Shown here piece after piece: positions 1-64,000 of a stretch of DNA of 64,000 nucleotides. The DNA lies in NCBI GenBank assembly GCA_016584305.1, contig JACEEZ010018607.1, forward strand, positions 1 to 64,000. Reading direction: 5' to 3'. Source of the DNA: Chionoecetes opilio. Lineage: Eukaryota > Arthropoda > Malacostraca > Decapoda > Majidae. Each line of letters begins with the position of its first letter. The stretch's first letter is position 1. The notes beneath the pieces were generated by a model, which had not been told where the DNA came from, searched no databases, and saw only the letters and a list, made by a program, of their open reading frames with translations. Made by a program: the position numbers and the translations under genes.

Positions 1-50
1 GCCAAAAAAAAACCTCCCCCGGGAAAAATGGGTCCGCACAAGGCCCCCAT

Positions 51-270
51 ATATTGCGAATTATAGCCCCACTTTTTGATTTGTATGTCCACTGAAGTGA
101 TACACAGTATTTTTATTAAAACTGTATATTTCTACCCTTTTTCAGCGTTGTTTTATGCCTTTATTGCAATATATCGGTTTAAAATTTTCACACTCGTTTT
201 CTTTTTCGGAAACGACGACGTGGGAGGACCTCCCCGGGGGACCTCCCATGGGGGGAAGGGCGGGTAGGAT
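51..270 (+). repeat. Dispersed repeat 'A', degraded copy 1
   Basis: This block shares order and wording with two other stretches (about 23545-23970 and 53250-53700). The shared run is GAATTATAGC, CACTGAAG, GATACACAGTA, CTGTATA, a TACCC..TTTCAGC segment, GTTTTATGC and a terminal GACGACG. Here it is truncated after about 220 bp and carries expanded C and G runs. No protein is recognised. It is probably a non-autonomous element of a few hundred bp. Confidence 0.6.
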
Positions 271-289
271 ATTCTTCCGCCTAATCCCC

Positions 290-718
290 AAATGAGGCGG
301 CGTCGGGAGGGCTTAACAATTTACATGTATATTTCTCCCATTCAAAGTCTTTGATAGTTAAACTATTGCGGGACTATATATTTTATATATTTTTATATAT
401 AATATATATATAAAATATAATATTATAATATATTAATATAATTATATATATAATATATTATATGTTCGTGGTTCCTATTGTCTGTCTCGAAAAAAGGATG
501 AATAGAGGGGAAAGGATAAATGGAGAAGGAGAGAATTAAGGAGAGGGAGGTGAAGGTGTCTTAAAGACACCTAGGCCGTACTTTTGCGTCGCCTTGCGTC
601 CTTCGAGCTGCCCCAGGTCAATCCCCAAAGGGGGGGGAGTCAGGAAAGGGTGTTGACAATTTTACAAGTTTTTTTCTCCCATTGAAGCCTTGAAAATTCA
701 ATTTTATTGCGGGTATTA
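290..718. repeat. Two diverged direct copies (~90 bp) flanking an AT-rich tract
   Basis: About 290-375 and 625-715 share AATCCCCAAA, an AACAATTT/ACAATTTTAC segment, TTTCTCCCATT and ATTGCGGG in the same order. Between them lie an AT dinucleotide tract (about 375-470) and a short GA-rich tract. No coding signal is visible. Confidence 0.45.
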
Positions 719-784
719 TCCCTAAATGCGAACATGATTAAAAGCTTTTAAATTATATATTGGGTACTGTAATATCAAATAAAA

Positions 785-1105
785 GAATAGAACTGTCGCC
801 GACAATTTGGGAACTCCGCCGACTGAAAATTGGAACAGTCGCCGATATCGGCGACAGTTCCTATCGGCGACAGTTCCAGGTACCCAACTCGAGGGTACTG
901 TGCGCGCAGCTGTAAAAAAGCCCCTTTGAACCCTAGATTTGCCCGATTGGCTTCGTCTGGTTTGGGGGCAGACTCTTCATAGAAGCAGTTCCATAAAACC
1001 CCTTTTCTCCTTCCTTTTCATCTATTCCAAAAGGGAAATGTCGCCGAGAATTTCCGCGTCGGCGACATTCGCGTTTGCTGCTTCGGCGACAGTTCCATAA
1101 ATCTA
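785..1105. repeat. Cluster of GTCGCCGA/TCGGCGAC palindromic motifs
   Basis: The 8-mer GTCGCCGA or its complement TCGGCGAC recurs in alternating orientation, each time next to GTTCC or GGAAC. Positions 832-861 form a near-perfect 30 bp palindrome centred on GATATC with one mismatched pair. A second pair lies at about 1038-1096. The pattern resembles termini of a small foldback element. No reading frame is credible. Confidence 0.5.
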
Positions 1106-1139
1106 AAATACTGTGTAATCTTCAGGACACATAAAAAAA

Positions 1140-2334
1140 ATAGTAATGCTATAAATTCGTATTATGGGGCCCCCCCACTAACCAGTTACGTTTTTTTAGG
1201 TCCCCTAGACTAGTGCACTACTATAGGGTAGGGGAAAATCGCCACCCAGGGGAAACCCTGGGGTTTACAGGGAAACCATACCCACATTGGTTAGGTAACC
1301 AGGGTACACTTCCCAGCAAACCAAAGACGGAGGGCCTCCGGGGCCCTCCGTATTTTTAAAACCGGGCGGCCCACGGAAGTGTAACGACGGGGGGGCCGCG
1401 GGGGATTTGCCCAGAGGCCCCACCGGCGGCCCGCTCCCAGCGGCCCCCGAAAGGGAAATAGACCTTTTCCCGGGCTGTTAAAATTAAACCCTGTTTTGAA
1501 ATATTTGGGTTTACATTTTTCAAAGCATATTGCAGATCCCGGGAAATGTTTTTTAGGGGTTTTTGCACAGACCATTCCGCTAAAACTGAGGGCCCGTATC
1601 GGAGCCCTGCGGAAGGGCGGGCGACAACCTTCGTTGACGGGAAGGGTACCAAAAAAGGGGATTTTTTTCCCGTTATGAAGAGAGGGGCCCGCGGTCCGTC
1701 AAAGACACGAAGGTGACCGGGGCCCCTTTTGTGCCGACCTACTCGTGCTCTTCTTTCCCGGGAAAAATACCCCTTTCTTTGGTCCCCTTTCCCTGTAAAC
1801 AAAAGGTCGTGGGGCCCCAACCTTACATGACTCTCTTTACGGGCCATGGCTTTTTTCAAACCCCATAAAACATTATAATTATGCAATAGGTTTTAAAATA
1901 CAACCCAAAAATATTTTTTTCGTTATCCAGTAATATGATAAAGAAAACCCCCAAAAAACCCAATTTTGGCTTCGTTTTTTTTTTTTTAACAAAAAAAAGT
2001 CCCATTGGGTTTACGGGTTGGAACACCTTTAAAAGAAGGGAAAATTGAATGAAATTAAAAGTTTTTGTAATCGAGATCCATTTCAACATTTAAATAATTT
2101 GCGGGCCCATAAAAAAACATAAAAAATTATGGGGTTTAAAAAAATTAACCATATTTTTTTTGGTCAATTTTTTCTACACCCAAATTTTAGCGGGAAATTT
2201 CCTTTCCTTTTTTCCTTCCTGTACCATCCTTTCCACCTTCATATACCACTTGTTTGTAAATACCATCCTGTTTTTCTATAATATCATACCCCCCTTTTCC
2301 TTTTAACATAAGGGCAGATCCCGCTAGGGCCCGA
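1140..2334. other. Unassigned stretch, GC-rich patch then AT-rich
   Basis: Positions 1140-1850 are G/C homopolymer-rich and open in several frames at once, which is a composition effect. No domain or motif is recognisable. 1850-2334 is A/T-rich with homopolymers. I see no gene, RNA or repeat boundary that I can support. Confidence 0.4.
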
Positions 2335-2665
2335 CCCCACTGAAAAATAAATATAAAAAATAAAAAATAAAAAATTATATTAAATATATATATATGTATA
2401 TATAATAAAATTTTGTATATATTTTTAATATATGTATATAAAATTAATATTATGTATTATATATATAAAATGTATATATATAAAATATATGTATAGTGGT
2501 ATATATTTTTATATTTTTATATATTTTATATAGGGAAAAAACTATATATTTTTGTATATATATAAAATGTTTATATATTTTGTATATAATATATATGTAT
2601 AAAATATAATATAATAAAATAAAATCCATTATATATATATTTATATATATTATTTTGGTTATTAT
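2335..2665. repeat. Degenerate AT microsatellite
   Basis: A run of TATATA, AAAATA and TTTATA elements of about 330 bp, interrupted by single G or C bases. It is simple-sequence DNA without coding content. Confidence 0.8.
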
Positions 2666-3082
2666 TTCCCTGCAAAAAAAAATTGGGGAAGAAAGTTTTT
2701 CAAATTTTTTGCCCTTTCTCAGTGATGTTTAAAATTTCTCGGGTTTGTGTATATCTGACCCCTCACTGGGCGGGGGGTTTTAGTCCTCAAAGTGCCCCCA
2801 CATCGCTCACCCCTGCACTAAAATATGTTGAAGGGGAGGGGGTTTTGCCATTTTTGCTCCTTGCGCCAAAATTTCCCCATCCCCCCCCACTTTCCTCTAC
2901 CCCCTCCCCCAGGCCCTACAGATGCATTTTGCCGGACAAATCAAATCCATTTTTTAAAAGACACATATAGTCCATTTTTGTACATTGGTGGCAAGTCCAT
3001 GACAGATAGCATGGGAGCCGGGAACCCCCAAAAAATGCTGTCTAAACCCTTGGTGCTTTCAGGCTCTAAATGATGATTTTGG

Positions 3083-3236
3083 TAACTAGTTTGGGGGGAA
3101 AAAAGAGTTAGAACGACCTCGGAAAATGTCAAAGACTTGCTTGTTTGGGTTTCTTCTTTTTTTGTTCCTGCTGTTTGGGGTCTTTTTTTGCCCGTTTTCC
3201 GAGGTCGTTCTAACTTTTTTTCCCCACCAAACTAGG
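3083..3236. repeat. Hairpin/MITE-like inverted repeat, ~40 bp arms
   Basis: The left arm (about 3083-3125) reads CTAGTTTGG, a G run, an A run, then GTTAGAACGACCTCGG. The right arm (about 3195-3236) is its reverse complement, starting CCGAGGTCGTTCTAAC and ending CCAAACTAG. The loop is about 70 bp and T-rich. The arms differ mainly in homopolymer length. A short foldback or MITE is the simplest reading. Confidence 0.7.
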
Positions 3237-3239
3237 GGT

Positions 3240-6200
3240 TTGAGAAAATGAGATGGTTTTGCGCCCATGAATTAAGAAAAGGGGAAAAAAAAGAAAAAAA
3301 AAAAATTTCCTTTCGCAGGTTTTTTTCCCTCCTCCTTTTCCTCTTCTGTCTCACCCCATCTCCCCAAACCACAGCTGTCACTATAACACCCTCTTCCCTT
3401 TCCCCCCCCCCCCCCCTCCCTCCCAGGGCATCCACACACCCCCCAAAATCCCCCTCACTCCCTCAAACAGGGGAACAAGGATGCTACAAACGTGCCCTCT
3501 AGTTTCCCTTTTGCAGGGGGAATGACGTAAAGTATACATACCCCCCCATTTCCCTTTTAAAGTGAAAAAGGTTTTTTTTTTGTGGGGCCCCTTCCTCTTT
3601 TTTTTCTATGGGTGTCTGCCTAAAATCCGTGAAAATGTACTATTTTGTGAAAAGCATATTTGTAGTCTTTAAAACATTTCTGTGGGAATATGAAATTTTT
3701 ATTTAGAACGTGTTCTTGTATTATTTCATTTTTTCATCTTTTGGTTTCATGTCTGGCTCATATAAACAGGTATGAACCTTAATTCGGGGTCAGTTAGGCT
3801 TTAAAGTGAGTGGGCCACAGCCTGGTTAACTTTTTCCCACGGCGGCCGTCAAATCGCCCGCGCACCACGGACACCCTTGACCCGAGGAAATTTTTCTTGT
3901 GCCCCCTTTGGCGATTTGCCCCGCGGGGTATCCCCCCAAATGATTTGGGGATCAGGTTTAAAAGGGGTTGTTCTCCTGACCCAAAACACCACCGAGGAGA
4001 AAGCTGCTCCACGGCACGGGTTGTGCCCCCCCTGCTCTATTGGCATCTGCTCCCTTGCCGCATCCTCCATTCACCTGTCATGGTTTGTAGCTGAAGCCCG
4101 GCGCATCACTGAACCCGGCCGCCTCCCTGAAGTTTGTTCAATAAATTTTCTACAATATATATATGACTTCTACACTGCCCCTATTGAAAGCAAAACCACA
4201 AAAAAATTTTTTTTTAAGTACATGAAATTTGACATAGGGTTATTTGGTTATGGCAACGCCACATGTCTGTGAATGATGACAGTTTAGGAGTATGTCCTGT
4301 AGTACATTTTAAAGGGCAAATTTTTTTAAATTTCCAAACCCAAATTATTACTGCCACAAGGGTCAGGAACCAAAAAAAAAGGGCCCTTAGGGTTTAAAAT
4401 AGTTAATATAATGGGGCCCCCCTCATATTTCATTAAAAAATTGCTCCCAGTCACAAATTCTTTAAAAAAGGGAAAGGGCAATACTGCTTGAAAAACTTTT
4501 CTGGTATATTTTGATGAAACCCAAAATTTCACCAAAATGCTTCAGTTTATCATTACATGTTAGTATGGGATTACATTTTTAAACTGAAAAATTTTGTAGA
4601 ACCATCTCTGTCAGTGAATAGGGGGGCATTTCCTTAGAAGGTTAAGTCAAAAAGGAAAAATTTGGGTGCAGGGGTTTTAGTAACACAGGTTCCAATGGAT
4701 TTTGGCACCACCACTAAAAGGCACGAAAGGAAAGGTGGGTTTGGGGCAACATTAGTGTCTTACCCCCTACATCAAGAACAATATTTTTCCCCTTTGGGGG
4801 AAAATTGGGTTAGCTTAGTAAAAACCAACTTTTCACTTACTCTTCTAAAAACTCTTATTCTCTTTTTTCTTTAAATTTCCATCTTTACACACTTTTCCCA
4901 AAACCCTTTAGAAAAAAAGAAAAAACCCCTTTTTACAGTTTCTAAAAGGTAAAGGGCCCATACTTTGGGGTTTTTTTTTAACAAGTGCATCATGATGTGT
5001 ACATTTTTTTAGTCACTTTTTCACTTAAAGCACTCCACATTACATTGAAGCTTTCAAAAAAAAAAATCTTAGAAAAGTGATTTTGGGACATGGGAGGAAG
5101 CCCCCCCCCCAATTTGTAACAGGGTGCTGCGGGGCCCAAAAGGGGGGAAGAAAGGAAGCCCTTTTAGCAATGACCCCCGAAATGCCAGAAACAAGCTCCG
5201 AAGGGTTTCCCCGGGAAAGGAAATGTACAAAAAATGTACTTTAACATGTAGAGGCATTTTTGGGGCGTTATAGGTAGTTAGGATTTGTCTGATTGAAAAA
5301 AATACCAAAATTTCCCCTTTTTCACCCGGGAAAACCAAATGTTGCATCATGAAGATAAATACATGAGATGAAAGCTCTATATTAATTTGACCCCAAAATC
5401 CACCTACCTATAACGAAAACGCAATTGTGCAACCCAAAAGGTTCACTCATCGGGATAGGCATGAACTATGGGGTGTTTCCGAAAAGTCTGAGGGAACAAT
5501 TCTTTTTTAAACCCAATACCCTTTTTGCCCCTTCATCTGCTTTGAGAAACCCCCCAAATGATTCGAGGAAGAGCAGGCGGGTGGGGAGAGAGAGAGAGAA
5601 TTATAAAAACTTTGAAAAAATTATGATGGAAAAATAAAGGGGCCTTTAAACATTTTTTAAAAGCTTTTAAGAGCCCAAAAACACATTCAAACCCTTGTAA
5701 AAAAAATTTTATAAAAAAACCCATAAAAGGGAATTTACTATATCCCACCCTTATTATTTTAAAATCTCAAAATACTACCATTTCCTGCTTTCCTGAAGGC
5801 AAATTTTTCGCCCAAAACCAAACCTTGGAAACTTTCATCCCTACGGTCAAGCTTTGGGAAATTTTGACAACCATTTGCCCCCCACGCCTCATTTTCGGGG
5901 GACGTTCCACTTTCCAAAGGGTCACGACTCCCCCATAAATTGATTACTCCCGAGAAGCATTCAAAAAGTTTATGTCTCATAGAATGATCAGAAATTTTTT
6001 TTTTTAAAAGTAAACTAATTCATGCCCGAAAAAAAAATAAACGTAATCACCCAAATTTTAAAAAAAAAAATTCTCACGCGTTACTCGGGTTTGGTTAGTT
6101 TACTGCTCATTGAGGAAAAAAACGTGCGGGACGTTTGGGGGTTTAAAAAAATATCTTCGTGATAAAAAACATAAAATAACAGTCACATAAACGGGGGGTT

Positions 6201-6865
6201 TTTTCCGCAAAAAGGAAGGTTCCCTAAAACCAATTTTTAACCCTAATTTTTTTAAAATTGAAAAGAAACAAAAACCCCCATTTTTTTCAAAACTTTAATT
6301 CTTAAAGCTAATTTAAGGGTACCTTAAAAAAATTTCCATGCATACAACCATCCACTCGGGCCGAGTGTATAAAGCACCATGCTGCATCCGGGTCTGGGGG
6401 GGTTTGGGTAGTTTCTTTTAAAAAAAGAATGAACAAAATTAAAATGGTAAAAAAAACATTTCTGCGTCGTCGTTTTTCTAATTTTGGTGTTTTGCCGTAA
6501 ATTCCCTATCAGCGAAAATTCCATGAACTTTCCCACGAAAATTTCCCAAAACAAAGTTTTTGTTTTTATTTGGGGAAAATTTTTTCAATGTTAAAAATTT
6601 TTCGGTAATTTTAAAATTTTCAGAAACCTTTTAAAGGACTACTAATTTAAAGGGTTTTTCCCTCGACTTCCCGGTAATTGTTATTTTTGGGAGTAAATGG
6701 CGGGGGAATCCCAACATTTAATTATTAGAAACCTGTGTGGCCTCCCTTTTTGGGAAAACCCCGTACCTCAAACCCTTGGCGCATGAGAAAGGATCGGGGT
6801 TAAGCGATACACACCCCCCGGGCCCGGGTTTCTGGGGGGGCCTTAGGGGGGGAGGGTGTGGGTTT
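3240..6865. other. No supported gene; homopolymer-rich intergenic DNA
   Basis: I see pyrimidine runs at 3300-3470 and a short GA run near 5586-5602. There is no reading frame longer than about 130 codons and no recognised motif. Frames present are short and overlap on both strands. Confidence 0.5.
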
Positions 6866-6867
6866 GT

Positions 6868-6960
6868 CACCGAGGGGCGCCGAAAGTGAAACGGTAGCAC
6901 GTCCACCCGGCAATTTGGAAGGTCTCGGGTTCGATCCCCGAGCGGTCCCTGCCTTTTCGG
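6868..6960 (+). repeat. tRNA-derived SINE head (tRNA-like pseudogene)
   Basis: The stretch contains a B-box-like GGTTCGATCCC near 6926-6936 with flanking CTCGG/CCGAG stem halves. An A-box-like segment lies about 40 bp upstream (GTGAAACGGTAGCACG), and AGGGGC/GTCCCT acceptor-like ends can pair. The anticodon arm does not fold into a proper 5 bp stem with a 7-base loop, so a working tRNA is unlikely. Non-tRNA sequence continues downstream, as expected for a SINE body. Anticodon identity cannot be assigned. Confidence 0.5.
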
Positions 6961-7289
6961 TGAACGAAACCTCTGCAGTAGCTAACAAAAAATGAAATAC
7001 CCCGAAATCAATTTTTGTACGAATACACTTTTTGTTTAAATTAATGTAAAATAAATTAGTTTCCGGGGGAAAGAATGAGTCTAAAGAAAAATTTAAAATT
7101 CTATTTTTTTGCCCATACTCCCCACTTCCCCCCCCAAACAAGTTTGGGGCCTGTGGAATGGGGGGTTTTTCGGGTGGAAAACAAATTTTTGCGTGGGAAA
7201 CACGAAATTTTAAAGATTTAAAATTGTTTAGGGGGGGAAAAAATTTCCTTTAAAATCTAAGGTAATTTCCTTATATTTAGAGAAATTTA

Positions 7290-7870
7290 CAAAACCCCAA
7301 AATTTCCCTAATCCTAGCGGGGGGCTTGACCCACCGATAACCAAACCAAACCCCTAACCAAATTAATCAAACCAAACCCAAAAATTCTAACCTAGCCAAA
7401 CCAAATCTAACCTACCTCCCTTAAACCCTCCAAAGGGGTTTGGGTGTTTCCCTCGACACTTCGGCCCATCATTTGTGAGGATCGTCGGGTTAAACACGCC
7501 CGGTTTCGCCACCCAATGCGCCGCCCGTAGACCCAACATATTTTAAGAGGGCGGTCGCGGCGTCTTTTTTCTGATTCAAACCTAACATAACAAAATTTTA
7601 AAAACATAAGTTTATTTCTAAGTTTTAAACTAACCCACAAAAAACCCCTAAAAATTACAAAACCAAAACCTTTCACTAACACCCCCTAAAATTTTACTAA
7701 CCAAACCCCACTATAAGTTACTAACCTAACCTCACTATAACCCCCTAAAATTTAAAAACAAAACCTCACTATAACCCCTAAAATTTTACTAACCTAACCT
7801 CACTAAAAAACCCAAAAATTTTCCCCCAACCAAACCCCTAACATAACCCCCAAAAAAAGTTACAAATTCT
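7290..7870 (+). repeat. CCTAA-like and CTAACCTCACTATAACCCC repeats
   Basis: 7320-7420 is rich in AACC(A/T)AA variants. 7680-7870 repeats a unit of roughly 33 bp containing CTAACCTCACTATAACCC, CTAAAA and TTACTAAC. The same unit reappears at about 28590-28810. It resembles a degenerate derivative of the arthropod telomeric CCTAA unit. No gene is present. Confidence 0.65.
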
Positions 7871-7889
7871 AACCAAAATTTATACCCCC

Positions 7890-9900
7890 CTAAAAGTTAC
7901 TTATTTTCCCGGGTAGGGGGCCCGCATTGTGATACATCCACGCCTCTGGATTCAGAAGAAACCCAATTAATTTTCCCTGGGACTGGGGAAATTTTTTAAA
8001 TAATTTTCCATAACAAAAAAAAAAAAGTGGTTGCGACGCATTTTTTTGTCCCCCACCCCTATATCCGGGCATTCTCCCAGGCCCCCCAAAGCTAGTTTGG
8101 GGTAAAAGGGGGAGAAAGGGGCAAAACCCTAAAATTTAACCGAATATAGCAAGGAGTTTATAGATAGGGCCAGTGCCGACAAACCAGCTATAATACGGCA
8201 GTATTTAAGAGGCAAGGGCTATAGATACGCAGTAACACGATAAAGGGACCCAATTTAAATTAAATTGGGTTTTTTTTTGTAATCTTTAAAAAGATGTTAA
8301 AAGGTTTTTATGGAATTCTCCCCAAAACCCCAAAACCAGAACCCCTGGGCCGATAGGGGAACCCCGTCGCCGACGTGAAAAGTTTCGAACCAGTTCCATT
8401 TTTAAAATACCACCTGATACCGAGGGCCCGGCGACTGTTCTCGGTAAAAATTTTAAAACAATTCACTTCCCCCTTACAAACCCCTACCCTCACTTCATTC
8501 AACTAAACCCAATCTTTCGGGCCAAAAAAAAAAGAAACCCTTTTTTTAAACATATTTATTGTCGCCCTGCGCCCCCTTCAAAACACGGGATAAAAACTCT
8601 TATTTAAATGCCCGAAAATACACTTTTTTTTTTTTTCCGGCCAGTATTTTAAAAATGTACATCATCTTTTACACCAAACCTCACTTCATTAAAACTTTTT
8701 TTAAACCCCTCTCATCTTCCGTAAAAAATCACATAATGGAAAAAAAAAAAAATGAGAGGGTTTCCCTAACCAAAAAATTTAACAAACTCATATTCTGATT
8801 TCCCTATTTTAATGTTTCGGGGGCCCGGGAAAAATACCCGTAAAAACATGATTTTGCTGCTTGCTCAAAACCCTAACCCACCCCCTTCTATGTGTTTCAT
8901 GTCCAAATTCTTACAGGGACTTCTTTCGATGGATGTAATGTCGGAGGCAAGAGCTGGTACAAAAGCAAGGAAGCCTTTTTTGGATTTTAAATTTTTTGTT
9001 TTTTTTTTAAAGTTTTGGGCTGCCTCCTGGAGCAAGTTTTTAAATCTGAAACCACAGCAACACAGAAACATGCCCAAGGCATGCACGGGGACAGTAAATT
9101 TATCAAAAGGGGCCCAAAAACTTTTTGCCCCCGAAGTAGCCGCATTATTTTTCTTGTGCACTTCAAATATACACCAGCGGGCGGAGGGGAGATCTCAAGT
9201 CAAGTGGCCGCGGGTTTAAATCACCCCTGATGTTTTTACAAACATCAATATCATCACATAACTGTTTTTTTTGAATGTTTACACATAAAAGAAATCCCAT
9301 TTTTAAAATTCTGTACATTGTTTTAAACAGAAAAAAAATTTTTTCCTCTCGGGAAAATTTAAAACCACGGCACTACGGGGGGCCCATTGGGGGGAAATTT
9401 TTGCCGCTGGGGGCCGCCGTTCGCCGCCAAATCCCCAAACTAGGCCCGCCGGGGGTGGTTAGCTGGGTTAAAATCTAAAAGAAAAAGAAAAAAACGCCCC
9501 GGGCCCAACCCCGGGGCCCAAATTTCCTGACGAGGCGGCGGGCCGCCAGCCGGCTCGGAGCCATCATTTTTAAATTTTTCCCTTCTGAGTCAACACCTGC
9601 GCGCCTCCGAAACACTTGTTGTTTCTCTTCGGGCCCAAATAGGGGTAAGCACCATGCTTTTTTTTCCCGTGTTTACGTGGGTGTGTTGAATTTTTTAAAC
9701 CCTTTCCCATGCTTCGTAATCCTTCCCATAAAGGGGGTTTACGGGCAGAGTGTAGTTTATTCCCTTTATCCCCCGGGGCCGGGGCCCCGCTGTTTTCCCT
9801 TTAAAAATAATTTTTTTTTTGGCTGGTGTCCCGTGTCTGTGGTGTTTAACTAAAGCCCCAGGGGGGGGCTTTCACCCTTTCCCCCTGGGCATTTTTTTTT
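7890..9900. other. No supported gene
   Basis: Mixed A/T-rich DNA with homopolymer runs. A 135-codon plus-strand frame (8812-9219) and a 98-codon minus-strand frame overlap each other, and neither shows recognisable motifs. I do not call either as a gene. Confidence 0.45.
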
Positions 9901-9911
9901 CCCCCCCGGGC

Positions 9912-10440
9912 GTCCCCTGACCTGACACCTGGGCTGCCACTTTTTAAACTGAGATGGGTGGATGGTTACGTATTTCTCCCACCACGCCCCCCCCCCCCGC
10001 CCGGCCCCCCCCAAGGGGTGGGGGCGGGGGGGTTTGGGGGTCCCTGGTCTGCCACGTGTCCGCTGAGATGGGGCCGGAAAAGTTCGTTTCTCCCGCCACG
10101 CCCCCCCCCCCCCCCGGACCCTCCCAAGGGCTGGTGCGGGGGGTTTTGGGGGTCCCTGGTCTGCCAAGTTTTAAGGAGATGGGCGGTGGTTTTCGTTGTT
10201 TTACCCCCACGCCCCCCCCCCCGCCCGGACCCTCCCAAAAATGGGGGGGGTTTGGTGGGGCCCTGGTCGCCACGGGGCCCCGGGGCCCGCCACGTGTGCG
10301 CTGAATTTGGGGGATGGTTACGTCGCTCTTGCGGGGGGCCCAAAACCTTTTCCCCCCTCCCCCGCCCGGACCCCCCCATGACCGGGTTGGGGGGGTTTTA
10401 GCGGTCCCTGGCTGCCATGTCGAAACCCCCCCCCCTCCCT
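9912..10440 (+). repeat. GC-rich tandem repeat, ~110-140 bp unit, about 5 copies
   Basis: The phrase TCCCTGG(TC)TGCCA recurs at about 9912 (diverged), 10041, 10153, 10260 and 10403. Each copy is followed by GCTGAGATGGG-like text, then a long C run, CGGACCCTCCCAA and a G run. Reading frames on both strands here are periodic by-products of the repeat. Unit length varies mostly because of C and G run length. Confidence 0.75.
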
Positions 10441-11990
10441 CGAAACCCCCACTTAACCCCGGGGTCGGGGGATGCTTTTGGCGTGCAGGTGGGGGTTTGG
10501 GGGCGTTTCGTTTGCGTCTAGTCCCTTTCCTTCTCATGTTTTTTCCCTTCTTTTCCAGAGGATCAATTGTGAGGCCCAGGGCCTTTCTCGGTGTCTTTTA
10601 AAGGGCCCAGGCCACCACTCTGCTCCTCGCACGCCCCTTTCCCCTTTTTCGGGCCTTTTTTTGTCCCGCCGATTGCCCGGGAGCTGTGGATGGCCCGCGG
10701 GCTCAAACCTCCCGGAGGGGGGTGGGGCCCGGGTTTACCGGGGGGGGGCCCATGCTGCCCTCAAGGAGTGGGGGGTCGAAGGGTTTTTAAGTCCCCGCCA
10801 ACGCGCCACTTCCGTCTATCCTTTGGGGGGACCGGTCTCTGGGGTTTTCGGGGTGGGCCTCGCCAAGTCGTCCATCTCCTCCCCCGTCCCCGCACCTCCC
10901 CCACCCCCCGCCTTTTGCTTCCATGACTCGGCGTCGATCGTGCTGACGGTGGACAAATCTGGCGGGCTCCTCCCGTCCCTCAAACCCTGCCGCGGGCCCC
11001 CCAGGTCGGGGACTTGCCGGGGGGGTCTTTGGCTCCACGGCCCGGGCAGGGGGTCTCCTGGGTTTTTCCCCAAACCCCACCCCCTGTGCCTCCGGGGGTT
11101 GGGCGGCTTGGGGTACTTCAGTGAATCCTTTTGGCAAGAATGGAGGTCCACTTAACTTCTGGGTCCCATTCTCCGGCACCGAGGCGTCGCACCCCCTTTG
11201 CCTGCTTCCCTCTCACCGGTGCCTCCTTCTGAGTCTTTGGGAGTCGAGGATGATTAAACTGGTGTCTCCGCCCGGGGGAATAAAATGCTGCCCCCACCCG
11301 TGCCGAAGCGACGACGGGTTTGGGGACTTTTCCCCCCCCTGGGTTCCTGTCCCGGGCCGGGGCCCTTCCTCCGCCTTTTCTTTTTAGGTGCCTTTTTAGG
11401 TGGGAAATTCCCCTCGTCCCCGGGGGAGGATGCCTTGGGGAAACCCCCCTTCTTCCCCCTCCCCTTTTTTACCCCGGGCACCGATGCGCCGTCGATTGCT
11501 TTTTGAGAAAAAGGTTGAAAGGGCGGCTTGTTTTCCTCGGTCCCTCTGGAGGCGGCCCTGGGGCCCAGTTTTCCCGGGGCTTGGAGGGGCGTCGCTCCCG
11601 GGGGGACGGGGGGGAAAAAAGGGTCCCACCTCTACCGGGCCCGGGTTCTTTTTCTCGCCCCCGAACGCTCCTCGAAGCAACCTGCGGGTTTTTTCGGCGG
11701 GCCCCTTTGGATCTCTGGCCTCCTTTCTTGCTGAGCCTAGTTTGTTTAGGAATGGCCCCCCGTGGCCCTTGGAAAAAAGGGAAACCCGGGTGCCAGGTGG
11801 GGTTTTTCTAGGGGGGGCCCGAACGGTTGCCCTGGATGAAGGGCCGGGCCCGGACCCTGCCGAAGTGTGGAGAGCGGGTCCCGCCAGTGTGAAACCGGGG
11901 GCCTTCTCCATCCCGGGGCCCCCCCCCATCCCGGGTTTTCCCGGGCCCCTGGTGGCTTTTTCCCCGTGGGGTGGCTGATTTCCTCCGGGT
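10440..11990. other. GC-rich block 1, unclassified
   Basis: Strongly G/C-rich DNA with long open frames in most of the six frames, which is expected from composition alone. Pyrimidine tracts ending in CAG occur (for example near 10545-10558) and resemble splice acceptors. No protein domain, zinc finger or catalytic motif is visible in any frame. Homopolymer expansion makes frame reading unsafe. It could be a decayed GC-rich transposon interior or a gene fragment; I cannot tell. Confidence 0.35.
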
Positions 11991-12439
11991 GTCCCCCTTT
12001 TTTGCTGTAACGCGAGAAATTTTCATTAATAGGGGGAAAAGATGAAATTTAAAAAAAAGTATCAAAAAGGGTAAAGGGAATTTTCCCCCCACCCCCTCAT
12101 TCCTGAATCACTGGTTTTGGCTTATATTTTAAGCCATGGTAGTTGAAACCCCGTACGAAAAGAAGTTTAAAGGGGAGCTGAACGTCGGGTTGCAAATTTT
12201 GTCAGACGGGCTCCCGGTGGGTAAGCCCCCTGGGAGGTTTACCCCTTTTCCCTCCCTTGAAAAATTTTGTTTTAAAAAAATATAGTTAGCTAGAATTAGG
12301 TGTGATTTTATTTTGGGGGTTTATTTTCTACATAAAGGGGCTAATGGAAATTTTTTATTTCCCGGGTCCCCAAAAAGGGGGCCCCGGAGTGGGTATGGAG
12401 GTTTATGGCGGCCCATGTGAGGTCACCGATTAAACAGGA

Positions 12440-12775
12440 AAAGAGTGGGAAAAGGGGGGCGGCAGCAGCCCTGTTGCGGCTGTCATAGTGGCGGTGTCCC
12501 TACCCCTGGCGCGGGTGGACAGCCACACACTCACGGCTCCCCAACATGACTCCCGTGTTTCTTATCCCCCCAGAGATAATTTAGGCGGATAAAAGGGGGG
12601 GGTAAATGGGGGAGAGGGGGGAAATGGGGGGCGGCAGCAGCCCGGGTTTCGGCCCGCATAGTGGCGGGGGTCCTAACCCGTGGCGCGGTGTTGGAAAAGC
12701 CACAAAACTCACGGCTCCCCCAAAATGACTCCTTTGTTTTCTTATCGCCCAGAGATAAGTGAAGGGGGGGATTTA
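12440..12775 (+). repeat. Tandem duplication, ~172 bp unit, 2 copies
   Basis: GCGGCAGCAGCC occurs at 12459 and again at 12631. Each copy is followed in order by CATAGTGGCGG, TGGCGCGG, CACGGCTCCCC, ATGACTCC and AGAGATAA. The second copy carries extra G and C bases in runs. Confidence 0.8.
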
Positions 12776-12784
12776 AAAGGGGAG

Positions 12785-12978
12785 ATAGTGTGGGGGGAGA
12801 GTGTAGGGTTAAGTTTGTTTTCACATTGAATAGGAAAAAAATATGTTTATTACGTTTAAAATGTTTTGGTTTTAAAAAGTGTGGGGGAGAGTGGGAAATT
12901 AAGTAGTCCCGTTTCACTTTTAATAGGATAAAAATTTTTATTAAATAAGTTTTTTAGGTTAAGAAGTGTGCGTATCGT
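12785..12978 (+). repeat. Short tandem duplication, ~93 bp unit, 2 copies
   Basis: Two units each contain TCAC.TT.AATAGGA, an A/T-rich stretch with TTTATTA, and a GTGTGGGGGAGAGTG or AAGTGTG junction. They start near 12821 and 12914. The pair sits directly after the 172 bp duplication. Confidence 0.55.
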
Positions 12979-13289
12979 TAGGGGTTTTGTTTTTTTTGAA
13001 TTAAGGAACTTGGTAAAGTACACCATTTTTGGGAAAAAATGAGACATTTAAAAAATGAAATAAAATTTTTAATTAGAAATATATTAACAGTTGTCATTCA
13101 GTTTCCAAATTTCATCTTTTTTTTAAATCTTTTTTTTTTGTTTAAAAATATATTTTTTCCCCTTAATGTGGGTGGTGGCAGCGGGGGTAACCAGGACTGT
13201 AGAGTACACTCCCAAGGGGGGCACACATAAAGGGAAAAAAGGTTTTAAGGGGCCAAAAAAAGATCACCCACACTTTTTAAGGAAACCTC

Positions 13290-16200
13290 CCTTTGGGGGG
13301 CGCCCCCGGTGAAGTATGAGCTTTTTCGCCGGGATTTTCAGGAGGGGGGGCAACACCCCCCCGGTTTTAACCTCGTTTTTGCCTTTTTTTCAGTCAGCTG
13401 TCGGAGTGGCTCTCCCCCTCGCCGTGGGTCACACTTCCCCCCTCCCCGGCCTCCCGGTCGGATTTCCCGTTTGGGGTTTGGGCGACCCCCTGTGGGTGCG
13501 TTTTTGGCGCCTCCCTCCTCCCCCACGGTCCGCCCGCCCCTTGACAAAGGGCCGTCCCTGCCCGGGTTGGCTCTTCGGCGGGGAGGCCTTTCGGGGCCTG
13601 CCGGAAAACTGACTCGACAGCAGATTCCCCAAATTTGTCCCCTTTGATTTGGGGTCCCTTTTTCGGAGCCCTCCTTGCGCAGTGTCTTTGGGCCCCAACC
13701 CCCCCACCGTCACTTTTGGGGGTCTACTCCGGCCCCAGACCGTCCCCGGCCGGGGGGTTCCCGGGGGGGGGTTTCCCGCATTGTTCGTCGGGGCTCTTTC
13801 CCCCGTTTGGGAGGGGCATTCCCCGGGGTGCTCACCCCCCCGTGTGGATGGCCCCCAGGATCCTCGTCGTCCCTCGGGTGGGGCCTTCCGGGGTTTGGGG
13901 CTTTTGGGGCTTTGGGCCCTTTTGCTCGGGGGCCCCCTACTGTCCCCCAAGCCTTTCCCCCCAAAGGGTTTCCTCTTTGGGTTCTGAACCCCCCCCTTCC
14001 AGGGCCTTCCTGTCCGGGTTTCGGGGAGCCGGGGGCCCCAGAGAGGTTGGGGGCCCCCAGGGGGTCCGAAACGGTCTTTTTTTGGCCCTGGATTGCCCTA
14101 AACCCGCCCCCCTTTGGCGACCCCCCTTCTTGGACGCTGTTCTCCACATGCTTTGCCGCCCCCGTGTTCCCCAATGCCCTCCTCCGGGGGAGTTGGGGAA
14201 GGCGCGGGGAAAAGGGCTTTTTTCCCCCCCATTTTCATCGTACCCAAGAAAGGGCTTTTTCGAAAGGGGGGGGCCCTTTCTTGGGCCTCAAACCGCCTAA
14301 AAACGGATTTGTGCGCAACCCCCGGTTTTTGTATCGGGCCTTGGCCCAGGGCCCCCCCTTCGGCTTTAGGCAAGGGGCCCCGGATGGCTCCCTCGCTCAA
14401 GGACCCTAAATGGCATTTCCCCCTTCATCTTCGTTCCGGCGCTTCCTGGCCCCTTTCCCGGTGGGGTCGGACACGTTTGGGAGTTTTAAACCCGACTGCC
14501 CTTCGGGCCCCTCCCTCCCCTCCGGGGGGGGGGTTTTTTCGCGGCTTTACCAAGGGGGTGGGTCGCGGATGGTGTCGGCCGGGTTTAATTGCCCCATGTA
14601 AATTTTGGACATTGGCTGGTTTTCCGCCCCGTCCAGGGGTAAACGGGTTTGCATGCTGGACCCCGGGTTTTTTCGGTGGCGGGGGAGATGGGGGTTTCCC
14701 TTTTTCCCCAAGGGAAAAATTTCCCTCCCCTTTTCCCCCTCTCCCCGCATTACTTGGCTGGGGGGGATGCAATGGGACTCCCGTTCGGCTGCGGTCCGCA
14801 TCTCGGGGGAAAAAGCGGCCAAACTTCATCAACGCCCCTTCCCCGGGGCCCCGGTGTCCCATTTTTTTTCCAAAGGGGGCAAATTTGGGGGTCCCTTTTC
14901 GGTCCCCCTTTCCAAATTTACCGCAGAAGTCCTCCCCAGGCCGCCTTCGCTACGTCGCCTTGTCCCCGGGGGGTGAACACGCCGTTCCGGTGGGGGCCCC
15001 GCGACTTTCTCCCCGGGCCCCTCCCTTCCCCTGGGCCCCCACACTCTGAAAGAGGGGGTTGGTGGAGGGGGGTTTCCCCCGCGTGGAGGGTGGGTGCCTC
15101 CGCCCCCTACGGGCTTTTTGTTTATGTTTGGTGCGTCGGACGTCGGGTTTGGGGGTACCAATTTCCCCCCGACGCCGGCAGGGTTTCGGGGGGTGGGTCC
15201 GGGGGGGAAGGGGCAGATTCACTCAAAGTCAAAGGGGGCTGGTGGGCCCTCTTTTCTTCCTCCGAAACGAACCCATCCCAAAAAGGGACGGCTCTCCCGC
15301 TTGGGGGATGAACAAAATGGTCGGGGGTCCACGTCCCGGCCCCGCCCCGGGGGAAAACCAGATCCCCCCTTCTGTTGTCCCTTTCGGACAAATCTTCGGC
15401 CCGGCGGGCCCCTTTTTCCCCCTTCCTCTGTCTGCCATGTTCCTGCCGGGAGTGGAGAAAGTGTGGGCCGAAAGCCCTGTCTCGCTTCCGGGGGTCGTCC
15501 CGGGGGGTGGCAGCTCCGCCCGGAGCGCTTTGGGGGCTTCGTCGGGGTGGGGCAATCCGGGGGGTGGAAACCCCTTCGCGTCCCCCCGCTCTGCCCAACT
15601 ACAGGGTTTTTTTTAAAGAGGGGGGACCGGACAGCTTTCGGGAGGCCCCCGGGCGCCCTCAAAGGAAAACCCGGAACAGGTGGGCCATGTTTCCTGTTTT
15701 CCCCCTTTCCCGCACCAGTGTCCTCCTAAGGTATGCAAAAAACTGCGTTTTCCCACAAAGGGGGGCAAGGGGGACCATGGGGGGCTCCTCTCTGGCCGAC
15801 GCAACCGTGGTTCTCCGAACTGAAAAGGGTGGTGTCCCCCCCGTTTTCCCCTAGGGGCCCCCCGCTTTGGGTTTTGGGGGAGCCTTTCCCCCCGGCCCTT
15901 TCCCCTTTTTCCCCTTGGGAAACTTTCAAAGCCTGGAGTTTCTCCCTAACCCCTCCCTCGGACGGTTTTCGGGGCCCGGGAGCGGGGGGACATTTGGGGG
16001 GCACTTTTGCCCGTCCCCTATGAGAAAAGTTCAGTCTCACTGGAAGGCCCTTTTAGTCCCTTCCTCAAAATCAAGGGCCCCCGCGACGTCTCTGAATCGG
16101 GCCCTTCCCCGGATTTCCTCTCCTTCTGGCCCAGGACCCTGGGGGGGTCCTCCCCTACCCCTCTCCCCTCACCTAGCGGCCCCGGGGGTGACCCCCTCAA

Positions 16201-17110
16201 ATACGGTTTTTTGGGTTTTTGGGCATGGACCGGCGTTCTGTGACCCTGTTGAAGAGGGGGGTTTTTTCCACCAAAACCCCCCCCCCCGTCTCCCTGGTCC
16301 CTTCTGGTCCCCCGAAGAAGGTTTTTTCCGGGTTCCCGCAGGGCGCCTTTTGGGGGCCCGGGCCCGGGCCCACCTCGCCTCCTTCGAAGGGCCCTTTTTC
16401 CCCGGGGGCCTTGGGTACGGGGGGTTTTGGGCTTCCCCAGCTTTAGGGCGCCCGCCCTTTTTTCCCCCAGTGGACGACCCCTTTTCGCGGGACGGCTTTC
16501 CCCTGTTCCCTCTCCCTCTCGCCCAAGGGGGCTGGGGGAAAAACGACGGCGGAAACCAAACCCTCCCCCAAAACCCGGTTTGTCCGGGTTCCGGGTTGGT
16601 CTTCTGGGGCGGGCCCCACAACCCCCTTGTGCCCGGTTTCGGCGGGTCCGGTTTAAACCCGGGTGCTTCCGAGCCCTGGGCTGACCTGCAGTTCCTGTTC
16701 CGCAAACCTTCACTGGGCCGTCCCCCCACCCCCATGGGGATTGCCGGCCGGGTCCGGGGGGTCATCGATCGGGGGATCCGGGTCCCCGCCCCTCCCGCCC
16801 ATTACGGGCCCCGGGGGGTTGCAGGGGTCCCCTGGGGCCCCTTCCCCCCGCACCCATTTTTCCTTTTATTTGGGGCGGGAAGGGGGACAGTGGTACGGCC
16901 CTTTGTGCTTTTTTGGCTCGTTACCTGTCCCACTCCTCGTGGACTTCCCCTGTGTTCCCTGGGACTCCCTCCGTCCGGGGGGGCTGGGGTGGTGGGCCGG
17001 GCCTCCATTTACGTCCCGCTTTTGATTCGGGGGGAGTAAAACAGTGGGAAACGGTTTGTTTTTTGGGCAGTTGCTCTTTTGGGCCCCCCCCGCGGGGTTT
17101 GGGGGGTTTT
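13290..17110. other. GC-rich block 2, unclassified
   Basis: About 3.8 kb of G/C-rich DNA with many overlapping long frames on both strands, the longest about 390 codons at 15867-17039 on the plus strand. The implied proteins are Pro/Gly/Arg-rich in every frame and contain no motif I recognise. Simultaneous openness of most frames points to low stop-codon frequency rather than selection. Acceptor-like pyrimidine-CAG tracts occur near 13382-13395 and 17376-17396. Frequent G/C homopolymers suggest consensus error, so a broken gene or element could be hidden here. Confidence 0.35.
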
Positions 17111-17164
17111 TTGCCCCTTTTCCAAGTGGCCAAAGGGAGCTAGTGCCCTACTCTAAGGGGGCCC

Positions 17165-17567
17165 AAAATGACGGCTTTGAAGTTGAAAAACCTATTTTTT
17201 GGGGCCCCCGACAGAGCTAGTGCACGGCCCTTCGGCCTCCCACCCTTCCTTTCCCCCTTTCCCAAATTTTCAGCCCCCTCTCCCGGGGGATGATTATTGG
17301 GATGGTTATGATGGCTCCGGCCGGGGTAGCGGGCAGCCGGGCCCCGTCGGGTTTTCACGGGGTTTGGGCCCGACGTTTTTTTTCTTTTTCTTTCAGATCT
17401 AAGTGTACCCCCGGGTTTTCCCAACCCCGATGTGGGTATTTTGGGTTTCCCGTATACCCAGGGTTTTTCCCTGGGTGGCGATCTTTTTCCATCCTGATAC
17501 TAGTGCACTAGCTCTGGTCAGGGACCCCCAAAAAAAGGGTTTTCCAAACTTTAAAGCCGTCATTTTA
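17165..17567. repeat. Foldback element with ~62 bp terminal inverted repeats
   Basis: The left arm (about 17165-17226) runs AAAATGACGGCTTT, GAAAAACC, a T run, GGGGCCCCC, AGAGCTAGTGCAC. The right arm (about 17503-17567) is its reverse complement, ending AAAGCCGTCATTTTACG. A third partial tip (GAGCTAGTGCCCTA) lies at 17137. The 280 bp interior contains a T-rich tract ending CAG and no credible frame. TACTAGTGCAC also occurs near 1210 as CTAGTGCACTA, so this may be a family. Confidence 0.65.
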
Positions 17568-17739
17568 CGTAATATAAAGGTAGCGGGTTTTTTAACTTTT
17601 TCATAGCAAAAAAACGTAACTAGTACAATTTTTTGTGGACCCCCCCAGGGGGTCCTAACTACGTATTTCCTACTAACGGGCAAACCCCTTTTACAACATT
17701 TAGGGGAACCATTTTGACGTAACTTTTAACCCCTTTTTA

Positions 17740-18165
17740 TTTCCTTCTTTATCACGTACCCTCACCTTCTCACCAAACCCATTTGCTACCTCCCTTCCCT
17801 TTTTTTCTCGTTTCTAATACCTTCAGCAAAGGGACATTTGCACGTAAATACAACCTTTGGGACTACCTTCTGATCACGTACCATCCCCTTCTCACAAACC
17901 CATTTGCTTTCATCCCATTTTCGTTTTTGCTACGTTACTACTACCTTTTAGCAAGCACATTTTTTCACGTAATTCAAACCTTTTGTACTACCTTCTGATC
18001 ACGTACCATCACCTTTTTCACAACCCCATTTCTACATCCCTTACTTTTGCTACGGGTTTCTAACTACCTTCAGCAAGCACATTGCCCCCAACCATTTTCA
18101 CGTAACTACAAAACCCCTGTACTCCTTCTTATCCCCGTACCCTCAAATTCTCACAACCCATGCAT
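17740..18165 (+). repeat. Tandem repeat, ~125 bp unit, about 3.5 copies
   Basis: CACGTACC followed by (A/C)TC.CCTT.TCACAA.CCCAT recurs near 17753, 17875, 18000 and 18134. Each unit also holds TTCAGCAAGCACAT-like text and a CACGTAA. Homopolymer differences separate the copies. Confidence 0.75.
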
Positions 18166-18434
18166 GTGCATTAAAAAAAAGGTAAAAGGGGTGGTTTTTG
18201 TGACTAATGGCAGTAAGCTAGTGCCCACCCTGTTTTTTTGAAATTTTATCATTAAAGTTTTTGCCCCAGTAGGTTGCTTTTGCTTAAAGACCCCCGTGCC
18301 CCAATTTTGAAAATAAAATCTCCCTTTAGATATATTTGAAACCTACAAAAAAAAAATCTAAGTATTCCCCCAAAATCCCTTTAAAAATCATGTAGGCTAT
18401 GTGACTTTTTTATTTTATTTTGTTTTGAATATAT

Positions 18435-19184
18435 TGTTACGCACCTGTCAAATAGCTTCCCCTGCTGACTGACCATTTTTGTGGGACCCCCCTCATAACC
18501 TCACACCACAAGACTTCCTTGGTTTTTTTACTTTACCCCCCAACAAGGCCCCGGGGCCCCGTAACCCCTTTTAAATTCCCTACTTACAAGGGGTTTTCCC
18601 GGGAGACTTACCCGGGCGAGTAAAGGGAATGTACCCCTTAGTCACTAACAAGGGGATAAGGGAATGAATAACACTCACTGGTCAAAACCTCCCTTTCTAC
18701 CCAAAGATTCACAATAACACATCCTCCTGAAGGTGGAGTGAAACAAAGTACACAAACGAGGCTTCCACTGGCTTACACACGATCGCACTACGTACACTGG
18801 CTTACCACGCGATACGCTGGCCTAACGGCGGGGCACTCCTAGCTACTGACAAAGGGCAAGGCGAAGAAGCTCAGGCGACGCCAGGCGCGTCGCGCTAACC
18901 CTTGCTCCCACACCTTCCTCCCTCACCGCCCAGCTCTGTTCTGTCTCTTTGTGTGCCAGCCAGCACGCTCCTCTCGTACCCCTCCCCCAGCCTCCCCTCC
19001 CACCCGGGCAGCCTTGCTTCTCAACCCTCTTTTCAAGGTCGCCCGGGAAGGAGGCACCCTCACGCGCCTCTCGCCACCCCGCTACCATGGCAACCGGCTC
19101 ATCCGCGCACTCATACGTACACTCACTCCCATACCTCGCTTCCCCCTTACCCAACAAATACAGCATAACGCCAACCGCGTAACA
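18435..19184 (-). mobile_element. LTR, 3' copy of a minus-strand LTR retrotransposon (750 bp)
   Basis: This block and 21240-21976 are direct copies in the same orientation. Both start TGTTACGC; this copy ends GCGTAACA, giving a perfect 8 bp terminal inverted repeat with TG..CA ends. The last 460 bp match the other LTR almost exactly, while 18435-18720 differs mainly by expanded C/G/T runs. Because the primer-binding and polypurine signals place the element on the minus strand, this is the 3' LTR. Reading frames inside are not credible genes. No convincing target-site duplication is visible (TATAT on the left, ATTTT on the right). Confidence 0.85.
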
Positions 19185-19198
19185 TTATCCCCCTCCTT
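19185..19198 (-). promoter_or_regulatory. Candidate polypurine tract
   Basis: Read on the minus strand, the bases next to the LTR are AAGGAGGGGGATAA, a purine run directly abutting TGTTACGC. This is where second-strand synthesis priming is expected in an LTR retrotransposon and helps fix the orientation. Confidence 0.6.
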
Positions 19199-20867
19199 AC
19201 TGAGCAGTGACCTCACTGCTAACTTAAATCCTAAATTCCTGTATTCTAAGAGTACATAAAAGAAGACACACAAAATATGGAAATACTTGAAACATGCAAA
19301 ATTAAACTAACACAAACATCCTCAAAATTAAATGGCAGCTCGCACATACTAATACACAACAATAATCAAATTCCTCTTGACATAATAAATGCAGCAATTA
19401 CATAGTCCTCCCTTCACAATAACCACAAGCAGGTGACGCCCCTGCACCCTTCCTCAGGCGCTACAAGCTCCCAGGGGACCCTCCTCATCCCTGGCTAGCC
19501 TCACTAGCGACCACGGCCAAGAGTCACTCTCCATTGGCTCCGTGGTTCTCCAAGGGCGCCACACAAACCCCCCCCCCTCTTCCCTGGGGGTCGCTTCTGA
19601 GGTACCCGCGGCCAAGAGCCACACTCTATTAGCCCGCGAGCTCCCCCCCCCCCCCCCCCCCGCAGGCACAACCTGCGGTTAACACATTCCACCCCCACCT
19701 GCACCCACTTCTGCAGGCAAACCGCACAGCGTGCGTCACCCCTCGCCACTTCTACCTCACACAACACCCCCACTAGCTTGTAAACTACAAGTCCCTCCAT
19801 CACCATCCGCCAACCGCTCCTGCAGCGTTGGAAAGTCCCCAGGCAGCCTCCTCTTCTCCCGCAAAGACCACCAGCAGGAACAGAGCTGCAACCTCAACCG
19901 CAGGCGCACAACCCAGGGATTTTCCTCCACCCTTGGGGCTCGCCTCAGAGGTAGCCACAGTCCAGGAGTCCCACACTCCACTGGGCCCCGCAGCTCTCCC
20001 CTGTTCCACTGCTCCAGTCTCGAGGTGTAAGGCGCCACGACCCTCCCGACAGACCATGCCCTCCACTGCAGAACGCCGGTTGAAGGGGGCGGGAGGAACT
20101 TAGCAGGAACCCGCTGGGGCGTCGGTAGGACAGAAGGCACGTCGGAGCCTTCCTCCATCCCACCTGGCCACAGCTTCGGCGGAGGCCCACCCACTGCGCT
20201 CGCCATCCTCCGGGTAGCGCAGAAGCGGCAGGTATGGGGACGCCTCCTTCATCCGGGGCTCTCCGGGGCCCTCCCCCCCCGTTTGTCCCGCGGCTTCCCC
20301 CGCTCACCACGCCTGCGGCCCTTCTGGGGCGGCCCCATGCCGAGGCAAGTGAGCGGATCTCTTCCCCTCCACATCCGTCTGGGCGGCAGACCCCAGCAAG
20401 GGCCCTTCCTGGCCTTTCCCGCTGCTGCCAGCGCCGCCAAACGGGCCCGGCAGGCCCTCCATGCCGTCTTTCCATAAGACAGCGACGATCCACGCCCCCC
20501 CGAACGGCCCGCCCTGCAGGGCGGCCTTGGGTGACGAAGGCGAGGCAGGAAGGGGAGGAGGGGAAAGGGTGTTAGGGGGGGGGTTTGCGCCTCCTGAAGT
20601 AGGCGGGGCAGGGAGGCGAAGATTGGGAGCGCCGTTCATCCGGAACCACCTCCGTGGGGACGCCACCGGCGAGAAAGGGGCACCTCCCCTCCGCACATCC
20701 CCACCGTCCCCCTCTCTGGACCGACGCACGCCTCACCTGCATCAGGTCTACGGGCGCCACCCAGGAGGAAAGAGTCCTCCATCGCGGCGACGTACTCAGG
20801 CAGCGCTGCTTCACTGCTCCCTCCTGACGGCGCCGTCTTAATGGCCTGCATTTGGTCTGCAGGGGCG

Positions 20868-21065
20868 TCACCCAGGGACAGGGGCAGCTCTTCCCCCGCC
20901 CCCTCTGCCCTTAATGCCCTGCTCCTGCCTTTTCAGTTCGTTCACGTTTGCAAATTTATTTCCTCGCCATGATTCATTAACTTTCTTGGTCGTCTCTTTA
21001 ATTTTTTCGGTTGCCTCTTCAATTATCTCGGTTGACTTTTTCACTGTCGCATTGAATTCCTTCAT
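20868..21065 (-). CDS. Putative gag-like N-terminal peptide, coiled coil
   Basis: The ATG-started minus-strand frame lies about 170 bp inside the element, downstream of the candidate primer-binding site, where gag would begin. The peptide starts MKEFNATVKKSTEIIEE and continues with alternating Lys/Glu/Thr residues in a heptad-like pattern for about 45 residues, then turns Gly/Arg-rich. No zinc knuckle is seen in this frame. The frame is only 65 codons and could continue after a frameshift into the next minus-strand frames (20851-20304). Its gag identity is inferred from position and composition only; it is not recognised by sequence. Confidence 0.3.
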   Translation of the reverse strand: MKEFNATVKKSTEIIEEATEKIKETTKKVNESWRGNKFANVNELKRQEQGIKGRGGGGRAAPVPG

Positions 21066-21221
21066 CTACTCATCAAACACACAGCATTTCATCACAGCTT
21101 GATTCGGCACGTTCAAACTTGGCTGCTTGCCGCCCTTTTTTTCCCAGCACGACCATCCCGCCGCCCGCCGCCATTTTGAACCTCGTGCTACACTCACCGG
21201 CTCCACCTTGACACACACAAA

Positions 21222-21239
21222 CCCCCCTGCTGACACCAG
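21222..21239 (-). promoter_or_regulatory. Candidate tRNA primer-binding site
   Basis: On the minus strand the sequence following the LTR end is C then TGGTGTCAGCAGGGGGG. A TGG trinucleotide one base past the LTR is the expected complement of a tRNA CCA end. The match suggests a Leu- or Ser-type primer but I cannot assign the tRNA. Confidence 0.55.
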
Positions 21240-21976
21240 TGTTACGCACCTGTCAGTAGCTTCCCTGCTGACTGACAGTATTGTGCACCGCCCTCTAACC
21301 TCACACCACAAGACTTACCTGTCTTACTTTACCCCCCACAAGGCGCGGGTCACGTAACCCCTTTACTTCCCTACTTACAAAAGTTCGGTAGACTTACCCG
21401 GGCGGGGTAACGGTAATGTACCACTTAGTCACTATACAAGGCGGATAAGGGAATGAATGAACCACTCACGGTCAAATTTTCTACTTATACACAAAGATTA
21501 CAAAATAACACATCCTCCTGAAGGTGGAGTGAAACAAAGTACACAAACGAGGCTTCCACTGGCTTACACACGATCGCACTACGTACACTGGCTTACCACG
21601 CGATACGCTGGCCTAACGGCGGGCACTCCTAGCTACTGACGAAGGGCAAGGCGAAGAAGCTCAGGCGACGCCAGGCGCGTCGCGCTAAACCCCCGCTCCC
21701 AACACCTTCCTCCCTCACCGCCCAGCTCTGTTCTGTCTCTTTGTGTGCCAGCCAGCAGCTCCTCTCGAAACCCCTCCCTAGCCTCCCCTCCCCCCCGGGC
21801 AGCCTCGCTTCTAAACCCTCTTTTCAAGGTCGCCCGGGAAGGAGGCACCCTCACGCGCCTCTCCCCCACCCCGCTACCATGGCAACCGGCTCATCCGCGC
21901 ACTCATACATACACTCACTCCCACACCTCGCTTCCCCCTTACCCAACAAATACAGCATAACGCCAACCGCGTAGCA
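21240..21976 (-). mobile_element. LTR, 5' copy of the minus-strand LTR retrotransposon (737 bp)
   Basis: It starts TGTTACGC and ends GCGTAGCA, the same ends as the other LTR with one base changed at the terminus. It looks like the cleaner copy, with normal homopolymer lengths throughout. It carries a C-rich tract, GATACGCTGG and the CAGGCGCGTCGCGCTAA block shared with the partner. Flanking base composition changes sharply at 21977 to AT-rich DNA, which supports the boundary. Confidence 0.85.
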
Positions 21977-22269
21977 ATTTTTTAAGTTTCCGTTTTAAAA
22001 GTTTGAAAATCATTACATTTGATTATATAATAAGCATAACAAATAATACAACTTGATTACTAGAACTTATAATTGTTATACCGTATTAATTAACATTTTC
22101 TCTAATATGAACCTAATAGAAAACGTTTCTACATAGACTATAATAAAAACAGTGCATGCTAAAAACCTTGGGGCCCTGCCCGAAATTTACTATTTACTTC
22201 AAATTAATTTCTTCATCCAACAATCGTATTTTAAATGTAAACCATATGTATTTCCGTCACAAATCGTAA

Positions 22270-23050
22270 AATAAAAAAAAATAATTAAAGGTGCTATAAA
22301 CGTGCAAAAAACGTTATACTTCGTATCTTTAACATATGTATCCACGTATTCATTATTATATATAACTTTTGAATCCTCTAATACACTTACATCTGATGTT
22401 AAAAAGTAATTAAAAAAGAAAAACCCTCGTACTATATTAGAGAAGAAAACGTATTTCTGAACGTTTTAAATTACTTTAAAAAAAGTATTAGCGACGAAAA
22501 CCAAACACACCTAAATACAAAAAGAAAAAATTTATTAAGAATATTTACGTATCTTAACATATGTATCCACGTATTCATTATGTATTATTACGTTTTGAAC
22601 CCTAATATCACTTACATCATGATGTTATAAATACAAATTGAAATTTAAAAACCATTTAAAAAATATATTATTAATTTTTATAAAAAACACGTATTTCTGA
22701 AACGTTTTCATTATTAAAAAAACGTTTTGAGGCAAAACCAAACCCCCCTAAAAAAAAAACCCAAATTCTTTAACGTAATACTTACGTTTTTTTAAAATAT
22801 GTATCCACGTTTTTATGTAATATAACTTTTTAAATTTCCCTTAAACCCCGTTTATGATGTTATAAATACGTAATTGAAACGAAAAACCACCCGTAAATTT
22901 AGTAAAAACAGTTTACTAAAAGTTTTTAATTACGCTGAAAAAACGTATCGTACGACTTTTACCAAACCTACCAAAATAAACATAACAATTCAAGAGTGTA
23001 TATATTTACGTATATATTACAATTTTCCAACGTTACCAAAACCTACCTTC
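22270..23050 (+). repeat. AT-rich satellite, ~225-240 bp unit, about 3 copies
   Basis: The phrase ATATGTATCCACGT recurs near 22333, 22558 and 22798. Each copy is followed by ATAACTTTTGAA/ACGTTTTGAACC, CACTTACATCATGATGTT-like text and ACGTATTTCTGAACG. Units diverge by indels in A/T runs. No coding content is visible. Confidence 0.75.
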
Positions 23051-23059
23051 TCAAAACGA

Positions 23060-23200
23060 AAGGTTTAGTATGGTTTGCGGGGGGCGACAGACCGGTGGCG
23101 ACAATTTACTGTTTCTAGTAGATATCTCGCGACCCCTCAGAAGACTTTTCGCGACCCCTCAAAGGGGTCGCGCCCCCCAGTTTGAGAACCCGGCCCTGTT
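23060..23200 (-). mobile_element. hAT-like transposon end (remnant)
   Basis: The stretch contains GCGACCCCTCAAAGGGGTCGCG and CCCAGTTTGAGAACC. Read on the minus strand this gives GGTTCTCAAACTGGGGG followed by GGTCGCGACCCC-like text, a terminus type I associate with hAT elements. The other end is not evident, so it is called as a remnant. The family assignment is from memory of typical hAT ends. Confidence 0.45.
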
Positions 23201-23544
23201 TAAACGTATATCTAGCTCCCCTTCATTTACCCCCGATCTTTTCCCCCCTCTATAAAGGGGGGGTATCTAATATATAGGGCTGATTATTATAGAAAATAAA
23301 AATCAGGGAATTTCTAGGTATGTACGTTTGCCCTATTCTCCCCTCCCCCCCCATACAAGCGGGAAACCTGGCAAATATGGGGGGTATTTAATTGGGGGGG
23401 GTAAAAAAAATTGCGTCGCAACCACGTACGTACATATCTTTAGCAGGGTGGGGGTTTTTTTTTCCAAAAATTTTTTTCCTAGATCTAAAAAAATGGGTTG
23501 GATTTCTTCCCAGTCCGTACCTAAATACCCTAATAACTTTAAAA

Positions 23545-23970
23545 TCGCCACCGCAGTCATGCGCCAGGTGCCAAATATTTCAAATTTTAGCATTACTCTG
23601 ATTTTTTTGTGTCATAGTGAACAAGTAGTTTACATCAGACTGTAAATCTACCCCGTTTTCGGGGTGTTTTATGCTTTGTATCTGCAAGTATAGACGGTTT
23701 TTAAATTTTACTACCGTTTTTTTTTTTTCGGGGGGCGACGACGCGGTAGAAACCCCAGTAGATAAACACTAGATGGCGACTCTACTGTTGGTACCACCCT
23801 TTTAGATATTTTTGTAATTTTTTCATTTAGCCATACTAGACACAGATGAAGAAAAAAATGACACAGACTCTCCCTAGCCCCTTCTAACTTTCCTGAAACA
23901 TGAGTGTAGAAAGTAACTATTAACGCCACCACACGTCGTAAACAAAAAAAAAGTTGTCCTGGGGACTTAC
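23545..23970 (+). repeat. Dispersed repeat 'A', copy 2
   Basis: It aligns in order with 53250-53700: CGCCA..CACCAAATATT, GTAGTTTA.ATCA.ACTGTA, TCTACCC, GTTTTATGCTTT, CTGCAAGTATA, GACGACG, AAATAAACACTA, GACACAGACTCTCC, CCCCTTCTAACTTTCCTGAAA and a final CTGTCCTGG.GACTT. It gives the family a length of roughly 430-450 bp. It has no coding potential. Confidence 0.75.
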
Positions 23971-23999
23971 TTTTATTACGGGAGCTAAACCCCCAGGGT

Positions 24000-25000
24000 T
24001 AGGTTAAAAATTTGGTTTGTTTTGTAATCGATTTCAAACTCCTGCCTCTTCAAATACTTTTTAATTTGTTCAAAATTTACTTACAAAACACCTTTTCAGG
24101 GTTTTTAACCTTCAATCTTTTATCGTTCCCAAAAATGGAGCAATTTGTGCACAAAAAAGCGGGACAAATTAAAAAAAAAGCGGGATATTTTAGTACCTAA
24201 CATTTAAAAATCGAGACAGACGCTGAAAAAAGCGTGACTCTGGTCACCAAACGCACGCATCCCACTTCTACTTTTACCACTGCAGGAATGAGGGCCCAAC
24301 GGCCCAAACTACCTACAGAAGCAGCCGGTTAAAAGGCTATGTAGGAAAGCCGATCCTGGCCATCTGAAATATAAAGATAAAGATCAAGCAGGTGGGAGCG
24401 TCATGGCACAAGAATAAAGGACAATAATAAAAGTTCTAAAAGTGAATAAAGGACCATAACAGTTTGGAGTTTGGCTACAGCAGCTTATAATTATGTTTTT
24501 TACTGCTCACAAACCCACTGCTGTCACTGCATGTGCTACTGGTAAGCCCTACTTTACCTACAATTACCTAGTATTTTATTGGTGTATGTTCCCGGGCCGG
24601 TGGCGCCTTCCCCACAGTGACTGCTTACTGTTATCATACTATCCAATCCATGTAGCTTCGGGCCGTTTCCGGGGCTCACCTATGAAGGCTATTGCCTCCC
24701 AAAGCCCTTTTGTTATATGTGCAGTTAAAACCAATACACGATCGGGGGTTTTAAGTATCCTGAACGTTTTGTTCTTCATCATAAGGAGTTTTTTCTAACC
24801 CTACAACAGCTGTCGAATATGAAAAAATTAACAAAAGGGGAGGTCTGCGGGGGGAAATACGCCCCAGCAATCAATGCCCATTTAGGTTAGTTAACTAGCA
24901 AGGCGGTCTGGGGGGGCGCGCCTCTCAAGTTTGGGCAAGAGATTATTGGTGGTAAAAATGGACGAGGACTGCTCGTCATTTGACACTGACTAGTTTTTGG
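24000..25000. other. No supported gene
   Basis: A/T-rich DNA with a 101-codon plus-strand frame at 24493-24798 that has no recognised motif. A G-rich segment at 24835-24920 resembles the GC-rich loop seen in the large inverted repeat at 30660-30700, but the match is short. Confidence 0.4.
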
Positions 25001-25004
25001 TAAA

Positions 25005-25435
25005 TTTCCAGATAAACCCCGAACTCCTTTGGTGGACAAAACTATTTTTCTTTTCTGGTAAGCTTTGATGTGTTTTTAATGAATTTGTTAACCGTATCTG
25101 TCGCAATTTTTTTTTTTTTTGTTATGCAACAAAAAAAAAAAAAAAAGAACCAAACCGAACCTATACCTACCTAACCTTTACCTAACCTAACCATAAACCC
25201 AACCTAACCTATTTCCTAACCTAACCTAACCTATACCTAACCTATACCTAACCTAACCTAACCTTTATACTATACCTAATCTATACCTAACCTTTACCTA
25301 AAAAAACAAAAAACAACAACAACCCTTGCGACAGCAACGGTTAACAAATTTTTATTTATTAATTAAAAACACATCAAAACTCAGCAGAAAAAAATAGTTT
25401 CGTCCACCCAAAAAGAATTCAGTGTTCATCTGGAA
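25005..25435. repeat. Foldback element with CCTAA tract in the loop
   Basis: The left arm (about 25005-25110) and the right arm (about 25322-25430) are reverse complements. Shared text includes GTGGAC(A/G)AAACTATTTTT, TTTGATGTGTTTTTAAT, AATTTGTTAACCGT and TGTCGCAA. The loop (25150-25300) holds many CCTAACC and CCTATACC units. TTTGATGTGTTTTTAATTAAT also occurs at about 34247-34267, linking this element to the large inverted repeat. Confidence 0.75.
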
Positions 25436-25864
25436 TAATACCCCAGTTTTTCCTTGCCTAAAATTATTGCTTTTTCAGATGGAGGTATTTTTTTTTTCCG
25501 GAAACCCACTACATTTTTTATATATGATTTCATCACCAATCGGTTATAATGGACGAGAACTGTGCGGTCCCCTATCGCCGTTACCACTTAAGTAATCGGT
25601 AATTCTGAAGAAGTCCTTTACCCCTATCTTTTCTTCTTTTCCCCCTATAGCCCACAAGGTAAAGATTTGTTTATCGCCTCTGCCATATCTCGCTTACTAC
25701 CTTATGAAGGGACTAAACTTTTGTCATACAAGTCTTCTACTAAACCTTCAAACCTCTTGGCAAGTGTTACTTGATCAAAATCACGGACAAAAAGGATCTA
25801 ATAAGAATAGATAGGTACAACTCCGCCGTCGCCATCAGCGTAGTCAGAGACCGCGGGCCAAACC

Positions 25865-26005
25865 CTCCCTCACAGTGTTGTAGGTCTCAAGACTGGTCTT
25901 GGTCTCGAGACCGGTCCCGACACCAGTTTGATGGGGTCTTGGTCTCGGTCTCGGTCTCGGTTTTAATGTGGTCTTGGTCTTGATCTTGGTCTCGAAGTTT
26001 CCCTG
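25865..26005. repeat. GGTCTY hexamer-rich repeat
   Basis: GGTCTTGGTCTCGG units are tandem over about 130 bp, preceded by CTCACAGTGTTGTAGGTC. A related block at 27690-27850 has the same units with the CAGTGTTTTGTAGTCAAGACC end in inverse orientation. They may be the two termini of one larger, disrupted element or two copies of a small one. Confidence 0.6.
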
Positions 26006-27038
26006 TCTCGGAGTTTGGCTCAAGATCGGGTTGAGAATGGGAATTAAAAGTGCATCACGCGTGGGGAAGGTCGCAATTATTATCATACACGGAGAAAATC
26101 ATGGCTGTTTCAATTCACGGCACGCCATACAGAGTTGTAAATGTCTTAGATACTGCCCGACTGGCTCTACGGTGATGATGCATGAGCTGAGCCTGCGGCG
26201 CTGATAGAGTTTCGTCGAGGTCGAGAGAACATGCATGACGTGGCCCAAACTCGCAGTGTTAATCTCCGTTTGCACGCACCATGTTTGCAGCTCTGTTCAC
26301 CCCGTGTACTTTATATATGTGTAGGCCTAAAGCAATCCCCGCACCCCTTCGTACACGTACACCCTAGGATTAGCTAGCTCGCTTTGGAAAAAGTAACCAC
26401 AAAAATTGTTATTTTCCCATGTTGTTTCTTCATGCCAACGGGAAACAATGAAAACAGAAATATTTGGTCTAGATGTTTAGTTGTTCACAATATTAAAAAT
26501 TTTTTAAATATTTCCTCTCTTATACGTTACCCTTATCCCCCTTCTACCAGAGCTCGTTAGTCGTTACATCGAGCAATCTGCAGCAGGGTTGCCAGGTGCA
26601 CAAACCACAAAATATACTTTTGGCATTCAGTTTACTTTTTTCGCATTTCCAGTTTTTCATCATAAGAAAATGAAATTCAATTGACGAATATTTCTGGCAA
26701 ATTCCAAAATTTGTTCATCAAAGCTGAAGCTGTCATCGAAGATGTTAGAAATGCTAATGTTTTTAAAATGCAATTGCCACGTAATCACGTACTATTGCAA
26801 AATGTAACGAGTTAATGACCGAGTAAACTGTAAAATGCAAGAAAATTTGCTAAATGTAACTAGTAGTAAACTGTATTTGTTTTACTTTGCCTATTTGCCT
26901 TCTTTCTTTTTCTTTTTACAGCAGCTAGCCCATCACATGTATAGAGTATTAACTGCATGGACAAAGGTTGAGCCATAGATAACAGTAGAACTGGATGTGA
27001 CACTCCGCAACTACGCGCGCGGACGCTGCAGTACTGGC
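26006..27038. other. No supported gene
   Basis: Unremarkable mixed-composition DNA. I see no frame over 80 codons with recognisable content and no repeat boundary. Confidence 0.4.
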
Positions 27039-27039
27039 C

Positions 27040-27335
27040 CCATGGTCAGTCTGCTGGCCATTCACTTGCTGCATATGACTATCATATAGACTGGTTTATC
27101 AGTATATATAATATACTGTAATCTAGTTAATGTTTGTTCTATAATATTATCAAATAAAAAACAGTAAAACACACTAAAGAAATGCCATTACGAGACTCTG
27201 AAGAAATATGCATGAACTTAATATTCACTTCAACTCTTCGCCATTTAAAACTTTGCGAGTCAACATTTATCATGAAGGGTATCAATATAAGTGCAATTTT
27301 ATTAGCTTTCCATTGATGTATTTCGTTTTGGAGTG
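27040..27335 (+). repeat. Dispersed repeat 'B', plus-strand copy
   Basis: The block matches 43745-44005 on the same strand and 44690-44450 on the opposite strand. Shared text includes TTTGTTCTATAATATTATC, GTAAAACA, AAAGAAATGCC.TTACGAG, ATATGCATGAA, CACTTCAACTCTTCGCC, TTGCGAGTCAAC and GAAGGGTATCAATA. Here it is a single half rather than an inverted pair. Confidence 0.8.
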
Positions 27336-27394
27336 GTAGGGCGGAAGTTTTTGGTAGTTTTTCGGAGTGGTTAGGGCGCGCATTTTGAACTTGA

Positions 27395-27528
27395 TCATTT
27401 TACTCACCCCAGTTTGAATGTAATATCATTAGATTTTCAATCTCGCATATTGAAAATAGACCCTAATTTACTCAGCTCGTATCATTGATTTCTCGTATAC
27501 CGAATGCTCGTATAACGGGACCTCCCTG
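27395..27528. mobile_element. Tigger/pogo-like transposon, right end
   Basis: The sequence ends CTCGTATAACGGGACCTCCCTG followed by TA. Its reverse complement starts CAGGGAGGTCCCG. This matches the 35126 end (CAGGGAGGTGCCGTT) and shares ATACGAGCATTCGGTATACGAG-type text, the line about GGGTCTATTTTCAATAT, and CATTCAAACTGGG. TA-flanked CAG ends are typical of Tc1/mariner Tigger/pogo-type elements. No transposase is seen. Confidence 0.6.
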
Positions 27529-27689
27529 TATATGGATCATTTAATTAGGTCCGTTATATTCATAGGTACGTACATGTATGAGAAACAAAATTAAAACCCA
27601 TTCCTTACAAACAGGACAGGACAATACAATTTAGTATTTACGCAGTACAGACCAAAAAAACATAGATAATAGGTAATATTCTAAAAAAA

Positions 27690-27850
27690 AAATATAGTCT
27701 GATCTGGTCTTGGTTGTTTCGGAGGGTGGTCTTGGTCCGGAGGTCTTGCGGCTTGGTCTCGGCGGGCGGTGTGGTCTGGACGGTGTGGTTGATCTGGTCC
27801 GAAGGGTCTGGTCTTTTGTCTCGGGGTCTGGTCTTGACTACAAAACACTG
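27690..27850. repeat. GGTCTY repeat, inverse-oriented end
   Basis: It carries GGTCTTGG, GGTCTCGG and GGTCTGG units and ends GACTACAAAACACTGCTCCCTCACG, the inverted counterpart of the edge at 25870. A short minus-strand frame overlaps it and is only a repeat translation. Confidence 0.55.
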
Positions 27851-28319
27851 CTCCCTCACGTACGCAGCCAGGCTAAGTTAGGTTAAGTTTAGTAGTTAGT
27901 TAGTTGAAATAAAGCTAAACTAAGCAGAACTTTAAACCTTAACCTACCTACCTGACTGCCCGTACGTGGAGAAAGATGGGAGAGGGTTTGCCCATCCCGC
28001 GGTCTGACTGCGCTGATGGCGACGGCGAAGTTTGTAAAAAAAACACAAAAAACCTTTATTTAGTCATATTAGATCATTTGTACCGGATTTTGACCAAAGT
28101 AACGGCCTTGCACAAGAGGTTGAAGGGAGTAGAAGACGTGTATGACAAAAGTGTAGTCCTCATAAGGTAGAAGCGAGAAAGGCAGGGCGATAAAACAAAT
28201 CTTTACCACCAAACAAGTCCTAGGGAAGGGTGGGGGGAAAACAAGGGTTTATGGGTGGGGGAAGCAAACATAAACTGATTTAGGCTCTCCAAAAAAAATC
28301 AGAATCACTATATGACTAA

Positions 28320-28815
28320 AATTAGGGAAATTCCCTAAATAAGGGAATTCGCTAGCTAACAACCATATTAGGGAATTTACCTTATTGATAGATATTGGGG
28401 GGAAAAAAATGAAATTGATTAAATTGTAAAAATTTGGACAATTTGGGAGAGCAATAAATTAGTCGTGTTCTGCCTTTCCCTACCCAAAATCCCAAGTTTC
28501 CATAAGGTCACCAAGCTTGGTGGTCATAGGAAGTCAAAGAAAACCGTAACTTCGAGACAGAGGGGGCTGCGCCCCCATGGACCCCCGAAGGGTTGTAACC
28601 TAACCACTATAACCCGCAAATGTTACTAAACCTAACCTCACTATAACCCCATAAAAGGTCTAACTAACCTCACTAAACCTCCAAAAGTGCTAAACTAACC
28701 TCAACTATAATCCCCTAAAAGTTACTAAACCTCACTAAAAACCAAAAACTTTACTAACCTTACCTCACCATTACCCCTAAAATTGACTTACCTACAACCT
28801 AACTATAACCCTTGA
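28320..28815 (+). repeat. AGGGAAATTCCCTAA palindromic repeat followed by CTAACCTCACTATAACC repeats
   Basis: 28320-28390 contains AGGGAAATTCCCTAA and relatives. 28550-28590 has GGGGGCTGCGCCCCCATGG. 28590-28810 repeats CTAACCTCACTATAACC.CTAAAAG. Similar pieces in the same order occur around 60845-60942 and 61613-61780, so it is a repeat family. It has no coding content. Confidence 0.65.
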
Positions 28816-30170
28816 TGGCGATGTTGGGATATAAATACTGGCAAATGGTAGTCATGCATCTTATAAAACGTTAAGCTACGTGGCGCGTATTTGTATCAAG
28901 CTGTAGAGAACCACTTACCTAATAATTATCTTACATAATGTTGGGTAACTGTTGTGCATAGTCTCTTGTCTAACATAATTATAATGTCTTATTTGCCACG
29001 TGACAGTAAAGGGCTGTTTCAGAAGTCCTGCCCTGCCTTTACTAACCACGTGTAACATATCATCTAGTGGTTTTTTGCCTTCTTAACACTTCAACTAAGG
29101 CCAAAGTCAATATCGAATCACGTGCGTAGTTGTGATATGAATTTGAGCAAGTTAAAGGAAAAAGTCTGCAATTAGGGAAAAAAAATCACTAGCCATCTAA
29201 GAAAATTCCCCAAAAATTCTTCACCGGTACATTTAAGCCCAGTGTAACCTAACATATAAATCACATCATAAACACTTCATAGTTAAGAGTAAATAGTTCC
29301 TTGTCAACTACTGCAAAGTTATGATACACCTATGAAGCACATGTCAAATACACCCAATAGCAAATGAGCTGAGGGTACGTGGATAAGAGTGGTTCATGTT
29401 ACGTTGGTAGTTACATCAGCGCCACATTTTCTATTGAAGTCCAAGGTGGCAGGTGTGGAAATTATCACAAGCCACACTGTAAAATAGTACAGTGGTAGTT
29501 GTTCTCCCCCCCCTTGTGAGGGGAAGGTTATTGTTCGCCTCACCATAGGGGGAGAGTAGGTATGTATATATTATATATAAGTTATATATAACTTATTTCT
29601 GCCGCCCGCATAAGATCGCACACCCGTAATTTTACATAGATATTTGATGGAGAAAAAAAAAAAAGCGTTTCGAGGACATAAGTCACAAACCTCAGGTTTC
29701 GAACGTCTCCCTTTCGACAAATCGGTTCACGAAAAGAATTTCAAACTCATAATTGCACGGTGCCGTACGAGTAAACTCAGGTTTGCCGAACAAGTTTAGA
29801 ATTTTTTTTTTTGTTTTTTTGTTTTTTTTTATAACATCACAAAGCACTGGCAAGGGCACAAGAAAAAGAGAGGTAAACAAAGCCCGCTTAGTTGCCAGTC
29901 CCTATAAAAGAAGACAGTAAGATAATATTTTTTTTTATGAAAATAAATGTTTAATAAAAAAGTATAATTATAATATAACATTGCATTATAGGCATTTTAT
30001 GCATAGGAAATACAGCTACAAAAGGTAAAAAAGGTCGTTATTTTGGGGGTCAGAACGGTGATTAATCCATTTGATATTGTTTCTTACGGAAAAAAAAAAA
30101 TGTGTTTCGGTTTTAGAACAATTCAATTTTAGACCAACTTTTGGGAACGAATTATGTTTGAAAAACTGAG
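28816..30170. other. No supported gene
   Basis: A/T-rich DNA with a short C-run/G-run pair at 29505-29555, an AT dinucleotide tract at 29562-29600 and T homopolymers at 29800-29830. No gene or element boundary is supported. Confidence 0.4.
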
Positions 30171-31254
30171 GGCATGTCTGTATTTAGTTTTCGTAAATTT
30201 ATTAAAAGTTATTAAAAAAAAGATTTTGTAAGGGAAAGCAAATTATTTTGAGCCTGTACACAAATACAATATCACTCCTCAGTGCAGTGAAATGTGAATG
30301 CAAATTGATACTAGTTTAAAATGTAAAGAGATATGTGTAGGGTAACCAAAATCGGTCATAATTTTATTGCAGGAGGCTCCACGAATGATATTCTAATATT
30401 TATCTACCTATGACTATTAGTTAGATTAAATTGTGGTAAGTTAGCGTTTTGTTGCTTTTCTGCTATGTATTTAGGACTTTTTACCGTGGGAAATTTGCAG
30501 TAAAGATAATGGTATTATTCGGTAGTGGGCTTCAAAAGTCGAGGATTCTTACCTCCTTAGGGTATCGTCTTCATTCTGGTATTTGAGGACCCCATTTCCA
30601 TGGCGCAATCAAATATTAATGGCTTTTGGCAGTTGAAGTTAGCAATGTTTGCAGGGGGGCCTGGAGGGGGAGGGCGGGCCCACCCCCCCCCCAACCCCAC
30701 ATGTAAACCAAATATTGATTTCTGACAAAAATGAGAGGGCCAGATTAATTCAAAACACTAAAAAAACTATTCCAGGAAAAACAAAAAATTTTCGGGCCTG
30801 AAAGCTGTGGTTGCCTAATTACAAAAAAATTACCAAATATTACACTGTAAGGTAACCAAATCTCTATATTTTTGTTATTGTTGAAGGCAATGATGTCGGG
30901 ATCGAAGGTATTCGCCATGGTTTTCCCACCTGTGAATCTATCACAGTCGCGAGGGTTGATTAGTCTTTCCTCAGGAAGGTACAGGTCAAGGTATGATGGT
31001 ATGGTGTGATTCGGCCTTGAAGCGGATACAGTTTTTTGGCGCTGTGATGGGTCTTTTGGTCTTGGTTGTGATTTTGTGGGAAGCTTCTGTCCGTCAAACA
31101 GGTACCGTTGCAGCTTTTTTAAACTAGCCTCTTCCAGTTCCAGTTACAATTTCCCTTATCCATAGAGATACAGGGGTGAGGATTGAGGGATCGAGGTGGT
31201 ATTAAGGCCTTTACCCTGGTCTCCCATTCCATTTAACAGTGGAGAGCGGGCAGC

Positions 31255-31925
31255 GGGACTGCTGGGAGGGGGTGTGATGTTTCCCATATGACGGCCATCT
31301 TGGCAGCCGCCACCTTGTGGCCCACCTCTTGTTTTTTTTAAAAACTCCACTTTTTCTTGGTATTATGCATACTGTTGATATTATTAGACACAGTTCCCAA
31401 ATTTGTGTTCAGTGGTCTACTGCCAACAAAGATCACTTGAGACCTCCCTTAGTATAAACCCCACCGGCCATTTCTGCATTCTCTGCCGACCTCTCATTAG
31501 TAATAGGGCCCGGGCATTAGACGCAGGGAATTTTGATTCCCTTTCCATGGGAAAAAAAAAAAAACGCGTCTTATGCGCGGGCAAAATACGGTATATACCG
31601 TATTTGCCGCAAGGTTTTTTTCTCTTAAACAGGAATGCAAATTCCCCCTGCAATCTAAGCAAACCATATTACCCGCATGAGAGGTCGGGCAGAGAATGCA
31701 GAAAAAACAGCCGGTGGTGTATTACTAAGAGGGTTGGAGTGATTTTGGGTGTTGAGCAGTAGTCACTGAGCACAAAATTTAGTAAACTGTGTTATCAACA
31801 GTAATGCATAATACTAAGAAAAGGTTGGAGTTTAAGGAGGAAAAACAAAAGCTGGGGCAAACAAGATAGCGATTGTTGCTGCCAAGATGGCCGTGTCAGA
31901 TGTAAACATCATCCATCCCCCGCTG
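31255..31925. repeat. Palindrome of ~670 bp centred on ATACGGTATATACCGTAT
   Basis: The arms run outward from about 31596: GGCAAA..ACGGTA|TATACCGTATTTGCC, then the reverse-complement pairs AATGCAGAAA/TTTCTGCATT, CAACAGTA(A)TGCATAAT at one end and ATTATGCATACTGTTG at the other, and finally GCCATCTTGGCAGC / GCTGCCAAGATGGC. It lies in the centre of the giant inverted repeat. Plus and minus frames of about 80-119 codons in it mirror each other and are not genes. Confidence 0.8.
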
Positions 31926-32530
31926 TGCTCTCCATTGTAAAACGTCTGATATCTCAGGTCTGCCGCTTCACCTGGGATACCTCACTCGGCGACGCCCTCC
32001 GCGCACCCACCTTGGGTCATTACCGCTCAGAGTCCTCCCCGCACCCATGGAAAAGACAAACAGCCCGCATATTAGATGTAGCCTTAACTGCATTCGACTC
32101 GGGCCACACAAGTTGACACAAACAGTTAGAAGGAGATGATAGAAGGGAGGCAGAAAAATGGTGATGGAATTTTCGCTGGGCTAAGTATTGTTGATAAAGG
32201 AATAGTGAAACAGCATAGAACGTGTTTAAAGTTTTGTTTTGGAGTGTGAGTGGTGAGAGGGAGGTGTAGTATCTTGGGGAGTCTGTCTATACACACAAGG
32301 ATGGAGAAAGGGTGTCGTGGCGTTTGAGTTTATTTGACAGCGAGTTCATTGTACAACGGTGGGGAAAAGAGGTGCGCGGCGTGTGTGTCTATGTGGGGTC
32401 CTGTGGGTGACTTAATTACCTGGCTGGTGTTGCAGTTGTGTCGGCGAGGACAAGTCAGGTCAGCGTCAGGTAAACCCTCTAATCCTGGTCCCGACAGGGG
32501 GTTGGCCTAAGCCGATGCAGGTGTGTTTTT

Positions 32531-32855
32531 TACCTAGTTGTATTTCCCTAGTTGTAACATACAGGGAAAAAAGCTATGCTCTTACTGTCCCGTCTCCAAA
32601 TCTACTTTTATCCATTTTGCCTTTGAAGTCCTGAATACTTCTTGCATTAATCATTTTTGCATCAAGGTTGTTCCAGGCTTCTATGCTTGTATACGGGAAG
32701 CTGTATTTTTTTATGTCCCTCTTGCATGTTGTCCTTTTTAATTTTTTTCCATGACCTCTTGCACTTCTATCGTCCCACACAAACAGATCTTCTCTATCAA
32801 TTTTTTCCAGACCCATTGATGCTCTCTATACCACTGCTATAAAATCTCCCTTTGT
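32531..32855 (-). pseudogene. LINE copy A, 3' end of reverse-transcriptase ORF
   Basis: This 5'-truncated non-LTR retrotransposon lies on the minus strand. The minus frame 32816-32574 gives the family's C-terminal region, with GLEKIDREDLFVWDD, a RGHGKKLKR stretch, RDIKKYSFPYTSIEAWNNL and an ending DKSRFGDGTVRA. This is the terminal tail that follows the RT domain in all five copies in this window. It ends in the 3' untranslated CCTGTATGTTACAACTAGG motif. Truncation falls after about 320 bp, next to a TG run at 32855. It is inactive. Confidence 0.85.
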
Positions 32856-33112
32856 GTGTGTGGTGTTAGCGCCGCTACAGTGGTAAGAAGGTGGGATAGG
32901 AGCCAGCATAGGCCCTTGTCCCACCTTGACCCCTCAATCCTCACCCCTGTACCTCTACGGATAAGGAAACTGTATGAAAGAGTGCTAGTAAAAGGGTGCA
33001 ACGGTTTGATACGGTAGGCGGGACAAAAAGTCTTCCACACGGTACACCAAGACCAAGACCCATCCCCGTGCCAAATGTCCGTCTCAAGGCTGAATCACAC
33101 CATACCATCATG

Positions 33113-33527
33113 GTGACACGGCACCGTCTCATCACATCCGTTTAGAATTTCTTTACATTCAAACAAATAGAGCTGTTACACTAAACGGTGCGCCGCCGTC
33201 ACGGCTCCAATACATCACCGTCCTGTCACATAACGGTTTCTGGGGAAGAATATTTTAACTTTAATGAGACTGTGCCGTGCTGATAATTGTCGTTTTCTCA
33301 AGGCTTTATGTACCCAAAAACAGTGTCTTTTAGAGTTCAACTCCTCTTCTTCATCTTATCCACCAGAAGTGATATTAATGTAAATTTTTCCAACCATAGC
33401 CTCTGAGGCACCATGTCTGCTTAGAGGGTGAGCAGGAACTGCGAAAATGACGGAACCGTGACAAATAGTGTGAATACAAGGCATGGGTGAACTGAACGCT
33501 GCTGTGATTACAGTGTGAACCAGCCTT
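33113..33527. mobile_element. MITE-like insertion in one arm of the giant inverted repeat
   Basis: The paired arm shows no counterpart for these ~415 bp: in the left arm CATCATACC joins directly to the TTGACCTGTACCTTCC block. The insertion begins GGTGACACGGCACCG and ends with GTGTGAACCAG. The two ends pair only weakly (GGT.CAC near both). There is no coding sequence. The empty counterpart on the other arm makes the insertion call firm; the superfamily remains open. Confidence 0.6.
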
Positions 33528-34429
33528 CACCTGTACCTTCCTGAAGAAGACTAATCAACCCTCGTTGACTGTGATAGATTCATAGGTGTTTAAACCAGGG
33601 CAAATATCGTCGATCCCGACAACGGTGCCCCTTAACCCGTAAAGCGCGGCTATGGCCCATTTGGTCGCTCACTAAGAAAACGGGGAGTATGCCCAATTGG
33701 GCGGACCCGCCAAATTCAAAAAGGTGGGCAAATGTTTCGGCCGGTGAAATCTGGCGACTCTACTTTACCTGAGAATGACCCCAGGGGTCCACATAGGCCT
33801 CAGTGACCCAGTGACCAGCATGGAAGGTGGAAGGTGCTGACAAGTCTCCCTATTGCGGGCAGAGAGATTAGAGAGGGAAGACCCTTGCGGCCTGTTTTCT
33901 GTGAACGAGCTGTACCATGGATTCCATAAACCTCAACGCTCTTCATCTTGCAAGTACAATCATAGAATAACGCAAGACTTTTGCAAAAAAAAATATTTTT
34001 AGCGGTTGCACAAATATATGGCAAATACATTGATACACATTCAAGTTTGTTTAGCGACTATAAGAATTCTGCAAAAGTCCCGCGTACACAGAGATATTGT
34101 CACACAGGTATCCGCAGTTTACGGTTAACAATTACAACAATAACAAGGTAGAGATGGTTACCTTACAGTGTTACCTAAATATCTTCGTAAATTTTTGTTA
34201 TTGGGCAACCACCGATTTCGAGGCCGAAACTTAGTCCTCCTGAATAGTTTTGATGTGTTTTTAATTAATCTGGCTCTTGTTTTGTTCGGACATCAATGTT
34301 TGTTTTACATGTGTGTGTGGGGGGGGGGGGGCAACCTGCCCCTCCAGGTCCGCCCCGCAAACATTGCTACGCTTCACACTGCCATATTATTGGTAATTTT
34401 AGTTTTTTTTTTTCTAATCATCTTTTACT

Positions 34430-34500
34430 AAAACCAAACCCCGCCTCTAACCTAACCTAATCTGATTAAACCTAACTTAACTTTCTGGACTGAAATAAAC
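34430..34500 (+). repeat. Short CCTAA tract in the right arm only
   Basis: CTAACCTAACCTAATCTGATTAAACCTAACTTAAC lies in a ~150 bp segment (about 34385-34530) that the left arm lacks. It is a further case of CCTAA sequence associated with a foldback. Confidence 0.6.
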
Positions 34501-35019
34501 GTAGATTTTCGATTACTACGTGTAATTCCATTATTATTCAATTGCGCCATGGAAAATGGGGCTTCAAAATACTAAGAATGAAGAAAGCTACACGATGATG
34601 TAGGTAAGAAGTCCTAGGACTTTTGAAAAGCCCACTACCCAAAATAATAACCAATATTCTTTACTGCAAAATATTCCACAGTCTAAACACAGCAGAAAAG
34701 CAACAAAGGCATACCTACAACAGTAAGTCTAAGCTATATGTCATATGTAGCAAAATATTAGAATATCAATTCGTCGGGGGCATCCTGCAATATATTATGA
34801 CCGATTTTGATTACCCTGTCATTCCTCTTACATTTTAACTTATATAATTTTTCATTCACATTCATTGCACTGTGAATAATGTATTAGCTATATGCTCATA
34901 ATCATTTGCTTTCCCCTACAAATCCTTTTTTTTCATATAACTTGATAAATTTAAGATTTTTTTTTTCCCCCTCAAAAACACCAATATTTTTTTTCTTCTC
35001 AAAACCTCATGTAAAATAG

Positions 35020-35070
35020 GGGTGCGTCTTATGCGGAGGTGCGTCTTATGTGCCGGCAAATACGGTATAT
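35020..35070. mobile_element. Transposon terminus, GCGTCTTATG...CGGCAAATACGGTA type
   Basis: GTGCGTCTTATGCGGAGG, then GTGCGTCTTATGTGCCGG and CAAATACGGTATATA form a terminus. The same terminus stands at the centre of the palindrome near 31570-31600. It marks the outer edge of the giant inverted repeat's right arm. The matching left terminus was not found near 30100. Confidence 0.45.
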
Positions 35071-35125
35071 ATAATTATAATGGTAATGGGTAGGGAAATA
35101 AGGTAATTTAAGTAAATGATAAGTA

Positions 35126-35250
35126 CAGGGAGGTGCCGTTATACGAGCATTCGGTATACGAGATGTGTAAAATTAGGGTCTATTTTCAATATACGAGATC
35201 GAAAATCCAATGCTACGACATTCAAACTGGGATGAGAGTAAATGACCCAA
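35126..35250. mobile_element. Tigger/pogo-like transposon, left end
   Basis: TA followed by CAGGGAGGTGCCGTTATACG and continuing CATTCGGTATACGAG. It is the mirror of the 27395-27528 end. The partner end of this copy is not identified downstream, though CGTTATACGGAGGTTTCG near 36666 is reminiscent. No transposase frame is seen. Confidence 0.55.
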
Positions 35251-35499
35251 GTTATTTACTAAAGTAAATTAAAAAGTTATTTACTAAAGTATATTAAAAG
35301 TTATTTACTAAAATTTATAAAGTCATTTACTGACTATATGATTTTGTACCTAAGGTTGTACGATAATTTTTATAATCAATCTGAAAATATGATACTTCTG
35401 GGTGGCTCGGTACGACAATGTGGCCTACAAAAAATTCACATCCTGGACGATGTTACAATGATTCAGAGCGCGCAAAGAGAGACGGTTTTGTGGGCAGTG

Positions 35500-35960
35500 G
35501 AAGAGTGCTGCGCACCCCTCCCTTGCTCCTTACCTACCCTACCCTCTCGAGGTCTCAATCCTACCTCCCCCCTTTTTTTGCACCCCTTTCTGCCTTCGTC
35601 CCCCCTTTCTCATCACCCCACCCCCCTCTACTCCCTTCCCCCTCTCTCATGACCACGTGGTGATGCCACCCACCCCCTACTGCCTACCCCCTGCACCCAT
35701 GACCACGTTGGTGATGGGGGAAGTGGTAGGGAGTAAGGGGTGGGTGATGGATCCACCCCCGTTTTAACCCCCCCCCCCCCCCACCCCCGATTTCCGCACC
35801 AACACATCATCCCCTTCTCTTCTTTATTACAACCCCCTTCTCCATTACCAACACAACCCTGTTTCTTCTCTCACCTTCCATTTCTAGGCCCGCCCCTTCC
35901 TTCTCCATCACCATGGCAACACACACCCACGTGTGAGGCATGTTGCATGAGGCATGTCTC
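35500..35960. other. Pyrimidine-rich stretch with a local hairpin
   Basis: C/T-rich DNA. GCCACCCACCCCCTACTGCC (35665-35684) can pair with GTGGTAGGGAGTAAGGGGTGGGTG (35724-35747). ATGACCACGT..TGGTGATG is repeated at 35650 and 35700. Frames are repeat-like; no gene. Confidence 0.5.
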
Positions 35961-35961
35961 C

Positions 35962-36193
35962 TTGACGCTATCGTGATATGATACCATGGCACTGTCGGGA
36001 TATCGTAACATCGTGACGACAAAATGACGTTGATTTTCCATTCGTGACATAGTCTTACAGCTGAAATGAACGCCATCGTGACATCTTACGGAAAGTCATG
36101 ACACATACGTACAGGCAGCCAGCGTGACATTTTGTGAGTGCTATCGTGAGTCTGCTTTTTTTCCGTCGTCGTTAAATTTCACGATAGCGTCAA
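35962..36193. mobile_element. 232 bp MITE with 15 bp perfect TIRs
   Basis: The left end TTGACGCTATCGTGA and the right end TCACGATAGCGTCAA are exact reverse complements. Inside are further ATCGTGA, TCGTGACA and GTGACAT phrases. There is no reading frame. A target duplication is not clear from the flanks (TCTCC left, TAATC right), so the superfamily stays open. Confidence 0.7.
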
Positions 36194-36746
36194 TAATCAA
36201 ATGGTGGCGCTAGCGTGCGTTCGATTATGAATGTGTGAAGGGAGCTCAAGTGATCAGGGAGAGAGGAGGAAGAACTCTAAACCCAGTCCCATCCCTGCAA
36301 AACGCAGGGTCACCCTGTTTTCTCTCGAGCATCGGAGAGAGAAAAACAGGACTCCAGCTGGCTACGTCAGCCCAGCTTCCTGTCTCCCACACAACATTAC
36401 CAACTTGCTGAGTGTTATGCATGTTTTATGTTAATTAAATGTGCAGGTATATATTGTGTGCAATTCTCTTTTACAGAATGCTTTTTCTACAGAAATAGGT
36501 AGTACAGTGTGGGAATATTAGACGCTGTGTGTTGTGTGTTTGTATAGAGTTTATTTTAGCTTGGAAAAAAACTTTTTTTTTTTTTTTTTTTTTTATTTTT
36601 TTTTTTTCTTTTTTTAATTTGATGGGGTCCTGAACCAACCTATATTTTACCATTGTTATGTGTTTCGTTATACGGAGGTTTCGCTTTACGAGTATGCCAG
36701 GTGGAACCTAACTGCTCAGTATCTTCGGGACGCCATGTATAAGTTA

Positions 36747-36807
36747 TAAAAAACATATTATATATATATACTATATATATTATATATAGAATATAATATA
36801 TTTATAC

Positions 36808-36839
<32 letters not shown>

Positions 36840-36893
36840 GATATATATATCATAAATATATGATATATATATATATTATATATATATATGAAT
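36747..36893. repeat. AT dinucleotide microsatellite
   Basis: Nearly pure TA/AT of about 145 bp with a few interruptions. It sits immediately upstream of a LINE fragment. Confidence 0.9.
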
Positions 36894-37203
36894 GAAGTGG
36901 AGAGAGATAGCAGAACTGCTGTTAAACAAGAGTATTCCATTGAAAAGAGATGGCAAGAAAATGTGGATTGAAGGAGCTGATAGTAAGACGATTGAGGTGG
37001 TTTGAGCACGTTAAGAGAAGAGAAGGTGGTGAGGCATTGGGGAGAGCTGTTGGAGTGGAAGTGCCAGGTCGCCATCCACTGGACAGGCTAAGGAAGACAT
37101 GGAAGCAGTGTGTTGAAGAGGATCTGGCATCATTGGGCATTGAAATGGTTGAGACAACGGATAGAGAGTGTTGGAAGCATATCATTGGCCGTCTAACCTC
37201 ATA
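36888..37203 (+). pseudogene. Non-LTR retrotransposon, C-terminal end of RT ORF
   Basis: The plus-strand frame encodes a characteristic post-RT tail: RLRWFEHVKRREGGEALGRA, then EVPGRHPLDRLRKTWKQCV and EEDLASLGIE, ending ECWKHIIGRLTS and a TAA stop at about 37201-37203. The pattern RLRW.GHV.R.....VPG.R..GRP...W..C...DL..LG is common at the end of many LINE polyproteins. It differs from the minus-strand LINE family elsewhere in the window. The catalytic part is missing upstream, where the TA microsatellite begins. The 5.7 kb transposon starts directly after the stop codon. Confidence 0.75.
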
Positions 37204-37211
37204 AAATATTA

Positions 37212-37530
37212 TAGTAGAGGACCCTACCATTGAGCCCGTGACCAATTTCTCCTGATCAAGGTTTGAAGGTGGTTTTTAAATGACTTGAGGATACTGAACA
37301 AAATAAGCTCCCATGTCCCTCGCAAAAGTGCGGGCTAACTCCGCCAGGGGGCAAAATCCAAGATGGCCGCCGTGAAAACTAGATTTGTCATATCTTCACT
37401 CATTTAATAGCTATTAATATGTTCTTGGTGTCTAAATGTATGGTTTTTAGGTCATGGAAAGCAATTAAGACATCATAGAGTGGATTTGTGGACGAAAAGT
37501 CATTGTAATTGAATATTTTATTAAAAAATT
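37212..37530. repeat. Left terminal inverted repeat (~0.32 kb) of the 5.7 kb DNA transposon
   Basis: It begins TAGTAGAGGACC and is the reverse complement of 42600-42921. Landmarks are ATTGAGCCCGTGACCAATTT, TTTAAATGACTTGAGGATAC, GCGGGCTAACTCCGCCAGG, CCAAGATGGCCGCCGTGAAA, TTAATAGCTATTAATATG, GACATCATAGAGTGGATTTG. It is preceded by TTA at 37209-37211. Identity is high throughout, apart from small indels. Confidence 0.9.
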
Positions 37531-38399
37531 AACACGAAAAATGTCAACAATCGTCAATAATCGTATCAAGCATATTTACTCATTATTTACAGTAAAATTT
37601 ATTAAGATATGATTGCCTTATTATCATCTTTTTAATAATATGCCCTTTTTGTTTACAGATTGGAAGTTTGTCGAAACCACCACAGAAAAGTCTAAAAGCG
37701 GAGAATGAAATTCACCATTGGTTTTCCTTATCTTGTGTCTCTTGATTGTGATGAGACGAACACACAACTAGATGCCTGGAAAATCTTAAGGAGCCTGCAA
37801 AGCAAGGGGTAGGGCTGGATATCTTTGGTTCATGTATGATAAAGGGTTGTCTGAGAAAATGGATCGAATGGTGTGTACTTCCACAAAATTGTAAGCGAAC
37901 TTGTTAAATAGTAGAAAACTGAAGCAAAGCCCGAGTCGAAAAGAGAATGCACTGTTTGAAAATGTTGGGAACTGCAGCACAGATGCAAACTGACCTCTTC
38001 GTCAAGTAAAAGGTCCAATTGAAACTGGTACAAGACAAACACGTTCGATCACAGGTTTAGTACATGACAAGAACCTATGCTATGGTGTATGAAACCTGAA
38101 GACCAGAAACATCGCGGAAGAGAAAAGTGGCATATCATGCAACAGCTGAATGCATGGTATGCCTTCAAAAGCCACAATGTGTACTTAGAAGATCTTACCA
38201 TGAGAGAACGGCTGTTGACCTTTATTGAGTAAACTTCAGACCCATTTCCCAGTTGAAATCCGTTATCACCGAACATGTTGGGTTAAAGTACATATCAGCC
38301 ACTTCAGATACAGGAAAAGATGATCCCAATCTTCATCTGCAGCATGTGCATTTATCAGAAGTAAAAGAGATGTGGTTCAAACATATTCAAATTTGTGCT

Positions 38400-41300
38400 G
38401 GAGCAGCATGAACTTCGCACATTACGGAGCCTTCTTCAAGATTATATGCGAGCTGCGTAATTTTGGAATAAATGTTGGAGTGGTGAAATCATGCCCATCA
38501 AAACATGATACGGGAAGAATTTCACGATCACATAGGCTTTCATGAACGTACCAGAAGAACCACAGTGCTTTGGGTTTATGATACCTATTCTGGGGGTAGT
38601 TATGCAGAACTGCTATCAACTGCTGGGGTGTAACTGACGACCAACTGATTTTGACCGTAGCACAACGGATCAATGCACATGCATCACAGGCACAATGATG
38701 TCATGGCCACATCATGTCGATGATTTGGTGGACTCGGAGGACTGGGACGAGCTCTTGTACAAATTTGAAACCCCTTTTTTGAAGAACCGAAGGCTGGTGA
38801 AGACCAAAAAGACCCGGCAGTTCTGGCACTGACATCTCTGCTAACTTCATACATAACGGGGAAACGAACATCATTCAAGGTGAAGCTGGCAGTGACGCTA
38901 CATGGCCTGACTCGAAGTCAAAAAATAATTGACTTGATGCAAAAGTTTTCTCTTGGAATCAGCTACAAGGATGTTCTGAATCTTTATGATGCATGGGCCA
39001 AGTTTGACATCGAAACAAATAGACATGTCCTGATGAGCTTGCCATGGGCCAACCAGGAAACAGCAGTTATGGACATGATGACTTCAAGACGATACTCTGA
39101 CTGGAGCCAAACACATCTCATCGAACCCAAATTTGTCATGTTTGTCCAGCCAAAAGATTTGTGGAGACTTCTGCTGTTTCACGTCAATCTCTGAGCATTC
39201 CCACAGCCGACGATATGAAAGCTCAGTGTGCTTCTCAACATCTTGTACAGCCATACAAAACAGTTCAACGGGGTACACCAAGCAAAACCTAGCAGCCAAT
39301 ATCGAAGCCCCATATGACACAAATATGCAGCGTAAGAGAAGCCTTATTCATGTATTGGCACGTCTTGATGAGAATATGAAGCCCAGAGTAGTTTTCTGAA
39401 CAAACCGTGGGTGCCTTTGCAGGATTCCAAGCCTCTGTTCAGCCTTCAGTGGTGAAGAGCAAACCCATTTTTTTCCTGACATTCCCAAATCCACCACATA
39501 ATCGTGGTTCATGAAGTGATGAAGAGATTAGTACTTGTAGCTATAGCCAAGAACATGCCATTCATACAGCTAGTTGGTGATCAGCCTGTGTTGGACAATG
39601 AGCACACTCATTGTCCAAATTCCGGTATGAACACCCAGACCAATTTAACATCATCTTCCCTTGTATGGGGCCTTTTCCACATACATTGCTCATTTATCTA
39701 TTCCATCGACAAACGCTTCCATGGATCGGGTTTGTCAGATGTTCTCGTCATGGGCAGGAGTAATCGCAGAAGGTTCTGTTGACCAGGCATTAAGAGCAAA
39801 CACTACAAGAGAAGCATTCGATGTCCCGCGCTTGATGTTGAAGCACTCATGCGAACTCATATTATACAGCCTGTGCTATGGTGCTTCTGTGCCCGAAGAT
39901 GTCAAAAGTCAACTGGTGATTTTTAGAGACCCATCATCATCCTTCCAAGAATGTCAACAGAGCCCATGCCTTACTAGATCAATCCCAAACATCATAACTA
40001 TCGTTGCAGAAGAGTTTGAAAGGATAACAAATTCAGGTACTCCAATGGCGATGTCTTTTCTTGAGATGACTGAGATTCTGATGATGAACTGCATGCCCTA
40101 AGAACTCAGAAATGGGAAGAATTCAAAGCATCTCTACGTTTGATGTTGCCCTGGATGCAGATCTATGACAACAGCAAATATAGAAGGTGGATGGTGGAGT
40201 ACTGGCCCGGAGCTGAGCAATCTTCCTGAGGAGAGAACAGCCTACATGAGGGATGGTTTGTTTTCCCAGTCAATCACTGGTAAACCTTATTCTTGTTTAC
40301 CTCTTGATCTGTGGATAAGATGACCATGAACAAAGGATCGAAGATGAAAAGCTGGTTTTGGGTTAAAATCCTCAAAAATGAGAAGGTGTTGCTCACTGAT
40401 TCAAGAAATGTTAACTCCGTCACCAAGTCAGATCATCTCTACATACCATGGCACAGAGTACCCTGTCAAACAGCAACAGTGAAAACACAAAAACACGTTT
40501 GAAGCTGGATGAGCCCGGCGGTACAGGGTATTGATAGCTGCATCACTGAATTTTCCTGTGACCCATTCAACACAGACAATCCTAATCTGAGATCACTTCA
40601 ATCTGGTGTTCTGGCTTCTACTGCACTTGTTGATGACTTCGAGTCTGCTCATCACGATGGTGAAGATCTGTTCAGGATATTCTGCAATGACTGCATGTTG
40701 AGTGATAAAATGCCATTTTACTCTACAGTGCACAGAAACTCACGACGGAACTTCAGTAATCCACCACCTGTCATAGGTGACAATACTGACAAGGTTACCA
40801 AATCAGAGGCCATGGAGAACAAGGCAATGGCGTCCATCATAGCACTAGCAGAAGCCCACGACGACAAGTTTAAACCTCATTAACGGATGGAATAAACGAG
40901 TGACAGATGAATGTTTGCCTATATACAACATTAACGGGACAATGAAAAGACCCAAAAGTCCAAATTGGTGGGTAAATTATATATGGAGACCTTGGATTCC
41001 AAGGAGTACATTGCTATAGTTGATATGGGATTCATATGGCGTCTTGTCAACCTCATCATTTGAGGACCGTGAACAATTAGATGGTACTAGCTTCACATGG
41101 GGGGATTATGCTTCCAATGTTTGTCCATAATAATGTCCCAGACACAAAAATGCTTCAAAAATTGTGTTGGTGAATGACCGCTATGACTTGCGATTTACCA
41201 TCAAAGACAGTTAATGAAATCTTCGCTCTAGTAATATTGAAGGCTCTAAACATCTTCATCCGGCTTCAGACAAATTTCCCTCAGCTAGAGCTTTCCAGGA

Positions 41301-41830
41301 TTTGTTGCACAATCCAGCTAATAAACAACGCTTGCAGTCATTTCTCCAAAATGAGATCCGTCTAAGGTGCTGTGAACATCCCAATGTCCAGTTTGTATAA
41401 ATTTAGTGGGTCCAAAGTGTTGGAATTTATCCACAGGAGACAGAATTGGCAATTTTGAAGTGAACACATCGAAGCAGACACGATTCTCTTCTTTATATAT
41501 TCCCAAATCAGAAATCAGCATTGATACTGATGTTTGTCATTGATGCTGAAGATACAGACGTTCTAGTTTTGTCTGCATATGTTGCCCATACAATAGATGG
41601 AGTGTTAGCAGTCAAGAGGGAAAAAGAACATCATAGATTGTAAAAACTATGCTCCAAAGAGGTAGCAGAGATTATAGTTCAATTACATATTCACAGCGGA
41701 TCAGACACCACAACTGCCTTTTTTGGCCACGGGAAAAAGCATCAATTTTACCAAGGGAATCTCAGATGATGCTCGTGCTCTGCTGTGTTGTTTTGGCAAA
41801 TCATTGCCGGTCACAGTCTGTTCTGAATGA
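38400..41830 (+). pseudogene. Broken transposon protein with XPG/FEN-like C-terminal domain
   Basis: Collinear plus-strand segments in shifting frames form one former ORF. The N-terminal part includes ICELRNFGINVGVV (about 38440). Next comes TSLLTSYITGKRTSF, LAVTLHGLTRSQKIIDLMQ and ISYKDVLNLYDAWA (38835-39000), then KFVMFVQPKD, and FHIHCSFIYSIDKRFHGSGL (39670-39730). These are followed by AGVIAEGSVDQALR, WEEFKASLRLMLPWMQIYDN (about 40110-40170), RDGLFSQSITGKPYSCLPLD (40250-40310) and DSCITEFSCDPF. The last third holds CWNLSTGDRIG (about 41430), EADTI (about 41470), VIDAEDTDVLVLSAYVAHTI (41539-41600) and SGSDTTTAFFGHGKK (41695-41740). The E-A-D, D-x-D and G-x-D order resembles the XPG-I/FEN active site. 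There are many frameshifts and stops; some may be sequencing error. Confidence 0.7.
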
Positions 41831-42599
41831 CATGGCAATATTCCCTTAAGATACATCTATAATGACAAGGTGAGCAAATCTATGGGTGAAGCAAGGCACG
41901 AAATGGAACCAGATGAAGAGAAAATCAAAACCTGAGACTTCCACCCATAGAGATTCACATGACCTGAAGGTAAAAAGAGGAAAATTTTCAAACACACATG
42001 CTTCTTTAATTTCATAAGGTAATCCTTCTCCGTCTCCACTTTCACATGGATGGGCTGTTGAGAATGGCTTGTGTAAGCCAGTGCGATACACAAGACCACA
42101 CTACCAATGCATTTGAAGGATGTCGTTCAACTTCAAGACCTAACACCAGGAGATACTGATTCAGGAGAGAGCGATTCATATGATGAAGACGAGGATAATG
42201 ACATTGTGTATAATATTGCCCATTCATGTTATCCTAATTGTCAGTTAAATAGTTATGATAGGGTGTTGGATTTTGCCTGATTTATCTGAAATATGTAATG
42301 AGTTAGGATAAATCAATAATTGTTTTCAATTTGATTAAACAAATTAATTCATGTATATTGGCATTGAAAACCTTTGGTCTGAAAAACCTATTTGTTGACA
42401 CCTAGAATACATCGGTAAATACACATCTAATAGAACAAATTCAAATTGTGTATCAGCCATATCGTGTTACTTGGAGTTCTTGTAACACTTTTTTGAGATG
42501 TATTGGGCTACATCTTTTTTCAGTAACATCAACTTGAGTTATAATCCAGTGAAAAAAAGCTTCATGTGATTAGTGCCCAATAAGCATGAATGTTTTCTC

Positions 42600-42921
42600 T
42601 TCTTTTTTTAATATAATAATAAATTACAATGATTTTTTTGTCCACAAATCCACTCTATGATGTCTTTATTGTTTTCCCTTGACCTAAAAAAAACATACAT
42701 TAGACACCAAGAACATATTAATAGCTATTAAATGAGTGAAGATATGACAAATCTAGTTTTCACGGCGGCCATCTTGGATTTTGCCCCTGGCGGAGTTAGC
42801 CCACACTTTTGCGAGGGACATGGGGGCTTTTTTTTGTTCAGTATCCTCAAGTCATTTAAAAACCACCTTCAAACCTTGATCAGGGAAATTGGTCACGGGC
42901 TCAATGGTAGGTCCTCTACTA
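42600..42921. repeat. Right terminal inverted repeat of the 5.7 kb DNA transposon
   Basis: Reverse complement of 37212-37530, ending GGTCCTCTACTA and followed by TTA at 42922-42924. The sequence after it (AAATTGACTTTAAATAG) may be the 3' untranslated part of the LINE interrupted at 37211. Confidence 0.9.
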
Positions 42922-42961
42922 TTATGGGAAAATTGACTTTAAATAGAAAGAAGAAATATGG

Positions 42962-43017
42962 TGTGGGTGTTTTGTGTGTGGTGTGTGTGTGTGTGTGTGT
43001 GTGTTTGTGTGTGTGTG

Positions 43018-43052
<35 letters not shown>
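42962..43052 (+). repeat. TG dinucleotide microsatellite
   Basis: About 90 bp of TG units with a few TT or GG interruptions. LINE copy B begins exactly at its end. Confidence 0.9.
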
Positions 43053-43055
<3 letters not shown>

Positions 43056-43237
43056 ATTTACCTAGTTGTATTTATCTAGTTGTAACATACAGGAAAAGAG
43101 CTATGCTCGTACTGTCCCGTCCCCAAAAATCTACTATTATCCAGCTTGCCTTTGAAGTCCTGAATACTTCTTGCATTAATCATTTTTGCATCAAGGTAAT
43201 CCAGGCTTCTAGCTACTATACGGGAAGCTGTATTTTT
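43053..43237 (-). mobile_element. LINE copy B, 3' fragment
   Basis: It begins with the family's 3' terminal tandem motif (TTACCTAGTTGTATTTATCTAG on the plus strand) and AACATACAGGAAAAGAGCTATG. It then covers the last ~45 codons of the ORF tail and is cut at about 43237 by G-rich sequence. It is severely 5'-truncated and sits directly next to a TG microsatellite. Confidence 0.85.
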
Positions 43238-44019
43238 TTACGGGGGCGGGCCACAGTGGCCCCTAGAAGCTACTCTCGGGATTACAGGAAGTTTAAATTA
43301 ATCAAAAACCTTTGGCCTAATCAAAAAACCTTTTCTTAATTAGGTATATTGAATTGAAAGTAGTTAGTTTCGTACACTGATTTTGAGTATTTTCGTACAT
43401 AACCTGGTGTCGTTTCGTAACTCTAGTAGTCAAGTTCACTCTGAGCTGAGTGTACGAAACGACTATGGTTTCATATAGACTACGAAACAACTTTTGGTAT
43501 AATGGACGAGAGTTTTTGTGGTCTTTTTCCAGAGACACCAACTATTTTTTTCTTGGCCTACCAATAGGTGCTTGTTGTAATGGAGATAGTTTATTTTGCG
43601 CAAACCCCCCCCCCCCAAAAAAAAAATAATAATAATGAAACCTAACCAAACCCCATAGACCACTGTATACCTGGACTGCGCACGAATATCAGCCTGTCGC
43701 ACAAAGGCCTGTAATCGGAAAGGGCCGCTCGGATTCATATTATATATAAAACGGATCATATAGACTGTTTATCAGTATATATGAAATACTCTAATCTTCG
43801 TAAATGTTTGTTCTATAATATTATCAAATAAAAAAAAAGTAAAACATGCTAAAGAAATGCCCTTACGAGACTATGAAAAAATATGCATGAAGTTTGACTT
43901 CACTTCAACTCTTCGCCATTTAAAATTTTGCGAGTCAACTTTTATATGAAGGGTATCAATAGAAGCGCCAATTTTTTTTAGCTTTTTCCTTGCTATATTT
44001 CGTTATCTGATAAATTTAA

Positions 44020-44232
44020 ATTTGAACCATGCATAAATTAGCGTTAAATAAACAAATAAAATCATCAATCGGGTAATTTTCCCGATTGATGAGGTTATTT
44101 ATTTAGTCAACGCTAATTTTACATGGTACTAATTTATTTATCAGAAAACGAAATTATAAGTAAATGAATAACCCCATCAATCAGGAAAATTTCCCGATTG
44201 ATGATTTTATTTATTTATTTAATGCTAATTTA
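44020..44232. repeat. Nested palindrome at the foldback centre
   Basis: ATCATCAATCGGG.AATTTTCCCGATTGATGA at about 44062-44092 is a hairpin, and CCATCAATCAGGAAAATTTCCCGATTGATGA at about 44172-44204 repeats it. GTTAAATAAA.AAATAAA/TTTATTTATTTAATGCTAATTT pair across the whole interval. GCTAATTTTACATGGTACTAATTTATTTATCAG is a third version of the arm tip. Confidence 0.7.
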
Positions 44233-44249
44233 TGCATGGTTCTAATTAA

Positions 44250-44421
44250 GAGATAAGATTTTCATCCTATCTAGACACTTTGCAAGTACCCAACTACAAA
44301 GGGTTTTTGACTATACAAAGCGCCGCCACGTCAGCACGAGCTAGGCGGACTCGAACCGCTGACCAGGGACGCTGCGCATTGCGAACTCACGCGCTACCCA
44401 ACCTTGCCACCCCCGACGGGC
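44250..44421 (-). mobile_element. tRNA-derived SINE (~172 bp) with 13 bp target duplication
   Basis: Read on the minus strand, the insertion starts AGCCCGTCGGGGGTGGC with an A-box-like TGGCAAGGTTGGGTAGCG and a perfect B box GGTTCGAGTCC (plus 44346-44359 region), followed by a ~85 bp non-tRNA body. It is flanked by exact direct repeats TGGTTCTAATTAA at 44237-44249 and 44422-44434. These fix both boundaries and show insertion into the foldback arm. Pol III transcription is the known mode for such elements; mobilisation by a LINE is inferred. Confidence 0.8.
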
Positions 44422-44807
44422 TGGTTCTAATTAATTTATCAGATAACGAAATATAGCAATGGAAAGCTAATAAAATTGCACTTCTATTGATACCTTTATG
44501 ATAAAAATTGACTCGCCAAAGTTTAAATGGCGAAGAGTTAAATGAAAATTAAGTTCATGCATATTTCTTCATAGTCTCGTAATGGCATTTCTTTAGCGTG
44601 TTTTACTGTTTTTTATTTTTATAATATTATAGAACAAACATTTACGAAGATTACAGTATATCATATATACTGATAAACCAGTCTATATAATTGTCCATAG
44701 ACCACTATATCTCTTTGTCGGGCGCCCCGCAGGCCCCTATGCAGCCCCGCAATTCAAAACATTGTCTCGTGCGCAGTTCCAGGTATACAGTGGTCTATGC
44801 CTAACCT

Positions 44808-45055
44808 TATAGGTTTTAATAAAACCTAACCTAACCTTATAGGTTTCAATGAAACCGAACCTAGCTAACCTTAAAGGTTTTAATGAAACCTAACCTAACC
44901 TTATAGGTTTTAATGAAACCTAACCTAACCTTAAGGTTTTAATGAAACCTAACCTAACCTTATAGGTTTTAATGAACACTAACCTAACCTTAAAGGTTTT
45001 AATGAAACCTAACCTAACCTTATAGGTTGTAATGAAACCTAACCTAACTTTAACC
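44808..45055 (+). repeat. CCTAA-containing 30 bp minisatellite, ~8 units
   Basis: The unit is AGGTTTTAATGAAACCT followed by AACCTAACCTTA, about 30 bp. Each unit contains an AGGTTT..AAACCT hairpin plus two CCTAA telomere-like units. Copies alternate TTATAGG and TTAAAGG at the join. The array lies inside the right arm of the foldback. Confidence 0.85.
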
Positions 45056-45285
45056 ACAAAGTATACTTTTTTTTCTCTTTTTTTTTCTCGCAAAATAAAG
45101 CTATCTCCATTAGAACAAGCACCGCTTTATTAGGAAGCGCTATGATCATTTGTATCATAACCGCACTCAGGTCTGTATGCATTTTGCTCATCAAAACACA
45201 GATCACCGTGTAATAGTTTCGTTGAGCAGCTCAGTGAAATCTGCTGTGAGCAGAAAAGTGCCCGTGTAATACTGGCTTTACTCAC

Positions 45286-45354
45286 AGGTGGAAAAGATTT
45301 GCCACTTCCAGGTCCTGGTCTGTTTGTACAGTTAATAGCAGCACAGCTTGGCAC
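45286..45354 (-). pseudogene. Possible THAP-domain first exon
   Basis: The minus strand encodes VPSCAAINCTNRPGPGSGKS followed by FPP and then GTGAGT (plus 45280-45285), a consensus splice donor. C-x4-C spacing near the start followed by a GKSF-like run resembles the beginning of THAP zinc-binding domains, where an intron often follows shortly after the SFH.FP part. The expected initiator ATG is GTG here, and the downstream zinc ligands are not found nearby. THAP domains occur in P-element-type transposases and in host DNA-binding proteins. This is a fragment at best, and the identification is tentative. Confidence 0.35.
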
Positions 45355-45502
45355 TGACGAGGCGATAAGCACAACCAGACAGTGGGTACACTCCAGCAAC
45401 GCGAGCTGCAGAAACAAGGCTTTGTTTTGGTATTGGCAAGATGGCAGATAGTTGGAACAGTGCTGAGCCAGGCTTCCGCGATCCATGTGTTATAGATCAG
45501 TG

Positions 45503-46457
45503 GTTGTAACATACAGGAAAAGTGCTATGCTCATACTGTCCCTTCTCCAAATCTACTATTATCCAGTTTGCCTTTAAGTCCACTTCTTGCATTAAACACT
45601 TTTGCATCAAGGTTGTTTCAGGCTTCTATGCTTCTATACGGGAAGCTGTATTTTTTTATGTCCCCTCTTGCATGTTGTCCTTTTCAATTTCTTCTCACAA
45701 CCTCTTGCACTTCTATCGTCCCACACAAACAGATCTTCTCTATCAATTTTTTCCAGACCCATTGATACTCTATACACTGCATAAAATCTCCCCTTTCTCT
45801 TCTTTCTCAAGAGTTGGGAGTTTTAGCTTGAAAGTCTTTCTTCATATGGTAAATCTCTCAGGCTTGGAGCCATTTTTGTGGCTGCTTTTTGTATTCTCTC
45901 AATCTTCCTTATATCTTTTTTTTTATGTGGGGACCAAATCACTCCCGCATATTCCAACCTTGGTCGAATCAAGGATGTTATCAATTTCTTATTATAAATT
46001 TTCTTAATCATCTTTTCATCCAGATATTTGAATGCCATTCTTTATATTCCTCAGAAAATTGATATGTATATCCTGTGATCTTGTTTTAGCTTATCAGGTG
46101 ACAAATTATCTGTAATCCATACTCCCAGATCTTTCGACCTTTGTTTTGATTATCCATTCATTTCCCATCGAATACTTTCCTCTCTGTCTCTTTTTGCTAC
46201 TGCCCATTTCCATCACTTACACTTTTTAGCTTTAAACTCCATTCCCATAATTGACCCCAAATCTAAAAAATCTTATCTAGACCCTTTTGAAATCCTCACA
46301 GCCCTCTTTACTTTCTACTTTTCTTAGTAATCATCATCAGCAAATAACCTCATATAACTGTTTTTTCCCCTCTTGTCATATCATTTACATAGACCAAGAA
46401 CATCACTGGGGCCAATACTGATCCTTGAGGAACTCCACTTACACACTCCCACCATTC
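45503..46457 (-). pseudogene. LINE copy C, reverse-transcriptase C-terminal half
   Basis: The 3' end (AACATACAGGAAAAGTGCTATG on plus) is followed inward by the ORF tail and by the minus frame 46038-45823. That frame carries RPRLEYAGVIWSPHKKKDIR, KIERIQKAATKM and PSLRDLPYEERLSS, the thumb/connection region following the RT domain. The catalytic FADD is visible near 46325-46345 with a frameshift. The copy is cut at about 46457, where a Tigger-like end begins. It is inactive. Confidence 0.85.
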
Positions 46458-46459
46458 TA

Positions 46460-46600
46460 CAGTACCCTCCCGAGTTTCACGCTATGCGAGTTTTGTGATC
46501 CGCGAGTTTTGCGCTGAGTCCTAAATTTTTACCACCCCGACTTTCACGCATTATCCCCCCCGAGTTTCGCGCTGCTTCGTACACTTTTTTTTCTTCTTTT
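46460..46600. mobile_element. Tigger/pogo-like terminus with CGAGTTT.GCGC repeats
   Basis: TA at 46458-46459 is followed by CAGTACCCTCCCGAGTTTCACG, then GCGAGTTTTGTGATCCGCGAG, TTTTGCGCTGAG and later CGAGTTTCGCGCTGC. The TA-CAGT start and the repeated CGAG(T)n motifs fit a Tc1/mariner Tigger-type terminus. The element truncates LINE copy C on one side and abuts LINE copy D on the other. Confidence 0.5.
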
Positions 46601-47671
46601 TTGGGGGTTTATTTACCTGTTGTATTTACCTAGTTGTAAAATACAGGAAAAGAGCTATGCTCGTACTGCCCCGTCTCCAAATCTAATATTATCCAGTTTG
46701 CCTTTGAAGTCCAGAAACTTCTTGCATTAATCACTTTTGCATCAAGGTTGTTCCAGGCTTTTTATGCTTCTATACGGGAAGCTGTATTTTGTTTTGTCCC
46801 TCTTGCATGTTGTCCTTTTCAATTTCTTCTCATGACCTCTTGCATTTCTATCGTCCACACACAAACAGATCTTCCTTATCAATTTTTTCCAGACCCATTG
46901 ATGCTCTATACATGCTAAAAAATCTCCCCTTTTTTTCTTTTCTCAAGAGTTGGGAGTTTTAGTCTAGAAAGACTTTCCTCATATGTTAAATCTTTCAGGC
47001 TTGGACCCAAAATTTTTGCGGCTGCTCTTTGTATTCTCTCAATCTTCCTTATATCCTTCTTTTTATTGTGGTGACCAAATCACTGCCGCATATTTCCAAC
47101 CTTGGTCGAATCAAAGATGTTATCAATTTCTTAATCATCTCTTCATCCAGATATTTGAATGACATTTTATATTCCTCAGCAACTGGTATGTATCTCCAGT
47201 GATCTTGTTTATATGCTTCTCAGGTGACAAATTATCTGTAATCCACACTCCCAGATCTTTTTCGACCTTTGTTTGATTATCCATTAATTTCCCATCGAAA
47301 ACTTTCCTCTCTGTCTCTTTTGTACTGCCCATTTCATCACTTTACACTTTTTAACTTTAAACTCCATTTCCCATAGTTAAACTCCATCTAAAAATCTTAT
47401 CTAGACCCTTTTTGTAAATCCTCAAGTCCTCTTTACTTTCTACTTTTCTTAGTAATTTAGTATCATCAGCGAATAAACTCATACAACTGTTCACTCCCTC
47501 TGTCATATAAATTTACATAGACCAAGAACATCACTGGGGCAAATCTGATCCTTGAGGAACCCCATTTATCACACTGCCCCATTCTGACTTCTGATTTTTT
47601 ATTACTGTTCTCATCTCTCTGTTGCTCAAAAGTCTTCCATCCACTTCAGAAAAAACCACCCTTCAATCCTC

Positions 47672-47890
47672 CTACGTTCTAGCTTCCGGGAGCAGTCTCT
47701 TATGAGGTACCTTGTCAAATGCCTTCTTTAGGTCCAAGTATATGCAATCGACCCACCCCTCTCTTTCCTGTGTCACATCAATCACTCTCGAGTAAAAGCT
47801 TAATAAATTCGTTGTACATGACTTTCCTCCTCTAAATCCAAACTGGCCACCTGCGAGTGTGTTTAAACTCTCCCCAAATATTTCAACCAT
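47672..47890 (-). pseudogene. LINE copy D, RT fingers/palm fragment
   Basis: This 72-codon minus frame holds the conserved start of the RT domain: GGQFGFRGGKSCTTNLLSFY, RVIDVTQEREGWVDCIYLDL, KKAFDKVPHKRLL. The first catalytic aspartate lies in the YLDLKKAFD segment. The frame stops right after HKRLL because of a shift; the palm continues in another frame to the FADD motif. The start codon is internal and not meaningful. Confidence 0.85.
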
Positions 47891-50040
47891 CGTCCTTCCA
47901 CAATTTTTTTAACATTTTTGCCACTACACTTGTTAATGATATGGCCTGTAATTTAATGTTTTTCTTTGTCTCCTCCTTTGTGAATTGGCACAAATTTTCT
48001 CTTTTCCAATCAAGCGGGACTCTGCTCTCCTTGAGTGAAACTCTCAATACACTATGTAACTTTCCTGCTAGTTGGTTACTGCACTCTTTCATTATCCAAT
48101 TCGACACTCTATCTGGACCCGGGCTTTTTTCACATCTTGACTTTCCATTAGCCTTTTTACTTCTATTTCGTCTACTTTTATGTCTTCCATTATATTTTCT
48201 TTTGATATTATATTTTTAGTTTTAAATTCACTTTCTTTTTGTAAATACAGTTTGTAAGCACTTATTCATTACCTCAGCCTGTTGTAATGCATCTTCGTAA
48301 CACTAGCCTTCTACCTTCAGCTTATCTATTCCTTCCTTGTTTTTCATTTTTCCATTTATATATATATATATTCATAGAAAAGTTTCGGTTCGTTCTTACA
48401 TTTTTTTATTATATTTCTCTCATAGTTACTTCTTCTTCTCTCGGGATTCTTAATATTCATTTCTAGTTATTTTGTACTTCTCCCAAAGGTTGATACCTTT
48501 CCTTTTTTCCTCCAACTATTCCAATTTTTTTCTCTTTCTAGTCTTGCTAATTCACAAATTTTTTGTTAAACCATTCATTCTTTTTCTTTTCTCTGATAAA
48601 CTATCCTTGGAACATAACTATTATTCCTTCTGTGTAAATTCGGGTGAACTCATCCCATTTTTTCTGGGTACTCCTTGTTGCATGGAAACTACTCCAGTCT
48701 GTCTCTCCGAAAAATGTTCTTATCCGTCAAAGTTGCTTTTCCATAATTTTCTTCCTATCTTGTTCTTCTCTTCTCCCTTTTTTTGCCACATTTACTTCAA
48801 ATTCAATAAGTACATGGTCACTCTTTCCAAGTGGGGACTGATAATTATAATTTACTTTACTAATTACTTCCAGTTCTTTCGTCAATAGTAGATCTAGTCT
48901 TGATGGTTCTTCGCTACCTCCCGAATCTTGTATTCTCTTTAATCCACTGAGTCATAATGTTATTCATTACCAGATCCAACAATGTACCACCCCATGAGTT
49001 TCTCCTCCTTCAGTATACCATTCTTCCCAGCAAACTTCTTTGCAGTTAAAATCTCCCATCAAAATTATGGTTTCACAATTTTCCATCATATTCTTTAAAC
49101 ATTGCTTGTGTCTCTTATCATGTCTCCATAATCCTCTTTTCCCCAGGAATTTGTCTTAGGTGGAATGTATACGAGTACTAAGTCTCTTATTCTTCCTTTT
49201 TTCATCACCAACTCTACCTTTAACACCCCTGCCATACCTTCTCCTTTTTCCACATTAACTACTTTCCACATCCTTCCTTGGATGTGATGTGAATGGTGTT
49301 AAAACATCATTTAAACACCAAATTAACCACCTCCCTTTTTCTGATTTCTGTTTTGCTCCATACATTATATTGGGCCCTCCCACAACCCTTTCACATGCTC
49401 AGAATCTCTCAGCTTCGTTTCTAAATAAACCAGTATTTGGTTTCTTGGCTCTCAGGTAATCATTTACTTCTGTTAATGTTGACACTAGCCCATTTATATT
49501 TGTGTACAATACACGCCATCCTTTTTCATTTCCTCTGAACTGTTTCTCTTACTCTTTCTTTTTAGATACCACTTCTGCAGTTTTTGTCCCAAAAAATCTC
49601 CAATAGAATTTCTGTTTTTCCTCTTCCGTTCTCAATTCGTTATTTTCTTTTGCTTCTTTAAACAGTACATTCAAACTGGGTCTTTCTTCCTTATTTCAAT
49701 CTTTTCTTTTCCATATTTTCTTTATTCTTCTGTCTTTGCCAGTTTCCATGCCTTAGACCCTATATCTTGTGCTGTAGCTTTGACCTAAACTAACTTTTAA
49801 GGGGGGGGGCCCCTTCCTCCCCCATATTTGCCTAACCTATGTATCTCTTCTATTTCTTCTATCTTCGTATTTTCTTCTATACTTTAAATATTTTTTTGCC
49901 ACTTTTTTTCTTCCTCTTCTCTTATGTTTTCTTTGGGCAGCACTTTTTTCTTTAAAACCAAAATAATGACATTTCTTTTTGTCCACTGTATCTCTTAAAT
50001 AAATTTTCTTTTTGTTTGATCACTTTGACTACTTCTTTGG

Positions 50041-50289
50041 TCAGATTTTTCTATTCATTTCTTGATTTCTATTATTTGACGTAAGCTTTCTTGGTCTTTT
50101 TTTTTTTCTATCTTCCATGCTTTTTTCATCTTTCATTTCCTCTTGTGTCATTTTCAATTTCTTACGTACTGAATTCATTTCTGCATGCATTTTCACTACC
50201 TTTTCGTCGTCTTGTTTACAATTCAGGTCATCCACCATTTTTAGTATAGTATTATCATTTTCCAAAACAATCACTTTTCCCTTTTCCAT
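50041..50289 (-). pseudogene. LINE copy D, ORF1 coiled-coil fragment
   Basis: An 82-codon minus frame rich in Lys, Glu and Asp, including VVKMHAEMNSVRKKLKMTQ and EEMKDEKSMEDRKKK. Heptad-like spacing suggests a coiled coil, typical of the trimerising N-terminal part of LINE ORF1 proteins. It lies upstream of the RLGKY segment in transcription order. It is isolated from that segment by frameshifts. A host gene is unlikely given the surrounding collinear LINE sequence. Confidence 0.6.
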
Positions 50290-50772
50290 CTTTTCTAGTT
50301 TTTCATCATCTCGTGTACTAAATCCTCTAGCATTATAACTCTCCTCTGATTCATTTTAATCCCTAATAAATCTTTTTCTTTAGTGTCAAAGCCATCAAAA
50401 GGCGTCCTGGAGTTTTCCTCCATCTTGTTTACTTTTTCACTTCTAATTTTTTTCACTTTTGGATCAATCATTTTAAGACGGGACTATTTCACTGCACAGC
50501 TCTCACCTGTACGTACTCTAGGTCTCCTTGGGTCCTCTGCCCTCTGCGTCCTTGTTTGGTCACAGCAGCCAGTCACCATAGCCAGTTGTGGAGGAGCCTT
50601 TGTGGTGCCCGAAGCTTCGAAGCAAGGCGGTTCAATGAAGCACCACCACAAGGGGCACACCTTCTTCACGGCCACGCACAGGAGTCACGGGACCGTCTGG
50701 TATATAACGAGGATGGGACCGGGACAGGGGGGAGATTCCTGCGACTGCACTTACACTCCACACACCACTCAC

Positions 50773-50960
50773 GGAGCTACGGACCTCACCTACGCCCTGG
50801 TCATCCTCCTCCTTGTCTACCTGTATGGGTTACAGGGAGCTACGGACCTCACCTACGCCCTGGCCAGCCCCCCTCGTCTACCCGTATGGGTTACAGGGAG
50901 CTACGGACCTCACCTACGCCCTGGCCAGCCGCCTCATCTACCTGCATGGGTTACGAGGCT
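50773..50960 (+). repeat. Tandem repeat, ~62 bp unit, 3 copies
   Basis: GGAGCTACGGACCTCACCTA begins at 50773, 50836 and 50897, each followed by CGCCCTGG, a C/T-rich segment, CTACC and GTATGGGTTAC or GCATGGGTTAC. Overlapping frames in all three phases translate the repeat. It probably lies in the LTR or leader of the adjacent gag remnant; GTATATAACGAGG at about 50699-50711 could be a TATA box. Confidence 0.75.
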
Positions 50961-51145
50961 TAGTAACCCTACGACTCGTCCTCCTGGTTCGGTTCTGCTT
51001 CACACGTCCTCCACGTACGTTATCTTCCTTGTGGCAACGTATTATTGTTTGTGATCCAGCGACCCGTGTACTTTATTGACATATGTTGGTGACGGCTAAT
51101 TAATGTTAAGGAAAGGGCAAAGTTACGGTGTGTTTACTTAACTTG

Positions 51146-51185
51146 AGCCTGTGACAGCGTGAGTCAATAATTGGTGACCTCGGAG
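51146..51185 (+). promoter_or_regulatory. Candidate primer-binding site before gag
   Basis: AATTGGTGACCTCGGAGTGACC (about 51169-51191) resembles the TTGGTGACCC-type primer-binding segment that follows the 5' LTR in some Ty3/Gypsy elements. GAGTCA just upstream could be the LTR end. No second LTR was found in the window. Confidence 0.35.
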
Positions 51186-51227
51186 TGACCTGTGAAGCCC
51201 CACGTTGAATAGTGAACTGTGAAGTGA

Positions 51228-51830
51228 GTGACATGGCGAACTGAGCGGTTGCAATTACCGTCTTTCCACCACAATGTACAGGATTGGCTGCTGCCGTCCA
51301 GGGCTACCTGGCTAACACCTCGGCCAACGACAACAAAAATTAAACGCTGTTGTCTGTGCCTTGCCTACCGAAGTAGCCACACTCGTACAAAGCACAATCA
51401 CCTCGCCCACTCCAACAGATTCGCGGCTCTAAAGAGTGCTCTGTTAGTTGTGTACCGAAGACCAGTCCACCATCATCTACAGGAGCTGCAAACCATCACT
51501 TTGGGGGACATGAGGCCGTCTATTCTGTGGCAGCAGATGCAAACTAATTAATATACAGTGCAACACGTCATTGCCAACAGCAGTGCTTTGATCCATGTTT
51601 CTTCAGAAGTTGCCTTGGGAGGTAAGAGTTGCTCTGTCCTCTTTTGATGATTCTATCTATTATTACATTCATCTCTGCAGCCGATCGAATGATATCACAA
51701 TTGTCAGACCGTACTCATTCTACCGCACTTGCACCGAATCCAGCATTATCCAATGTTGTAAATACTTTCTCCACCGATAGAATTCTGCCGATAGTTGCCG
51801 ATAGAATACACTGATAGTTCTGCTAGAATT
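51228..51830 (+). pseudogene. Ty3/Gypsy retrotransposon gag (capsid) remnant
   Basis: Plus-strand segments in alternating frames carry a recognisable capsid pattern. They are PTEVATLVQSTITSPTPTDS (about 51362-51421), LKSALLVVY, LQELQTITLGDMRPSILWQQ (51477-51536), LQKLPWEVRVALSSFDDS (51601-51654) and AADRMISQLSDR (about 51676-51711). The LGD..PS.LW..M and LP..VR..L..... LA..ADR motifs are standard in Ty3/Gypsy capsids. At least two frameshifts separate the blocks, and the copy lacks protease and RT downstream. The N-terminal ATG at 51231 follows a plausible leader. It is a retroelement remnant rather than a host gene. Confidence 0.75.
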
Positions 51831-51839
51831 GAGTTAGGC

Positions 51840-53245
51840 TATTTCTTCTCTTCAAATAAAGAAAACCTTAATTCCCACTAGATTTCAAGGCCTGATAGAG
51901 ATTTGAATAGATGATCATTTATATGCAGAGTTTGAGGCTTTGTTCTTAATATTTCCCTTTTTTCCTTTGACTTAGAAATTTTCGTGCATTATTTAACAAT
52001 TTTCTGCTTTCCTGCAACTTGGAAAAACATTGTAAATGGAGTTTGCTAGCATATTAAGGGTTACTTGCTTTTATAGTATCATGAACAACCACTCAAAAAT
52101 ACTGATCACCCACTTCTTGCAGCTCAGTTCACCAAGATAGATTAGATATTAGATAGCAAGCTGTTCTGTAGCCACACACCATTATAAAGCACCAAATAAA
52201 CTGTCCCTCTGTAGAAAGTTTTTAAAAAGTTTTAAAAGTTATTTCAAATTTCCATGCATGCATAGCAACCTTTGCTGTACAATTATCCTAATAATACACA
52301 CATGGAACTTCTGGACAGGTCAATAGTGGTTCATTTTGACAGGAATTTGTGATATTGAGGCACCGGACCCAAAAAACACGCAGCAGTCAAACACTCTTCA
52401 CAGTTGTGAATGACTGTGCAATTATCTGCAAGTAAAAATAGAGGCAGCACAATGCAAAATACAGTAGAATGCAAATACATTGAGCTTAATCTGTATACAC
52501 AGTATGAACTAGCTCCCCACAGCATAAATCTTTGTTTCAACTGGATATGCAGAGATCATAATATATCCTTTACCTACAACAAATAAACAATAGAACAATA
52601 CCAACAATGTCTGTGCCCTTCCCTATCAGTCCTATACCTTATATCTCTTTCCATCATCTCTTCCTTCCTCTTGTCCATCACTTTGTCCTTTCCTCCACTA
52701 TGCTATGAATTTTCTCATCTAATATGGGGAGAATTTTTTTTCTTCTATTTCGTTATTCCCCTTCCTTCAATCTGCCATATCCTGCTCCCATCTCAATTTC
52801 ATGTCTGCCTGAGCCAGATACTCAGCCTGCTCCTCAGGATGGTATTCAATACTATAGAAACACAGAAAAAGGATTTCATAACTTTATAACTATTTTCTCA
52901 TATTGCTCATATTCTCAGGGCAGCTACCTCATTTAACACTTCTTCCATCTCCTCCTAACATTTGCTCACCACTGACAAGCTGAACAATATCTTACTCAAA
53001 CACTGCATCATGCCCTGTAATGCCAGTGCTCCCACAATTACCTCTCTCACCAAATTAGCCTTAATTTGTTTGTCTTCTTCCTGTTATTGCAGCTTTAGGT
53101 GAGGCAGCAGGGGATGCCAAGCAGGCTTGATTGTATAGATTGCTATTTTCTCCCAGGCCACACATAGCAGGTCAATGGTATCTTTTATTTGCAACTGTTA
53201 CCAAAATTTCTTCACTGTCATCAATGCCTACCGTAGATAACACTT
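51840..53245. other. No supported gene
   Basis: A/T-leaning DNA without recognisable frames, elements or simple repeats beyond short pyrimidine runs at 52610-52760. Confidence 0.45.
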
Positions 53246-53249
53246 TAGT

Positions 53250-53700
53250 CGCCAGCTGCAATAATGTCGCCAGCCACCAAATATTACGAATTATAGCATC
53301 ACTACTGATTTTTATGTGCCACTGAAGATGATACACAGTAGTTTATATCATGACTGTATAATCTACCCTGTTTCAGCATTGTTTTATGCTTTATATCTGC
53401 AAGTATATACGGTTTCAAATTTCGCTACTCGTTTTTTTTCCGTGCGACGACGACGGTGGCGGGAGGACACTCAGAAAATAAACACTAATTGCCGACCTTA
53501 GTGTTGGTCGCCACTCTGGTGATATTTTGGTCATTTGTTCATTTATAGCCATAATATGATACAGATGAAGACACAAAATGTCACAGACTCTCCAGATAGC
53601 CCCTTCTAACTTTCCTGAAATCATGGATGTAGAAATGTAAGTATTAATGCCACCAGACATCTGTACATCGAAAAAAAAAAACACTGTCCTGGTGACTTTA
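53250..53700 (+). repeat. Dispersed repeat 'A', copy 3 (cleanest)
   Basis: This is the best-preserved copy, about 450 bp, from CGCCAGCCACCAAATATTAC to CACTGTCCTGGTGACTT. It matches 51-270 and 23545-23970 in order. It contains a GACGACGACGG run and no coding frame. Terminal inverted repeats are not evident, so the class is unknown. Confidence 0.75.
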
Positions 53701-54074
53701 GTGATATCTACGGTAGTGACTTGTTGGTCCCCCTGCTGGTTGGTCTCTCCTGCCTGGTCAGTGTTCCTTGCCTAGTCTGTTTGGTTACCATTGTCGCTTA
53801 CTTCGGCCACCTCCTTTAGTTCAACTATGCTCTCCATTAGCCTTCTCATTTTTTTATGAATCACAGCACTGAAGTAAAGTTTGACAAGAGGTTAATTCCT
53901 GGTCCAGTGGTTGTAATTGAGATGTCGTGTTTCAGGGAAGAAACTGTACAAGCACATTAGGGTGGCAGTCAATCCAGATTTTTTTCTTCTTTGATTTCAT
54001 ATACTGTGGATTGCAGTACATTAAACTGTTTAAAAATGTCACACTTTGTACCCTTTCAATAATTATCTAGTCCT

Positions 54075-54495
54075 TTCTTGTGCTTATTATTGGTCTACTT
54101 CTTCCAAACTTTCACAGAATCCTTCAAATATATATAAAACGTTCATATAAAATGGGAAGGAAATGGCCAGTTTGCTAACTAGGGTAACACAGAAGATGAA
54201 ATATGCAGTTTAGGTTAGCTTAGGTGAGGCTTAGATTATATTAAGTACGGTAATGTTTGGAGTAGTTTAGGTTTAGGTCAGGTCTAGGTCAAGTTGGGTA
54301 GGTTAGATGTGTAGGTCTATTATTAGGCTACTATTAAAACTCGCAAATCTAACCTAACTATTTAAACTAAACCTAGTTCTACTTCCTCTACTTCCCCCCC
54401 CCCCCCTCCCTCCCCACTTTATATTAACGTTTCATATGTATAATATGAAGGGTTCTGTGAAAGTTTGGAAGCAAACCAATAAAATAAATGATGGA
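54075..54495. repeat. Foldback element with TTAGG/CCTAA loop
   Basis: The left arm (about 54075-54157) has TTATTGGT, CTTCCAAACTTTCACAGAA, CCTTCA, ACGTTCATAT and ATGGGAAGG. The right arm (about 54406-54495) is the inverse: CGTTTCATATG, TGAAGGGTTCTGTGAAAG, TTTGGAAG, ACCAATAA. Between them are TTTAGGTTTAGG-like units (54200-54330) and CTAACCTAACT (54350). It is the same architecture as 25005-25435. Confidence 0.75.
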
Positions 54496-54614
54496 AAGGA
54501 CTCTAAGTCTAGACATTAACCAAAAAGATCATCAAAATCTATCAGAAAAATTGCCTCTTTCTTAATTTAGAAAAAAGGTGATGCTGAGAAACCGTGCATG
54601 AAGCCATATAGCTA

Positions 54615-56835
54615 GAGATAACAATGGTCAGGGGCAGTGATAGATAACAATGGTCAGGGGCAGTGATAGATAACAATGGTCAGGGGCAGTGATAGATAAC
54701 AATGGTCAGGGGCAGTGATAGATAACAATGGTCAGGGGCAGTGATAGATAACAATGGTCAGGGGCAGTGATAGATAACAATGGTCAGGGGCAGGATAGAT
54801 AACAATGGTCAGGGGCAGTGATAGATAACAATGGTCAGGGGCTGTGATAGATAACAATGGTCAGGGGCAGTGATAGATAACAATGGTCAGGGGCTGTGAT
54901 AGATAACAAAGGTCAGGGGCTGTGATAGATAACAATGGTCAGGGGCTGTGATAGGTAACAATGGTCAGGGGCAGTGATAGATAACAATGGTCAGGGGCAG
55001 TGATAGATAACAATGGTCAGGGGCAGTGATAGATAACAATGGTCAGGGACAGTGATAGATAACAATGGTCAGGGGCTGTGATAGATAACAATGGTCAGGG
55101 GCAGTGATAGATAACAATGGTCAGGGGCAGTGATAGATAACAAAGGTCAGGGGTTGTGATAGATAACAATGGTCAGGGGCAGTGATAGATAACAATGGTC
55201 AGGGGCTGTGATAGATAACAATGGTCAGGGGCAGTGATAGATAACAATGGTCAGGGGCTGTGATAGATAACAAAGGTCAGGGGCAGTGATAGATAACAAT
55301 GGTCAGGGGCAGTGATAGATAACAATGGTCAGGGGCAGTGATAGATATCAATGGTCAGGGGCAGTGATAGATAACAATGGTCAGGGGCTGTGATAGATAA
55401 CAATGGTCAGGGGCTGTGATAGATAACAATGGTCAGGGGCAGTGATAGATAACAATGGTCAGGGGCAGTGATAGATAACAAAGGTCAGGGGCAGTGATAG
55501 ATAACAATGGTCAGGGGCAGTGATAGATAACAATGGTCAGGGGCTGTGATAGATAACAATGGTCAGGGGCAGTGATAGATAACAATGGTCAAGGGCTGTG
55601 ATAGATAACAATGATCAGGGGCTGTGATAGATAACAATGGTCAGGGGTTGTGATAGATAACAATGGTCAGGGGTTGTGATAGATAACAATGGTCAGGGGC
55701 TGTGATAGATAACAAAGGTCAGGGGCTGTGATAGATAACAATGGTCAGGGGCTGTGATAGGTAACAATGGTCAGGGGCAGTGATAGATAACAATGGTCAG
55801 GGGCAGTGATAGATAACAATGGTCAGGGGCAGTGATAGATAACAATGGTCAGGGGCAGTGATAGATAACAATGGTCAGGGGCTGTGATAGAGAACAATGG
55901 TCAGAGGCTGTGATAGATAAACAATGGTCAGGGGCAGATAGATAACAATGGTCAGGGACAGTGATAGATAACAATGGTCAGGGGCTGTGATAGATAACAA
56001 TGGTCAGGGGCTGTGATAGATAACAATGGTCAGGGGCTGTGATAGATAACAATGGTCAGGGGCTGTGATAGATAACAATGGTCAGGGGCAGTGATAGATA
56101 ACAATGGTCAAGGGTTGTGAGAGGTAACAATGGTCAGGGGCTGTGATAGATAACAATGATCAGGGTCTGTGATAGATAACAATGGTCAGGGGCTGTGATA
56201 GATAACAATGGTCAGGGGCTGTGATAGATAACAATGGTCAGGGGCAGTGATAGATAACAATGGTCAAGGGTTGTGAGAGGTAACAATGGTCAGGGGTTGT
56301 GATAGATAACAATGGTCAGGGGTTGTGATAGATAACAATGGTCAGGGGCTGTGATAGATAACAATGGTCAGGGGTTGTGATAGATAACAATGGTCAGGGG
56401 CTGTGATAGATAACAATGGTCAGGGGTTGTGATAGATAACAATGGTCAGGGGCTGTGATAGATAACAATGGTCAGGGGTTGTGATAGATAACAATGGTCA
56501 GGGGTTGTGATAGATAACAATGGTCAGGGGCTGTGATAGATAACAATGGTCAGGGGTTGTGATAGATAACAATGGTCAGGGGCTGTGATAGATAACAATG
56601 GTCAGGGTTGTGATAGATAACAATGGTCAGGGGCTGTGATAGATAACAATGGTCAGGGGTTGTGATAGATAACAATGGTCAGGGGTTGTGATAGATAACA
56701 ATGGTCAGGGGCTGTGATGTATAACAATGGTCAGGGGTTGTGATAGATAACAAAGATCAGGGGTTGTGATAGATAACAAATGGGCAGGGGCTGTGATAGG
56801 TAACAATGGTCGGGAGCTGTGATCGATAACAAGGT
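54615..56835 (+). repeat. 26 bp minisatellite, ~85 units, with higher-order structure
   Basis: Head-to-tail units of GATAACAATGGTCAGGGG plus (CAG/CTG/TTG)TGATA. Three subtypes differ at the trinucleotide after GGGG. The CAG type dominates the left half; CTG and TTG alternate on the right. A seven-unit pattern TTG-TTG-CTG-TTG-CTG-TTG-CTG (182 bp) occurs twice in a row at about 56290-56650 and starts a third time. Private variants are also duplicated at whole-unit distances. No spacers exist, so it is not CRISPR-like. Confidence 0.95.
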
Positions 56836-56985
56836 AAATATTACATTGGTAAAACTGCAGTTTTAAAGCATTACTCCCTATCTTTTCTCTTTCCCTATCC
56901 CCAACAAACATGGGGACCTTGTGGGAAAGTGGTGTTTTAGGGTGGGGAAATAAAAATGAACGGATATATGGGCTTCCGGAAGTTT

Positions 56986-57114
56986 GGGATATCGACACTC
57001 GTGGAGAATGTGGGTCCCGCAGTTTCCCGCTGGCTGTCCCACGGTCTGTGTTGCCAGATCTGTATTTCTGCTGCAGTCACAGTGCAGTGTTACCACGCCA
57101 GGCGAGGCGTCTCT

Positions 57115-57146
<32 letters not shown>

Positions 57147-57352
57147 CTCTCTTCCCTTCTCTCTTTCCTTTCCCTTCTCTCTCTTCCTTTCCCTTCTCTC
57201 TCTTCCTTTCCCTTCTCTCTCTCTCTCTCTCCTCTTTTTTTTTTCATTACTATTTCTTCTCCCCCTCCTCCTCTTCCTTCTCCCTCTTCATCCTCCACCC
57301 GATGAAAATATTCACGATAATATCACATATGGCTATGATGTGTGTGTGTTGT

Positions 57353-57431
<79 letters not shown>

Positions 57432-57695
57432 TGACTTGATCTGGCCAATTGACTTTCATTTTGCGTCTCTCTCTCTCCCTCTCTCTCTCTCTCTTTTCTC
57501 TCTCTCCTTTTTTTTCCTTTCTCTCTCTCTCCTTTCTTTTTTCTCTCCTTTTTTTTTTTCATCTACTATTTCTTCTCCCTCCTCCTCCTCCTCCCTCTTC
57601 ATCCTCCACACAATGAAAATATTCACGATAATATCACATACTGGCTATGATGTGTGTGTGTATTGACTTGATCTGATCAATTGACTTTCATTTGC

Positions 57696-57753
<58 letters not shown>

Positions 57754-57860
57754 TTCATCTACTATTTCTTCTCCCTCCTCCTCCTCTTCCTTCTCCCTCT
57801 TCATCCTCCACACGATGAAAATATTCACGATAATATCACATACTGGCTATGATGTGTGTT
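56986..57860 (+). repeat. Left arm of inverted microsatellite-rich repeat, triplicated inside
   Basis: It begins GGGATATCGACACTCGTGG, with GTGGGTCCCGCAGTTTCCCG and CTGCAGTCACAGTGCAGTG, then CT tracts. A module of CATCTACTATTTCTTCTCCC, TCCACACGATGAAAATATTC, ACGATAATATCACATACTGG and a TG tract occurs three times (about 57240-57460, 57560-57700, 57750-57860). Long Ser/Leu frames are translations of the CT tract. It pairs with 60056-60834. Confidence 0.8.
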
Positions 57861-60054
57861 GCCTAGTTTTGCCTAGTTGTAACAGGAAACAACAGTTTTA
57901 CTGGAAAAGAGCTATGCTCGTACTGTCCCGTCTCCAAATCTACTATTATCCAGCTTGCCTTTTAAGTCCTGAATATTTCTTGCATTAATCACTTTTGCAT
58001 CAAGGTTGTTCCAGGTTCTATGCTTCTATAGGGGGAAGCTGTATTTTTTTATGTCCCTCTTGCATGTTGTCCTTTTAAAATTTTCTTCTTATGACCTCTT
58101 GCACTTCTATCTTTCCCACACAAACAGATCTTCTCTATCAATTTTTTCCAGACCCATTGAGGGCTCTATACACTGCTATAAAATCTCCCCTTCTCTTCTT
58201 TCTCAAGAGTTGGGGGGTTTTTAGTCTTGAAAGTCTTTCTTATATGGTAAATCTCCAGGCTTGGAGCCATTTTGTGGCTGCTCTTTGTATTCTCTCAATT
58301 TTCCTTATATCCTTCTTTTATGTGGTGACCAAATCACTGCCGCATTTTCCCAACCTTGGTCGAATCAAAGATGTTATCAATTTCTTAATCATCTCTTCAT
58401 CCAAAATATTGAATGCCATTCTTATATTCCTCAGCAATGATATGTATCTCCTGTGATCTTGTTTATGTAGCGCCCCCTTTATAATTTATTATTTTGACGT
58501 TAATTCAAGAGGGCTCCACAATCCTGGCTATTACGCTGCCACCACCCACAATAAGTGGGAATTTTTTTTTATAAAATTAAGAAAATATGTAATTTACTAA
58601 TGGGTCTGAATAACAACGTGTTATAAGAAACTTAATATATTTGCACTTTACTGATTCACCAGTAATTACCCCCAAAACTCCTTTAAACCTAATATTTTAA
58701 CTTATGTCTTAATTAAATACATACTTAATGCTAATAACATAGACACGCAGCGACTCTCAGCTCGTGCTCAAAACCGTAATCCTATAACTCCTTAACCTAA
58801 ATCATTGAGTAAATGTCCCGTCACTGGTTCTCTGTGTAACTTTTCCCGTCACACGATTCTCTGAGTCAAGTATCAAGGGCCCACACACTCCAGCATGAGA
58901 CTAAGCCTTAGCGGGACCTGGGTTAAAAACAGAGGCGTTCACAGCTGTTCCCCCCCTGTTCATCCAGCCGGCTCCCCACTGCTACCTTGAACCCTTATAT
59001 AGGTGAAAACCAAAACCCCCGCACGTCTTACCACAAACAGACACGTGGACCCAAAGACATCTAATATGGCGATCTACCTTCCTCCCTGCCTGGCCCGCTG
59101 ACGTCACCAGCTACCGTCGGGAAAAAATATATCAAAATATATTTTTATATAGTGATTCAGAACTGAGGAGTGAAGGAAAATTATGCATTTCATTACTCGA
59201 CATTATAAAATTACTTTAACCCCCCCACTCAAGGGTAAACTCTTCATCAATCATGAGTCAAACGTTTAGCCCATTTTCCCGCTTTACATTTATATCCTTC
59301 TCTGGTGACAAATTATCCGTAATCCACACTCCCAGATTTTTTTCGACCTTTGTTTTGATTATCCATTCATTCCCATCGAATACTTTCCTCTCTGTCTCTT
59401 TTTGCTACTGCCCATTCCAATCACTTTACATTTGTTGGCATTAAACTCCATTTCCCATAGTTAATCCATCTGAAAATCTTATCTAGACCTTTTGTAAATC
59501 CCCAGTCTCTTACTTTCTACTTTTCTTAGTAATTTAGCATCATCAGCGAATAAACTCATATAACTATTTACTCCTTCTGGTCATATCATTACATAGACCA
59601 AGAACATCACTGGGGCAATTTCTGATCCTTGAGGAACTCCACTATCACCCCTGCACCAATTCTGGGTTCTGATCTATTATTACTGTTCTCATCTCTCTGT
59701 TTCTCAAAAAGTCTTCCATCCACTTCAGCAAACCACCCTTCAATCCTCCTACATGTTCTAGCTTCCAGGGGCAGTCTCTTATGAGGTACCTAGTCAAATG
59801 CCTTCTTTAGGTCCAAATATATGCAATCGACCCACCCCTCTCTTTCTGTGTCACATCGATCACTCTCGAGTAAAAGCTTAATAAAATTCGTTGTACATGA
59901 CATTCCTCCTCTAAATCCAAAACTGGCCACCTGCGAGTGTGTTTGCTCTTCCAAATATTTCAACCATCTGTCCTTCACAATTTTTCACACATTTTTTCCA
60001 CTACACTTGTTAATGATACTGGCCTGAATTTAGTGGTTCTTTCTTTGTCTCCCC
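57861..60054 (-). pseudogene. LINE copy E, RT fragment split by a solo LTR
   Basis: This minus-strand LINE of the same family begins with a 3' tandem CAACTAGG.AAAACTAGG motif and the ORF tail (57890-58461). After an 823 bp insertion it resumes (59293) with the connection region, FADD at about 59541-59552 and the RT fingers. Those are FGFRGGMSCTTNF and EGWVDCIYLDLKKAFD in the minus frame 59978-59790. It is 5'-truncated at about 60054. Both edges lie in TG-rich DNA, as if the LINE had inserted inside the TG tract of the surrounding inverted repeat. It is inactive. Confidence 0.85.
58466..59288. mobile_element. Solo LTR (823 bp) inserted in LINE copy E
   Basis: The insertion starts TGTAGCGCCCCC and ends CGCTTTACA (TG..CA ends, TGTA/TACA inverted). 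It is flanked by TTTA at 58462-58465 and 59289-59292, a 4 bp target duplication. The LINE reads continuously across it when compared with copy D. A TTATATAGG TATA-like motif lies at about 58994-59003. No internal coding region is present, which is the expected product of LTR-LTR recombination. It is unrelated in sequence to the 18.4 kb LTR. Confidence 0.8.
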
Positions 60055-60055
60055 T

Positions 60056-60629
60056 TGGTGTGTGTGTGTGTGTGTGTGGGTGTGTGTGTGTGTGATGACT
60101 TAATCTGGTCAGATGAGGAGAGGTAGCAGGTCTCCCTTAGTCCCTCTCGTAGTTAGTCCCTCCGTAAAAAATTTGTCCAGTCTCTCTCTCTCTCTCTCTC
60201 TCTCTCAAGAGAGAGAGAGAGAGAGAGGGGAGAGAGAGAGAGAGAGAGAGGGAGATGAGGAGAGAGAGAGAAGGAGACGAGGAGAAACGAGGAGGGGAGC
60301 GAGAGGGGAGCGAGAAAGAGAGAGAGCGAGAGAGCGAGACTCGCAAAATGAAAGTAAAGAAGAGTAAAAAAAAAGTAAGGAGAGAGGGACTAAGGGAGAA
60401 CCTGCTACCTCACCTCACTGACAGATCAAGTCAAGTCACACACACACACACCCCAACCCCACATCATAGCCAGTATGTGATATTATCGTGAATTTTTTTC
60501 ATCGTGTGGAGGATGAAGAGCGAGAAAGGGAGAAGGAAGAGGTGGAGGAGGGAGAAGAAATAGTAGATGAAAAAAAAGAAAAAGAGGAGAAAGATAAGGG
60601 AAAGGAAGAGAGAGAGAGAGATAAGAGAG

Positions 60630-60710
<81 letters not shown>

Positions 60711-60834
60711 AGACTCGCCCGGCGTGGTATCACTGCACTGTGACTGCAGCAGAAATACATATCTGGCAACTCAGTCCGCGGGACAGCCAGCGGGAAACTG
60801 CGGGACCCACATTCTCCATGAGTGCCGGGATATC
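60056..60834 (-). repeat. Right arm of inverted repeat, with its own CT/GA palindrome
   Basis: 60480-60834 is the reverse complement of 56986-57340, including CGATGAAAA.., GA tracts and CTGCGGGACCCACATTCTCC. Inside, 60093-60146 (GACTTAATCTGGTCAGATGAG, AGGTAGCAGGTCTCCC) pairs with 60379-60441 (GGGAGAACCTGCTACCTCAC, GATCAAGTCAAGTC) around a CT-then-GA run (60181-60300). Frames here translate simple repeats. Confidence 0.8.
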
Positions 60835-60844
60835 ACCCTAATAT

Positions 60845-60942
60845 TTTAGGGGAATTTCCCTACATATTAGGGAAATTTATCTAGAACTTAGGCTAATAGC
60901 CCTAGTCAGGGATAATTCCTACAATGAAGGGAAATATTCCAT
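60845..60942. repeat. AGGGAAATTTCCC-type repeat, left part
   Basis: TTTAGGGGAATTTCCCTA, TATTAGGGAAATTTATC and AATGAAGGGAAATATTCC. The text continues after the piggyBac-like insertion at 61613 (GGTAAATTTCCCTAAATTTC) and is related to 28320-28390. Confidence 0.6.
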
Positions 60943-61612
60943 TTAACCCTTTCAGTGACAAATGACGTCTTTGAGCGTCATCCGGTACATGTTTGCCATA
61001 GTACAAATGACGTCTTTGAGCGTCATCCAAAAAAAATATTTAAAATATTTATTAAAAATCTTAAAAAAGCGCGCGGTTGACGTTGAGATTCACTTGACCG
61101 TTGGAGCGAATTACAATATATTATATTAAAATATATTTTGTATAATATAATATTGTATAATATTATATTATACAATATATTTATTATAAAAAAAAACTTT
61201 ACGCTATCTTTCACTTCGTTGTATGGCTTTATTTTTGAGCGAATTACAATACATTATACTTCATTGGAAAGGAAATTTATTCGGCTATGTCATGGAATGT
61301 AGAAAAATCTTCTATGATGATAAGTTGATTTTTGGGATATTATTTTCTGCCGCAAGGTGTTATTATTTTTTTTTTTTCACTTCTAACTCGAGGTTTTGTA
61401 AGTTATTTCCGCTAGCATATTTTTTGAACATGTATGATATAGGAAATGATCTTAGCTTAAAAACGAAACATAATTGAACTCGATACCTTTGATAGTTTAG
61501 TTTCTAGACGCAGTGGAAGTACAACTTTTTTCCCGCGCGTGACATTTCGGGTGACAATGGGTTTACGCGGGACAACAAAAAGTTAATGACAATGGTGACA
61601 TGAAAGGGTTAA
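60943..61612. mobile_element. piggyBac-type MITE, 662 bp, TTAA flanked
   Basis: TTAA (60943-60946) is followed by CCCTTTCAGTGAC. The right end is GTGACATGAAAGGG followed by TTAA (61609-61612). Exact TTAA target duplication with CCCTTTCA/TGAAAGGG ends is diagnostic of piggyBac elements. Near the left end ATGACGTCTTTGAGCGTCAT occurs twice (about 60962 and 61007) and forms a hairpin. An 84-codon plus frame inside (61223-61477) shows no transposase motif. It is non-autonomous. Confidence 0.85.
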
Positions 61613-61809
61613 GGTAAATTTCCCTAAATTTCAAGAAATTCCAGAAATTTGGTAAAACTTCTACGTAAGGAAAAACTGAAATTGCATAATAAATTACTGA
61701 TCTGGGGGGGTTGTGCCCCCCAAAATCTCCCGCTAGTTTACTAACCAAACTTGAACGTTAGTTACCTAACCTTACCTAACCTATAGATAGTCTGCACTCA
61801 AGACACTCA

Positions 61810-63060
61810 AAACACATCAAGTGGGGGGGTGGACATCCCGGAACCTGTGCTACGCGGATCCTCCAATGCTGTACCAAAGAAGCACCTTTCACCTCTCCCG
61901 AGGGAACAAATACCGGCAGATAGACGGTGTCGCCATGGGCTCGCCCTTAAGGGTATTGCTGGCAAACTTCTTCATGGGCTGCATAGAAGAAGAAGAAGTA
62001 TTTAAGAAAATAAACAAGCCCGACATATATAGCCGCTACATCGATGACATTTCATCAAAACGAAGTGTCACTAAGAAGCAGAACAACTGAAACTCTGCCT
62101 ATAAGATACTTCAGGCCTCACCTTCACCATAGAAAGCAGCTCAGACAAATCAATGCCGTTTTTGGACGTCCTCGTAACACAACAAGAGGAATGTTTTAGC
62201 ACAAATGTCTACGTGAAGCCAACGAACCCCGGACACTGCCTCAACGGAAAAAGTAAATGCCCGCAGCAATATAAGGACTCGACCATCCGTGCATATATTA
62301 GAATAGCTCTAACACACTGTAGTATGTGGCAACTCGTACACAAAGAAATCGAGCGATCTACTCAAGTCCTCATTACCAACGGCTTCAGTGAAAGAGACAT
62401 CAACCGTTAGACCAAGAAAATTATGGAGAGCTGGTGCAATCCTAACGCCACAGAAAAGAGCCAAGACATAACTGTTTTTTACCGGGCTTTCTTCTCCACC
62501 GCTTACAAAGAAGAAGAAAGAAAATATCACAAATTGTCAACCGTAATGTGAAACCTACAGACCCAGAGAGAAGAATAAAACTACAAATATATAACAAGAA
62601 ACAAGAAAGTCAGCAAGCTCCTTCTCCGAAACAGCCCAAGCCAGACGAAAGAGACAATCCAGAAGTCCCATGTCGTTTATAGGATCACGTGCAAACGAGG
62701 AAACTGTGAAGTTCTCCCCTCCTCCTACATTGGCATGACGACAACGAAGCTGTCTCGACGTCTTACTTGCCACTTAAGTTCCGGAGTCCCAAAAAGTCAC
62801 CTACTAGACTTCACCTGCTCTCCCAAGCATGAGGAGAACAAAGGGTAGCGATATCCAACCCACAGAGACGCAAAGCAAGGAGGAGCAGAAGCCATCCACC
62901 AATGAGCAAGGCCGCCAGACTTCTCTTTAAGTAGCGGCTCGCACTGCACCCACTCATGCTCACCTCTGCATCTGAGGAGAAAACATCTCTCCACGCTGCT
63001 GAAGAAGGGTCCATGACCCAAAATCGTGATACAGCAAAAGACCAGCTATGGCGAAGTCAT
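61810..63060 (+). pseudogene. Penelope-like element, RT C-terminal part plus GIY-YIG endonuclease
   Basis: The plus-strand segments carry GNKYRQIDGVAMGSPLRVLL and ANFFMGCIE, then PDIYSRYIDDIS with the catalytic YIDD (about 62029-62052), and MPFLDVLVT (62153-62180). Next come NGKSKCP, a YKDSTIRAYIRIALTHCS.W stretch with QVLITNGF, and then VVYRITCKRGNCEV followed by SYIGMTTTKLSRRLTCHL (about 62675-62775). The order RT followed by GIY-YIG, and the DGVAMGSPL and R(Y)(I/V)DD(I) signatures, are typical of endonuclease-bearing Penelope-like elements. The RT N-terminus is absent upstream of about 61810. Stops and shifts occur at about 62087, 62408 and 62549. Confidence 0.85.
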
Positions 63061-63190
63061 AAACTTGATCACTAAAGAGAATAAGACACTCTTAAGACAG
63101 AGAAAATATCTTGAAAAAGATAATAAATGCTGAACTAGCTATCACTTTTAACGAGATCTGTCTCAGAGAAAATATCCTGCCCGTATGTAC

Positions 63191-63192
<2 letters not shown>

Positions 63193-63246
<54 letters not shown>

Positions 63247-63250
63247 ATAT
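63193..63250 (+). repeat. AAAT tetranucleotide microsatellite
   Basis: About 14 AAAT units close to the end of the Penelope-like element. It may be its 3' tail or an independent microsatellite. Confidence 0.9.
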
Positions 63251-63258
63251 ATTATATA

Positions 63259-64000
63259 TACAGTCAAACCTCGATATAACGGACCTCGATTTAACGGACT
63301 CCATTCACCAGACAAATTTGTGGGCAAGAATGGCATATCAGACCGCTTATCGCCGCTGGAATCGTCAACTCGACATAATTTTTTATTTTTATTTTGGAAT
63401 GCTTGGGTTTTAAGGAGTTTTAATGCATCAGATATTAAGATATATAAGGTAGGAGCCTGTGTTGCTAGTGATTTAGTTGTAGAAGGGTGTATGTGGGTTT
63501 AAAATATTGAATATTAGTACGTATTGCAATTTCTTGACTTCTTCTGTGACCTCTTTCTCTTAAAGTAATCGTCCAGACCCATTTTTTCTTTACATAATTA
63601 TGTTGAATGATCATTCAAAAATACCTAATCCACAAAAAATTATTCATTTCCACGCCTTATTTCCCTAAAAACACGACTTTTGTAAAAAGCGCGGGAAAAA
63701 ACAACAGCCTCATTCCAGCCGTGCACGAAACATGCTGGTGACGTCACATCAGGAAGCCTCCCAGCCCTGCCTGATACAGATACACGGAGACTCAGAAAAA
63801 AACATAGTACTTGAAGAATTTTGGGTGTTTCTGATAGATTTTTTTTGCGATAGGCATATATTGCATCCTTCATGGGCACAGCAAGAAAGCTGTACCTTTC
63901 CAGAGAGCTTAGCACCCATTTCCGACCTATTTGGCCAGGTTATGTGTGTGCAGCGCCGGTAAGAGTCGGGTGAGAGCCGCGCGGTGTGAAACACATGTCT
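63259..64000 (+). mobile_element. Tigger/pogo-type element, left terminus; body runs off the window
   Basis: TA then CAGTCAAACCTCGATATAAC and GGACCTCGATTTAACGGACT. A CAGT.(A/G)AACCTCG.T..ACG start is characteristic of Tigger/pogo and Jerky-type Tc1/mariner elements. The right terminus is outside the window, or was not seen before 64000. I see no transposase motif in 63300-64000; short frames on both strands overlap. Confidence 0.65.

Follow-up and report, generated by a model that had tools for sequence, protein, structure and literature searches.

The window, the whole 64,000-nucleotide stretch of Chionoecetes opilio DNA analysed here, contains a 5.7-kb element that an initial annotation described as a probable Academ-type transposon encoding an XPG/FEN-like nuclease. 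This raises the question of what kind of transposon it is, and what a nuclease of this type would do within a transposon protein. The boundaries of the element are the following.

37209..37211, no strand: left copy of the target site duplication (TSD), TTA, 3 bp
37212..37528, plus strand: left terminal inverted repeat (TIR), outer end TAGTAGAGGACC
42604..42921, minus strand: right TIR, from its alignment to the left TIR
42922..42924, no strand: right copy of the TSD, TTA, 3 bp

The span first proposed is exact, with the first TIR base at 37212 and the last at 42921 (outer ends TAGTAGAGG...CCTCTACTA), and inverted repeats of ~0.32 kb do bound the element, at 93.5% identity over 323 aligned columns; over a longer stretch, the weaker part of which reaches ~37586, 346 of 391 columns are identical. 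Just left of the TIR, at 36944-37204, lies an open frame that by eye resembles the end of a non-LTR retrotransposon protein, and a 26-bp minisatellite of ~85 copies with 94% matches occupies 54616-56832. The TTA flanks noticed initially are present on both sides of the window copy but do not hold as a rule of the family, since the sequence of the 3-bp duplication varies. Among 21 regions (20 fetched and the window), 10 have both TIRs complete from the first base, and the 11 with a single or truncated end were left out of the count; as L042 duplicates L035 (99.5% over 9010 columns) and was counted once, nine distinct insertions remain. All nine are flanked by exact duplications of 3 bp; a duplication of 4 bp, or of any other length, which had been named as grounds for doubting the element, was seen in none. 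The duplicated triplet is TTA in four insertions and ATC, TAT, CTA, TAG and CGA in one each; a fixed TTA target is rejected by these five of nine.

The expectation that a TIR search would find other copies was borne out in the snow crab assembly (1.94 Gb, 20,818 contigs), where a search with the left TIR scored 40 matches, at 96-100% identity, among 399 first-look candidates, and chance is therefore excluded; the element is multicopy. A related protein, P0001, used as a query gave 42 matches in the same genome (31 scored of 6373 candidates), and because these are only 43-66% identical, the genome probably holds more than one subfamily. Five copies (L031, L034, L045, L046 and L047) each cover 99% of the copy L040 at a mean identity of 94.8-96.0%, the window copy covers 99% of it at 93.3%, and the remaining 14 fetched copies, L040 aside, cover 15-66%, some of these regions meeting masked stretches. 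The TIRs were read in the crab's own genome; pattern matches to relatives numbered 111 in viral contigs and 185 in prokaryote genome contigs, and none of either set was confirmed.

An insertion that sits within an interspersed repeat, L036, allowed empty sites to be sought. When its flanks were joined with one TTA, the junction was crossed in 40 of the 41 listed rows, and 30 of the 41 aligned end-to-end (40 of 3275 candidates scored). The empty site that had been anticipated was thus matched with one triplet, but in paralogues: the two L036-type empty places that were read out align without gaps, and the GTA that both carry in place of TTA at the target triplet marks them as diverged paralogues rather than the original empty allele. 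The repeat around L036 is very abundant, as the 3275 first-look candidates show (for example, G000:C15985:262949-263133), and a TTATTTTCTTATGTTCTTATGTT-like stretch lies beyond the insertion in this flanking repeat.

The protein encoded by the window copy is broken by many frameshifts and stops, as first noted, but much of this breakage is private to its contig and is probably sequencing noise. L031, on contig C6096, is the same insertion as the window copy, at 95.9% identity over 8556 columns including flanks, and window contig positions 36758-45210 (G000:C14273) differ from it by 138 mismatches and 199 gap openings over these columns. When six full-length copies are aligned, the window copy has 104 private substitutions, 42 deletions and 36 insertions, L031 has 3, 1 and 2, respectively, and the other four copies have 55-105 substitutions with only 4-7 deletions and 1-7 insertions. 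Alleles or duplicates should gather changes about equally, yet the window copy has nearly all of them, and its frameshifts are therefore probably mostly sequencing or assembly errors. The same asymmetry weakens the view of the window copy as an old, heavily decayed fossil. In the flanks, the gaps between the two contigs are mostly of 1-2 bases (31 of 33 in the left flank and 48 of 49 in the right), and these are not assignable to either contig from two sequences. Open stretches reach 592 aa in L031. The window contig resembles an unpolished duplicate of part of C6096, almost every private change in the element being on the side of the window, and gene calls elsewhere in the window should be read with the caution due to an unpolished contig.

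The coding features of the element, all on the plus strand, are the following.

37668..42208, plus strand: transposon protein coding region, ~1500 aa in full-length relatives, split in the window copy
37735..38103, plus strand: N-terminal zinc-finger-like Cys/His motifs, fragments VSLDCDE and WCMKPED, in columns conserved in relatives
39074..39088, plus strand: first acid block of the probable DDE core, DNDDF in relatives, damaged in the window copy
39573..39590, plus strand: second acid block, VGDQPV, with conserved D636
40303..40317, plus strand: block LDLWI, followed in relatives by a conserved E; frame lost in the window copy
41016..41739, plus strand: FEN/XPG-like domain with IVDMGFIW, VLVNDRYD, IEADTI, VIDAEDTDV and SGSDTTTAFFGHGKK, conserved in relatives

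L040 is near-intact, with a whole reading frame that holds three in-frame stops and one frameshift, and its read-through found 39 relatives at E <= 0.001 among 5830 candidates. Seventeen of these are 1499-1566 aa long, and for 16 of the 17 the longest contig is 4.9-6.9 kb. A search from the most distant relative gave 63 proteins including the query, among the best 7994 candidates scored, and a 20-row profile at E <= 1e-10 gave 46, among the best 7989 scored. The holders of these relatives, several of which are partial, include Nymphon, Nucella, Ruditapes, Mercenaria, Dreissena, Mya, Holothuria, Oculina and Clytia. They are named “uncharacterized” or “hypothetical” protein, except for a UniRef Holothuria entry called Tesmin/TSO1-like CXC domain-containing; a C-terminal cysteine cluster that fits this label is seen in the majority line of a distant branch (P0039 onward, alignment A4), and none was seen in the consensus of alignment A1. 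One relative, P0028, comes from a 5.9-kb contig assigned to a bacterial “Sedimenticola sp.” MAG, an assignment most easily read as contamination by animal host DNA. Another, P0010, a predicted protein of Nymphon striatum, is 69% identical to the L040 read-through over one third of its length, the top identity of the 39.

Modelling on relatives suggests a chain that begins with a zinc-finger-like N terminus and a winged-helix-like domain, continues with a probable DDE core of RNase H fold that carries a helical insertion, and ends in a 5' nuclease of the FEN/XPG type. The conserved N-terminal columns (C17, C20, C24, H71, C74, C132, C135, H195 and C198, P0001 numbering) are putative metal ligands that may correspond to the Cys-rich N-terminal zinc finger of Academ proteins.

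The middle domain is probably a DDE transposase core, judging from its modelled fold. Its structural matches, among the 16 listed rows covering the domain, are DDE recombinases only, with Hermes as the best. The conserved acids are D468, D636 and E883 (P0001 numbering): D636 is kept in 20 of 20 sequences of alignment A4, and E883 in all 19 that have a residue there; the third acid of the DDE set falls in a low-confidence part of both structure models. Sequence identity to Hermes (hAT), ISCth4 (IS256/MULE type), Transib and RAG1 is only 7-11% in the structural alignments, and the element differs from all of these by its extra FEN-type domain and its 3-bp TSD. hAT elements make TSDs of 8 bp and Transib of 5 bp, and hence the 3-bp TSD in nine of nine insertions departs from hAT, although Hermes is the top fold match. 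Two acids of the probable core, the second and the third, lie within the Pfam match PF20231 (DUF6589), and for this reason DUF6589 is probably a transposase domain; among the papers covered by a search, none mentions DUF6589 by name. It could be argued that the FEN-type domain alone does the cutting for the transposase, with no DDE chemistry and a middle domain that only binds DNA or holds the complex together. This is quite unlikely given the DDE-only structural matches, the D-D-E set kept in the middle domain, and the clean 3-bp duplications and precise ends, as DDE strand transfer gives clean target duplications of fixed length with precise ends.

The blocks from which a nuclease was first proposed are present on the plus strand in two frames (IEADTI at 41468-41485, VIDAEDTDV at 41536-41562 and SGSDTTTAFFGHGKK at 41695-41739), and the proposed fold is supported by a model of the relative P0019 together with the conserved acids: the domain has the FEN/XPG superfamily fold in this model, with seven putative metal-binding acids, and is a predicted nuclease. 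Sequence searches were silent on this point. PDB searches, by phmmer with one protein piece and with a profile of 26 relatives, returned no FEN chain, and Pfam gave no FEN/XPG nuclease match, only one 5_3_exonuc_N at E 0.08. The domain thus differs from the 5' nucleases FEN1, EXO1, XPG and XRN1 both in lacking a sequence-level match in the Pfam and PDB profile searches and in being fused to a probable transposase. As FEN-type genes are universal in hosts, the nuclease might be cargo, a fragment of a host XPG/FEN gene taken up by an unrelated transposon. We regard this as very improbable: the DDE and FEN motifs keep one order throughout the 17 relatives that are 1499-1566 aa long and also in the diverse alignment A4, single matches in the crab's own genome span both domains (for example, P0001 residues 293-1408 and 192-1362), and the old DDE-FEN fusion already contradicts such an uptake. 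Exceptions to the layout are P0010, in which the order of parts differs from that in P0001, and P0021, P0030 and P0031, which stop before the nuclease.

Taken with these domains, it is likely that the element is one copy of an Academ-type (AcademX-like) family of TIR DNA transposons, with one ~1500-aa protein that combines a probable DDE core and a FEN/XPG-type 5' nuclease. XPG nucleases have been reported for Academ elements in Repbase reports; among the papers listed in literature searches, those naming Academ carried no mention of XPG. That the element belongs instead to another superfamily with 3-bp TSDs, or to an unnamed sister of Academ, is unlikely. Duplications of 3 bp are common to EnSpm/CACTA and Zator, and likeness to Academ is judged here by description. 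However, EnSpm/CACTA elements have CACTA/CACTG termini, whereas the termini here start with TAGTAGA (10 of 10 rows), and, to our knowledge, a FEN-type nuclease within the transposase protein has been reported for Academ only among superfamilies. In PMC10045372, a nuclease and 3-4 bp TSDs are tied to AcademX, the two Academ lineages carry helicase and nuclease, and AcademH has TSDs of 9-10 bp. Like AcademX, the present element is a TIR-bounded DNA transposon with a TSD within this range (3 bp) and an XPG-like nuclease domain, and it carries a probable DDD/E-class core, the third acid of which lies in the low-confidence model part; Academ is counted among DDD/E superfamilies (PMC9587614). AcademH, of the same superfamily by name, differs in TSD length, and no helicase family was listed in the Pfam scan of 26 relatives. 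The length of the element is near the 5565-bp mean of 100 curated bivalve Academ elements, for which DDE/D profiles were used (PMC10294476). The Academ type proposed at the outset is thus supported by length, TSD, nuclease and probable DDE core, and the element is best filed as AcademX-like on such traits, Academ proteins having been compared by description and not by sequence. It looks like a new family within a described superfamily, not a new kind of element, and as an element it is ordinary; what is added here is the probable DDE core in the nuclease chain, the 3-bp target of variable sequence, an empty site, the pattern of conservation and the probable contig artefact.

We infer a cut-and-paste route in which the N-terminal domains would bind the long TIRs, the DDE core would then cut the element ends and insert them into target DNA at positions staggered by 3 bp, yielding the 3-bp duplications, and the FEN-type domain would trim 5' ends or flaps left on the non-transferred strand at the junction with donor or target DNA. 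More tentatively, it is possible that Academ-type transposases are in general two-nuclease machines, in which a RAG/Hermes-like DDE core, known to Pfam only as DUF6589, and a catalytically competent flap endonuclease would act in one chain, the latter for an essential step, for instance processing of the second strand or of flaps. If this were true, such transposons would supply their own flap endonuclease, with no need for hairpins or for repair enzymes borrowed from the host, and proteins with DUF6589 would generally be transposases. These findings offer a candidate function for DUF6589 and explain, in structural terms, a group of animal proteins now called “uncharacterized” as transposon proteins that carry two predicted nuclease folds, and the role of a FEN-type nuclease inside a transposase becomes a testable question.
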